A stretch of DNA of 42,451 nt, taken from a virus. Within the stretch, counting starts at the first letter, position 1, and each line of letters opens with the position of its first letter. Under the pieces are notes generated by a model that worked only from the letters and a program-made list of their open reading frames with translations, did not search any database and had not been told where the DNA came from. The translations under genes and the position numbers were made by a program. The stretch lies in IMG/VR virus record IMGVR_UViG_3300046512_000212, positions 1 through 42,451 of that record. One strand, 5' to 3'. Shown here one piece after another: positions 1 to 42,451 of this stretch.

Positions 1-239
1 GGCTGCACATCGGCTTCAGCGCCAAGAAGCTGGTCCTACGGGACTACGTCCACCGCGGGCGGTCCTACGCAGCTCCGACCCTGGAGATGGCCAAAGAGGA
101 TTTCCGCAAGCGGAAGCAGTTCCGAATCGACCGTCTCCAATCCCAGATCAACCGTGCCCAGCAGGAAATCGACATGCTGGGCGAAGGCCCGATGAGCCAA
201 GGAAAGCTCCGCTTCCTGAGCATCAACGGTCCATCCTGA
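1..239 (+). CDS. 3' end of an unknown protein gene (partial)
   Basis: An open frame enters from the left edge (first full codon at 3) and stops with TGA at 237-239, giving the last 78 residues of a protein. The visible part is basic and helical, with a heptad-like stretch after residue 30 (repeated Arg, Gln, Ile and Leu) that could be a short coiled coil. I do not recognise the family. Its stop codon lies inside the word CATCCTGAA, which recurs upstream of other transcription units here, so the gene probably closes the preceding unit. The frame has no internal stops and normal codon use for the phage, so coding is likely; function is unknown. Confidence 0.6.
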   Translation, partial: LHIGFSAKKLVLRDYVHRGRSYAAPTLEMAKEDFRKRKQFRIDRLQSQINRAQQEIDMLGEGPMSQGKLRFLSINGPS

Positions 240-240
240 A
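232..240 (+). promoter_or_regulatory. CATCCTGAA leader motif, copy 1
   Basis: Exact copy of the 9-base word found upstream of several transcription units. It overlaps the stop of the partial gene and is followed at once by a purine-rich stretch (239-245) that could serve as a ribosome binding site for the short leader frame at 251. Role inferred only from recurrence. Confidence 0.5.
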
Positions 241-250
241 AGAAGCCCCC

Positions 251-280
251 ATGGCCCTTGCTCACAACGGCGCCGGCTGA
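251..280 (+). CDS. possible 9-codon leader peptide
   Basis: ATG at 251 sits five bases after a purine-rich stretch (AAAGAAG, 239-245). The frame reads nine codons (MALAHNGAG) and ends with TGA at 278-280, overlapping the ATG of the next gene as TGATG. This arrangement is typical of translational coupling, where a terminating ribosome restarts at the overlapping ATG. The downstream gene lacks a good ribosome binding site of its own, which fits. It could also be chance. Confidence 0.35.
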   Translation: MALAHNGAG

Positions 281-768
281 TGGCCGGCGTTTCCATCTGG
301 CGGATGCCCCGAACCGAGCAGGTCTACACCTTCAAAAACGACGCTACCGGTGAAGTTCACCATTTCGCCGTTGACCTGATGAACGCCTACCTACGGGCCA
401 GCGGCCTCAAGCCTGAGCCCGTCATCATCCACCAGGCCATGGTGGACCACCTGCTCCGACGGGGTGGCTGGGAGCTAGAGCACCTGGAAAGCCTACCCGA
501 GGCTGCCCTGGAGTCTCCTTGCACGCTGATCGTGTACGGCGACGGCACCCACATCCTGGCCGACGGCGTGCATCGCCTACTCAGACATACCTTGGCCAAC
601 CACGAGACCTTCCCGGCCTACTTGGTTCCCGAACGGATATGGAGACGCTTTCTGATCGTTGATTTCCCAACAGATTTCATCGACTGGGAGGACTTTTTCA
701 CTAACGGGACCAGAAATGAAGGTGTCGCCATAGACGCGAACAAGCACACGCGACGGGTGAAACTGTAG
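280..768 (+). CDS. ParB/Srx-fold-like protein, function unknown
   Basis: 162 residues. Around residues 85-110 the protein has the pattern DGTHILADGVHRL followed by a short helix and FPAYLVPE. This resembles the 'DGxHR' signature and following strand of ParB N-terminal/sulfiredoxin-like domains, which bind or hydrolyse nucleotides. The rest (a 'V.IHQAMVDHLLRRGGWELEHL' type helix region before it) is not recognised. The start at 280 is favoured because it overlaps a 9-codon leader frame as TGATG; ATG 304 is the alternative. The gene is followed by a long gene-free stretch. Family assignment is tentative and the biochemical role is unknown. Confidence 0.6.
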   Translation: MAGVSIWRMPRTEQVYTFKNDATGEVHHFAVDLMNAYLRASGLKPEPVIIHQAMVDHLLRRGGWELEHLESLPEAALESPCTLIVYGDGTHILADGVHRLLRHTLANHETFPAYLVPERIWRRFLIVDFPTDFIDWEDFFTNGTRNEGVAIDANKHTRRVKL

Positions 769-1340
769 AGAACCCGACATTTGTTGTAGGAACCGAGGCG
801 CATCCTGTGGTTTATCCACTCCAGAGGACATCACAGGATCCGCTGACGGCCCCGGCCGGCCAGCGCCTAGTAGGCGAAACCCGTATCGGGGTTGCAGGTG
901 GTACTACCTTGATCGATCAGCCTGGGTGGGTTGGGAGGTGCAAGGGTCATCACTACCAGTGGGGACGGCGCAGAACGTCCCGCGACTGGTAAACCTCTCC
1001 CCATTGCCTTAGGGCTAAGTCTTCCACCACGAGTACGTGAGATAGGAACGGTTTTCGGCTGTTGTGGGTCCTGCCGGCACCGTAGATAACCCTCTGAGTT
1101 GGCCCTAGCTCACGAAATTAGAGGCTTGTCTTCCGGGACCAGTAAAACCGGCCGGGTGGAGCGCCTTGCTCCACCCACACCCCATTCCCGCAGCGGCGGA
1201 CGGCGTGACCTTCCAGGGATGAGTTCCCGACAGCTGCCTTTCCGCGGCTCTAGGGGGCGAGCTAAGCCCAAACACTCACGACCTCGGTTGGCGGAGCCGG
1301 ACAAAACCGCCCAGACCATCTTTTTTGGGCCTTAGCCCGC
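769..1340 (+). ncRNA. candidate large structured non-coding RNA
   Basis: No convincing gene lies between 769 and 1443, but the sequence is full of nested complementary segments. Examples: 802-809 with 832-839 (8 bp, flanked by GCG/CGC); 864-868 with 872-876; 880-883 with 887-890; 955-960 with 985-990 enclosing 962-967 with 976-981; 933-939 with 993-1001 around that helix; 1028-1031 with 1036-1039; 1048-1052 with 1079-1083 enclosing 1056-1059 with 1073-1076; 1154-1162 with 1168-1176 (9 bp, 5-base loop); 1196-1200 with 1241-1245; 1216-1219 with 1225-1228; 1290-1294 with 1307-1311; 1262-1270 with 1326-1335. A T-run (1321-1326) suggests a plus-strand transcript. I see no RNase P, tmRNA, group II domain V or known riboswitch core. 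Large phage-associated RNAs such as GOLLD or ROOL are comparable in size, but I cannot assign a family. Confidence 0.6.
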
Positions 1341-1345
1341 AAAAG

Positions 1346-1392
1346 AGCTTGGCTATACCCACAAGATAGAACTATATCGTGGGTATAAAGCT
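1346..1392. promoter_or_regulatory. AT-rich inverted repeat upstream of the rII genes
   Basis: TATACCCAC (1354-1362) is exactly complementary to GTGGGTATA (1379-1387). AGCTT (1346-1350) and AAGCT (1388-1392) extend the stem, with a 3-base bulge on the left. The loop is AT-rich, unlike the surrounding GC-rich DNA. No T-tract follows, so an operator, a middle-promoter element or a leader hairpin is more likely than a terminator. A sigma70-like reading is possible (TTGGCT at 1349, an 18-base spacer, then TATATC at 1373). A second small hairpin, GGTCT/AGACC (1395-1399 with 1404-1408), follows. Confidence 0.5.
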
Positions 1393-1409
1393 AGGGTCTC
1401 AAAAGACCT

Positions 1410-1418
1410 CATCCTGAA
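1410..1418 (+). promoter_or_regulatory. CATCCTGAA leader motif, copy 2
   Basis: Exact copy of the recurring word, 25 bases before the GTG start of the rIIA-like gene and directly after the small hairpin at 1395-1408. It is probably close to the start of the rII transcript. Confidence 0.5.
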
Positions 1419-1443
1419 CGATAACAATAATGGAGAGAACGAG

Positions 1444-3906
1444 GTGCAAGTCGCCCACGTTCAAGACCACATCACCCATGCGGTGATGGGGGCCAATAGT
1501 GCTGTGTCTTTCGGCATCTCTGAAAGCGCCGAGTTCTTCAACATCCTGAGCAACTCCCTATACTCCGACAAGCCTTTGGCGGTCGCTCGTGAGATCCTCT
1601 GCAACGCCTGGGACGCTCACCTGATCTCCGGCCGAACCGACACCCCCATCGAGATCACCCTCAACGGCAAGGAACTGGTGATCCGCGACCGAGGCGCCGG
1701 CATCCACAAGGCGCTGATGCACAGCGTCTACTGCGTCTACGGCGCCTCGACCAAGGTCGAAAGCGACGTCGAAACCGGCGGCTTCGGCTTGGGCTGCAAG
1801 GTGCCCTTCGCCTACGTCGAGCACTTCGAGGTGACCAACCACAACGAAGGCATGAAGACCATCTACCGGATCTCTAAGACCTCCGGCGAGACGGGCGGAA
1901 AGCCTGGCCTGATGGAGATCCTGTCGGTTCCTACCGACGAGACCGGCATCGAAGTCCGCATCGAGCTGAAGAGCCCACAAGACACCAGCAAGTTCAGCGA
2001 AGCCATTTGCCGTGTCGTGGCCGGCGGCGAGATGAACGCCCTGATGAACGGCAACAAGCTCGCCACCCTCCCCTTCTCGGAAGCCAAGGAAGGCTACCTG
2101 ATCACCAACCAGACGGTTGGGACCAACACGGGCCACAAGATCTTCGTCCGCTACGGCGCCGTGATCTACCCGATCGAGAGCCACGAGGACTACCGGCCGG
2201 CCTACAACACGGCCACCCAACTCCTCACCTCCCTGGCCAACGCCGGCTATGGCTGGAAACTGGTTCTACAGGCCAAGGCCAAGACGGTCTCGATCACTCC
2301 CAGCCGGGAGTCGCTCTCGATGACCGATCGAACCATCGAGACCCTGGGCAAGCTCCTGAAGGACTTCAACGACATCCGGGGCCGGCGCCAGGTCGACGAG
2401 ACGCGAAAGATCAACGTCGAACGTGTTCAGCAAACCTTCCTGGATATGAAGCCAGGCAAGGTTCTCGACACCACCAACCGCATCATCGGCCTGACTGAGT
2501 ACAGCCTGGTGTCGCACACGGTGATGACCGACTTTTCGGTGGTCGCCCTTTCCCTGGCGGCCAAGTCCTACCCCTCGTTTCCGGGCTTCCGGCAGCAGGA
2601 CATCGAGCTGCGTCTCCGCTCGCTGATCGCCTCCAACTACGGCAACCGCGGCAAGATCCAGACCTTCCTCTCCGAGTATCAAACGGAGAAGAAGCTCAAC
2701 AAGTACAAGTCCACCTGGTTCATGCGTCGCTTGGTCAGCCCTTTGCTGACCGACATGAAGGATAATCCCGACGTCAGTGCCGACAGACTGCTGGTCTACG
2801 GGCACAACTACGGTGATCGTCAGGAGCGGATCTCATACTCCGCGAACCAGTTCCACCCTGCAAAGAGCTTCAGCAAAGGGACGCTTGAGCAATACCTGCC
2901 GTTCCTTCGCAACCTGGTCATCCTCTCGAACAACCGAGCGGACGTCACGGAGCGAGCTCAGCACTTCCCGCAGATGAAGCACTGGTTCGGCGATCCGTCC
3001 GACAGCCTAGTCTATATCGTCCACCGATCGGACGCAAAGATCGCCGCTGCTCGGGCCTTCTTCGCCAAGCACGGCTTCACCGTCGTCGACCTCACCAGGC
3101 GTTACAAGGGTGAGCCGGCGCCGATCGTTGTCGACAGGGAGCCTCGGGAATTCAAGGCCCGAAAGAGCGGCCTGCCTCTGCTCTCCAGCATCCTGCCGGA
3201 GGGCAAGAAGCTGATCTCCACCGACAAAGCCAAGGCGGAAGACGTCCCTCGGATCGAAAAGCCGGAGTTCGTCGTCAAGATCGGCTCCAGGCTCGACACC
3301 CACGTCTTCGAGGATCTGAACAGGGAGACCTGCGAGGACATCGTGAGGCTGTTCGGTTCGAGAGGCGGCATCGCCGTCAATCAGGCCCAGGTCGACAAGT
3401 TCGTCTCTGCCGGCGCCAAACCCATGCTGGGCTGGGTGTTCGACAGAGTGATCGAGTGGCTCAAGGCCAGCAAGACGATCGAGAGCTACCTGTCTGTCGA
3501 CTTCGACCGACTGGAGAACCTGGGTGGCTATCCCCTCAGCTACGACGACAAGGAGATCGTCAAACTGATCCAAAGTGATGACGTGTTGAAGACCTACTAT
3601 GGCCTCGACACGCCTACATCGACCGAAGACGGGGCTTATCTCCGCCTGTTCAACAATCTCGCAAGCATGAGCACCTTCAGGTGGTCAAAGAAAGACGAGA
3701 TCGAAGAAGTAAGGAAGCTGCTGAAGAGCTTCCCTGTGGGCGACAGCGTAAAGGAACTGGCTACTTCAGTCAGGTCCAGTCCGTTCACCAGTTCCATCGA
3801 CGCTGCGTCACTTGGGAAGATATTCAAGGACTCCAGCATCTCCCCCAACATCAACATGCGTAAAGCCAAGGCCAGGGATCTCCTGATCTTCGCTATCGCG
3901 GGATAA
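1444..3906 (+). CDS. rIIA: rIIA-like GHKL ATPase
   Basis: 820 residues, GTG start with GGAGAG at 1432-1437. The N-terminal 200 residues carry a GHKL (Bergerat) ATP-binding fold: the N-box with E50, N54 and D57 (REILCNAWDAH), the DxGxG motif at D82-G86, and the glycine lid GGFGLG at 112-117. This pattern, together with an rIIB partner four bases downstream, matches phage rIIA-like proteins; T4 rIIA/rIIB act at the membrane and affect superinfection and phage-exclusion phenotypes. N4-like phages carry an rIIA/rIIB pair in the middle region. The C-terminal 500 residues show no motif I recognise. A GTG start, the AT-rich inverted repeat and the CATCCTGAA motif upstream suggest it heads a transcription unit. 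Confidence 0.85.
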   Translation: MQVAHVQDHITHAVMGANSAVSFGISESAEFFNILSNSLYSDKPLAVAREILCNAWDAHLISGRTDTPIEITLNGKELVIRDRGAGIHKALMHSVYCVYGASTKVESDVETGGFGLGCKVPFAYVEHFEVTNHNEGMKTIYRISKTSGETGGKPGLMEILSVPTDETGIEVRIELKSPQDTSKFSEAICRVVAGGEMNALMNGNKLATLPFSEAKEGYLITNQTVGTNTGHKIFVRYGAVIYPIESHEDYRPAYNTATQLLTSLANAGYGWKLVLQAKAKTVSITPSRESLSMTDRTIETLGKLLKDFNDIRGRRQVDETRKINVERVQQTFLDMKPGKVLDTTNRIIGLTEYSLVSHTVMTDFSVVALSLAAKSYPSFPGFRQQDIELRLRSLIASNYGNRGKIQTFLSEYQTEKKLNKYKSTWFMRRLVSPLLTDMKDNPDVSADRLLVYGHNYGDRQERISYSANQFHPAKSFSKGTLEQYLPFLRNLVILSNNRADVTERAQHFPQMKHWFGDPSDSLVYIVHRSDAKIAAARAFFAKHGFTVVDLTRRYKGEPAPIVVDREPREFKARKSGLPLLSSILPEGKKLISTDKAKAEDVPRIEKPEFVVKIGSRLDTHVFEDLNRETCEDIVRLFGSRGGIAVNQAQVDKFVSAGAKPMLGWVFDRVIEWLKASKTIESYLSVDFDRLENLGGYPLSYDDKEIVKLIQSDDVLKTYYGLDTPTSTEDGAYLRLFNNLASMSTFRWSKKDEIEEVRKLLKSFPVGDSVKELATSVRSSPFTSSIDAASLGKIFKDSSISPNINMRKAKARDLLIFAIAG

Positions 3907-3910
3907 CATC

Positions 3911-6067
3911 ATGACGGGTAAAATCGAGATCCTCGGCGCTGTGGTCGATACGCAGCAGCTGATCCTCTATAAGGCCGACGGAACCAAGATCTACATCCCC
4001 CAAGGGGATCCTCGGATCCGCGGCATCATCGATCAGATCATGCCGATCCTGAACGCCGGCGGCGTGGCCGAAATCAGCCTGGAACCGGCGAACGAGTACG
4101 CGGCCTTCGAAAAGAAGACCAACGGCCTGGTGCGTCTGTTCCGGGTGGCCAAGAAGGCCATCGCTCACCTGGTTGGCTCCGACGCCGACCGGGAAGCTGT
4201 CGAACCCATGGCCATCGGCCAGGTCACCACGGCGCCCAAGAACAACGGGGTCAAGGCCGACACGATCGACGAGATCATGGCCAACGCCGTTCCCGTCTCC
4301 TCGGAAGACTTCAAGGAGTCGGAGACCAAGGAAGATCACACCATGGTCGCCGTGGTCGGCACCGGCAAGGAAGCCAAGCTGGTCCCGGGTGTAGAAGCCC
4401 TCAAGGGCCAGATGAGCCACGCCAACAAGCTGGGCTCGACCAAAGGCGTCGAAGCCCTGATCACCCGGCTGGGCAATGTCGCCCAGAATCGGGGCCACTC
4501 CGTCCAGGATGTGCTCCGGTTCCTGGAGAAGGGTGACCTTCCGGTCGCCGACGACGGCTCGATCATCGCGTACAAGATCCTGACCAGGAGCTCCTACAAC
4601 AAGGATCACAAGGCGGCCGAAGGCGTCTACTTCGACTGCCACACCCAGAAGATCCCCCAGAAGGTGGGCTCTTACGTCTGCGTAGCGGAAGAGCTGGTCG
4701 ACCGGAACCGCCGTAACGAATGCTCCAACGGCCTGCACATCGCTCGCCGGGGCTATCTGGGCAGCTTCTCCGGCGACGTCTGCGTTCTGACCAAGATCGC
4801 GCCGGAAGATGTGGTCACCGTTCCGCACAACGACCCCAACAAGGTCCGCGTCTGCGGCTACCACATCATCGGGCTGATCCCCGACGACGAGTTCCAAAAG
4901 CTGAAGCGGAACTTGCCGATGACCGACAGTTCCGAATGCCGGCGCCTCTTGGACTCGGCCATCACCGGCAAACACGTCGGCCGTCTGGAACAAGTCCAGG
5001 TCACCGAGCAGAAAGGCGGCGGCATCGTCATCACCACGGCGATGCCTGGCATCGGGATGGGCAAGAAGCCCCTGCCGAAGCCTTCGGAACCGGCCCTCGA
5101 AAAGAACATCGCCCCTCAAGCAGTGGCTCTCGACGACAAGACCGTGCCCGGCAACACCGCCGGGCCGAGCGTCTCGGTGGACCCCAAGGCCGTCAGCAAG
5201 CAGGTCCAGGACCAGAAGAGCCAGACCCAACCTTCCCGGGCTCAACTGGCTGCCGAACTGGTGGGCCGTATGGCGAATGGCGACCTGCCCAACAGCGAAC
5301 GCAAGAACGCTGCTGAAGCCCTGGTCGCCTTGAAGAAGAAGTCCAAGGTCAGCTACGGCGCCTTAGGTCTGACGCCGGCCCAGGTCACCACCATGGAGCA
5401 AACCCTGAAGGGCAACATCGCCCAGAAGGTCGAGCAGGTGGCCGTTCCGAAGCTGGTTCTCAAGCCGGCGCCGGAACCGGCTCCCTTCCCGAAGTCGACT
5501 GCCGCTCCTCTCAGCAGGGGCGAACAAGCGGCCTACCTGGTGAAGACCATGAACAGCAGCATCGCTGTCCATGCTCGGATCAACGCCGCCAAGCAGCTGG
5601 TGGAGCTGAAGAAGAAGTCGAAGGTCGGGTGGGCCGGTCTGAACGTCAGCACCAAGGACGCCAACACGGCCCTGGATCTGGCCTCTGACACCACCCCGCC
5701 GGCACCCCCTGAGCCTACGGTCCAGGCCGTGGCCAAGGCCATCCTGCAAGCACCCAAGAAGGTCTCCAAGCCGTCTTCGAAGAAGAAGGTGAAGCGGACC
5801 ACCCCGAAGCAGCCTGTGACCAAGGTTGTCGTCGTCAGCGCCACCTCTCTCCTGGCGCCGTCGGCTCAGCCCAAGGATGGTCCTCGTCAAGTGGAGGCCA
5901 AGCGCCTCTACGCGACCATGACCAACGCCGCCAACAAGGTGAGCGTCCGGAAGTCGTCGGCCAGCGAACTGCTGCGCCACAAGAAGTCGTCGAAGGTCAG
6001 CTGGACTGCCTTGGGTCTTTCCCAAGATATGTCTAAGCAGATCGAGGACCTTCTCACCTCGAAATAA
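3911..6067 (+). CDS. rIIB: rIIB-like protein with three C-terminal repeats
   Basis: 718 residues. Residues about 170-330 hold the rIIB core: a helix with LRFLEKGDLPVADDGSIIAYKIL, then a Cys/His-containing segment ending CSNGLHIARRGYLGSF. T4-type rIIB is far shorter (about 310 residues); the extension here is unusual. It consists of a Pro/Ala/Lys-rich tail with three copies of a module of about 50 residues (442-491, 535-584, 663-709). Each is helical and the first two end KKKSKV followed by an aromatic and a Leu-Gly/Leu-Asn turn; the third has KKSSKVSWTALGL. The linkers are low-complexity and basic (for example SKPSSKKKVKR). Starts four bases after rIIA, so the two are co-transcribed. The ribosome binding site is weak (GGGATAA), suggesting translational coupling. 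Confidence 0.85.
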   Translation: MTGKIEILGAVVDTQQLILYKADGTKIYIPQGDPRIRGIIDQIMPILNAGGVAEISLEPANEYAAFEKKTNGLVRLFRVAKKAIAHLVGSDADREAVEPMAIGQVTTAPKNNGVKADTIDEIMANAVPVSSEDFKESETKEDHTMVAVVGTGKEAKLVPGVEALKGQMSHANKLGSTKGVEALITRLGNVAQNRGHSVQDVLRFLEKGDLPVADDGSIIAYKILTRSSYNKDHKAAEGVYFDCHTQKIPQKVGSYVCVAEELVDRNRRNECSNGLHIARRGYLGSFSGDVCVLTKIAPEDVVTVPHNDPNKVRVCGYHIIGLIPDDEFQKLKRNLPMTDSSECRRLLDSAITGKHVGRLEQVQVTEQKGGGIVITTAMPGIGMGKKPLPKPSEPALEKNIAPQAVALDDKTVPGNTAGPSVSVDPKAVSKQVQDQKSQTQPSRAQLAAELVGRMANGDLPNSERKNAAEALVALKKKSKVSYGALGLTPAQVTTMEQTLKGNIAQKVEQVAVPKLVLKPAPEPAPFPKSTAAPLSRGEQAAYLVKTMNSSIAVHARINAAKQLVELKKKSKVGWAGLNVSTKDANTALDLASDTTPPAPPEPTVQAVAKAILQAPKKVSKPSSKKKVKRTTPKQPVTKVVVVSATSLLAPSAQPKDGPRQVEAKRLYATMTNAANKVSVRKSSASELLRHKKSSKVSWTALGLSQDMSKQIEDLLTSK

Positions 6068-6080
6068 GCACTAGGCAAAT

Positions 6081-6110
6081 CACCCCAAACTAAACTATTA
6101 GTTTGGGGTG
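6081..6110. terminator. perfect 13-bp hairpin after rIIB
   Basis: CACCCCAAACTAA (6081-6093), a 4-base loop (ACTA), then the exact complement (6098-6110). It sits 13 bases after the rIIB stop and 20 before the next start. There is no T-tract, so it may be a terminator of the hairpin-only kind seen elsewhere in this phage, or an operator for the helix-turn-helix gene that follows. Confidence 0.6.
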
Positions 6111-6130
6111 AACCTAATCCTGGTGTGACT

Positions 6131-6436
6131 ATGTCCAACGCAAACCGTCCTAACCGCAAAGCCTCCGACGCCGACATCGTTCGGCTTAATAGTCTGGGGC
6201 GCTCGCTGGGTACTGTCGCAAAGAAACTGGGGGTCCATCCGACCACCATCACGCTTCGCCTTCAGAACCTGGGCATCGAGCCGGCGGACACCCGAAGGAC
6301 CTTCATGGAAGGCATCCTCGACAGCCTTTCAGAGGCCCAAGAGGAGTGGCTGTCCAAGCAGTTGGGGCCGCATCTGTCCATCAAGGACTACGTGCAGAAC
6401 CTGCTGGTGAAGGACTACATCGTCCACAACTCGTAG
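6131..6436 (+). CDS. small helix-turn-helix protein
   Basis: 101 residues from ATG 6131 (GTG 6125 is possible, two codons earlier; neither has a strong ribosome binding site). Residues about 15-50 form a clear helix-turn-helix: LNSLGRSLGTVAKKLGVH then a recognition helix PTTITLRLQNLGI, as in resolvase-type or MarR-like small regulators. The C-terminal half is helical and acidic then basic, perhaps for dimerisation. The gene lies directly after a perfect 13-bp palindrome that could be its operator. A variant of the leader word (AATCCTGGT, 6114-6122) also precedes it. A transcription regulator is likely; the target is unknown. Confidence 0.65.
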   Translation: MSNANRPNRKASDADIVRLNSLGRSLGTVAKKLGVHPTTITLRLQNLGIEPADTRRTFMEGILDSLSEAQEEWLSKQLGPHLSIKDYVQNLLVKDYIVHNS

Positions 6437-6447
6437 AAAGACCCCGT

Positions 6448-6903
6448 ATGAATCTCGATACCTTGGCCAAGGCTTTGTCTTGGTTTCATAAAGCCGTGCC
6501 TGAACCGACCTCGCAGAACCTTCACACCCAACTCGGGTGCCACTTCGAAGAGGTCAACGAGATGGTGATGGCGATCACGACCAAGGACTTCGCCACTCAG
6601 ATCCACCTGGACTGCGCTAAGTCGGCACTTCACTCCCTGTCCGAGCATCTCAAGACCCATGATGGGGTCGTCGAGATCCTCCCGAAGGACCGTGAAGAGT
6701 ACCTCGACGCTCTCTGCGACCAGATCGTGACGGCGACGGGCTGCGCTCATATGTCGGATCTCGACATCCTGGGCGGCATGTTCGAGGTCAACGGCTCGAA
6801 CTTCTCCAAATTCGACGATGCCGGCGAGCCGATCTTCGACGGCAATCGCAAGGTCCGTAAGGGCGCCAACTACCGTAAGGCCGATCTCTCCGCCTACGTC
6901 TGA
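6448..6903 (+). CDS. MazG-like nucleoside triphosphate pyrophosphohydrolase
   Basis: 151 residues, ATG start at 6448 preceded by GAAAG directly at the stop of the previous gene. An upstream in-frame start would overlap that gene and is unlikely. The protein is all helical. It has the ExxE-type metal site (HFEEVNEM, E34/E35/E38) and a second acidic motif (REEYLDALCDQI, about 82-93) of all-alpha NTP pyrophosphatases. The tail motif SNFSKFDDAGEPIFDGNRKV then KGANYRKADL is typical of the phage MazG/HisE-like subgroup. Such enzymes hydrolyse (d)NTPs to monophosphates, shaping the nucleotide pool or removing modified nucleotides or alarmones. It sits among replication genes, which fits. Substrate is not predictable from sequence. 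Confidence 0.75.
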   Translation: MNLDTLAKALSWFHKAVPEPTSQNLHTQLGCHFEEVNEMVMAITTKDFATQIHLDCAKSALHSLSEHLKTHDGVVEILPKDREEYLDALCDQIVTATGCAHMSDLDILGGMFEVNGSNFSKFDDAGEPIFDGNRKVRKGANYRKADLSAYV

Positions 6904-6913
6904 CGACCCAAGT

Positions 6914-6990
6914 GCTCCCATAGCTCAACAGGATAGAGCACCGGCCTTCTAAGTCGGTTGTTCCAGGTTCGAGTCCTGGTGGGGGTGCCA
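6914..6990 (+). tRNA. tRNA-Arg (anticodon UCU)
   Basis: A complete 77-base cloverleaf. The acceptor stem GCTCCCA pairs with TGGGGGT (two G-T wobbles); discriminator G; CCA is encoded (6988-6990). D-arm GCTC/GAGC; anticodon stem CCGGC/GTCGG with loop CTTCTAA giving anticodon TCT; T-arm CCAGG-TTCGAGT-CCTGG. It reads AGA (and possibly AGG) arginine codons, which are often rare in GC-rich hosts; AGG does occur in several genes in this window. It lies 10 bases after the MazG-like gene. No other tRNA was found. Confidence 0.95.
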
Positions 6991-7015
6991 ACCCCTCAAT
7001 CACAGAAAGAAAACC

Positions 7016-7279
7016 ATGAAGAAGTATCTGCTCATCGCCGCGGTGATCGTCGTTTCGGCCCTCGGCGCCTGCTCCGAAACCGAGAGAGCCCAAAACGAGG
7101 CTCGCTACAACGACAAGCCGGCCGACATTCTCTGCCAGGGTTACAGCGGCGTGCTGGTCGACACCCGAACCACAGGTCGGATCGAGTTCGACGCCACCGG
7201 CCGCATCGACTTCGTGGACGCCAAGACCGGGCGCCTGACGAAGACCGAAGGCGAATGCGTGGTCACCTACGTCCCCTGA
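7016..7279 (+). CDS. small lipoprotein
   Basis: 87 residues, ATG at 7016 with AGAAAG ten bases upstream. The N-terminus is a lipoprotein signal: MKK, a hydrophobic stretch (residues 4-16), and a lipobox LGAC with Cys19. The mature part is about 68 residues with two further Cys (C48 and C82 regions) that could form a disulfide, and a beta-rich region (GRIEFDATGRIDFVDAKTGR). It would be anchored in the outer or inner membrane. Phage lipoproteins in the early or middle region often block superinfection, but nothing here proves it; it is not a spanin because the Rz/Rz1 pair lies in the late region. Confidence 0.75.
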   Translation: MKKYLLIAAVIVVSALGACSETERAQNEARYNDKPADILCQGYSGVLVDTRTTGRIEFDATGRIDFVDAKTGRLTKTEGECVVTYVP

Positions 7280-7285
7280 CCTTCG

Positions 7286-7308
7286 GCCCTGGCCCTCGCG
7301 GCCGGGGC
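7286..7308 (+). terminator. GC-rich hairpin after the lipoprotein gene
   Basis: GCCCTGGCC (7286-7294) pairs with GGCCGGGGC (7300-7308) around a 5-base loop, with one T-G wobble. It begins 7 bases after the stop. It is followed only by CTC TTC, not a T-tract, so termination efficiency is uncertain. Confidence 0.55.
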
Positions 7309-7317
7309 TCTTCGGGG

Positions 7318-7400
7318 AATGCTTGCAGCCACACCCTCCCCCCTGTGGTGTCTTCGCCCCTGCCTATTGCCCCCCTTGGCAGGATTCGACAGCAAGCATT
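7318..7400 (+). ncRNA. three-way-junction leader RNA ahead of the helicase gene
   Basis: AATGCTTGC (7318-7326) is exactly complementary to GCAAGCATT (7392-7400). The enclosed 65 bases hold two further stems: CCACA (7329-7333) with TGTGG (7344-7348), or alternatively ACACC with GGTGT one register over, and CCTGCC (7359-7364) with GGCAGG (7378-7383). Together they make a compact three-way junction about 50 bases before the helicase start, followed by the CATCCTGAA word. It could be a leader regulating the helicase, a processed small RNA, or a relic of a tRNA-like element near the tRNA gene. Confidence 0.5.
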
Positions 7401-7429
7401 CCACCCAAGAGCCCCTAGAGCTCCATCCA

Positions 7430-7438
7430 CATCCTGAA
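7430..7438 (+). promoter_or_regulatory. CATCCTGAA leader motif, copy 3
   Basis: Exact copy ending 10 bases before the GTG start of the helicase gene. The bases just after it (AAAG) form the only visible ribosome binding site. Confidence 0.5.
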
Positions 7439-7448
7439 AGATCAACTA

Positions 7449-8753
7449 GTGAACGCGATCGCCAAGCCTCCTCTGAACCGAGGACAGACAGAAGCTGCCG
7501 AAGGCTTCTTCCAATTCCTGTTCAGCGACGACAAGGAAATGATCATCAGCGGCCCTGGTGGCTACGGGAAGACCTTCCTGATGGGTCATCTGATCGACGA
7601 GATCATGCCTCGCTACTACGACACGTGTAAGCTGATGGGCATCGACCCCCAGTACGACGCTGTCGAGATGACGGCCACGACCAACAAGGCAGCCGAGGCC
7701 CTAAGCCTGGCGACAGGCCGGCCCACCTCTACGGTTCACTCCTACATGAACCTGAAGGTCTCCGACGACTTCGAGACCGGACAGTCCAAGCTGACCAAAA
7801 CCACGGCCTGGACGGTCCATGAGCGGGTCATCCTGTTCATCGACGAATACTCGCTGGTCGACACCCCCCTGGACACCGCAGTCACCGAGGGCACCCACAA
7901 CTGCAAGATCGTCTGGGTCGGAGACCACTGCCAGATGGCGCCGATCACCGAAACGGTGTCGCCGATCGACCGCAAGGGCCTGAGAACCTACGTTCTCACC
8001 GAGCCTATGCGAAACAACGGTCAGCCGGCCCTGATGGCTCTCTGCAAGCAGATGAGGAACACGGTCGAGACCGGTCTCTTCCTGCCGATTCAGTGCGTTC
8101 CAGGCGTCATCGACTGGCTCAGCCCTGAACAGATGGAAGCTGAGATCTCCTCGGTTTTCGGCAGCCAGGACCATGACAACAGGATCCTGACCTACACGAA
8201 CAGGCAGACCGTCAGCTACAACGACTTCATCCGTGGCGTCCGCCAGCTTCCGGATGAATGGACGACGGGTGAGCGCCTGGTCAACAACTCGGCCATCCAG
8301 TTCAAAGACCGGATGCTAAAGGTCGAAGAGGAAGTCTCGATCCACAGCCAGGCCGGCGAAATCGAAGACGCCGTTATCGACACGGACGTCTCCCTAAAGG
8401 TCCGTCGGACCGTGCTGCAATCCAAGCTCGGCGAGCTTTTCCGGGATGTCAAAATCCCCGTGGACCGTGAGCATTTCGAGTCGCTCAAGAAATACTACAG
8501 CGGCCAACGGAACTGGAACCGGTTCTTTCACCTCAAAAACAAGTATCCTGACCTCCGTCAGAGAGATGCGTCAACGGTTTACAAAGCCCAAGGCAGTACC
8601 TTGGACACCGTGTATATTGACGTCGGCAACATCAGTGCATGTCACAACCCGAACCAAACGGCTCGGATGCTGAATGTGGCCGTCTCTCGACCTCGCAACC
8701 GGATTGCTTTCTATGGCAAGCTGGCTGAGAAGTACGGAGGCCTGATCCAATAG
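7449..8753 (+). CDS. SF1 DNA helicase, Dda/RecD-like
   Basis: 434 residues, GTG start. Helicase motif I is GPGGYGKT (residues 35-42). Motif Ia is TATTNKAAEAL, followed by STVHSYMNL, and motif II is LFIDEYSLVD with D132 and E133. Motif III is WVGDHCQMAP. C-terminal motifs are STVYKAQGSTLDTVYID (motif V type) and NVAVSRPRNRI (motif VI with the arginine finger). Length and motif set match Dda/RecD2-type 5'-3' helicases of superfamily 1B; N4 uses a Dda-like helicase (gp37) in replication, located similarly a few genes before its DNA polymerase. It probably opens the template for the polymerase encoded one gene downstream. Confidence 0.9.
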   Translation: MNAIAKPPLNRGQTEAAEGFFQFLFSDDKEMIISGPGGYGKTFLMGHLIDEIMPRYYDTCKLMGIDPQYDAVEMTATTNKAAEALSLATGRPTSTVHSYMNLKVSDDFETGQSKLTKTTAWTVHERVILFIDEYSLVDTPLDTAVTEGTHNCKIVWVGDHCQMAPITETVSPIDRKGLRTYVLTEPMRNNGQPALMALCKQMRNTVETGLFLPIQCVPGVIDWLSPEQMEAEISSVFGSQDHDNRILTYTNRQTVSYNDFIRGVRQLPDEWTTGERLVNNSAIQFKDRMLKVEEEVSIHSQAGEIEDAVIDTDVSLKVRRTVLQSKLGELFRDVKIPVDREHFESLKKYYSGQRNWNRFFHLKNKYPDLRQRDASTVYKAQGSTLDTVYIDVGNISACHNPNQTARMLNVAVSRPRNRIAFYGKLAEKYGGLIQ

Positions 8754-8763
8754 GAGAATGGGC

Positions 8764-9267
8764 ATGTCGCTCACCAACGCGCACGAGGTCATCCAGCGCA
8801 TCGCTAGATCTCTGTTCAGCGCTGAGGAGCGTCGCCTGGAGAAGGTCAAAGACCAACTCGTTGCCTCCAACAAGGAATGCTTCCCCGATCGCCCCCATGA
8901 CGGGTTCACCTACAAGGGCGTCCCTTACGACCCCTCGAACCTGACCAAGGGCGCTCGGACCCGGGTAAGTCTGCACCTCTCTCTGTCCGACCAGATGGAC
9001 GAATATCTGGAAGACAAAGAGAAGGTGTGGACCGACCGGCACTACATCTCTCAAATGTTGTTCACGCTGCTGCACCCTTGCGATAGCGCTCAAGACATTA
9101 GAGATGCTCTTCCCAACTGCATCGTCGACACCTTGGATGACATAAAGCAGCTCCGACGCGTTCGTGAAGCGGCCTACACCATCCAAGACAACAAGATGAA
9201 CCACCGGCAGTATCTCAAAATCCTTCCCAGGATGGAGTTTTACGCCACGGCAAGGCTCCTTTACTGA
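8764..9267 (+). CDS. unknown conserved-looking protein between helicase and DNA polymerase
   Basis: 167 residues. ATG 8764 is chosen because AGGAG (8752-8756) is 7 bases upstream; ATG 8758 would leave only one base. The protein is helical and charged, with no Cys motif, Walker motif or membrane segment. It contains an N-terminal helix (HEVIQRIARSLFSAEERRLEKVKDQL in pieces) and a Tyr/Asp-rich middle. It starts 10 bases after the helicase and overlaps the polymerase start as TGATG, so it is made in step with the replication proteins. Position suggests a replication accessory role, but I do not recognise the family. Confidence 0.75.
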   Translation: MSLTNAHEVIQRIARSLFSAEERRLEKVKDQLVASNKECFPDRPHDGFTYKGVPYDPSNLTKGARTRVSLHLSLSDQMDEYLEDKEKVWTDRHYISQMLFTLLHPCDSAQDIRDALPNCIVDTLDDIKQLRRVREAAYTIQDNKMNHRQYLKILPRMEFYATARLLY

Positions 9268-11885
9268 TGCGATATCTCACCTTCTCTGAGACTGAACAGG
9301 CCACCTACCCGATCTGCCTGCTGGTTCCCCAGATCAGGAAGGATGAGATCCGCAAGGCCTATGTCGACACCCACAGCCTGGACCCCAACGAGATCCTGGT
9401 CATCGACCTCCACTATTCCGAGACCGTCAAGAAGACCCCGGTGGCGGAGTTCAAGCGCTACATCACCGAGGAGCTGGTCCCCGTCTGGACAGAGATGGGC
9501 ACCGAATTCATCGTCGTCACCGACGCAGAGTATTTCAAGGTGCTGGCTGGCGTCACCAAGTCCGACGTCAATCTGGGCTACGTCCTAGACTGCAAGTTCG
9601 GCGACTGGAAGGTCATCTACGTCCCGAGCCAGAAGCAAATCTTCTACGACCCGGAGAAGGTCCGGGGAAAGATCGCCCAAGGCATCGACGCCATGAAGGC
9701 CTACCGGGCCGGCGGCTACGAGGCGCCTGGCGCCAGCATCATCAAGACGGCCCACTACCTCTCGACTCCCGAAGAGATCGAAGATTGGCTCGTCAAGCTG
9801 CTGGACTGGGACGTTCCTCTTACCTGCGACATTGAGTGCTTCAGCCTCAAGCACAACACCGCCGGCATCGGGACCATCACCTTCTGCTGGAACAAGCACG
9901 AGGGGATCGCCTTCCCGGTGGACCTGGGTCCAAACCCGGACCTGGTCCGATCGATGCTGAAGGCATTCATCCTCCAGTTCCGCAACAAGCTGATCTACCA
10001 CAACGCCGCCTTCGACGTTTACGTGCTGATCTACCAGCTGTTCATGAAGCACATCCTCGACACCGAGGGCCTTCTGGAAGGGCTGGACGTCATGCTGCGT
10101 CCAGGCGGCTGGGAATGCACCAAGCTGATCACCTATCTGGCCACCAACAGCTGCGCCGGCAACAAGCTCAGTCTGAAAGAACAGGCCCAAGAGTTCGCCG
10201 GAAACTGGGCGCAGGAAGACATCAAGGACATCACCAAGATCCTCCTTCCGGATCTGCTCCAGTACAACCTGGTGGATGGCCTCTCGACCTGGTTCGTCTA
10301 CGATAAACACTGGGATACGGTAGTCCGGGACCAGCAGCTGTCGGTCTACAGGGACATCTTCCAGCCGGCGATCGTCGACATTGTCCAAATGCAGCTCACC
10401 GGGATGCCGGTGGATATGCAGGAGGTTCTCCGCTGCGAGGAGCGACTTCAGGCCGACTATGACGGGGCCATGGCCACCATAGAGGGCTCGGCTGTCGTCC
10501 AGCGCTTCAACTACAAGCTCGCCGAAAAGCGGGTGGAGGTGATGAACGCCACCTGGAAGAAGAAGCGGACCACGATCTCCGAGACCTTGGAAGAAGCCAA
10601 GACCAACAAGGGCATCCAGGCCGAGATCACCTTCAACCCCAACTCCGGTCCGCAGCTGCAGAACCTGCTCTACGGGATGCTGAACCTGCCGGTGATCTCC
10701 CTCACCGACACCAAGCAGCCTTCGACGGACGGCGAAACCATCCGCGCTCTTCGGAACCACACGAGCAATCCGGACATCATCGCCTTCCTGGACGCCATGA
10801 GCGACCACGCCGCGGTGAACAAGATCCTGACGTCCTTCATCCCGGCCCTAAAAGGGGCCGTACAAGGGCCTGACGGCTGGCACTACCTGTTCGGCAACTT
10901 CAACCTCGGCGGCACCATCAGCGGCCGCCTGTCGAGCTCGAACCCCAACCTTCAGAACCTGCCGGCCAACGGTAAGAGCAAGAAGGCCCAGCTGTACGCC
11001 AAGTGGATCAAGAAGTGCTTCGCACCTCCTCCCGGTTGGATGTTCGTTGGGCTCGACTTCGCTTCGCTGGAAGACCGGATCTCGGCCGTCACCACCAAGG
11101 ATCCCAACAAGCTGAAGGTCTACACCGACGGCTACGATGGGCACTCCCTGCGAGCCTACGCCTACTTCGGCGACACCATGCCCGACATCGATCCCAACTC
11201 GGTGGAGAGCATCAACTCGATCCAAAAGCTCTATAAGGGCGAGCGGCAGGAGTCGAAAACTCCGACCTTCCTGCTCACCTACGCCGGCACCTACAAGGGC
11301 ATGATGGAGCAGTGCGGCTTCTCCACGGAGAAGGCTCGCCTGATCGAAAAGCGGTACCACGAAATGTACGTGGTCAGCGACCAGTGGGTCTCCGCCAAGC
11401 TGGACGAAGCGAGTCGGACAGGCTACGTCACTGTGGCTTTCGGGCTGCGGCTGAGGACCCCAAAACTGGCCCAGGTGATCCGCGGGACGAGTAAGACCCC
11501 GTTCGAGGCGGAGGCGGAAGGCAGGTCAGCCGGCAACGCTCTCGGACAGTCCTGGTGCCTACTGAATTCCCGGGCATGGAGCGAGACCATGGGCAAGGTG
11601 CGGAAGTCCCCGTACCGGACCATGATCAGACCCTGCGCCCAGATCCACGATGCAGGCTATGCCCTGGTCAAGGACGACGTGGGAGCCCTGCTCTATCTCA
11701 ACAAGCACCTAGTCAAGGCGGTACAGTGGCAGGAGCATCCTGACATCGCCCATGACGAAGTGAAGTTGGGTGGAGAACTGTCGATCTTCTACCCCAATTG
11801 GAGCCATGAAATAGGCATTCCTAATGGGGCGAGTGAGCAAGACATCTACGATATCATCGACGAAACCTTATCAGCAGCCGCTTAG
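9267..11885 (+). CDS. family A DNA polymerase with 3'-5' exonuclease
   Basis: 872 residues, essentially the length of the N4 gp39 polymerase. Exonuclease motifs: Exo I D188-x-E190, Exo II (NKLIYHNAAFDVY, about 240-252), Exo III (YNLVDGLSTWFVY, about 334-346), so proofreading is expected to be active. Polymerase motif A is GLDFASLEDR with D597; motif B is R660xxxK664 followed by FLLTYAGTYKG; motif C is IHDAGYA with D795. The first 180 residues are an N-terminal extension without a recognisable 5'-3' exonuclease. The start overlaps the previous stop as TGATG. It replicates the phage genome together with the helicase, primase and SSB encoded around it. Confidence 0.96.
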   Translation: MRYLTFSETEQATYPICLLVPQIRKDEIRKAYVDTHSLDPNEILVIDLHYSETVKKTPVAEFKRYITEELVPVWTEMGTEFIVVTDAEYFKVLAGVTKSDVNLGYVLDCKFGDWKVIYVPSQKQIFYDPEKVRGKIAQGIDAMKAYRAGGYEAPGASIIKTAHYLSTPEEIEDWLVKLLDWDVPLTCDIECFSLKHNTAGIGTITFCWNKHEGIAFPVDLGPNPDLVRSMLKAFILQFRNKLIYHNAAFDVYVLIYQLFMKHILDTEGLLEGLDVMLRPGGWECTKLITYLATNSCAGNKLSLKEQAQEFAGNWAQEDIKDITKILLPDLLQYNLVDGLSTWFVYDKHWDTVVRDQQLSVYRDIFQPAIVDIVQMQLTGMPVDMQEVLRCEERLQADYDGAMATIEGSAVVQRFNYKLAEKRVEVMNATWKKKRTTISETLEEAKTNKGIQAEITFNPNSGPQLQNLLYGMLNLPVISLTDTKQPSTDGETIRALRNHTSNPDIIAFLDAMSDHAAVNKILTSFIPALKGAVQGPDGWHYLFGNFNLGGTISGRLSSSNPNLQNLPANGKSKKAQLYAKWIKKCFAPPPGWMFVGLDFASLEDRISAVTTKDPNKLKVYTDGYDGHSLRAYAYFGDTMPDIDPNSVESINSIQKLYKGERQESKTPTFLLTYAGTYKGMMEQCGFSTEKARLIEKRYHEMYVVSDQWVSAKLDEASRTGYVTVAFGLRLRTPKLAQVIRGTSKTPFEAEAEGRSAGNALGQSWCLLNSRAWSETMGKVRKSPYRTMIRPCAQIHDAGYALVKDDVGALLYLNKHLVKAVQWQEHPDIAHDEVKLGGELSIFYPNWSHEIGIPNGASEQDIYDIIDETLSAAA

Positions 11886-11903
11886 AGCTGCCTGGAGAAC
11901 CAA

Positions 11904-12254
11904 ATGAACGAACAAGAGCAGAAGCAGTACCGCTACCTGGTGGCCGGCAACGTCATCATCGAAGTCGAAGGCCAGGTCCAGGCCATCCCCCAGAATGCCA
12001 TGATCGTCACCGACGATCAGAACATCGGCGTCTACCAGCTGGGCAAGGCCCAGCAGGCGCTGCAGCTGACCTTGTTCAAGAAGCTGGGCGAGCAAGCCAA
12101 CGTCGTCGACGTGATCATCACCAACGTCGTCCTGCTCGGCCACATGACCGACGCCGAGTTCAACTTCCGGCCAGCCGACCTGGCCGTGCAGGAGCGGGCC
12201 AAGCCGACGGCCGAGATCATCGATCTCAGCCAGGAGATGAAGGACCGGACCTAG
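11904..12254 (+). CDS. unknown small protein after DNA polymerase
   Basis: 116 residues, ATG with GGAG seven bases upstream. The N-terminal half is beta-rich with repeated Val/Ile (YRYLVAGNVIIEVEGQVQAIP), then a Gln/Leu-rich helix and a strand VVDVIITNVVLLGHM. The C-terminal 30 residues are charged and probably flexible. No catalytic motif or membrane segment is visible. It is separated from the polymerase by 18 bases and followed by a strong hairpin, so it is the last gene of the helicase-polymerase unit. Family not recognised. Confidence 0.75.
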   Translation: MNEQEQKQYRYLVAGNVIIEVEGQVQAIPQNAMIVTDDQNIGVYQLGKAQQALQLTLFKKLGEQANVVDVIITNVVLLGHMTDAEFNFRPADLAVQERAKPTAEIIDLSQEMKDRT

Positions 12255-12262
12255 CGTCCAAG

Positions 12263-12292
12263 CGAGGGCTTCAGGCAGCTGAGGCCCTCGCC
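12263..12292 (+). terminator. GC-rich hairpin ending the polymerase unit
   Basis: GCGAGGGC (12263-12270) is exactly complementary to GCCCTCGC (12285-12292), with a 14-base loop that itself contains CAGCTG. It starts 9 bases after the stop of the small gene. No T-tract. Confidence 0.6.
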
Positions 12293-12324
12293 CGAGACTA
12301 TCTAAGCTGCCGCCCTACGCACGA

Positions 12325-12339
12325 TCCCGGTCAACGGGA
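12325..12339 (+). promoter_or_regulatory. small hairpin upstream of the nuclease gene
   Basis: TCCCG (12325-12329) pairs with CGGGA (12335-12339) around a 5-base loop, ten bases before the next leader motif. It could be part of a promoter or of a leader; its role is unproven. Confidence 0.3.
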
Positions 12340-12348
12340 CGTAGCAAA

Positions 12349-12357
12349 CATCCTGAA
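12349..12357 (+). promoter_or_regulatory. CATCCTGAA leader motif, copy 4
   Basis: Exact copy ending 11 bases before the GTG start of the nuclease gene, after the hairpin at 12263-12292. Confidence 0.5.
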
Positions 12358-12368
12358 GGGGCTGAACT

Positions 12369-13346
12369 GTGAAGATCACGAATAATACGGGCATCAACCT
12401 GCCTCTCGCGGTTTGGTTGCTGCACGACACCTATGACTACGTGGATGAAGAGAACTACATCTCCGCCACAAGCCTGATGAAGCCTATCCGCCAGACGATC
12501 CTGGGCGCCCGTGTGCCTGTAAGCGAACGGGTGACGGACATCTCCGAGAATATCGCCCGCTCCTATGGCCACGCCATCCACGACTCGATCGAGTCGGCCT
12601 GGAAGACTGGCCACAAGAAGGCGATGAGGCTCCTGGGCTACCCTGACACGATCGTCGACAGGATCCTGATCAATCCGACCGACGAGGAGCTCCGAGCCAC
12701 CAGCGAGGCCATCCCGGTCTACATGGAGCAGCGCTCGTTCAAGAAGGTGTTGGTCAACGGCGTCACCTACACCATCGGTGGCAAGTACGACATGGTCGCC
12801 GACGGGGAGCTGTACGACCACAAGTCGACCAGCGCATTCTCCTGGCTCTTCGGCACTCGTGACGATGACCACCGGACCCAGGGCTCGATCTACCGCTGGC
12901 TCGACGAGAAGCGGATCTACGGCAGCCAGATCCACATCAACTACATCTTCACCGACTGGTCGAGGATGCAGGCCAAGACCAACCCAAAGTACCCGCAAAA
13001 GCGGGTCGAGGAGAAGCACATCGACCTGTGGTCGGTGGCTGACACCGATCGGTGGGTCAAGGAGCGGCTCAGCCTGATCCAGAAGCACTGGAACTCTCCG
13101 GAGAGCCAGATCCCCTTCTGCACCGACAAAGAGCTGTGGCGGTCGGAGCCCGCCTACAAATACTACAGGGATCCCGAAAAGATCTCCGGCCGCTCCACGA
13201 AGAACTTCGACAACAAACACGAAGCCGAACAGTTCAAAGCCGACAAAGGTGGTCAAGGCGTCGTCATCACCGTTCCTGGTGAGGCAAAGGCCTGTAACTA
13301 CTGCAATGTCTTTGATCTTTGTAAGCAGAAAGACGGGTTCATCTGA
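12369..13346 (+). CDS. PD-(D/E)XK nuclease (RecB/Cas4-like)
   Basis: 325 residues, GTG start after GAAGGGGC. The core is GKYDMVADGELYDHKST: D141 and D150-x-K152 form the PD-(D/E)XK metal site, followed by the Q-Y type helix HRTQGSIYRWL that is usual in RecB-like nucleases. Near the C-terminus are C309, C312 and C318, reminiscent of the cysteines of iron-sulfur RecB/AddB/Cas4 nucleases, but I see no matching N-terminal Cys, so a cluster is doubtful. It overlaps the next gene as TGATG. In N4 a gene in this position (gp42 region) is needed for DNA replication; recombination or end processing is the likely job. Confidence 0.8.
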   Translation: MKITNNTGINLPLAVWLLHDTYDYVDEENYISATSLMKPIRQTILGARVPVSERVTDISENIARSYGHAIHDSIESAWKTGHKKAMRLLGYPDTIVDRILINPTDEELRATSEAIPVYMEQRSFKKVLVNGVTYTIGGKYDMVADGELYDHKSTSAFSWLFGTRDDDHRTQGSIYRWLDEKRIYGSQIHINYIFTDWSRMQAKTNPKYPQKRVEEKHIDLWSVADTDRWVKERLSLIQKHWNSPESQIPFCTDKELWRSEPAYKYYRDPEKISGRSTKNFDNKHEAEQFKADKGGQGVVITVPGEAKACNYCNVFDLCKQKDGFI

Positions 13347-15517
13347 TGATCGATTTGTCGGGGGTCGAGCATCACCCCGCACTCACCGAAATGGTGGACG
13401 TGCTCTGCAACAAGACCCAGAACATCGACCGAGGGTTCTTTCAGGTCGAGGTCGCCTACTTCCTTTCGAAGATGGCCTCGAACATGCGGGCTTCGATCAT
13501 CACCAAAGATCGGGGCGAGATCCCCGTGAACTGCTACGCCCTGGCCTTGGCCACCTCCGGGTTCGGAAAGGGGCACTCGGTCGGCATCGTCGAGGACGAG
13601 TTCATGAAGGGCTTCAAACGCCGCTTCATGGAGGACAGCATGGAGGTGATCGCCGAGACCAACCTCTGGAAGATCGCCAACGATCGTGCCGCTCGTAAGG
13701 GCACCGACCAGCAGGAGGAGTTCGACAGGACGGTGAAGGAGTACAACTCCGCCGGCGCCTTCCCCTACACCTTCGACAGCGGCACTCCGCCGGCCGTCAA
13801 GCAGCTTCGTCAGAAGCTCCTCATGGCCAACTGCGGCGCCATCAACCTGCAGATCGACGAGATCGGGCTGAACCTGATTGGCTCGGCCGACGTGCTGACC
13901 CTGTTCCTGGAGCTCTACGACCAGGGCCGGGTGAAGCCCAAGCTCATCAAGAACACCGCGGAGAACCAGCGGAACGAGGAGCTGGACGGTAAAACGCCGA
14001 CCAACATGCTGCTTTTCGGGACGCCCTCCAAGCTGCTGGATGGTGGCCAGACCGAGGAACAGTTCTACTCGTTCCTCGACACCGGCTACGCCAGGCGCTG
14101 CCTATTTGGGTGGGGCCGTCTGTCGAAACGATCCCACCTGAGCAAGTCGCCGGAGGAGATCTATAAGCTCCTGACCACGTCTTCGAACGACGCCATGGTC
14201 AAGAAGTGGAGCGCCTACTTCCACCAGCTGGCCGACCCGGCCTGCTTCGGCTGGAAAATGGCGGTCGAAGACGACGTGGGCATCAAGCTGCTGGAATACA
14301 AGATCGCCTGCGAGTGCGCCGCCGAGAACATGAAGGAGCACGAGGAGATCCGCAAAGCGGAGATGAGCCATCGCTACTTCAAGGCCCTGAAGCTGGCCGG
14401 CGCATACGCCTTCGTGGACGGATCCGTCGAGGTGGAGATGGATCATCTCATGTCGGCCATCCTCCTGGTCGAGGAGTCTGGAGCATCGTTCCAGGCCATC
14501 CTGACCCGGGAGAAGGCTTACGTGAAGTTGGCCAAGTACGTCGCCGAGGCCGACAACGAGGTCACCCACACCGACCTCCTGGAAGCCCTGCCCTTCTACC
14601 CGAAGAGCAATGCGGCCAAGAACGAAATGATGACCCTGGCCACGGCCTGGGGCTATAAGCAGCACATCATCATCAAGAAGTCGTTCATCGACGGTATCGA
14701 GTTCTTCAAGGGAGAAACCCTTGCCGAAACGAACCTGGACGAGATCATCGTCTCCTACAGCGACCACTGGGCCTACAACTACCTGGCCGAGAAGGTCCCG
14801 TTTGATCAGCTGCACTTGCTGACTCAAGCGGACAACATGCACTGGACCAACCACCACTTCAAAAACGGTGATAAGGGCCAGGGCCACCGGGCCGAGGAGA
14901 ACGTCCTTACGGGCTTCAACCTGGTGGTCATCGACGTGGACGAGGGTGTCAGTCTCGACGTCGCCCACGAGCTGCTGAAGGAATACAGGTTCCTGACGTA
15001 CACCACCAAGCGGAACACCCCCGACTGCAACAGGTTCCGGCTGATCTTCCCGATCAACTACCACCTTGAGCTGGACTCCGATGAGTACAAGGAGTTCGTC
15101 AACTCGATCATGGACTGGCTTCCGTTCAAGACCGATGAGAGCGCCAACCAGCGAGCCAAGAAGTGGGAATGCTTTGCTGGTGGTGACTACCACTACAACG
15201 ACGGCGAACTCTTGGACGCCTTGCCGTTCATCCCGAAGACTTCTCGGAATGAGCTCTATATCCAGGAAAGCCGCAAACTCCAATCGCTCGACAATCTGGA
15301 ACGCTGGTTCGCTCAACGCATCGCGTCAGGCAACCGCAACAACCAGATGATCAAGTACGCCCTGGCCCTCGTGGACACCGGGATGAACTTGGTCGAGGTC
15401 AGTCAGCAGGTTCACGCGTTCAACAAGAAACTGAACACGCCCCTGACCGAAGACGAGTTGGACAGCACCATCATGGTGACTGTCTCCAAGCGGTTCCACC
15501 GAGCGCAGGCTGCCTGA
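13346..15517 (+). CDS. helicase-primase fusion (P-loop ATPase plus AEP-like primase)
   Basis: 723 residues. The N-terminal half has a P-loop GFGKGHS (residues 72-78, after a hydrophobic strand ALALATS) and a Walker B-like LQIDEIG (about 168-174), as in DUF3987-type helicase domains. The C-terminal half has the primase-polymerase signature VIDVDEG with D530 and D532. This is followed by TTKRNTPDCNRFRLIFPI, and a PriCT-like helical tail (GNRNNQMIKYALALVDTG then NTPLTEDELDSTI, about 650-715). The domain order ATPase then primase is the reverse of the usual primase-helicase order. N4-like phages encode a large protein at this position (gp43 region) needed for replication. It should make primers for the family A polymerase. 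Confidence 0.8.
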   Translation: MIDLSGVEHHPALTEMVDVLCNKTQNIDRGFFQVEVAYFLSKMASNMRASIITKDRGEIPVNCYALALATSGFGKGHSVGIVEDEFMKGFKRRFMEDSMEVIAETNLWKIANDRAARKGTDQQEEFDRTVKEYNSAGAFPYTFDSGTPPAVKQLRQKLLMANCGAINLQIDEIGLNLIGSADVLTLFLELYDQGRVKPKLIKNTAENQRNEELDGKTPTNMLLFGTPSKLLDGGQTEEQFYSFLDTGYARRCLFGWGRLSKRSHLSKSPEEIYKLLTTSSNDAMVKKWSAYFHQLADPACFGWKMAVEDDVGIKLLEYKIACECAAENMKEHEEIRKAEMSHRYFKALKLAGAYAFVDGSVEVEMDHLMSAILLVEESGASFQAILTREKAYVKLAKYVAEADNEVTHTDLLEALPFYPKSNAAKNEMMTLATAWGYKQHIIIKKSFIDGIEFFKGETLAETNLDEIIVSYSDHWAYNYLAEKVPFDQLHLLTQADNMHWTNHHFKNGDKGQGHRAEENVLTGFNLVVIDVDEGVSLDVAHELLKEYRFLTYTTKRNTPDCNRFRLIFPINYHLELDSDEYKEFVNSIMDWLPFKTDESANQRAKKWECFAGGDYHYNDGELLDALPFIPKTSRNELYIQESRKLQSLDNLERWFAQRIASGNRNNQMIKYALALVDTGMNLVEVSQQVHAFNKKLNTPLTEDELDSTIMVTVSKRFHRAQAA

Positions 15518-15535
15518 TCACGGCAGCTGATGGAT

Positions 15536-15575
15536 CCCAGGTCTAGAAGAGGCTGATCCCTTTTCTGGGTCTGGG
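15536..15575 (+). terminator. long imperfect hairpin between primase and RecA-like genes
   Basis: Bases 15536-15551 pair with 15560-15575 over 16 positions, including four or five G-T wobbles, around an 8-base loop. It begins 19 bases after the primase stop. The next 25 bases include a second mini-hairpin GGCG-GAA-CGCC (15579-15589). No T-tract follows. The G-T pairs are stable only as plus-strand RNA, which points to an RNA-level role such as termination, processing or attenuation. Confidence 0.5.
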
Positions 15576-15621
15576 TCCGGCGGAACGCCCTGTTGAACCA
15601 ACTACACCAAAGGAGGCCTTT

Positions 15622-16392
15622 GTGGCCGACGGTCATACCGAAATCCAGGCGGGCGACACCGCCGCTGAAACCAACGACCAGCTGGTCCTGATCTCCGGGG
15701 AGTCGTCGACTGGCAAAAGCGCCAGCTTGAAGGACATCCGGAACCAATCCAGATGGGCCTACCTCAACTCCGAAGCCGGCAAGCGACTGCCGTTCAAGAA
15801 CCAGTTCATGAACATGCGGATCGAGGACCCCTACCAGGTCTGGGACGCCTTCGACGATGCGCTCGCCAACCCTCACCTGGTGGACGGCGCCATCATCGAC
15901 AGCCTCACCTTCCTGATGGACATGTTCGAGACTCAAAACATCATCGGGGCGGCCGATACGATGAAAGGTTGGAGCGGCTACCAGCAGTTCTTCAAGACGC
16001 TGATGCAGCAGAAGATCGTTGCCTTCGGCAAGCCCGTCATCATCACCGCCCACGTGAAGAAGGTCTACGTCGAGAGCAAGCTGGCCTTCGACACCTTCGT
16101 CCCGATCAAAGGGGCGCTAGCCAACAACGGTGTGGAAGCGTATTTCTCCACCGTGGTCTCCACCAAGAAAATGGGGATCAAGGAACTGGAACCGTACAAG
16201 TCGGACCTGCTCAACGTCACTGAAGAAGACATAGAGCTGGGCTACAAGCACGTTTTCCAGACACGGCCGACCAAGGATACGGTCGGAGAGCGGATCCGTT
16301 CGCCCATGGGCATGTTCACTCGTGAGCAGACCTTCATGGACAACAACGCTCAGGTCCTTCTGGACCACCTCCACAGGTTCTACAAAGCTTAA
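15622..16392 (+). CDS. RecA-like P-loop ATPase
   Basis: 256 residues, GTG start with AGGAGG (15611-15616) five bases upstream, the strongest ribosome binding site in the region. Walker A is GESSTGKS (residues 26-33) right after a strand LVLIS. Walker B ends in AIIDSLT with D93, and KPVIITAHVKK (about 139-149) is a sensor-like strand. This is the compact RecA/Sak4-like fold found in many phages, where such proteins help single-strand annealing or load onto SSB-coated DNA. The gene lies between primase and SSB, which supports a recombination or replication role. N4 has a gene of similar size at this place. Confidence 0.8.
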   Translation: MADGHTEIQAGDTAAETNDQLVLISGESSTGKSASLKDIRNQSRWAYLNSEAGKRLPFKNQFMNMRIEDPYQVWDAFDDALANPHLVDGAIIDSLTFLMDMFETQNIIGAADTMKGWSGYQQFFKTLMQQKIVAFGKPVIITAHVKKVYVESKLAFDTFVPIKGALANNGVEAYFSTVVSTKKMGIKELEPYKSDLLNVTEEDIELGYKHVFQTRPTKDTVGERIRSPMGMFTREQTFMDNNAQVLLDHLHRFYKA

Positions 16393-16420
16393 AAAACGAA
16401 CAAAGAGCCAGAACCAAAAT

Positions 16421-16429
16421 CATCCTGAA
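16421..16429 (+). promoter_or_regulatory. CATCCTGAA leader motif, copy 5
   Basis: Exact copy ending 15 bases before the SSB start. The gap between the RecA-like gene and SSB (16393-16444) is A-rich (runs of A at 16391-16396), unlike the GC-rich neighbourhood, and holds no hairpin. Confidence 0.5.
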
Positions 16430-16444
16430 AACGAAAGAAAAACT

Positions 16445-17245
16445 ATGAGCCTGTTCAAAAACCTCACCACCGAAGGCCTGGCCGACAACGAAGACCGTGC
16501 CGGCGGCGGCAACTTCGGCGCCCGCGAAACCGACGTCTACGGCGGCAAGATCAAGGTCGCCTACGCTGGTCAGTCGACCGGCGGCGCCCACAACGTGACC
16601 CTGCTGGTCGCCATGGCGGACGGCGGCGAATACCGCGAGACCGTCTACGTCACCAACAAGAAGGGCGAGAACTTCTTCCTGTCGAAGGACGCCAAGAACG
16701 CCGACGGCAGCCCCAAGAAGGTCGCCCTGCCCGGCTTCACCACGATCGACGACATCTGCCAGGTGTCGGCCGACAAGGTGCTGGCGGACATGGACACCGA
16801 AGAAAAAATCGTCAACATCTACGACTACGACGCCAAGAAGGAGCTGCCCAAGTCGGTGCAGGTCCTGACCGAGCTGACCGGCAAGGACGTCCTCCTGGGC
16901 ATCAAGAAGTCGCTCGTCAACAAGAGCGACAAGGTCGGCGACGAGTACGTGGCCAACGCCGAGACCCGCGAGGAAAACCACATCGAGAAGGTCTTCCATC
17001 CGACCCTGCGCGTCACCGTCGTCGAGGCCAAGAACACCAATCCGGGCGAGACCCCGGTCGCGGCCTTCATCGACACCTGGCTCGAAAAGCAGAAGGGCAA
17101 GACCCACGACAAGCGGACCATCAAGGACGGCAGCGCCGGCACCTCGGGTCGTCCCGGTCGTGCGGCCGCTGCCGGCGGTCCGCCCCAGGGCGGCGCTGCG
17201 ACGGCTCGTAAGAGCCTGTTCGGAAACCAGGCCGCCGCGGCTTAA
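16445..17245 (+). CDS. single-stranded DNA-binding protein, N4 gp45 type
   Basis: 266 residues from ATG 16445; an upstream in-frame ATG (16322) would overlap the RecA-like gene and is rejected. Length equals N4 SSB (about 265). The body is beta-rich with many Lys and aromatic residues (YGGKIKVAYAG, YRETVYVTNKKGENFFL). The tail from about 225 is Gly/Ala/Pro-rich and flexible, ending RKSLFGNQ plus four Ala, not the acidic DDDIPF tail of cellular SSBs. In N4 this protein binds single-stranded DNA for replication and recombination and its C-terminus also activates host RNA polymerase at late promoters. By position and size the same double role is plausible here. It probably has its own promoter, given the leader motif upstream. 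Confidence 0.8.
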   Translation: MSLFKNLTTEGLADNEDRAGGGNFGARETDVYGGKIKVAYAGQSTGGAHNVTLLVAMADGGEYRETVYVTNKKGENFFLSKDAKNADGSPKKVALPGFTTIDDICQVSADKVLADMDTEEKIVNIYDYDAKKELPKSVQVLTELTGKDVLLGIKKSLVNKSDKVGDEYVANAETREENHIEKVFHPTLRVTVVEAKNTNPGETPVAAFIDTWLEKQKGKTHDKRTIKDGSAGTSGRPGRAAAAGGPPQGGAATARKSLFGNQAAAA

Positions 17246-17274
17246 GTTGTACGCAGCTTAGGCGCAGTATAGAG

Positions 17275-17301
17275 TGGCCCCCGTATCCATTACGGGGGCC
17301 A
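17275..17301 (+). terminator. hairpin terminator after SSB
   Basis: TGGCCCCCGTA (17275-17285) is exactly complementary to TACGGGGGCCA (17291-17301), an 11-bp stem with a 5-base loop, followed by a short T-rich stretch (ATTTCTAT). Terminates SSB, or attenuates read-through to the next gene, whose ATG is 6 bases past the stem. Confidence 0.75.
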
Positions 17302-17306
17302 TTTCT

Positions 17307-17729
17307 ATGTGGATCGTCAATCTACCACTCGCTGTTCAACTATCCCCCAAGCGCTGGTGGATGATGAACCTGAACGTCTACCGCAATGCGGACTGGCGTA
17401 CACTGGCTGCAGCCAAAGTGGAGTTCACGGAACGGGTAACCCCCCTCCTCAAAGCCATCCCTAAACTGGATCGCGTCCTGATCGTCTACACCCTCTTCAC
17501 GAGGAACAAAGCGCTCGTGGATACGGCCAACATATGCACCGTAGTCGACAAGTTCTTCAGTGATGCCTTGGTTAAGGCCGGTAAACTTGAAGACGACAAC
17601 TGTAAGATCCTACCAATCATCGCTTTTAGATGGGGTGGGGTTGACAAGAACCATCCCAGGGTGGAAGCAAGCGTCCACTCAATCGGACCCAACACTGACA
17701 TATGCGTCACTGACGGTCTGCTAAGTTAG
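17307..17729 (+). CDS. RusA-like Holliday junction resolvase family protein
   Basis: 140 residues from ATG 17307; the in-frame GTG at 17274 lies inside the terminator stem and is unlikely. The central block VDTANICTVVDKFFSDAL followed by VKAGKLEDDN (residues 71-98) matches the RusA pattern 'DxDN...K...DAL...G...DD'. The first Asp (D72), N75, D81 and the DD pair (96-97) are present, but the second Asp of DxDN is Ala74 and the following Lys position is Thr. The catalytic site may therefore use D81 or be altered. RusA-type enzymes are dimeric nucleases that cut four-way DNA junctions, which would resolve replication and packaging intermediates. The ribosome binding site is poor. Confidence 0.55.
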   Translation: MWIVNLPLAVQLSPKRWWMMNLNVYRNADWRTLAAAKVEFTERVTPLLKAIPKLDRVLIVYTLFTRNKALVDTANICTVVDKFFSDALVKAGKLEDDNCKILPIIAFRWGGVDKNHPRVEASVHSIGPNTDICVTDGLLS

Positions 17730-17743
17730 AAAGAGAGACAGGT

Positions 17744-18328
17744 ATGAAAATCACCATCGTCGAGAGCGAGATCCAGGAAGCGATCCGCGCTCACATCGAA
17801 CGCCAGATCACCGTCAAGCCCGGCATGGCCATCACCATGGAAATCCGGGCCACCCGCGGCGACGACGGCTTCATCGCCAACATCGACATCTCGCCGGCCA
17901 AGGACGGCGCCATCCATCTCGGCCCGGAACCGACCGCCGAAAAGGTGACGGTTCCAGCCCCGCTCCCGGCCCCCGTCGAAGTCCAAGCCGAAGCCCCGGC
18001 CGCCATCCGTCCCCGGGTGACCCGCGCCAAGCTCACCGAAGTCCAGCCGACCGTCATCGAGCCGGCCAAGGATGAGACCCCGTTCGACGGCGGCGAGCCG
18101 ATGGTCGACAACAGCACGGAAGTGGCCGGCGACGGTGTCCGGGTCGATGAAGGCGACGCTCCGGAGCCGACCAAGTCGGTCTTCTCCAGCAAGGTCAACG
18201 AAGCTGCTGACGCGGCCGCTGCCGCCGACGACGGCGTTCAAGAAGTCGAAGGCTCGGCGCCCCTGAAGCGCTCGATCTTCGCCGGTCTGGCTCGTCCGAC
18301 CAACGATGCGGACGTCGCGGCCGCCTAA
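17744..18328 (+). CDS. unknown acidic protein with a flexible tail
   Basis: 194 residues, ATG with AGAGAGACAGG upstream. Residues 1-57 look like a small folded domain (helix ESEIQEAIRAHIERQI, then strands). From about residue 65 the protein is Pro/Ala/Glu-rich and probably disordered, with two short basic-hydrophobic motifs, TKSVFSS (about 145-151) and LKRSIFAGLA (about 174-183). These resemble the tail of the SSB two genes upstream (RKSLFGNQ). A shared binding partner is possible. The gene is 14 bases after the RusA-like gene. Family not recognised. Confidence 0.7.
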   Translation: MKITIVESEIQEAIRAHIERQITVKPGMAITMEIRATRGDDGFIANIDISPAKDGAIHLGPEPTAEKVTVPAPLPAPVEVQAEAPAAIRPRVTRAKLTEVQPTVIEPAKDETPFDGGEPMVDNSTEVAGDGVRVDEGDAPEPTKSVFSSKVNEAADAAAAADDGVQEVEGSAPLKRSIFAGLARPTNDADVAAA

Positions 18329-18334
18329 CCAGCG

Positions 18335-18508
18335 ATGCAGCTGGCCTTCAAGGGCCTACTGATTATGGCCGTCGCCGGTTTATTGGCGGCGGCCATTCTC
18401 ATTCTGGCCAAGTGGATCGCGGTTCTGGCCCTGACCACCATCGCCCTCGGAGCCCTATTTCTAGGGCTCCGACTCATCAGCCTCAGTCGAGCTGACCGAA
18501 GAGATTGA
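18335..18508 (+). CDS. small two-helix membrane protein
   Basis: 57 residues from ATG 18335, six bases after the previous stop, ending TGA 18506-18508. Nearly the whole protein is hydrophobic: two membrane helices (about residues 7-24 and 28-49, with AKW between) and a basic C-terminus (SRADRRD), so the tail should be cytoplasmic. It overlaps the end of the virion RNA polymerase gene by 26 bases in convergent orientation and contains a perfect 9-bp hairpin in its coding sequence. No good ribosome binding site is visible; coupling to the upstream gene is possible. It may be an early membrane effector. Coding status is supported by hydrophobic pattern only. Confidence 0.5.
   Translation: MQLAFKGLLIMAVAGLLAAAILILAKWIAVLALTTIALGALFLGLRLISLSRADRRD
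18449..18470. terminator. perfect hairpin at the convergent gene junction
   Basis: GGAGCCCTA (18449-18457), loop TTTC, and the exact complement TAGGGCTCC (18462-18470). It sits just past the end of the minus-strand polymerase gene (stop at 18483-18485) and near the end of the plus-strand unit, as expected for a bidirectional terminator between converging operons. No T-tract on either strand. Confidence 0.6.
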
Positions 18509-21500
18509 TCCAGGGGTTCATCTGTTCAGCCCGGAGACCCATCCCCGGACCGATGGACCAGCCCAGGCTTCCGTCAGCGACCATGGAAAGCAGGTTGTCC
18601 CCCACGACGGTCCCGACCGAGCCAATCAGAGGCGGAGCCGGGACCAGGGACACCAGCAGCACCTGGAGAGGGTTCTCCCGGAGAGCCGCCAGAGCGACCT
18701 TCACGGCCCGGACCTTGAAGCTGTAGAACCACAGCAGGCCTGACCGCTCAGCCGCCGATCGGAAACGACCAGGCAGACGATCGTAGTTGATGAACTCCTC
18801 GCCGATCGACGCCATGGCTTCAGCCTCGGCCATCTTCTTTTCCTGAACCAGGTGGTCGTAACGGATCGCCTTGGCCAGGAAGTCCCCGTACTCCATGGCC
18901 CGAGCCATACCCTGGAACAGGGCCGTGTCCTGGGTCACGATGCCGTAGCGGACCGCAGTCTTCAGGCCCTTAGGCAGCCTGTCGATCTTGTGTTCGATGT
19001 ACTCCGACAGCTTGCCCTCGTAGAGGCTCAGCTCTTCCTTTTCCAGGGAGCCTGCTTCCGAGATCGACGAGAACTCGCCGGCCTCGATCAGCGGCCAGAT
19101 CGACATGCGCTTGTTGGCGTCGGTGATCGACTGCAGCTCGGTGTTGATCTGGCGGACCCGAACGACGTTGTCGCCAGCCGCTCTCAGATCCGCTTCCAGC
19201 TCCAGTTGACGATGTCTACGGGTCACGTAGGCATTGGTCTCCGACAGCTTCTTGGGCATGTCCCGGACGATCCGCTTGAGGTGAACACCTCGCGAGGTCA
19301 GCTGGTAGATGTTGGCCACGAAGTTGGAGACCGGAACCACGACAGACCGCACGACGATAGTCTGGCGAGCTTCGCTGACCAGGTTTTGAGTGAACTTCTC
19401 GGCGATCACCAGGTTGCGATAGGCGTCCTTGCCGAAGATCCCGACAGCCAATTTGCGGGTTACCTCGATCACCTCAGGCGGGAGCCTGGTGTTCCCGGTC
19501 CAGGCATCACCCAGCGAGGCCTCACGGTAGCCCACAGCGTCGTTGACCATGTCCTTGCGGATCATGAAGCCGTCGCCGCCGAAGGTCTGACGAATGTGAT
19601 CCAGAGCATCGGGCGTGAAGAGGCTGACGGCGTCGGCCAGGACCGGGTCGGTCTTGAGAAACGCCTTGTCGAGCAGGTTCACGAACTCGCCGTCCCGACC
19701 GTCCGCCTTGCCGGCCGTCCAGGTCAGGTGGAGCTGCTCGACCAGCTTCTTGTTGAACTTGTCGGCCATGACCTCCTCGATCTGACGACCCCGCCACACG
19801 CCGATCATCCGAGCCAGGTGGGTATCCCTGTTCAGGAGCTCTTCCTGCTTGGGATCCACACCACGCTCAAAGGCGGTGACGTTGCCTTGGGCGTCGAAGA
19901 CCGGGACCAGGTCCTCTCCGGTCTGGGAGGCACCGGCGGAACCCAGGTTGAGGATGGTGCGGATCTTCTTGGGGTCTTGGATCCGACCAGCGGTCATGAC
20001 CCCGTCATGGGTGAACCCGGTCACCGGATCCACACCCGAAGAGGTTTGACGGACGTTCTGCATGATGCCGGCCGCGAACGAGGACCGGCTGGACAGCGGG
20101 GCGTAGTAGTAGCCCTTCTTCGCAGCCAGCTCGGCGGTCGAGCCTTTGTAATCGCCCTGGCGCTTGAACCCCATCATCTCCAGGCGGTTACGCTCGCTGT
20201 CTTCGGCCACGATCAGCTGGACGCCCTGCTGAGCGGACGAGGGGATGTAGCCCTTGTAGTGGTTGGCCTTGGCCACATCCGAGATCAGCTTTTCCTGCTC
20301 AGAAGCTCGCTGCCCTGCCAGGTATTCCAGGGTGTAGGTCAGGCCAGCAGCCTCTTCCCGAACCAACTTGGTCAGGGTTTCCTTGGCCTGGGCGCCCAAG
20401 CTGTCGACGGCGTAGAGCGTGACCAGCTGGTCAACGGCTTCGACCAGCTTGGCGGACGGCCTGGTGCTTTGACCCATGCCGAACAGGCCAGCCACGGCCA
20501 CAGCGTTCCGCTGCAGGTGATGGCCCTTGGTTCCGGTGTTTAGGTACTCGGCCAGCTGCCTGGCCTTGGGCTCCATCAGCTTCCAGGCCTTGGACCCGGC
20601 CTGCTGTTCCACCAGGTCTTCAAGTCGACGGATCTCTCCCGATCGGCGACCAGGGTCAGCCAGAAGCTTCAAGATATCCTCGACCGAGTGCCCCTCTCTC
20701 AGAACCGTCAGATCGGTCTTGGCCAGCCCCTGGAACAGGTGGCTCCACTGATCCTTTGACAGGTCCTGGCTGAACTTTGAGGCAAGCAGGTTGGGCACGT
20801 ATTCCCGGGCCTGCTGGCGAACCTGTTGAACAAACGACCGGACCGGCTTGATCATGTCGAAGACCGAGGAGTTGCTCTCCGTGCGCCCGACCAGGTCGCT
20901 CAGGAACACCTGGGCCGGCTCCCACAGCTTGGAGGCGTTGGCCAGCGACACCCAGCTCTCGGCGAGGATCTTGCTCTCGTCGGCGTTGACGATCGCCAAG
21001 ATGCCCTTGCCGGTCTCCATCAGGCCCTTGATCGCCTTGTTGCTGGTCTTGGATTGGGCGTCCTTCAGCTTGTCGATGCCCTTCTTGGTGACGTCCTGCA
21101 CCACGTTCACGACCATATCGTTGGCGCTGTCGATGTAGCGAGCCACCGGATTGGCGATCTGCGAGGCAGCGTTTTCCTGCTCCTCCAAGTTGGACGCCAG
21201 ACGATCCGTCAGAGCATCCAGGGCGACTTGAATGTTGCGCTTGTTGCGCCCCTCCCCGCTGATCAGGCGAGACAGCAGGTCCATCAGGCTGTTGCCGTGA
21301 TTGGTCAGGATGTTGTCCAAGCTATCGCCGGACTTCCGATCAGCCTTAGGCAGGTCCAGCGTGGCCAGCACACCGCGGAACTCGTCGTTCACCATGGCCA
21401 GGGCCAAGAACGCCGGCAGCAAGGTCGAACGATCTTGGCCGTCACGCTGCACGATCGACTTGCCGTCCAAGGTGCCCCGCAGAGCAGCCAGTTTACGCAG

Positions 21501-24500
21501 GGCCTTGGCCTCTTCGGGCTGCGTCGGGAACTCGCCGGCAAAGTGTCGAGTATCCAGCACCTTGTTGACATGGGCGTAGAGCTCTTGCACCCGGCCCAAA
21601 GCAGACGGATCCAGCTTCGCCTGCGTGGCGAACACCGACATCAGCATAGTGAAGGCCGTCTTCTCCTGAGTGTTCATGGAGAAGCCAGCTTCAATGAACG
21701 ACAAGGCCGTCTTGTTGCCGATAGTGGCGAAGGTCTTGTTGATGTTGCTCTGAAGGACCAGACGTTCAGCGGCGTCAGGTTGTTCTTTAACCAGGTTGGC
21801 GATCTTCTTGACCAGTCGCTTATGGATTTCAACCAGACGATCGCTCTGGCCGTAGGCCATGGATTGGAAACGAGCGAGGGTCGAAGCCCGAGCTTGCAAC
21901 GTCGGAGAGGTGTTGATCAGCACCGAGGCGTTGAACCTCAGAGCCGAGTACATATCCGACCGGACCATCGGGGACATCTTGCGACCCCAGATCAGGTTCT
22001 TCAGGGCCACCAGCACCCGCTTCACCACCCGGGCAAAGGGGTTATCCACCTTGGTCCCTTGGGCGAGCTTGATCAGGTCCTGGTTGGACAGGTTCCAGGC
22101 CAGGAACTCATCCAGGGCGGCAGCCTGGTTCTCAGCCGACGATCGGCCGGCGTCGCTCTGTTCAGCCCGGACCTGGTTGAGGGCGTTGACGTAGGCCTGG
22201 CGCTGTTCGGCGCCCATCCCAGACAGATCGTCCTCCTGGTTCATCCACTGCGACAGCAGCGTCTCCAGGTGGGTGACAGTTTCTGACACCTCCGGAGAGG
22301 TCTCGCCTTGATAGTGGTCGAGGATCTTCTCGGTCACCGAGGCGTGCAGCAGTTCGTGCAGCAGCGTCTCGGTCTCGCCGGTCAGCAGGTAGATCCGCTG
22401 TTGGCTAAGGGCGGTATAGCCCTTCAGGATCTGTCCGGGACGGCCGTAGTGGGGCGTTTGCCCCTTTTCCAGGGCGTAGGCAGCCAGCTCCTCTTTCGAG
22501 CCTTGTACGACCTCCCAGCCGCTCTTCTGGAGAGAACGAGCGATTTCCCTCAGCAGGTTCTTCTGCTCGGCCGGGATCTTCAGGCCCTGGACCAACTTGG
22601 TCAGGCCGCTGGCCGGGGTGACCACCACGGTGCTCTTGGCTTCCTGGGCCTCAGATTTCTCCGCGGGCGGAGAAATCTTCGCGTCCTTCGTGCTGGCTTC
22701 AGCCTTGGGGTTGCGGATGGCTTCGAGCTTTTGCTCCATCAGCTCGTTGAGCCGGTGAGCGATCTCAACGTCGCTCTTGCCCTCCAGGCTTTCGCCCTTG
22801 GCCTGGAACGGCGCTTCAGCCGAGGCCATGTGGTCCACCGACATCTCGACTTCGGACAGGGCTTCGTGCCTGGCCTGAGCGGTCTGGGTCAGCGCTTCCA
22901 GGGTCGAACCAATCTGACGAACCCGGGCTGCGAGCTCCTGCTCGGACACGCCTTCGCGTTCCTTGGTGCTGAACAGGGCACGCTTGAGGGCCTCGACCTG
23001 GGCTTCGGGCATGTCGACGAACGAGGCATTCTGCAGGAACGTCTGGAACGAGGCGTTGACGGCCGACAGGGGGTTGTTCCCCCAGGCCTCGTGGACCGAC
23101 TGGTTCACCTTCACAGCGTCTTCGTCCAGGGTGTCCAGCTTCAGGTGGACACCGTCGAACACCTTCAGCGTGCCCTTGGGGGCGCCGGCCATGGTGGAGA
23201 TGTTCTGCATCATCTGCCCGTCACCAGGACCGATGACCATGTACGGGATACCAGCGACGCCGGCATCCTTGGGGCCGTAGACGTAGCCGGGCGTGGACAG
23301 ATCATCATCCAGGCTCTTGGCGAACACCGAGGTCTTGACGTCGGCGTTCTCGGACCCGGCCACAAAGAAGGTCTGGGTGCCGGTCTCGACCAACGGGCTC
23401 ATGCCCTTCAGTTGGGCATAGATGGCGTCCAGCTCGGCCTGGCTCAGGAAAGCCGTCCGATCCTCTTTCGACTTCTCAGCCAGCTTGGCTTCCACCATGG
23501 CCTTGAAGGCGTGTTCGAGGAAGATCGACTGGACCTGGACAGCTTCACGGAGCGAGGTCCGACCTTCTTGGGTGTCGGAGATCGTCGCCTCGATCGCATC
23601 CCGAAGCGGGGTTACGAAGAGGTGCAGGACGTTCTGGCGCAGATTGTCCAGCTGCTCACCGCTTAGGGTGTAGTCCTGATCGGTCGAGCCCTTGGCCGGT
23701 GCCGGCGAAACGGTCTGGGCATAGAGGCCCTCCTTGCCGGGACGGACCACCGTGCTGGTCAGGCCGTTCATCAGCTCCCGGAGCTCATCGGCCCGGTTGG
23801 GTTGCCCTTGGGCGGACTTGGTCAGCTCTTCGTAGAAGGCTGCGGTGATCGCACCGGTGACCTTGTCGGCGATGCCCATCACGCCGGAGCCATAGATGGT
23901 CACCGTCAGCGGGTTCTTGGCCATGCCACGGCCGACTACTAGGATGTTGCCATCGAATGAGACGTCAGGCCCCAAAAGGGCATCCATGGTGGTCAGCAGG
24001 CGATCCAGCTGACGAGCCAGATTAGGGTCCTGCGAGAGCTTTGCGGCGTGCCGGCCCATCATCAGCTCGAAGGCATCGGTGGCGGCCTGATACAAATCTC
24101 GAGCTTGCTCTCCGCCCTGGGCGACGAACTTGTTGACAGTCATGTCCCGCGAACCAAGGAACAGACCGCCCTTGGCCACCAGCTGAACCCAACGATCGCT
24201 GAAAGAGCCGGTCGAGATGTGGACCAGGGCGTTGATCGGTCCGTCGGTCACGCCATCGGCTTCGACGTAGAGGTCGGTCGTGAAGGCCTTCTTTTCCGAG
24301 ACCGTGGCCTTGTTGAAGCGGACCAGCTCCATAGCGGCGTGAACGGCAGACACCGACAGCTTGTCGCCGAAGGCCGACTTCAGCGTGTCGACCAGATCTT
24401 CCGACTCCACCTTGCCCGAACCAAGGGCTTCCATGGCGGAGGCGAACTCGCCTTGAGCTAGGCCTTTGGCCTTCTCAACCGAGACAGAGCGGGGCTGCTT

Positions 24501-27500
24501 GTGGACTTTCTCACCCCAGGCTTGGGCCACAGCCAGCATGAACTTGGCCTCATTGGCCTTGTCCGTCAGGTCAAGGGTCACTCGGGTGGGAAGGATTGCT
24601 TCCCGCATCAGCTTGCTGGATTGCGGATTGTGCAGGCCGAGCATGTGCAGACGACCCACTCGCGAGACGTTATACTCGTAGTGGATCGGCATGTCGGAGG
24701 GATCGACACCGGTCACTTCGGACTTGTTGCGGACCTCTGCCAGCATCCCGACCAGGGCGTCGTAAGCTCCACCCACCGTGGCGTTTTGGCCACGGAGGGA
24801 CAGGGCATGGTTCTTGTTGAACTGGGTCTCGTCGATCTCGCCGGCACCAAACAGCTTCAGCACCAGGTCCTTGCCCAAGGTCTCTAGGAAGGAGGCCATA
24901 GGGGCATTGATGAAGTGGGGCGTGTCCTGCTCGGCACGGATAGCTTTGACCTGCTGGTCGGTGTTCTTGACCAAGCGGTTTCGCATTTGGAACTCGGGAA
25001 CCCGCTTGGGCGCTTCGCCGATGAAGCGGGTCTCTCGAGGCTCGATCAGAGCCAGTTGCTCAATGGCGCCAGGGAAGGCGGTCATCGTGGCCAGGCTGGC
25101 TCGGAAGTCCTCGTCCTCGGACACGTCGATCCGATTGAAGGTCTTGGTCTGATCGCCCTGCCCTTCGATCTCTTGGTAGAGACGGATCAGGCCAGCGGCT
25201 TCCATGCTCTTGAGCACCTCGGCCGCCATGGCTTCAGGGATGCCCTTGGTGTAGCCGATCGGCGAATTACGATCGGTTTCCCGGCCCCAGAACCGAGCAA
25301 TCGTGTCGGCCAACGACCGCTTCGCTTCGGTGACCATCGTCCCTTGATTGAAGCGGGCAACCTGGTCGTCGGTGACGTTCACGACATTGATGCCCAACAG
25401 GTCGGCAACGTCCTGCTCATCCAGTGCCCGGCTGGGCCTGGAACCTTCGGTCAGCAGCCACTGCAGACCGGCCAGAACCGCGGACTGCACCAGCTCGGGG
25501 CTGTAGGCCATCTGACCGTCATTGTCCTCGACGAGGTTGAGCACCTTGCCACGCAGCCATTGCTGGGTGGGGTTCTCGGGCTTGGCTCCGGCGATGTTGG
25601 TCTTGGCCAGGAACTTGGCCAGTCGACTGGCGAGCTCGTCTTGGATCTGCGGGGCCGTGGCCAGATAGCCTCGATATGCCTGGGCAATCTCAGCCGTCAG
25701 CTTGTGGCTGGGCTCTGAACCAAAGAAGTCCGTGAAGGCCTGGCCCGTGGTCATGGCCTTGGAGATCGTGGCGACGACCTGGTCACCCAGTCCCACCAGG
25801 CGAGACTTCACCTCGGCGGGCGCTTTGAACGCCTTGATGAACCAGTTCTTCCCGTCCTTGGCGCCGATCAGGTTGGCGTGGGGGCTGGGCTCCGGCGCTT
25901 CGGAAACCTCGGTGTCGACCTGGTCCGGACCCTCAAGTTTGGCCTTGACCACGGTCTTTTCGACCGCTTCCGCCGGAGCGGCCGCAGTCTCGACTTCTTC
26001 CGAGGACTTAGTGGCCTTGGGTTCGGGTTCTACCGCCTCGACTTTGGTAGGAGCCGGCTCAGGGACAGTTTCCACCTTGGTGAGTTCAGCCTCAACCTTC
26101 TTAGGCGCAACTTCGCCCGATTGAGGCTGATTTTGGGCCGGAACCTCCACAGGCTTGACCTGTTCCTTAGAGGCCTTACTGGTCGTTGCTTGGTATTCTT
26201 TTACGATCTGAGCTGCTTTCTTCGTCAGCTCAGGGTCAATCCCCAAAGGGACTGCAGCCACATGCGGAACACCGAGTTGCGGAAACGCCGTAGCCATCCC
26301 ATTGGACAGATTGGCGACAGCTTTGGCATCCAGGGCAGTCTGCTGGGCGAATTTTACCGATCCTTCGTGATGCAGCTTCAGGCCAACGCCCTTGGTGTTG
26401 CTGAACCAAAGGGGCTTACCTGCATCCCGATTGGGGCTGAGTGCCGAGTACGCCTCGTTCGTCCCGCTCACTTGGCTGGCGTTAAGGGCAGCGACCTTGT
26501 TCTGCATATGCTGCGAGAACAGCATGAAGTCCTGGAGTCGGTCCCGGGCCAGGTCTGGATTACCCGAACGCAGCGCCGACATCACCCCGCTCGCATGCTC
26601 ATGCGCCGACTTCTTGACGATCTCCGACGCTCCCGCCTCGGATCGGTCATCGGTCTGAATTTCACTCGTAACCCGGTCAGCATGGGTTAGGCCCAGGGCC
26701 TTCTTCTGCTCCTGGTGGGCCTTGGTCTCCTGAACCAGCGTGTAGGCCGCGTTGAGCGTGCTCTTTTGCTCGTTGGTCAGCGACAGGGTGCCGGCCACCG
26801 AGTGAGTGCGGATCACGTCCAGAACTGCCGGATCGACCTTGGTTGGATCGGCACCAGCCATCTCGATCACGGCATTGGCGGTTTCCTGGGCCGATTGGAC
26901 ACCCTCAGGCGTCGACATGGCGGCATCGGAAAACTGCTCGGCGACCGCCGGGCTTGACCCAGCCTTCGTTGCTGCAGCCAGGGCAGCCTGGATCTGGGGA
27001 TGTTCTTTGATCGAGTTCATCGTGTTGGCGAACTCGACCAGCTTGGGCAGCGACGGATCGTCTTCGCTGATCTTCTGGACCGCCTCACGCAGATCGTTGT
27101 CCAGCACGCCCTGGTGCTGCTGGTAGCTGCTCATGATATAGGCGCCGGCCTTGATCTTGTCGGCGTCCGAGGTCTCGGGATCGAGGATGGCTTCGGCCAC
27201 CTGGCGAAGAGCTCCGAACCGATCGCTGGCCCCTTGGACAGCGGACTGAACCACAGGCGCCTCGGCTTGGGTCTCGACAGGATCGAACTTCACGTTGTCA
27301 AACAGCCGGGTCAGGTAGGCTTCCATCTGGGGAGCCTGTTCTCCGCCCTTCGCTTGGACCACGGCTTGCAGCTCGTCGTGCAGCGACGGAGCCGACGCAA
27401 CGGCTGCATCCTGTTCGGAGGTAGCCGCCTGGGCTTGCTGGGTGGTCGTGGTAGCGGCGATGTTGCTCTCGCGAGCCATGAGAGGCGTGATGCCGGCCAT

Positions 27501-28775
27501 GGTCGCCTTGCCGACAGCTCGGGCGGTCTCGACAACACTGCGACCTGCAGCACCAGGCGCCTGCATGGCGCCGGCGGTGCCCATCCCATAGAGAGCGCCT
27601 TGACCGATCTGTTCGCCGACACCTTCGGCCATATCCTGGTTGGGATTGACGAAGGTCTTGATGCCTTGGTTCTGCGCCAGCTGGCCGGCACCCGACTGGA
27701 TCCCCTCTTCGAGGCCTTCCTTGGCGACGTTGCCGACAGCCCCCAACAGGCTGGGCACCCGGAAGGGTGCCGACTCGAACTTCGACACCATCTTGCCGGT
27801 GACGACGGCGACGGGGAATTGCACCGCGGCCGCCAGAAGACCTGCAGCGTTCGCCTTGGACGGGTCGGCGCCCATGTCCAGGGCCTGATCGGTGGTCTGT
27901 TGGTAGGCTCCACCGGCTTCCATGCCGCCGATCGCCAAAGGCATGGCCGCTCTCTCGCTCGCTCCGGCAAGCAGGGCGGCTGCACGGCTAGGAGCCTGAG
28001 CCCCCAGGGCCGTCTCGATCAGACCTGCAGCCCCGCCGGCGATCTTAATGCCCTTGCTGATGGCGCCACCAGCCAGCATCGAACCAGAACCATTGGCGAC
28101 GCCGTCGCCTAGGAGGGTCGGATCGCTCGCCCCGTTCTTGAAGCTGCTCAGGGCATCCTTACCGACGCGCTTCAGCAGCTCGACCACGCCATCGCCTTGT
28201 TCAGCAGCATGATCGCGTGCATCGAGACTTTGGACAGCCCTGTACCCCGTCCGGTGGGCATTGAGGCCGGTCGATTGCTTCGACTGAGCCCAGGCATTGG
28301 CGTCCCCGACCTTGTCGGCGACATAGGCCCCAGAGCCTTCAGGAGCCATGCCTGCCCAGTCAGCCAGACCGACGCCGAGAGATCCCAGGGTCGCAATGCC
28401 ATTGACGAAACCTATGCCGGCTCCGCTCACGGTGTCCAGGTTGGCTTCCTTGCCTCGGGTGGACGTGACGTCCCGACGGAAATTCTCCATGCCCTGGGCT
28501 TTGGAGGCCGTCAGCTCGGTGCCGACGTCGTAGCCGTATTTCTCGTTCAGCTCGTTGGCAGACAAGGTTCGAACGTCCAGTTCGAGCTGTCCGGCTGAAC
28601 TCATACCCTTGCCTGAGTAGACTCCGGCGCCGATCTGATAGTTGTCGAGGGGGGCATGAACGCCCCCAACAGCAGCCTTTTTGGCTTCCGAAGTAGCCGC
28701 GACGTCGACTCTCTTTTGCTCCCCCACGCCGTATGCCGAGAGGTACTGACCGACGAGGGAGTTGAAGTCAGGCAT
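18483..28775 (-). CDS. giant virion RNA polymerase (N4 gp50 type)
   Basis: 3430 residues (N4: about 3500). The polymerase core lies between about 985 and 1980: TxxGR-type motif SRVGR ending R1375; motif A VEADGVTDG with D1507; motif B R1616xxxK1620 and Y1628-G (spacing identical to N4 R666/K670/Y678); motif C KVFDGVH with D1874. Low-complexity Pro/Glu/Lys linkers flank it (about 872-966 and 1982-2052). The N-terminal 870 residues contain glycine-rich hydrophobic segments (about 115-150, 235-260, 305-330) that could insert in membranes during ejection. After the core is a zinc-peptidase-like HELLH (2140-2144). The C-terminal 1200 residues are helical and end in a hydrophobic segment; in N4 the C-terminal domain is needed for packaging. 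The protein is injected with the DNA and transcribes early genes from hairpin promoters. A leader motif and an upstream terminator show it has its own transcript. Confidence 0.95.
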   Translation of the reverse strand: MPDFNSLVGQYLSAYGVGEQKRVDVAATSEAKKAAVGGVHAPLDNYQIGAGVYSGKGMSSAGQLELDVRTLSANELNEKYGYDVGTELTASKAQGMENFRRDVTSTRGKEANLDTVSGAGIGFVNGIATLGSLGVGLADWAGMAPEGSGAYVADKVGDANAWAQSKQSTGLNAHRTGYRAVQSLDARDHAAEQGDGVVELLKRVGKDALSSFKNGASDPTLLGDGVANGSGSMLAGGAISKGIKIAGGAAGLIETALGAQAPSRAAALLAGASERAAMPLAIGGMEAGGAYQQTTDQALDMGADPSKANAAGLLAAAVQFPVAVVTGKMVSKFESAPFRVPSLLGAVGNVAKEGLEEGIQSGAGQLAQNQGIKTFVNPNQDMAEGVGEQIGQGALYGMGTAGAMQAPGAAGRSVVETARAVGKATMAGITPLMARESNIAATTTTQQAQAATSEQDAAVASAPSLHDELQAVVQAKGGEQAPQMEAYLTRLFDNVKFDPVETQAEAPVVQSAVQGASDRFGALRQVAEAILDPETSDADKIKAGAYIMSSYQQHQGVLDNDLREAVQKISEDDPSLPKLVEFANTMNSIKEHPQIQAALAAATKAGSSPAVAEQFSDAAMSTPEGVQSAQETANAVIEMAGADPTKVDPAVLDVIRTHSVAGTLSLTNEQKSTLNAAYTLVQETKAHQEQKKALGLTHADRVTSEIQTDDRSEAGASEIVKKSAHEHASGVMSALRSGNPDLARDRLQDFMLFSQHMQNKVAALNASQVSGTNEAYSALSPNRDAGKPLWFSNTKGVGLKLHHEGSVKFAQQTALDAKAVANLSNGMATAFPQLGVPHVAAVPLGIDPELTKKAAQIVKEYQATTSKASKEQVKPVEVPAQNQPQSGEVAPKKVEAELTKVETVPEPAPTKVEAVEPEPKATKSSEEVETAAAPAEAVEKTVVKAKLEGPDQVDTEVSEAPEPSPHANLIGAKDGKNWFIKAFKAPAEVKSRLVGLGDQVVATISKAMTTGQAFTDFFGSEPSHKLTAEIAQAYRGYLATAPQIQDELASRLAKFLAKTNIAGAKPENPTQQWLRGKVLNLVEDNDGQMAYSPELVQSAVLAGLQWLLTEGSRPSRALDEQDVADLLGINVVNVTDDQVARFNQGTMVTEAKRSLADTIARFWGRETDRNSPIGYTKGIPEAMAAEVLKSMEAAGLIRLYQEIEGQGDQTKTFNRIDVSEDEDFRASLATMTAFPGAIEQLALIEPRETRFIGEAPKRVPEFQMRNRLVKNTDQQVKAIRAEQDTPHFINAPMASFLETLGKDLVLKLFGAGEIDETQFNKNHALSLRGQNATVGGAYDALVGMLAEVRNKSEVTGVDPSDMPIHYEYNVSRVGRLHMLGLHNPQSSKLMREAILPTRVTLDLTDKANEAKFMLAVAQAWGEKVHKQPRSVSVEKAKGLAQGEFASAMEALGSGKVESEDLVDTLKSAFGDKLSVSAVHAAMELVRFNKATVSEKKAFTTDLYVEADGVTDGPINALVHISTGSFSDRWVQLVAKGGLFLGSRDMTVNKFVAQGGEQARDLYQAATDAFELMMGRHAAKLSQDPNLARQLDRLLTTMDALLGPDVSFDGNILVVGRGMAKNPLTVTIYGSGVMGIADKVTGAITAAFYEELTKSAQGQPNRADELRELMNGLTSTVVRPGKEGLYAQTVSPAPAKGSTDQDYTLSGEQLDNLRQNVLHLFVTPLRDAIEATISDTQEGRTSLREAVQVQSIFLEHAFKAMVEAKLAEKSKEDRTAFLSQAELDAIYAQLKGMSPLVETGTQTFFVAGSENADVKTSVFAKSLDDDLSTPGYVYGPKDAGVAGIPYMVIGPGDGQMMQNISTMAGAPKGTLKVFDGVHLKLDTLDEDAVKVNQSVHEAWGNNPLSAVNASFQTFLQNASFVDMPEAQVEALKRALFSTKEREGVSEQELAARVRQIGSTLEALTQTAQARHEALSEVEMSVDHMASAEAPFQAKGESLEGKSDVEIAHRLNELMEQKLEAIRNPKAEASTKDAKISPPAEKSEAQEAKSTVVVTPASGLTKLVQGLKIPAEQKNLLREIARSLQKSGWEVVQGSKEELAAYALEKGQTPHYGRPGQILKGYTALSQQRIYLLTGETETLLHELLHASVTEKILDHYQGETSPEVSETVTHLETLLSQWMNQEDDLSGMGAEQRQAYVNALNQVRAEQSDAGRSSAENQAAALDEFLAWNLSNQDLIKLAQGTKVDNPFARVVKRVLVALKNLIWGRKMSPMVRSDMYSALRFNASVLINTSPTLQARASTLARFQSMAYGQSDRLVEIHKRLVKKIANLVKEQPDAAERLVLQSNINKTFATIGNKTALSFIEAGFSMNTQEKTAFTMLMSVFATQAKLDPSALGRVQELYAHVNKVLDTRHFAGEFPTQPEEAKALRKLAALRGTLDGKSIVQRDGQDRSTLLPAFLALAMVNDEFRGVLATLDLPKADRKSGDSLDNILTNHGNSLMDLLSRLISGEGRNKRNIQVALDALTDRLASNLEEQENAASQIANPVARYIDSANDMVVNVVQDVTKKGIDKLKDAQSKTSNKAIKGLMETGKGILAIVNADESKILAESWVSLANASKLWEPAQVFLSDLVGRTESNSSVFDMIKPVRSFVQQVRQQAREYVPNLLASKFSQDLSKDQWSHLFQGLAKTDLTVLREGHSVEDILKLLADPGRRSGEIRRLEDLVEQQAGSKAWKLMEPKARQLAEYLNTGTKGHHLQRNAVAVAGLFGMGQSTRPSAKLVEAVDQLVTLYAVDSLGAQAKETLTKLVREEAAGLTYTLEYLAGQRASEQEKLISDVAKANHYKGYIPSSAQQGVQLIVAEDSERNRLEMMGFKRQGDYKGSTAELAAKKGYYYAPLSSRSSFAAGIMQNVRQTSSGVDPVTGFTHDGVMTAGRIQDPKKIRTILNLGSAGASQTGEDLVPVFDAQGNVTAFERGVDPKQEELLNRDTHLARMIGVWRGRQIEEVMADKFNKKLVEQLHLTWTAGKADGRDGEFVNLLDKAFLKTDPVLADAVSLFTPDALDHIRQTFGGDGFMIRKDMVNDAVGYREASLGDAWTGNTRLPPEVIEVTRKLAVGIFGKDAYRNLVIAEKFTQNLVSEARQTIVVRSVVVPVSNFVANIYQLTSRGVHLKRIVRDMPKKLSETNAYVTRRHRQLELEADLRAAGDNVVRVRQINTELQSITDANKRMSIWPLIEAGEFSSISEAGSLEKEELSLYEGKLSEYIEHKIDRLPKGLKTAVRYGIVTQDTALFQGMARAMEYGDFLAKAIRYDHLVQEKKMAEAEAMASIGEEFINYDRLPGRFRSAAERSGLLWFYSFKVRAVKVALAALRENPLQVLLVSLVPAPPLIGSVGTVVGDNLLSMVADGSLGWSIGPGMGLRAEQMNPWINLFGQLD

Positions 28776-28791
28776 GTGTGGTCTTCTACTC

Positions 28792-28800
28792 TTCAGGATT
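28792..28800 (-). promoter_or_regulatory. leader motif, copy 6 (AATCCTGAA on the minus strand)
   Basis: Eight of nine bases match the recurring word (first base A instead of C). It ends 16 bases before the start of the virion RNA polymerase gene and follows the terminator at 28845-28871. A 12-bp palindrome CTGATGCATCAG (28817-28828) lies just upstream and may be part of the same control region. Confidence 0.45.
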
Positions 28801-28844
28801 TGGAACCACCTCTATCCTGATGCATCAGTTCTAGAAACAAAAAT

Positions 28845-28871
28845 AAGCCCCGCCTGGTTAGGACGGGGCTT
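28845..28871 (-). terminator. bidirectional-looking terminator between virion genes
   Basis: AAGCCCCG (28845-28852) is exactly complementary to CGGGGCTT (28864-28871), with an 11-base loop. On the minus strand it is followed by TTATTTTTGTTT, a good rho-independent terminator for the 628-residue gene just upstream. It also has TTCTTTTT on the plus strand. Confidence 0.85.
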
Positions 28872-28896
28872 TCTTTTTCGTCAGACGCCTTGGCGC

Positions 28897-30783
28897 TTAC
28901 TGCGGCTGGTTCGAAGCCATCTGGGTCTGGGCCTGGAGCATCATCAGCGCCTGCTTTCGAGCAGCCAGGTCCGCCTCGTACCGAGGCAGGCTGGCCCTGA
29001 GAGCCGGCTGGGTGATCGCCCGGGTCGCTGCCTGGGTGTAGGCCTGTTGGGCAGCCGCCAGGGAAGCGGTGGCCGCCTGGATCTGACCCGTCAGGTCGTT
29101 ACGAGCACCTCTGGCGGCGATCTGCGACAGAAGAGCACCCTTATCGAGCTTGGACAGGATTTTGATGTCCGCCGCCACACCAGAGTCGTTGAGGCGAACC
29201 CCTCCACCCAGGTTGGGGGTGCCGCCCGGCATCAGACGCTTGGCGAAATCCCGAACCGACATGATGGGGTGATCGGCCCCTTGCATGTTCCTGCTCAGAA
29301 CAGCACCGGCAGTAGCGGCGTTGACCTTGCCTTCACGCATGATCTTGTTGATCTGATCCAGCATGAAGCCACGATCAGTGCCCCTGAACGTCCCATCTTT
29401 GCCTACCAGCTGGTCAGCGATGGCAGTCGGGCTGCTCGTGTCGGAGAGAGTGGCGCCAAAGTCGATATCCAGACCGTGGGCGCTGTCCTGCATAGACCTG
29501 CTGCCGACCTCGTACAGAGCATTGCGGCTCGTCGAGACCAGTTGAGCGGTCGAAGGACCCGACTCACCTCGGGCGATCTGGGTCCGCATCTGGTCCCAGG
29601 TGACGTCCTTGTAGGCTCCGGGCGCCTTTCTAGGCACGGAGGCGAACACATCCGTGAGATCGCCCTTCTTGGCGTCGTTGAAGATCGCCTCGGCCAGGGC
29701 TTCCTGGTGGGCAGCATCGAACACCGTGGTGTTCGGGTCCCAACCCAGCTTCCTGGCGTAGGAAATCGCCGTGTCGCCGATGATCTGGTACTTGCCCATC
29801 GCGCTGGAACCGCGGGTGGCCGACAGCCCTAGCTGGCTGCGCTTGCTGGGGTCCATCGACTTGGTGGCCGGGATTACCACCTTGTTCCCGTAGTCTTCGA
29901 GCTCGGCGATCGTCATGGTCGAGGGGGGCTTGGGCGGCTGCACCACGTCGCCGACGATCCGATCGTAACCGCCGCTGGCGGGAGCACCACCACCACCCAG
30001 GGCTCCAGCGATAGCTGCTCCGGCACCGGTACCACCGACATCGGAACCAAAGAGACCAGGATACTGGCCTCCCAGCTCGTTTTCGAGCTTGGCACGGGCT
30101 CGGACACTAAGGCCGGCGGCGGCACCTTGGGGGTCGTTCAGATGCATACGGGCGTCGTCGGCGTTGAGCGACATGCTGCGGATCAGCTGGCCGGCCTTGG
30201 TGGCGGAGTCGGCGTCGAGCCGATCCTGCTTCTCGTTGCCGAAAGCGTAGGAGGCCTTCTCCAGGCCAGGAACCTTGGCGACGAAATCGGCCATGTCCGT
30301 GTAGTCGGTGCCGGACCAGTCGATCTGGTTGGCTCGGATCTTGGCCGCCTCCCGCATGACCGGATCGGTGCTGTTGAGCCCCTGCATGACGTCAGCCAGC
30401 TGAGGCGTCATGGCCTGGAAATTGGCTTTGCGATCGTGGGAGAGCTTGGCGTCGGCTCGCTTCTGCTGATCGTCGATCATCCCGTTGATCTTGCCGGGGT
30501 TCAGCTGATCCAAGGCAGCCGCTCGCATACGACGCTCAGCCAGATCCATGCCGCCCAGGCTTCCGACGTTGAAGCCGGCCTGCAGAGCGGTAGGGTCCTG
30601 GTTCTGGGCCACATAGAGGGCGAGCTTCTGGGCAGCCAGGTCGCTTTGGCTCTTGTCGAAAGCCTGGACGCCGTCGACGCCCTTGCCGATCGTATCGCTC
30701 AGAAGACGACCAGCGTCGGTAAAGCCTTTTGCAGCGCCGGAGAAGTCGGGAGCGGCGACATCACGCCAGGTGAACTGGGTCAT
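28897..30783 (-). CDS. internal virion protein with muramidase-like segment
   Basis: 628 residues, AAGGAA nine bases upstream of the ATG. Residues about 270-390 resemble lysozyme/transglycosylase folds: SAMGKYQIIGDTAISYARKLG (GKYQ at 330-333), then a Trp-Asp-Pro turn and QEALAEAIF, the usual 'GxYQ...Q..la' pattern of phage peptidoglycan-cutting virion proteins. The catalytic Glu cannot be fixed from the sequence (the usual ES is RGSS here; E in IAELEDYG is a candidate). The C-terminal 50 residues are a Gln/Ala-rich coiled coil. It lies directly before the virion RNA polymerase gene, so it is likely packaged and could open the cell wall for genome and polymerase entry. Residues 200-260 are Gly/Ala/Pro-rich. 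Confidence 0.7.
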   Translation of the reverse strand: MTQFTWRDVAAPDFSGAAKGFTDAGRLLSDTIGKGVDGVQAFDKSQSDLAAQKLALYVAQNQDPTALQAGFNVGSLGGMDLAERRMRAAALDQLNPGKINGMIDDQQKRADAKLSHDRKANFQAMTPQLADVMQGLNSTDPVMREAAKIRANQIDWSGTDYTDMADFVAKVPGLEKASYAFGNEKQDRLDADSATKAGQLIRSMSLNADDARMHLNDPQGAAAGLSVRARAKLENELGGQYPGLFGSDVGGTGAGAAIAGALGGGGAPASGGYDRIVGDVVQPPKPPSTMTIAELEDYGNKVVIPATKSMDPSKRSQLGLSATRGSSAMGKYQIIGDTAISYARKLGWDPNTTVFDAAHQEALAEAIFNDAKKGDLTDVFASVPRKAPGAYKDVTWDQMRTQIARGESGPSTAQLVSTSRNALYEVGSRSMQDSAHGLDIDFGATLSDTSSPTAIADQLVGKDGTFRGTDRGFMLDQINKIMREGKVNAATAGAVLSRNMQGADHPIMSVRDFAKRLMPGGTPNLGGGVRLNDSGVAADIKILSKLDKGALLSQIAARGARNDLTGQIQAATASLAAAQQAYTQAATRAITQPALRASLPRYEADLAARKQALMMLQAQTQMASNQPQ

Positions 30784-30795
30784 CGGGCGAGTTCC

Positions 30796-31224
30796 TTAGA
30801 CGGTCCGCTTGGGGAGCGAATTCTGCGAGATGTAGTCCGCGACCTGGGCGTTGCTCTGGCCTTCGAAGGCCCCACGAGCCCGAGCCCGGTCCGAGATCCC
30901 CGTGTTGTAGGACTGGGTCTGGTTGGCCAGGTTGGCGTTGGTGGTGGCCTTGGTGAAGGCCAACTGCTTCTTGGCGATGTCAGCAGCCTTCAGAGCAGCC
31001 CACAGCCCCGTCAGAGTTTGCAGTCCGGCGCCTGCGACCTGGAGGGTCTGCATGTTCTTGCCCAGACCGTCGATGCCGAGCCAGCCCTTGGTATTCAGGG
31101 CCGGGTTGCCGGAGCTGGCCATGCTCGGAAATCCGCCGGAGTTGCCGCCAGCGCCGAACAGGTTGTTGCCGTAGTCGGGGAGATTGAAGCCCGTGTCGGG
31201 CATTTGGAAATCAGACAGGGGCAT
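30796..31224 (-). CDS. small virion-associated protein (inferred)
   Basis: 142 residues, ATG with AGGAACG six bases upstream. The first 60 residues are Gly/Asn/Pro-rich with hydrophobic spots (FNLPDYGNNLFGAGG); the middle holds a glycine-rich hydrophobic helix (QVAGAGLQTLTGLWAALKAADIAKKQLAF); the tail is polar. Its place between two internal virion-type genes and the compact spacing (12 bases before the next start) suggest a minor internal capsid protein like the small T7 or N4 ejection proteins. No motif confirms this. Confidence 0.6.
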   Translation of the reverse strand: MPLSDFQMPDTGFNLPDYGNNLFGAGGNSGGFPSMASSGNPALNTKGWLGIDGLGKNMQTLQVAGAGLQTLTGLWAALKAADIAKKQLAFTKATTNANLANQTQSYNTGISDRARARGAFEGQSNAQVADYISQNSLPKRTV

Positions 31225-31246
31225 TGTTCGTTCCTATACCGACCAC

Positions 31247-33721
31247 TTAAACCGGAAGTTCCATGTTCAGAGTCAACGACGTGAAGTCAGACACCAAGCC
31301 TAGAGAGAGCTCTGCGATGTCACTCCCCGTCATCAGTGTTCTGGTGAGGAAGATGTTGCTCGGCTCCGCAACGAAACGAGCCGAACCTGCAGCATCTGTA
31401 AGCCTCATAACATCAAATGAGAAGTCGGAGTTTAGATTGGCTACAGCCATATCCGAGATCTCTTTGGATTTTATCTCGTAGTCACTCAAGATACCTTGGG
31501 CCTTTTCAAAGGCACCCTGAGCATCTTGCATGATCATGTCTGACACAGTCTGACCAACAGCGCTGGTCAACCGCATCAAGTTGTCGGCTTGAGCCAAAGT
31601 AGCAAGGTTCTGACCAATACTCTGAGAGAGCATCTCAGGGTTCATGATCAGGAACGTAGCAACGATGGCGACAATATTGCCGACCTTCCTACCGAATGCT
31701 TCGATGGCCACAACCTGTACGATCTTGAACAGAATCATGCTGATCAAGATACTAGTCAAAGTTATCACAGCGATCGTCAGGGCGGACGCACCGGCCAGGC
31801 CAGCCGGCGGAAAGATGATCGTCAGGGCTACGATCAGGACGATGACGAAGATCTTGAAAAGGCCCGTCTGGTACCACTTCTGCTTGACGACCTGGTAGCA
31901 GTTGATCACCAGGAACAGCGATGCGGTGGTCATCTGGGCGCAGTCACGAGCCGACATTTCCCGCATCGTGTCGTAATGGATCGGGATGATGAAGCCCGAC
32001 TCGTCCAGGTCCTCCAGGGCGTCTTTGGCGGTGATTTCCACGAACTTGCCACCGTAGATGAAGTTGCGATGCACCAGGCCCCGTACACGGATGCGCTTCC
32101 AGCTGCTGGCGCTCAGCTGCCAGTAGATGATCAGATCGTCGGGCTGGGTGTCCGCTTCCAGGTACCCTAGGACCCCTCCGTAGATCTCGCCCCCGAAGAT
32201 GGACGTGGTCCCTGTGGTGAGCCAGACGTCTCCCTTCTTGGCGCCTGGTCTGGAAAGACCCGAGCCGGCGTCTTCCTTGATCGACTGCCAGCTGATCCGA
32301 GTGTCGTAGCTGAGCCCGTCGGAAGTCGCCTTGACCAGGATCTCGTTCGACGCCGCGGGAGTGTAAACACCAGTCGACGGCGGGGACGTGCCGGCGAGAG
32401 GGTTACCTGGATCGTCCTGGGCGGAGAGCCACTCAGCAAAGATCTGCTGAGCGATCGTGGCTTCTTCGACGTTGTCGCCCCACTGGTTGTAGGCGCTCTC
32501 GGCGTAGACCGCGGTCATCGCGATACGGCTGAAGAAGTTGTAGATGTACCGACGGGCCGACATCTCAGCCACATTTAGCGATACACCAGGCACCACATAG
32601 ACGTAGTCGAGGTCCCCTAGGTCGGGGTTTTCAGCCAGGTTGTCGACAAGTTCGTCGAACTTCCCACCATTCATGAGCTTCTTGTAGGCCTTCTTAGCCC
32701 ACTCATACTGGGTTGGAAGGTAGCTATCCGAGATGAATTGGTTGTCCACCCGCACCGGAATGGGGGGAAGGAAGTCACTCACCCACCCAGAGGTGTCGGT
32801 GATCTGGTCATCAAGCAAGGCTACGCCGGAGCCAACCTTGTAGATGAACACCCTCAAGGGCGAGTAGCCGACGACAATGGTGTCGGTCGTGTCGATACGG
32901 TAGGTCCGATCCAGGACCACATGGCCCGTTCCGTCGTCATGACCCAGCTGGTCCTGGTACATCACGCTGTGGCGGGAATAGACCACGCCTGAGCCGTCAT
33001 CACCCAGGAGCTGGGTCTTGGAGGAAACTCTGTGGGTTTCCGTCCAGGGCTCCGGAACAGTTCGTGGCGTGCTCGTGAAGCTGTCCTCGGTCCATCCGGA
33101 AGTCGAAGGAAAGGCGTCGCCTGCAAGCAGGGTCACTACCGATCCGGTCACGGTGGGGAGCGACTCAGCCACCTGCACTTCGTTGTAGGTCGCGCTGATG
33201 TAGACGGCAGCCTTGTCGAAGTTGGTAGGCGTGAAGCTGACGACCGAGGTGTCCGGCATCGTGATAACGATCTGGCCGGAGGTCTCGTCGAAGTCCGCTT
33301 CCCACTCCTCGTTGAAAACGGCGGGGGCGTTTTCAAGCATCCACTGCTCGGCCCAAATCTCCAGGTCAGCCGGCCCGACATGGATCGACTGAACCGAAAT
33401 GGTCTTACCTGGATCGACGGGGATGCTGTCGGCCACCGACGAAGGGCTGACGTCAGGGGCTGACGCCATGCCGCTGGAGGAGAAGCCTATCACGTCGGCG
33501 TAGTCGCTCTGAGCCCACCGGTAGTAGGCCCTCATCTTCATCCCAGGCCCGCCTAGGTACCCATCTCGGATCGCGTCACCCAGGGATGCCTTTGGATCCC
33601 CTGCAATCGCAGCACCAAGCACCACCGACTTGAGGTAGTCGGGGCGTTCGGCCTCATCGCCCGCCAGGTTGTAGCAGGTCGAGGCGACGTAGGTTTTCTT
33701 CTTCTTCTTGAAGAGCCCCAT
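31247..33721 (-). CDS. large virion protein with membrane-domain C-terminus
   Basis: 824 residues. It starts with a basic patch (MGLFKKKKKTY). Residues 20-600 are soluble, beta-rich and rich in Asp, Thr and Tyr. Residues about 620-705 contain three to four strongly hydrophobic segments (FVIVLIVALTIIFPPAGLAG, ALTIAVITLTSILISMILF, IVAIVATFLIM), clear membrane helices. This is unusual for a capsid protein and suggests an ejection protein that inserts into the host envelope, like T7 gp16 or N4 internal proteins. It starts 3 bases after the stop of the preceding virion gene, so the two are co-translated. Family name not recognised with certainty. Confidence 0.65.
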   Translation of the reverse strand: MGLFKKKKKTYVASTCYNLAGDEAERPDYLKSVVLGAAIAGDPKASLGDAIRDGYLGGPGMKMRAYYRWAQSDYADVIGFSSSGMASAPDVSPSSVADSIPVDPGKTISVQSIHVGPADLEIWAEQWMLENAPAVFNEEWEADFDETSGQIVITMPDTSVVSFTPTNFDKAAVYISATYNEVQVAESLPTVTGSVVTLLAGDAFPSTSGWTEDSFTSTPRTVPEPWTETHRVSSKTQLLGDDGSGVVYSRHSVMYQDQLGHDDGTGHVVLDRTYRIDTTDTIVVGYSPLRVFIYKVGSGVALLDDQITDTSGWVSDFLPPIPVRVDNQFISDSYLPTQYEWAKKAYKKLMNGGKFDELVDNLAENPDLGDLDYVYVVPGVSLNVAEMSARRYIYNFFSRIAMTAVYAESAYNQWGDNVEEATIAQQIFAEWLSAQDDPGNPLAGTSPPSTGVYTPAASNEILVKATSDGLSYDTRISWQSIKEDAGSGLSRPGAKKGDVWLTTGTTSIFGGEIYGGVLGYLEADTQPDDLIIYWQLSASSWKRIRVRGLVHRNFIYGGKFVEITAKDALEDLDESGFIIPIHYDTMREMSARDCAQMTTASLFLVINCYQVVKQKWYQTGLFKIFVIVLIVALTIIFPPAGLAGASALTIAVITLTSILISMILFKIVQVVAIEAFGRKVGNIVAIVATFLIMNPEMLSQSIGQNLATLAQADNLMRLTSAVGQTVSDMIMQDAQGAFEKAQGILSDYEIKSKEISDMAVANLNSDFSFDVMRLTDAAGSARFVAEPSNIFLTRTLMTGSDIAELSLGLVSDFTSLTLNMELPV

Positions 33722-33724
33722 GGA

Positions 33725-34705
33725 TCAGGTGAGCTCGTTATTCGTCTTGAGAGCGACCAGGATCGTCTGGAGGCTGGCGTTGTTGAAGGCGTCAGGGGGC
33801 AAGGTGCCCTCGTCCATCGACTTCTGCGTGATCCACGCATCGGTGAAGATCTTCGCCGCCTTGACCTCGGCGTCCCGCTTGTAGGACGTGATCTGCTGGC
33901 TGTAGAGGTCCTTCTGCTTGCCCACCGAACCAGTGATGGCAGTGCCATCTGCCCGGTTGTCCAGCGTCTGAGCGCGTTGAACCTCGGTCTGCTCTTTGAC
34001 CAGTTTGATCTGTTCTCCGACCAGCTGAACCTGCTGAGGGAGACCGTTGGCGAGATTGTAGAGGGCCGTGTCGCGAGCGACCGTTTCCGTCGACACCTTG
34101 AGGACGGCCAGGTTGGTTTCCGCCACATTCAACGCCAGTTGCTGCGGAAGAAGGGAGTTCAGATTGTAGAGGCCGGTGTCGTAGGCAACGCCCTCTGTGG
34201 CCAGCTTCATCTTCGTCAGGGCGTAGGTCGCCTTGGAGAGTTGGGCGTCGGTCTGGGCCTTCTGCAGCTCGACCTTGGCGATGGCCAGTCCAACTCGGGC
34301 GGTGATCAGCTGAACACCAGCGATCTGGGCCTGGACCTGGGCAGCCAGGGCTTGCCAGTAGGCGGTGTCCTTGCCGAGCAGGAACTGTACGGCGTTGCTC
34401 ATGGCCCCTTCGGTCAGAGCGATGAACGCCTTGGTGTACTCAGCTCCGCTGATGCGATTGGCTTTGAATTCGCCGGTCAGGTGAGCCTTGAAGCCGGTCA
34501 TCAGCACGTCGAACGTGCCGGCGCCGTCGACCACTCCGGTAGTGAGATCAGCGTTCGTGAGCTTGGTCACGGCGGTGTAGAGCGGGCCAGTGGTCGCCGG
34601 AAGTTGATATTCCGCACCACCCATGTCCGGAACGTCGATATCGAAGTCCACACCGTTCGTCAGAGCGGTGAAGGCGGCGTTAGCGACAACGTCAGATGCG
34701 GCCAT
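33725..34705 (-). CDS. helical virion protein with internal repeat (N4 30-kDa region)
   Basis: 326 residues, AGAAAGACC upstream of ATG. The first 60 residues are a folded start; residues 100-250 are long helices. Within them is a duplicated segment of about 35 residues: AYDTGLYNLNSLLPQQLALNVAE and ARDTALYNLANGLPQQVQLVGEQ each follow a similar helix. The pattern 'DT.LYNL...LPQQ' suggests a repeated hairpin of helices. It is in the position of the N4 30-kDa virion protein (gp54). No enzyme motif. It follows a terminator, so it is likely to have its own promoter, although no leader motif is present upstream. Confidence 0.65.
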   Translation of the reverse strand: MAASDVVANAAFTALTNGVDFDIDVPDMGGAEYQLPATTGPLYTAVTKLTNADLTTGVVDGAGTFDVLMTGFKAHLTGEFKANRISGAEYTKAFIALTEGAMSNAVQFLLGKDTAYWQALAAQVQAQIAGVQLITARVGLAIAKVELQKAQTDAQLSKATYALTKMKLATEGVAYDTGLYNLNSLLPQQLALNVAETNLAVLKVSTETVARDTALYNLANGLPQQVQLVGEQIKLVKEQTEVQRAQTLDNRADGTAITGSVGKQKDLYSQQITSYKRDAEVKAAKIFTDAWITQKSMDEGTLPPDAFNNASLQTILVALKTNNELT

Positions 34706-34729
34706 GGGTAGGTCTTTCTAGGAAAAGCC

Positions 34730-34751
34730 GCCCTCCCCAACCAGGGAGGGC
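34730..34751 (-). terminator. rho-independent terminator after the 248-residue gene
   Basis: GCCCTCCC (34730-34737) is complementary to GGGAGGGC (34744-34751) with a 6-base loop. On the minus strand it is followed by GGCTTTTCC. It lies 16 bases after the stop of the preceding minus-strand gene. Confidence 0.75.
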
Positions 34752-34767
34752 GTATTTCAAGCGTCGA

Positions 34768-35514
34768 TCAGTCGATGCTGCCGGCGGCGGCTTGGGCCGT
34801 GGCCAGGCGTGCCAGTTCGGCCGGGGTCAGCGGTTCCAGGACTTCGATGGCGAATTCCCGGGCGTCGCTGGTCTCGGTCCTGATGCTGCCGGTGCGACGA
34901 TCGCGGGTCGTCCGGATGTTCACGAAGCGGCGCTCTTCCAGCATCGTGTAGATGCAGTAGGGAACGTGGAAGCCGTCCTCGGTCGCCTCGCCGAAGGGCA
35001 CGAACTTGCGGACGGTGCCCAGGTACTCGTTGGCGATCGTGAAGATCTCGCCGTGCAGGTCCTTCTTCTTGGGATCCATGCAGGTGACCCGGATGCGGAT
35101 CAGGCGCATCTGCTCGTCGTGGATCCGCTGGCGCAGCGACATCTTCGGAGCGTTCGAAGGCTGGCCGGTGAAGGCGTTGGTCTCGACCTGGTTCACGGCC
35201 GGCGCTTCTTGCACAGGCTCGACGAGTTCGTCGTCTTCGTCCGGTTCCTGGACATCTTCCACCTCGTCGAGCTTTTCGTTGATGCGCTTGCGGAGGGTCT
35301 CGACGCCGATGTTGTTCGAGAATTCCACGCCCAGCAGGCGGGCTCGGTTCATCAGCAGCTCGCGTTCGGCGGCCGGATCCGGCACCGGGACGATCGGAGC
35401 ATCGTCGACCGCAGGAGCAGCGGGAGAGGTGGTCTGGCCGGCCGGAGGAACTGCTCCGCCCGAGAAGAGACCGGAGCCACTCTTGGTTTGTTCGTCTTGG
35501 TTCTGGTTATCCAT
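34768..35514 (-). CDS. conserved-looking N4-type structural protein
   Basis: 248 residues, AAGGA seven bases upstream. The N-terminal 45 residues are Gln/Pro/Ala-rich and disordered, and contain KSGSGLFSGG. Residues about 48-85 look like a small HeH/LEM-type helix-extension-helix domain (RELLMNRARLLGVEF then VETLRKRINEKL). An acidic linker (EVEDVQEPDEDDELVEP) leads to a beta-rich C-terminal domain (about 125-235) with a Cys-containing strand and FVPFGEATEDGFHVPYCIY. Its place directly after the major capsid gene suggests a capsid-associated protein, perhaps a decoration or head protein; N4 has a structural gene in this slot. The function is not established by sequence. Confidence 0.6.
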   Translation of the reverse strand: MDNQNQDEQTKSGSGLFSGGAVPPAGQTTSPAAPAVDDAPIVPVPDPAAERELLMNRARLLGVEFSNNIGVETLRKRINEKLDEVEDVQEPDEDDELVEPVQEAPAVNQVETNAFTGQPSNAPKMSLRQRIHDEQMRLIRIRVTCMDPKKKDLHGEIFTIANEYLGTVRKFVPFGEATEDGFHVPYCIYTMLEERRFVNIRTTRDRRTGSIRTETSDAREFAIEVLEPLTPAELARLATAQAAAGSID

Positions 35515-35573
35515 TGGTCCTTGGATCCATAAGTCGAGGTGATTTGAATATAGGGTACTGTATACAGAAAAAA

Positions 35574-35595
35574 GGGGAGGCCAACAGGCCTCCCC
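35574..35595 (-). terminator. canonical terminator after the major capsid gene
   Basis: GGGGAGGCC (35574-35582), loop AACA, GGCCTCCCC (35587-35595), a perfect 9-bp stem. On the minus strand it is followed by six T (35573-35568). It begins 24 bases after the capsid stop. A 10-bp palindrome CTGTATACAG (35558-35567) follows on the minus strand and an AT-rich stretch (35541-35552) that could hold a late promoter for the next gene. Confidence 0.92.
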
Positions 35596-35619
35596 TCTCT
35601 ATTCTGTCGTCGCCCCGCT

Positions 35620-36813
35620 TTACAGGGGAGCCACGGTCAGGATCATGCCCATGCGTTCCGGACGCTTGATCAGGATGCCGTAGTACCACTTGATCGAGCT
35701 GAAGCCGGTTTCGCCGTAGGGGTCGTTGCGATCCGCGGTTTCCTTGCCCGGCATCTTGGTCATGACCTCGAACTTCACGGACTTGCCGTCGGTCTGGAAA
35801 CCGATGGTGGTCCACGAGTCCTCGCCCAGCACCAGCATGGGGTAGACGTTGTACTTGCTGCCGGAGAACCGGTAGCCCGGGTTGGTGCCGATGGTGGCGC
35901 CGAGGCCGGCCCAGTTCAGCATTTCCGGGACCTGGACGATCCGGAAGGCGTCGACGGTGCCGATCTCGCCGTTCAGGACGGTGCCGGCGTCGCCGTAGCG
36001 CTGGACCGGGATGAAGGCCCGCTCGTTGTGCAGATCCTTCATCGCCTTGATGGTCGGAACCAGTTCCGAACCGATGAACATCACCCGGGCGGCCGGCAGG
36101 GTCTTGGTGTCGATCAGGCGCGAGCCGGTGATCACCGTGGTCTGCTTGGGCGTGCGGTTGTCGGTCAGGATCTGATCGAGACGCATCAGGTTGGCATAGC
36201 TGACGATCGAAGGCGTAGCGCCTTCGGCGGTCACGGTGCCCTTGGTGGTCGCGGCGCCGGCGTAGACGATGACGCCGACAGCGGCCAGCAGGTCTTTCTG
36301 CAGAACCGCCTCGGTCAGCTGGACGGCGCCGTTCATCAGCTCGGTGGACAGGTGGTCCATCAGCTCGGCGTCGGTGTCGAAGTCCAGCGATTCCTGGGTG
36401 AATTCGGTGAAGAAGCCGAACTTGAAGATCGAGCCTTCCCGCTGGATACGGGTGAAGCCGACCCGGTTCACCCGGCCGCCGCCTTCGGTCAGCGTCGGCA
36501 TCTTGGCGGTGATGGTGCCCACGTCCTTGGACGAACCGTACAGGTTGCCGTTGGAGATGGTGGCGCCGGCCGCGTCGATGCCCTGGTCGCTGATGTTGCG
36601 ATCGTCCAGCAGCGGGACGTATTCGAAGACCTTGATCGTCTTGCCGTAGTTCTTCGGCATGTTGATGACCGAGGCCAGCGGAGTGAAGTACTGCTCCTTA
36701 CGGGCGGTGATGATGGCCTTCTTCAGGTAGAAGAAGGTCTCCATCTGGGTGCCGTTGCCGCCAGCGTCGATCGACGACTTCGAGCCACCGTAGGGGTTGT
36801 TGTAGTTCAGCAT
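35620..36813 (-). CDS. major capsid protein (N4 gp56 type)
   Basis: 397 residues (N4 gp56: about 400), ATG with AAAGGA nine bases upstream. The sequence has the features of N4-like capsid proteins: a short N-terminal arm ([10 protein letters not shown]), an acidic/aromatic long helix region ([21 protein letters not shown]), glycine-rich loops, and an HK97-fold-like mix of strands and a spine helix (about 160-180). Gene order supports it: scaffold-like gene just upstream, portal further up, and a strong terminator directly downstream. The Asp/Gly-rich loop around [21 protein letters not shown] may be an E-loop or A-domain insertion. The assignment rests on order, length and general resemblance. 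Confidence 0.85.
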
Positions 36814-36841
36814 TGGACTGTGTCCTTTAGCCTGTGGCCGC

Positions 36842-38071
36842 CTAGAGACGACCGTTGAATTGTTTCAGGAAATCGTCGTCCGACAGGGAGAGAGGGTTGA
36901 CGAATTCCTGAGCGGTGGCGGGGGTGGCTCGCGTGGCGGAAGCTGCGCTGGCAGCGCCTGCATTGGCGACCGGAGACTTAGGAGGAACGACCCTGGTCGC
37001 CACCGCCTCGGGTGCAGCCTTGCTTGCCACCGGGCCGGGTGGTGCGAGAGCTTCCGTGGGTGCGGTACCTGAGCGCTTCTCGATCAGGTCGGTGAATGCG
37101 CCAGCTGCGGTGAGCTGGTCGCCGACGACCTTGTAAGCCTGCAAGAACGGGGTGCCGGCGGGAAGAGAACCGAGGGTCTTCTGGCGGTCCACTTCAGCGA
37201 CGATACGGTCGTAAATACCGTATTCCCGCTGGTCATGGATTAGCGCCATGTTCTCGGGGCTTTTCCAGAGCACATCCTTGCTGGCTTGATCCCAGGTAGA
37301 ATTGATGACCTGAAGTGTGGCCTTCCCGTCTGGAGTGGACCCGAGGTCGTCCAGAGCGGAACGGAAGTTCACTTCTTCATCAGTTACCTGGTGATTGCCT
37401 TCCAGATATGCCGGCTCAGAGGAAGTATCGATCTCCAAAGGATCGATACCGCTCTCCTTGATGAGCTTCTTTATCGCTTCCGGGTTCTTCTTGTCCAGGT
37501 CAATGAGGAAAGAAAGTTTCCCTTCATCGATATTGTTGTTCTGAAGCATGGTGAGCGACTTCCGATGAGGAACAAGTTCCTGCATCTTCCGCGTATAGTT
37601 CGCCCCCATCTGCATCAGCTGGACAGCTTCCGCCGGATCCTTCAGCTGGATCGTCTTTCCGTTCGCTTTGAACGGGGTCATGATCTGCTTGTAGAAGCCT
37701 TCATAGTCGGCGACGGCCGCATCAGCCTCGGCAGCGGCGGCTTCAGCAGGAACCAGGGTAGGATCAGCGGGGTCCGCTTCGCCAGCCGGTTTGGCTTCAG
37801 CCGAACCAGCAGGGTCAGCAGCAGCTGGCTTTGCGGCGGGGTCGACGACAGCGGCCGGGTCCGCTTTCGGATCGGCAACGACCACCGGAGCTTCGGGCTC
37901 GGCAGCGATGGCGGGGGTCTCCACCGCAGCAGCAGCAGGATCCACGACGACTTCAGGGGCGACCACGGCAGCCGCACCAGGCCCCGTCATTCCCATGATG
38001 TCCTCGTCGGACATGCCCAGGTAGCTCTCCCCTTCGACGGGGTCAGCGGCAGCAGCCGCCTCCCCGCTCAT
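36842..38071 (-). CDS. scaffold-like protein (N4 gp57 position)
   Basis: 409 residues. The first 115 residues are Ala/Val/Pro/Asp-rich low complexity. Residues 120-310 are helical and charged ([35 protein letters not shown]), with a block like [15 protein letters not shown] around 300. The C-terminal 80 residues are again Ala/Pro/Thr-rich, ending in a short hydrophobic-acidic segment ([18 protein letters not shown]). Helical core plus disordered ends, and the place between portal-side genes and capsid, are typical of scaffolding proteins, which guide capsid assembly and then leave. The start overlaps the previous stop as ATGA. Confidence 0.7.
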
Positions 38072-38403
38072 TCGTCACCGCCTTCACCGCGGGCTTCTTC
38101 GATCGCCGCTTCCAGGTCGGGCATCGTCCGCTCGGCGTGGGCGCCCATCTGGACGCAGGACGACAGGAAGCGCTTCAGGTGGCCAGAGGCCTGGGCCATG
38201 CCCAGAGCGTCGGCTCGTTCCTCGGCGCCCAGAGCCGGATCCCCCGACTCCTGGACGAAGCGGGCGGCGTCGTGGAGACAGAAACCGTCCAAGATCAGCT
38301 TCTTGAACTCGGTGTTCTGGGCCAGTCTGATCGCCATTTGACGGGTCGCAACCAGCGTCTTGGCATCGATCAGTTGTTGTTCCAGTTGGTGAAGGTCGCT
38401 CAT
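38068..38403 (-). CDS. small protein between portal and scaffold genes
   Basis: 111 residues, AAGGA twelve bases upstream of ATG. It is helical and polar: HQLEQQLIDAKTLVATRQMAIRL, then a His/Asp-containing middle and an acidic C-terminus ([12 protein letters not shown]). It overlaps the scaffold start as ATGA, so its translation is coupled to scaffold. No family recognised; a head-assembly role is likely from context. Confidence 0.7.
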   Translation of the reverse strand: MSDLHQLEQQLIDAKTLVATRQMAIRLAQNTEFKKLILDGFCLHDAARFVQESGDPALGAEERADALGMAQASGHLKRFLSSCVQMGAHAERTMPDLEAAIEEARGEGGDE

Positions 38404-38426
38404 GTGTCTAACTGGTCCTTAGACGT

Positions 38427-38435
38427 TTCAGGATG
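38427..38435 (-). promoter_or_regulatory. CATCCTGAA leader motif, copy 7
   Basis: Exact copy on the minus strand, ending 23 bases before the start of the 111-residue gene. The gap between this motif and the portal stop includes an AT-rich stretch (TTCTATAAAAACAAC on the minus strand, 38454-38440) that could be a late promoter for the capsid genes. Confidence 0.5.
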
Positions 38436-38459
38436 GATGTTGTTTTTATAGAACTTCGG

Positions 38460-40775
38460 TCAGTAGACCGGAGCCTCAGCCTGTAGTGGCGGAGTTTGGA
38501 TCGGCGTGTCAACTCTTAGCGCCGGATGTTCAAGCGTATTGGAGTGCGCTTGTTGTTGGGTCAGTTCGTTATACCCGACGGCAGCCTCAATATCCGGCTT
38601 GCTCTGATCTGGCTTACGCGGTGCGAGAAGGGCTTTTGTGACCGTCAAGTCCTGGTTGCCTCGGGCCTGAGCCCCTTGTCTATCCAGGTCTCTGGCGTGC
38701 TTAGTGCCCGTTTCCTGCTCGACGTAGTCGAGGTCGTTCTTGTCCTTCTTGGACGAGGCTTCGGCTGCCCTGGCGTTGTTCAGAGCAATCGACGACCTGA
38801 GCTCTTCGATCTCCAGCTCGGCCTTCTTGAGGGCCAGCTGCTTGAGCTGCTCCTCCATGGGATCAGGCTCGGGCTTGTAGGTTCGCAGCCTGTGAGCCAG
38901 GGCTGGCATCCGCTTCAGGTCGGCGATCTCAGCCATGAGCATCATGGCCACGCCTGGAGGGGCATTGGGACCGATGGTCTGGGTCATCATGCTCAGGTCC
39001 TGAGCCTTGGCGGCGTCGACCTCGGCCGTCGAAATGTCGACGATCAGGTCGAAGTTGCCGGCCAGGTCCTCACGGTTGACTGTGATGAACTTGTTTTTCT
39101 CCTCCTGCCCGGCCGTGTCGTAGGTGCTGGGAGCATCCTTGGCGCCGGATTGCTGAGACGGAGACAGCTGGACGTACTGGGCGTTGGTCACCCGCACGAC
39201 CTCCTTCTCCGACAAGAAGGCAGCGTTCATCGACGTGAACTTGTTGCCGACCTCGCACATGCCTTGAGCCAGCCGGCGAAGGATCGACATCTCTCTCTTG
39301 GCCGCGGCATCCATCACGCCCTTGGCACCCGTAGCGGTGTCGCCATAGGCGTTGCCCGACATGCCGCCCGAGAACGACTTGACCCCCGTCAAGGCCTCGG
39401 CCTCGGCGTTCTGGAGGTTCAGCATCACCATCGCCGACTGAGGCAGCTCCGGGAACTTGTGCTCGATGATGCCGTTGGTCGGGTTCTGGTTCGGATTGAA
39501 CTCGTAGTCGTCGCCGGCCTCGTATTTGCGCTTGTTCAGAGCGTCGAGCATCCCCTTGGACATGCCTCGTTGGCCGTTGGCCGACTTGCCCAGCAGGTCG
39601 ATCATGCCCCGGGTGACAGCGCCCAGGATCTTCTGGTTGTCCTCCAGAAGCTCAGCGTCCGGCTCGCCGAAGGCATCCCGCTTCACCGGCAGGTAGGGAA
39701 CCAAGACGAAGGGCAGAGCCTGGTCCGGGAACGGATTGCGCTCCATCCGGATGATGGTGTCGCCGATCCAGGTGCAGACCACTGGCACGAGCACGCCGTC
39801 ACCCTCGACGTCGTAGAAGCCCCAGTACTCGTAGGCGACGACCTTCTTCCGAGCCAGGTCCCGGAACTGGGCCGCCTCGGTGGTGTTGCTGGCGTGATCC
39901 GTCGCCGTGACCGGCGTGCTGGTCTCCCAGTTCACCAGATGGAGGTTCTTGTATCGCTCGGGATACTTCTTCAGCTCGGCCTGGTTGGTCTCGAACGAGA
40001 CGATCGCGAACAGCGCCTTGCTGAGGTCGCCGTTGCAGGTCGGATCCAGGTAGAAGTTCTGGGGGTTGATGACCTCGACGGTCGGGCGGTTCTCGACGAC
40101 CTTGTCGACCACGACGACCTGGGTGCTGGTTTGCACCGCGTAGGTGGCCTCGCCGGTCTCGTCGTAGTAGTCGATCGCCTCCTGCAGAGCGGCCGGCGTC
40201 TTGTTCGAGTAGGTGTGCGGGTCCTCGTTCCGCAGCTGCAAGGCTTCCTGGAACTGCTGGACCTGCTCATCGCCATCAAGGCGGAAGTAGGTGTAGACCG
40301 GGGCCTTCTGCTTGACCTTGACGGTGTTCCGGCACCAGCCGACTCGAAGCACCGAAGTGCCTTCGTCCACCGTCGAGCGGACGTAGTCGTCGATGAACTT
40401 GACCCGGTTGATCTTGGTGCGGAACTGCCAGTTGAGCACCAGCTCATTCTGCTTGGCCGACTCCTCGTCTTCCCAGGAAACCGGGTCGATCTTGTAGAGC
40501 TTGTTCGAGCCAAGGAACGGTTCGGACAGGGCCGAGTAGCGCCACTCCGCCTGACGACGGATCAGCTTGGGCTGGACGCTGGATCGACCCTTGACCTTCT
40601 TCGGAGCAGCGGTGCCCCGAACGAACATCATGTCGTTCCAGCCGTTGATCTTCGTCATCTGGGAGTCGTGAGACGGCTTAGCCATCTCAAAGTCCTGCTT
40701 CAGTTGCAGGAGAGACGGCTCTTTAGCCCAGGACGTCAGCTTGTGAGCCTGCGAAGGGTCAAGAGTATGGTCCAT
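38460..40775 (-). CDS. portal protein (N4 gp59 type)
   Basis: 771 residues (N4 gp59: about 763). Features of large podoviral portals: an N-terminal helical start, an early conserved stretch ([19 protein letters not shown]), a wing region with many Asp/Asn, a central crown/stem block ([30 protein letters not shown], about 305-335) and a C-terminal barrel-like helical tail with long Glu/Lys/Gln stretches (about 640-720). In N4-like phages the portal precedes scaffold and capsid in late order, as here. It forms the ring at one capsid vertex, binds terminase and passes DNA. Start overlaps the Rz stop as TGATG. Confidence 0.88.
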
Positions 40776-41299
40776 CAGCGGGCATCCAAGAGGGTACGGT
40801 CGTTGTTGATCTGGGCTCCTAGGAGCTTCAGTTGGTTATCTCGGCGTCCAAGAGCTTCTTTGAGCTCGCCAACCAGTCCTCGGCCTTCTTCAAGAGAGGC
40901 GTCGAGTTGGGCTGCATGGCTTGCAAGACCTCGGAGCTCAGGGGATCCGGTTTCGGCGAGACGGGCGTAAGCAGCGGCCCGTTCGCTTGCGAGGCGCAGG
41001 CGCTGAGCGTGCTCAGCAGCAAGAGCGGAAGTAGCTTTTTCATAGTCGACCTCGGTCTTACGGAGTTGTTCGGAAATCCGGGCGGTCTCCTGCCGGTGAC
41101 CGAACTCTTTCTGTTCGATCTTGCCTTGCAGCACCGCCATCGCTTGGGAGTGGTCCAGTTTCTCTTTCTGCCAGCGGACAGTGATATTGTTCTCGCCCTG
41201 CGTGATCCCGAAAAGAAACGACGCACTCGTAACAAGGACGACCGCAGAAAAACCGAGGGCCGCTTTGGCGAGTTTCAGCTGAATTGGGGTGAGATCCAC
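40775..41299 (-). CDS. Rz: i-spanin (Rz)
   Basis: 174 residues from GTG 41299, chosen because AGGAG lies 7 bases upstream; a TTG start 7 codons earlier has no such site. One membrane helix near the N-terminus (about residues 13-31, [17 protein letters not shown]), then a long helical periplasmic region rich in Glu, Gln and Lys (about 40-170), the layout of Rz inner-membrane spanins. With Rz1, encoded inside it, it fuses inner and outer membranes at the end of lysis, which shows that the host is Gram-negative. It overlaps the portal start by one base (TGATG). Confidence 0.85.
40828..41043 (-). CDS. Rz1: o-spanin (Rz1), nested in Rz
   Basis: 71 residues, ATG at 41043 with GAGG upstream, in a different frame entirely inside the Rz gene. 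The N-terminus is a lipoprotein signal: MKK, Leu-rich stretch (residues 4-12) and lipobox LSAC with Cys16. The mature part is short and Pro-rich ([14 protein letters not shown]), then a helix with Lys and Trp, the standard Rz1 layout. It would be anchored in the outer membrane and bind the Rz tip. A longer in-frame ORF starting upstream is a shadow of Rz; the lipobox fixes the true start. Confidence 0.85.
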
Positions 41300-41354
41300 C
41301 GGTATACTCCTGATCCACAATAAGGAACGCGATGCTTACTTAGTGCGGAGTGTT

Positions 41355-41783
41355 CTAGAGTTGGGTTGCGACGTCGAACGAGGGACAAGCCTTGGCCACG
41401 CCAGGCCAATCTCTATGTCCGCGGATGATGATGTTGGGGAAGCGGGCCTTGTAGTCGGCCACCAACGCCCGGAGAGCCGCCTTCTGGGCCACCGTGCGAG
41501 TGTCCTTGGCGGCCTTATTCCGGCTGTCCGTTCCGCCGACGTAGCAGACACCGATGTTGTTGGTGTTGGCTCCGCCCGTGTGGGCTCCACGCTGGTCATC
41601 GCGCAGGGTGTGAACGACCGTGCCGTCCAGCTCGATGACGTGGTGGTAGCTGATCTGACCGAACCGGGCGACGTCCCAGGACGAAATGGTTGCAGCCTTC
41701 ACGTCACGGCCTTCCGGCGTGGCGGCGCAGTGGATGGTGAGGAAACGAGTCTTGGCCGGATCCATGTATGCGGGCGTGGTCAT
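41355..41783 (-). CDS. endolysin: N-acetylmuramoyl-L-alanine amidase (T7 lysozyme type)
   Basis: 142 residues. Zinc ligands of the amidase-2/PGRP family: H18 (LTIHCAAT), H123 (IRGHRDWPG) and C133 (KACPSFD), with Y46 (ISYHHVIELDG) and K131 as catalytic residues, matching T7 lysozyme H17/Y46/H122/K128/C130. The block GAHTGGANTNNIGVCYVGG is also conserved. It cuts the amide bond between muramic acid and the peptide stem. No signal peptide, so it needs the holin. In T7 this protein also inhibits phage RNA polymerase; whether this one does is unknown. N4 itself uses an N-acetylmuramidase instead, so this is a module swap. ATG overlaps the holin stop as ATGA. Confidence 0.93.
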   Translation of the reverse strand: MTTPAYMDPAKTRFLTIHCAATPEGRDVKAATISSWDVARFGQISYHHVIELDGTVVHTLRDDQRGAHTGGANTNNIGVCYVGGTDSRNKAAKDTRTVAQKAALRALVADYKARFPNIIIRGHRDWPGVAKACPSFDVATQL

Positions 41784-42091
41784 GCTTTGGTTTCCTGGAG
41801 GGCCGCTTGGGGCACCTTGTCAGCCAAGGTCTGGAGAGCCTGGCCCGTAGCGCTTCGCTCGTCGGCACGGTCGGTGTTCACGACCTTGGCGAAGTAGTAG
41901 CCAAGGATCAGCAGCATCCCGTCCTTGAACAGGCCGACCACGTTCTTGACTTCTTCGTTGTAGCCGGCCGGTACGTGCTTCCCGAGCAAGGCCAGAACAG
42001 GAAGAAGCATCAGGTTTCCGGCAAGGAAACCCAACGCCAGCACCGTGGTAGTGGGCGGGAGAGCTTCCTGGGTCGGGATTTTAAAGGCCAC
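41780..42091 (-). CDS. holin-like membrane protein
   Basis: 103 residues from GTG 42091, five bases after the stop of the upstream gene. An ATG at 42136 would overlap that gene by 41 bases with a basic, poorly conserved-looking lead and is less likely. Two hydrophobic segments: about 14-35 (TTVLALGFLAGNLMLLPVLALLG) and 54-70 (GLFKDGMLLILGYYFAKVV), then a polar tail. With amidase and spanins directly downstream this fits a holin that makes inner-membrane holes for endolysin release. The GTG has no strong ribosome binding site, as expected for coupling to the preceding gene. Confidence 0.7.
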   Translation of the reverse strand: MAFKIPTQEALPPTTTVLALGFLAGNLMLLPVLALLGKHVPAGYNEEVKNVVGLFKDGMLLILGYYFAKVVNTDRADERSATGQALQTLADKVPQAALQETKA

Positions 42092-42095
42092 TGCT

Positions 42096-42437
42096 CTACG
42101 AGCCCTTGGTGGAGAAGTAGTGAAAGATGGCCTCACGACAGCTGGCGATCAGCCCAAGAAGAGCCCCGCCCCCAATCCACAGCCATTTGCCGGCAGCACC
42201 AGCACCAGCGACCTTGTGCTTGATGGTGATGAACTCTTCGATCGTCGGTTTAGCGGACGCCAAAGAGCTTTCCACGTTCGCAACACGTCCATCCAGCTTG
42301 GTGATCTGGATGCTGACGGCGTCGATACTTTGGTAGTGAGCTTTGCGGGCTTCCTTGGAATCCTTCAGGTCTTCCATGACCGTAAGCCAGCGCTCTTCAG
42401 CACGCGCCAGTCGGACCTCTAGAGACTCGTTAGACAT
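42096..42437 (-). CDS. membrane-anchored coiled-coil protein of the lysis cassette
   Basis: 113 residues. Residues 1-75 are a heptad-like helix (LEVRLARAEERWLTVMEDLKD, ITKLDGRVANVESSL), then a short linker and one membrane helix (about 84-103, GKWLWIGGGALLGLIASC), basic tail. This resembles XhlA-type or holin-associated proteins: long N-terminal helix outside the membrane and a single C-terminal span. It precedes the holin by 4 bases. It may be a second holin, an antiholin or a helper. The ribosome binding site is weak (GAAGACC); the window ends 14 bases upstream of its start. Confidence 0.65.
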   Translation of the reverse strand: MSNESLEVRLARAEERWLTVMEDLKDSKEARKAHYQSIDAVSIQITKLDGRVANVESSLASAKPTIEEFITIKHKVAGAGAAGKWLWIGGGALLGLIASCREAIFHYFSTKGS

Positions 42438-42451
42438 ATGTTGAGGTCTTC

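Follow-up and report, generated by a model that had tools for sequence, protein, structure and literature searches.

What occupies the gap upstream of rIIA in this phage genome? The window analyzed here, a 42,451-base IMG/VR virus record, carries N4-like (Schitoviridae) genes assigned by PHROG, including those for the virion RNA polymerase, portal, primase, rIIA and rIIB, and also encodes a family A DNA polymerase. An open reading frame (ORF) ends at 768 and rIIA, likewise assigned by PHROG, begins at 1444. The original prediction took the sequence between them for a large structured RNA, and both the gap and the non-genic nature of the short ORFs within it were borne out. Codon-position GC is flat over 769-1345 (0.58/0.60/0.64 and 0.62/0.63/0.54), while the neighboring genes have a clear codon pattern. 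Relative to a homologous contig, L111, substitutions in the gap are nearly independent of phase (0.17/0.20/0.25), in contrast to those in the helicase gene (0.17/0.15/0.43), and 1-base indels break any frame. On these three grounds, the gap is non-coding. No sigma-70 promoter was found. The idea that the virion polymerase makes the RNA likewise gained no support, in a window that stops short of the early region.

Folding against shuffled sequence had been put forward as a check. The gap RNA has a minimum free energy (MFE) z of -3.0, lower than 100 of 100 shuffles (reverse strand, z = -2.6), but low values are ordinary across this genome: 53 control windows of 340 bases, covering the first 18 kb, have a mean z of -2.1 (sd 1.3). 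Single-sequence folding energy is therefore uninformative here and was dropped as evidence. Gaps in GC-rich phage genomes call for comparative evidence instead.

Homologues were found in two IMG/VR phage contigs, L111 and L012, giving three sequences in all. Genes near the RNA in L111 share 75-78% DNA identity with the window, and the rIIA of L012 is 48% identical. As a lone query the rIIA protein retrieved no loci; an alignment of rIIA with named N4-like relatives retrieved 80. The expectation that homologous gaps would lie upstream of rIIA in N4-like phages held for L012, but for no other among the named phages and about 80 IMG/VR loci, nearly all of which have no such RNA, and L111 has the RNA without rIIA. 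Other gaps of 200-400 bases upstream of rIIA contain tRNA-like or terminator-like hairpins. L111 was found by the pattern of a conserved hairpin loop, the remaining pattern matches being consistent with chance.

The whole structured RNA lies on the + strand at 776-1390 (approximate ends), conservation with L111 starting from about 776, and measures about 600 bases in the window, about 340 in L111 and about 700 in L012. Identity with L111 is 76% over 736-1002 and 82% over 1346-1419. For the core common to these two phages (776-1002 plus 1346-1419, excluding an insert described below), the alignment-fold z is -6.5 for the + strand, compared with -1.3 for the - strand. Its 83 consensus pairs include none broken, five with two-sided changes and 13 with one-sided changes; the latter keep pairing only via G-U, which is an A-C mismatch on the other strand. 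Coding controls aligned with L111 (15 windows) have a mean z of -1.1 (sd 1.4), and those aligned with L012 a mean of -0.6 (sd 1.1). With covariation in two relatives, strand-specific conserved structure and no coding signal, as in large structured non-coding RNAs of phages, the gap is best explained by these alignments as a large structured RNA on the + strand, in agreement with the original prediction. Covariation was counted on two or three rows, and the per-pair controls are of moderate strength: in 500 column shuffles, which do not preserve dinucleotides, the observed value was reached 2 to 29 times. Given so few sequences, individual helices are provisional except for hairpin B, the long arm, the hairpins of module C and one helix of module D (GGCGUGA/UCACGACC).

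The 5' domain of the RNA (776-1002) contains the long arm (797-844, + strand; AUCCUGUGGU.../AUCACAGGAU), of which 13 + 2 pairs are kept in the window and L111, with one two-sided change and several G-U changes between them. A hairpin AACCC/GGGUU followed by RGGUGGU (878-893, +) is present in all three phages. The same strand carries two near-palindromes next to each other, AGGTGGTACTACCT and TTGATCGATCAG (896-920), the same in L111 except for the last-but-one base and not seen in L012; they are a possible dimerization or protein site. The helix GGUGGU/AUCACU (897-902/949-954, spanning 897-954 on the + strand) is found in all three phages, and the arm that it surrounds (907-945) is kept in L111 and partly broken in the L012 alignment. 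Hairpin B (954-991, +) has an invariant loop, GCGCAGAA (968-975). Across the three phages its 14 pairs show none broken and four compensated, and the pattern is lost once the partner strand is shifted out of register. The 3' terminal hairpin, TATACCCACAAGATAG/CTATATCGTGGGTATA (1354-1387, +), is conserved in L111 with one two-sided change. Three hairpins predicted at the outset (955-960/985-990, 962-967/976-981 and about 1154-1162/1168-1176) are present and conserved with compensatory changes; the pair proposed to enclose the first two (933-939/993-1001) falls outside the conserved structure, most of its bases pairing elsewhere. Relative to the remainder of the window, the pentamer AAACC is about 6-fold enriched in the RNA of the three phages, and each copy in the window RNA (877, 991, 1145 and 1304) stands directly 3' of a hairpin stem, which suggests a recurring junction or tertiary motif.

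Between hairpin B and the 3' hairpin, the window contains an insert absent from L111 (1012-1338, +), closed by the helix GGGCTAAG/CTTAGCCC (1012-1019/1331-1338) and composed of two modules, each with a closing helix of its own. Module C (1012-1182, +; L012 3186-3360) has 36 consensus pairs, eight with two-sided changes and none broken, and an alignment-fold z of -5.4, with a reverse-strand value that is also low (-3.6). Module D (1185-1330, +; L012 3044-3192) is 73% identical over 128 columns and has 24 pairs, four with two-sided changes and none broken, at an alignment-fold z of only -1.3; it contains the invariant block CGGTTGGCGGAGCCGGACAAAACCGC and the helices GCGG/CCGC and GGCGUGA/UCACGACC. 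The order is C-D in the window and D-C in L012, where B is followed by an arm particular to that phage, D and C; L111 has neither module. The possibility that C and D are duplicates of one another was ruled out, as models R2 and R3 do not match the other's module.

A T-run at 1321-1326 had been taken for the end of the RNA. This assignment was discarded: the run lies within the insert, inside its closing helix, and homology with L111 continues through 1346-1419. Downstream of the 3' hairpin is a small hairpin with the octamer ATCCTGAA (1394-1418, +). The octamer is a recurring gene-leader element of this phage, over-represented in the window (nine occurrences versus 1.2 expected), at sites that include 233, 1411, 7431, 12350 and 16422 on the + strand and 28792 and 38427 on the - strand. 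In six of nine cases in the window and 12 of 17 in the record of L111, the octamer precedes a start codon by 8-29 bases, often itself following a small hairpin, and it was not seen in this role in L115. From its placement, ATCCTGAA may be a phage-wide leader or promoter-like element. The element at 1394-1418 is probably the leader of rIIA, marking the boundary with that gene rather than belonging to the RNA, and the RNA would therefore probably end near 1390.

Further searches showed the RNA to be a new, narrowly distributed family in Schitoviridae. At the gathering threshold, Rfam matched only a tRNA in the window, outside the gap, and a scan of 4227 families at E 10 left the gap without a match save a chance snoRNA. 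The suggestion of a new family is upheld by this lack of Rfam matches, GOLLD and ROOL included. Over 50 whole records, the covariance model of B matched only the L012 and L111 records and that of D only L012; beyond L012 and L111, 48 IMG/VR phage records held no homologue by covariance models. A weak match of model R1 upstream of rIIA in L017 (E 0.26) was judged to be chance on inspection. Using the helicase as the query added 31 loci, with no RNA except in the record of L111 itself. No match was found by blastn with the window and L012 gaps against 50,697 phage records, and two matches in plasmid records were both chance. The B-loop pattern gave at least 117 matches in genome contigs, with no homologue among the matches listed, and relaxed B and D patterns returned only chance matches and already known contigs among viral contigs. 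No literature on such an RNA in N4-like phages was found in a search of incomplete coverage. The family is new but its kind, the large structured phage RNA, is already known; its most unusual trait is the swapped module order.

Among RNAs of this kind, GOLLD is phage-borne, non-coding, hundreds of bases long and elaborate, with one conserved end, another region that varies and a variable linker; ROOL is also phage-borne, with about 570 positions, a variable linker and no known partner protein (PMC12286853). The likeness of the window RNA to both is one of lay-out only: conserved flanks, a variable linker, phage origin and size. The GOLLD covariance model (RF02032) has no match in the window even at E 10, direct search included, and ROOL (RF03087) has none in the Rfam scan or in a direct search run without a positive control. 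GOLLD is universally conserved in its 3' region, whereas here the 5' core and a short 3' hairpin are best conserved around a variable middle. ROOL is often near tRNA islands; the window has a single tRNA-Arg (6914-6990), and its RNA, in contrast to GOLLD and ROOL, is not in a tRNA island, the nearest tRNA being 5.5 kb away. GOLLD forms a homo-oligomeric 14-mer cage and ROOL an octameric cage. Symmetric kissing loops occur in OLE and GOLLD, those of OLE with self-complementary tetranucleotides (PMC12286853). OLE RNA is likewise large and ornate, and its kissing loops are a precedent for a GCGC-containing loop such as that of B, but it is bacterial rather than phage-borne and the window RNA has no Rfam match. 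The packaging RNA (pRNA) of phi29 is also a phage structural RNA and works as a multimer; it is much smaller, and neither a resemblance to it nor an Rfam match was found. No catalytic core of a group I/II intron or catalogued ribozyme was recognized by Rfam in the window RNA. The RNA adds a family unrelated to the known large structured phage RNAs.

To our knowledge, large structured RNAs have been described from phages in very few cases, and the role of these RNAs is an open question. We propose, with about even confidence, that 776-~1390 is a free-standing, non-coding, modular + strand RNA that would act in trans, serving as a scaffold or binding platform. The core of 5' arms, hairpin B and 3' hairpin brackets a variable middle, which can lack both modules or accommodate C and D, each folding independently, in one order or the other. 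The invariant B loop is the likeliest contact point, for a second RNA copy or for a phage or host factor; no stretch of at least five bases complementary to it occurs in the RNA, and it may therefore bind a partner or second copy; the GCGC within it is self-complementary. By analogy with the RNAs above, the mechanism could be that of an oligomer or scaffold. It is possible, as a tentative extension, that the RNA belongs to an ornate phage class in which modules are inserted, deleted and re-ordered around a constant core and which forms a multimer or ribonucleoprotein particle via the GCGCAGAA loop.

The same RNA could instead be a monomeric decoy that binds, sequesters or mimics a host factor (part of the ribosome, a tRNA, a nuclease or a defense sensor). 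The unpaired GCGCAGAA loop and the CGGTTGGCGGAGCCGGACAAAACCGC block are both invariant, and the narrow distribution and modular gain and loss fit a host-specific arms race; however, no partner was identified and there is no likeness to tRNA or any Rfam family, so that we regard a decoy as doubtful but worth weighing.

A cis-acting leader of the rIIA-rIIB messenger, attenuator or riboswitch-like, is suggested by the position of the RNA, which in both the window and L012 immediately precedes rIIA, with the small hairpin and gene-leader element between RNA and start codon. L111, however, lacks rIIA/rIIB (window 1420-5871 region), which have no match in its 71.8-kb record, while the flanking genes are collinear and every pair of the RNA core is kept. 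The RNA therefore cannot be explained simply as a leader of rIIA. Its modules, several hundred bases long, are also large for a leader, and most N4-like phages regulate rIIA without the RNA; this reading is unlikely. Since the window shares modules C and D and the adjacency to rIIA with L012, its more distant relative, the closer relative L111 has most simply lost both rIIA/rIIB and the insert. To judge from three genomes, the core appears functional without either. These genomes form a natural experiment, with two module orders plus one phage without modules and rIIA/B, which allows the functions of core and modules to be tested separately.

A further reading, very unlikely in our view, treats the C/D insert as an independent mobile or catalytic (intron-like) RNA that invaded a smaller structured RNA. 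Its presence, absence and reordering between relatives and its closing helices, overall and per module, would fit such an origin, but Rfam introns and ribozymes do not match even at E 10, no other copy was found in IMG/VR (D-core pattern) or in phage and plasmid records, and L111 has 38 unrelated bases at the insert position rather than a clean empty site. A function at the DNA level, as a replication origin, packaging or recombination site via single-strand DNA hairpins, would account for the strong inverted repeats and two conserved palindromes, but is highly improbable given the strand-specificity of the structure and the one-sided changes that leave A-C mismatches on the other strand. Chance folding of GC-rich intergenic DNA, with no RNA at all, would suit the unremarkable single-sequence z but is contradicted by the covariation of B, the core z and its coding controls, and blocks conserved between phages whose rIIA proteins are so divergent, which leaves it a negligible probability.

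Other features of the locus were observed in passing. The lowest of the coding controls against L111, and the sole low one, is window 5872-6171 (z -4.9), probably owing to a strong conserved hairpin (CACCCCAAACTA/TAGTTTGGGGTG) just after rIIB that is probably a terminator. The upstream ORF (280-768, 162 aa) matches nothing in Pfam or PHROG, and its 'DGVHR' stretch recalls ParB-like nucleases; in its place L111 has a GP17-like superinfection exclusion gene (PF17420). The DNA polymerase homologue of L111 (933-3696, - strand) is divided between ORFs of 693 and 245 aa that overlap, whereas that of the window is a single ORF of 872 aa, and the split represents a frameshift or sequencing error.
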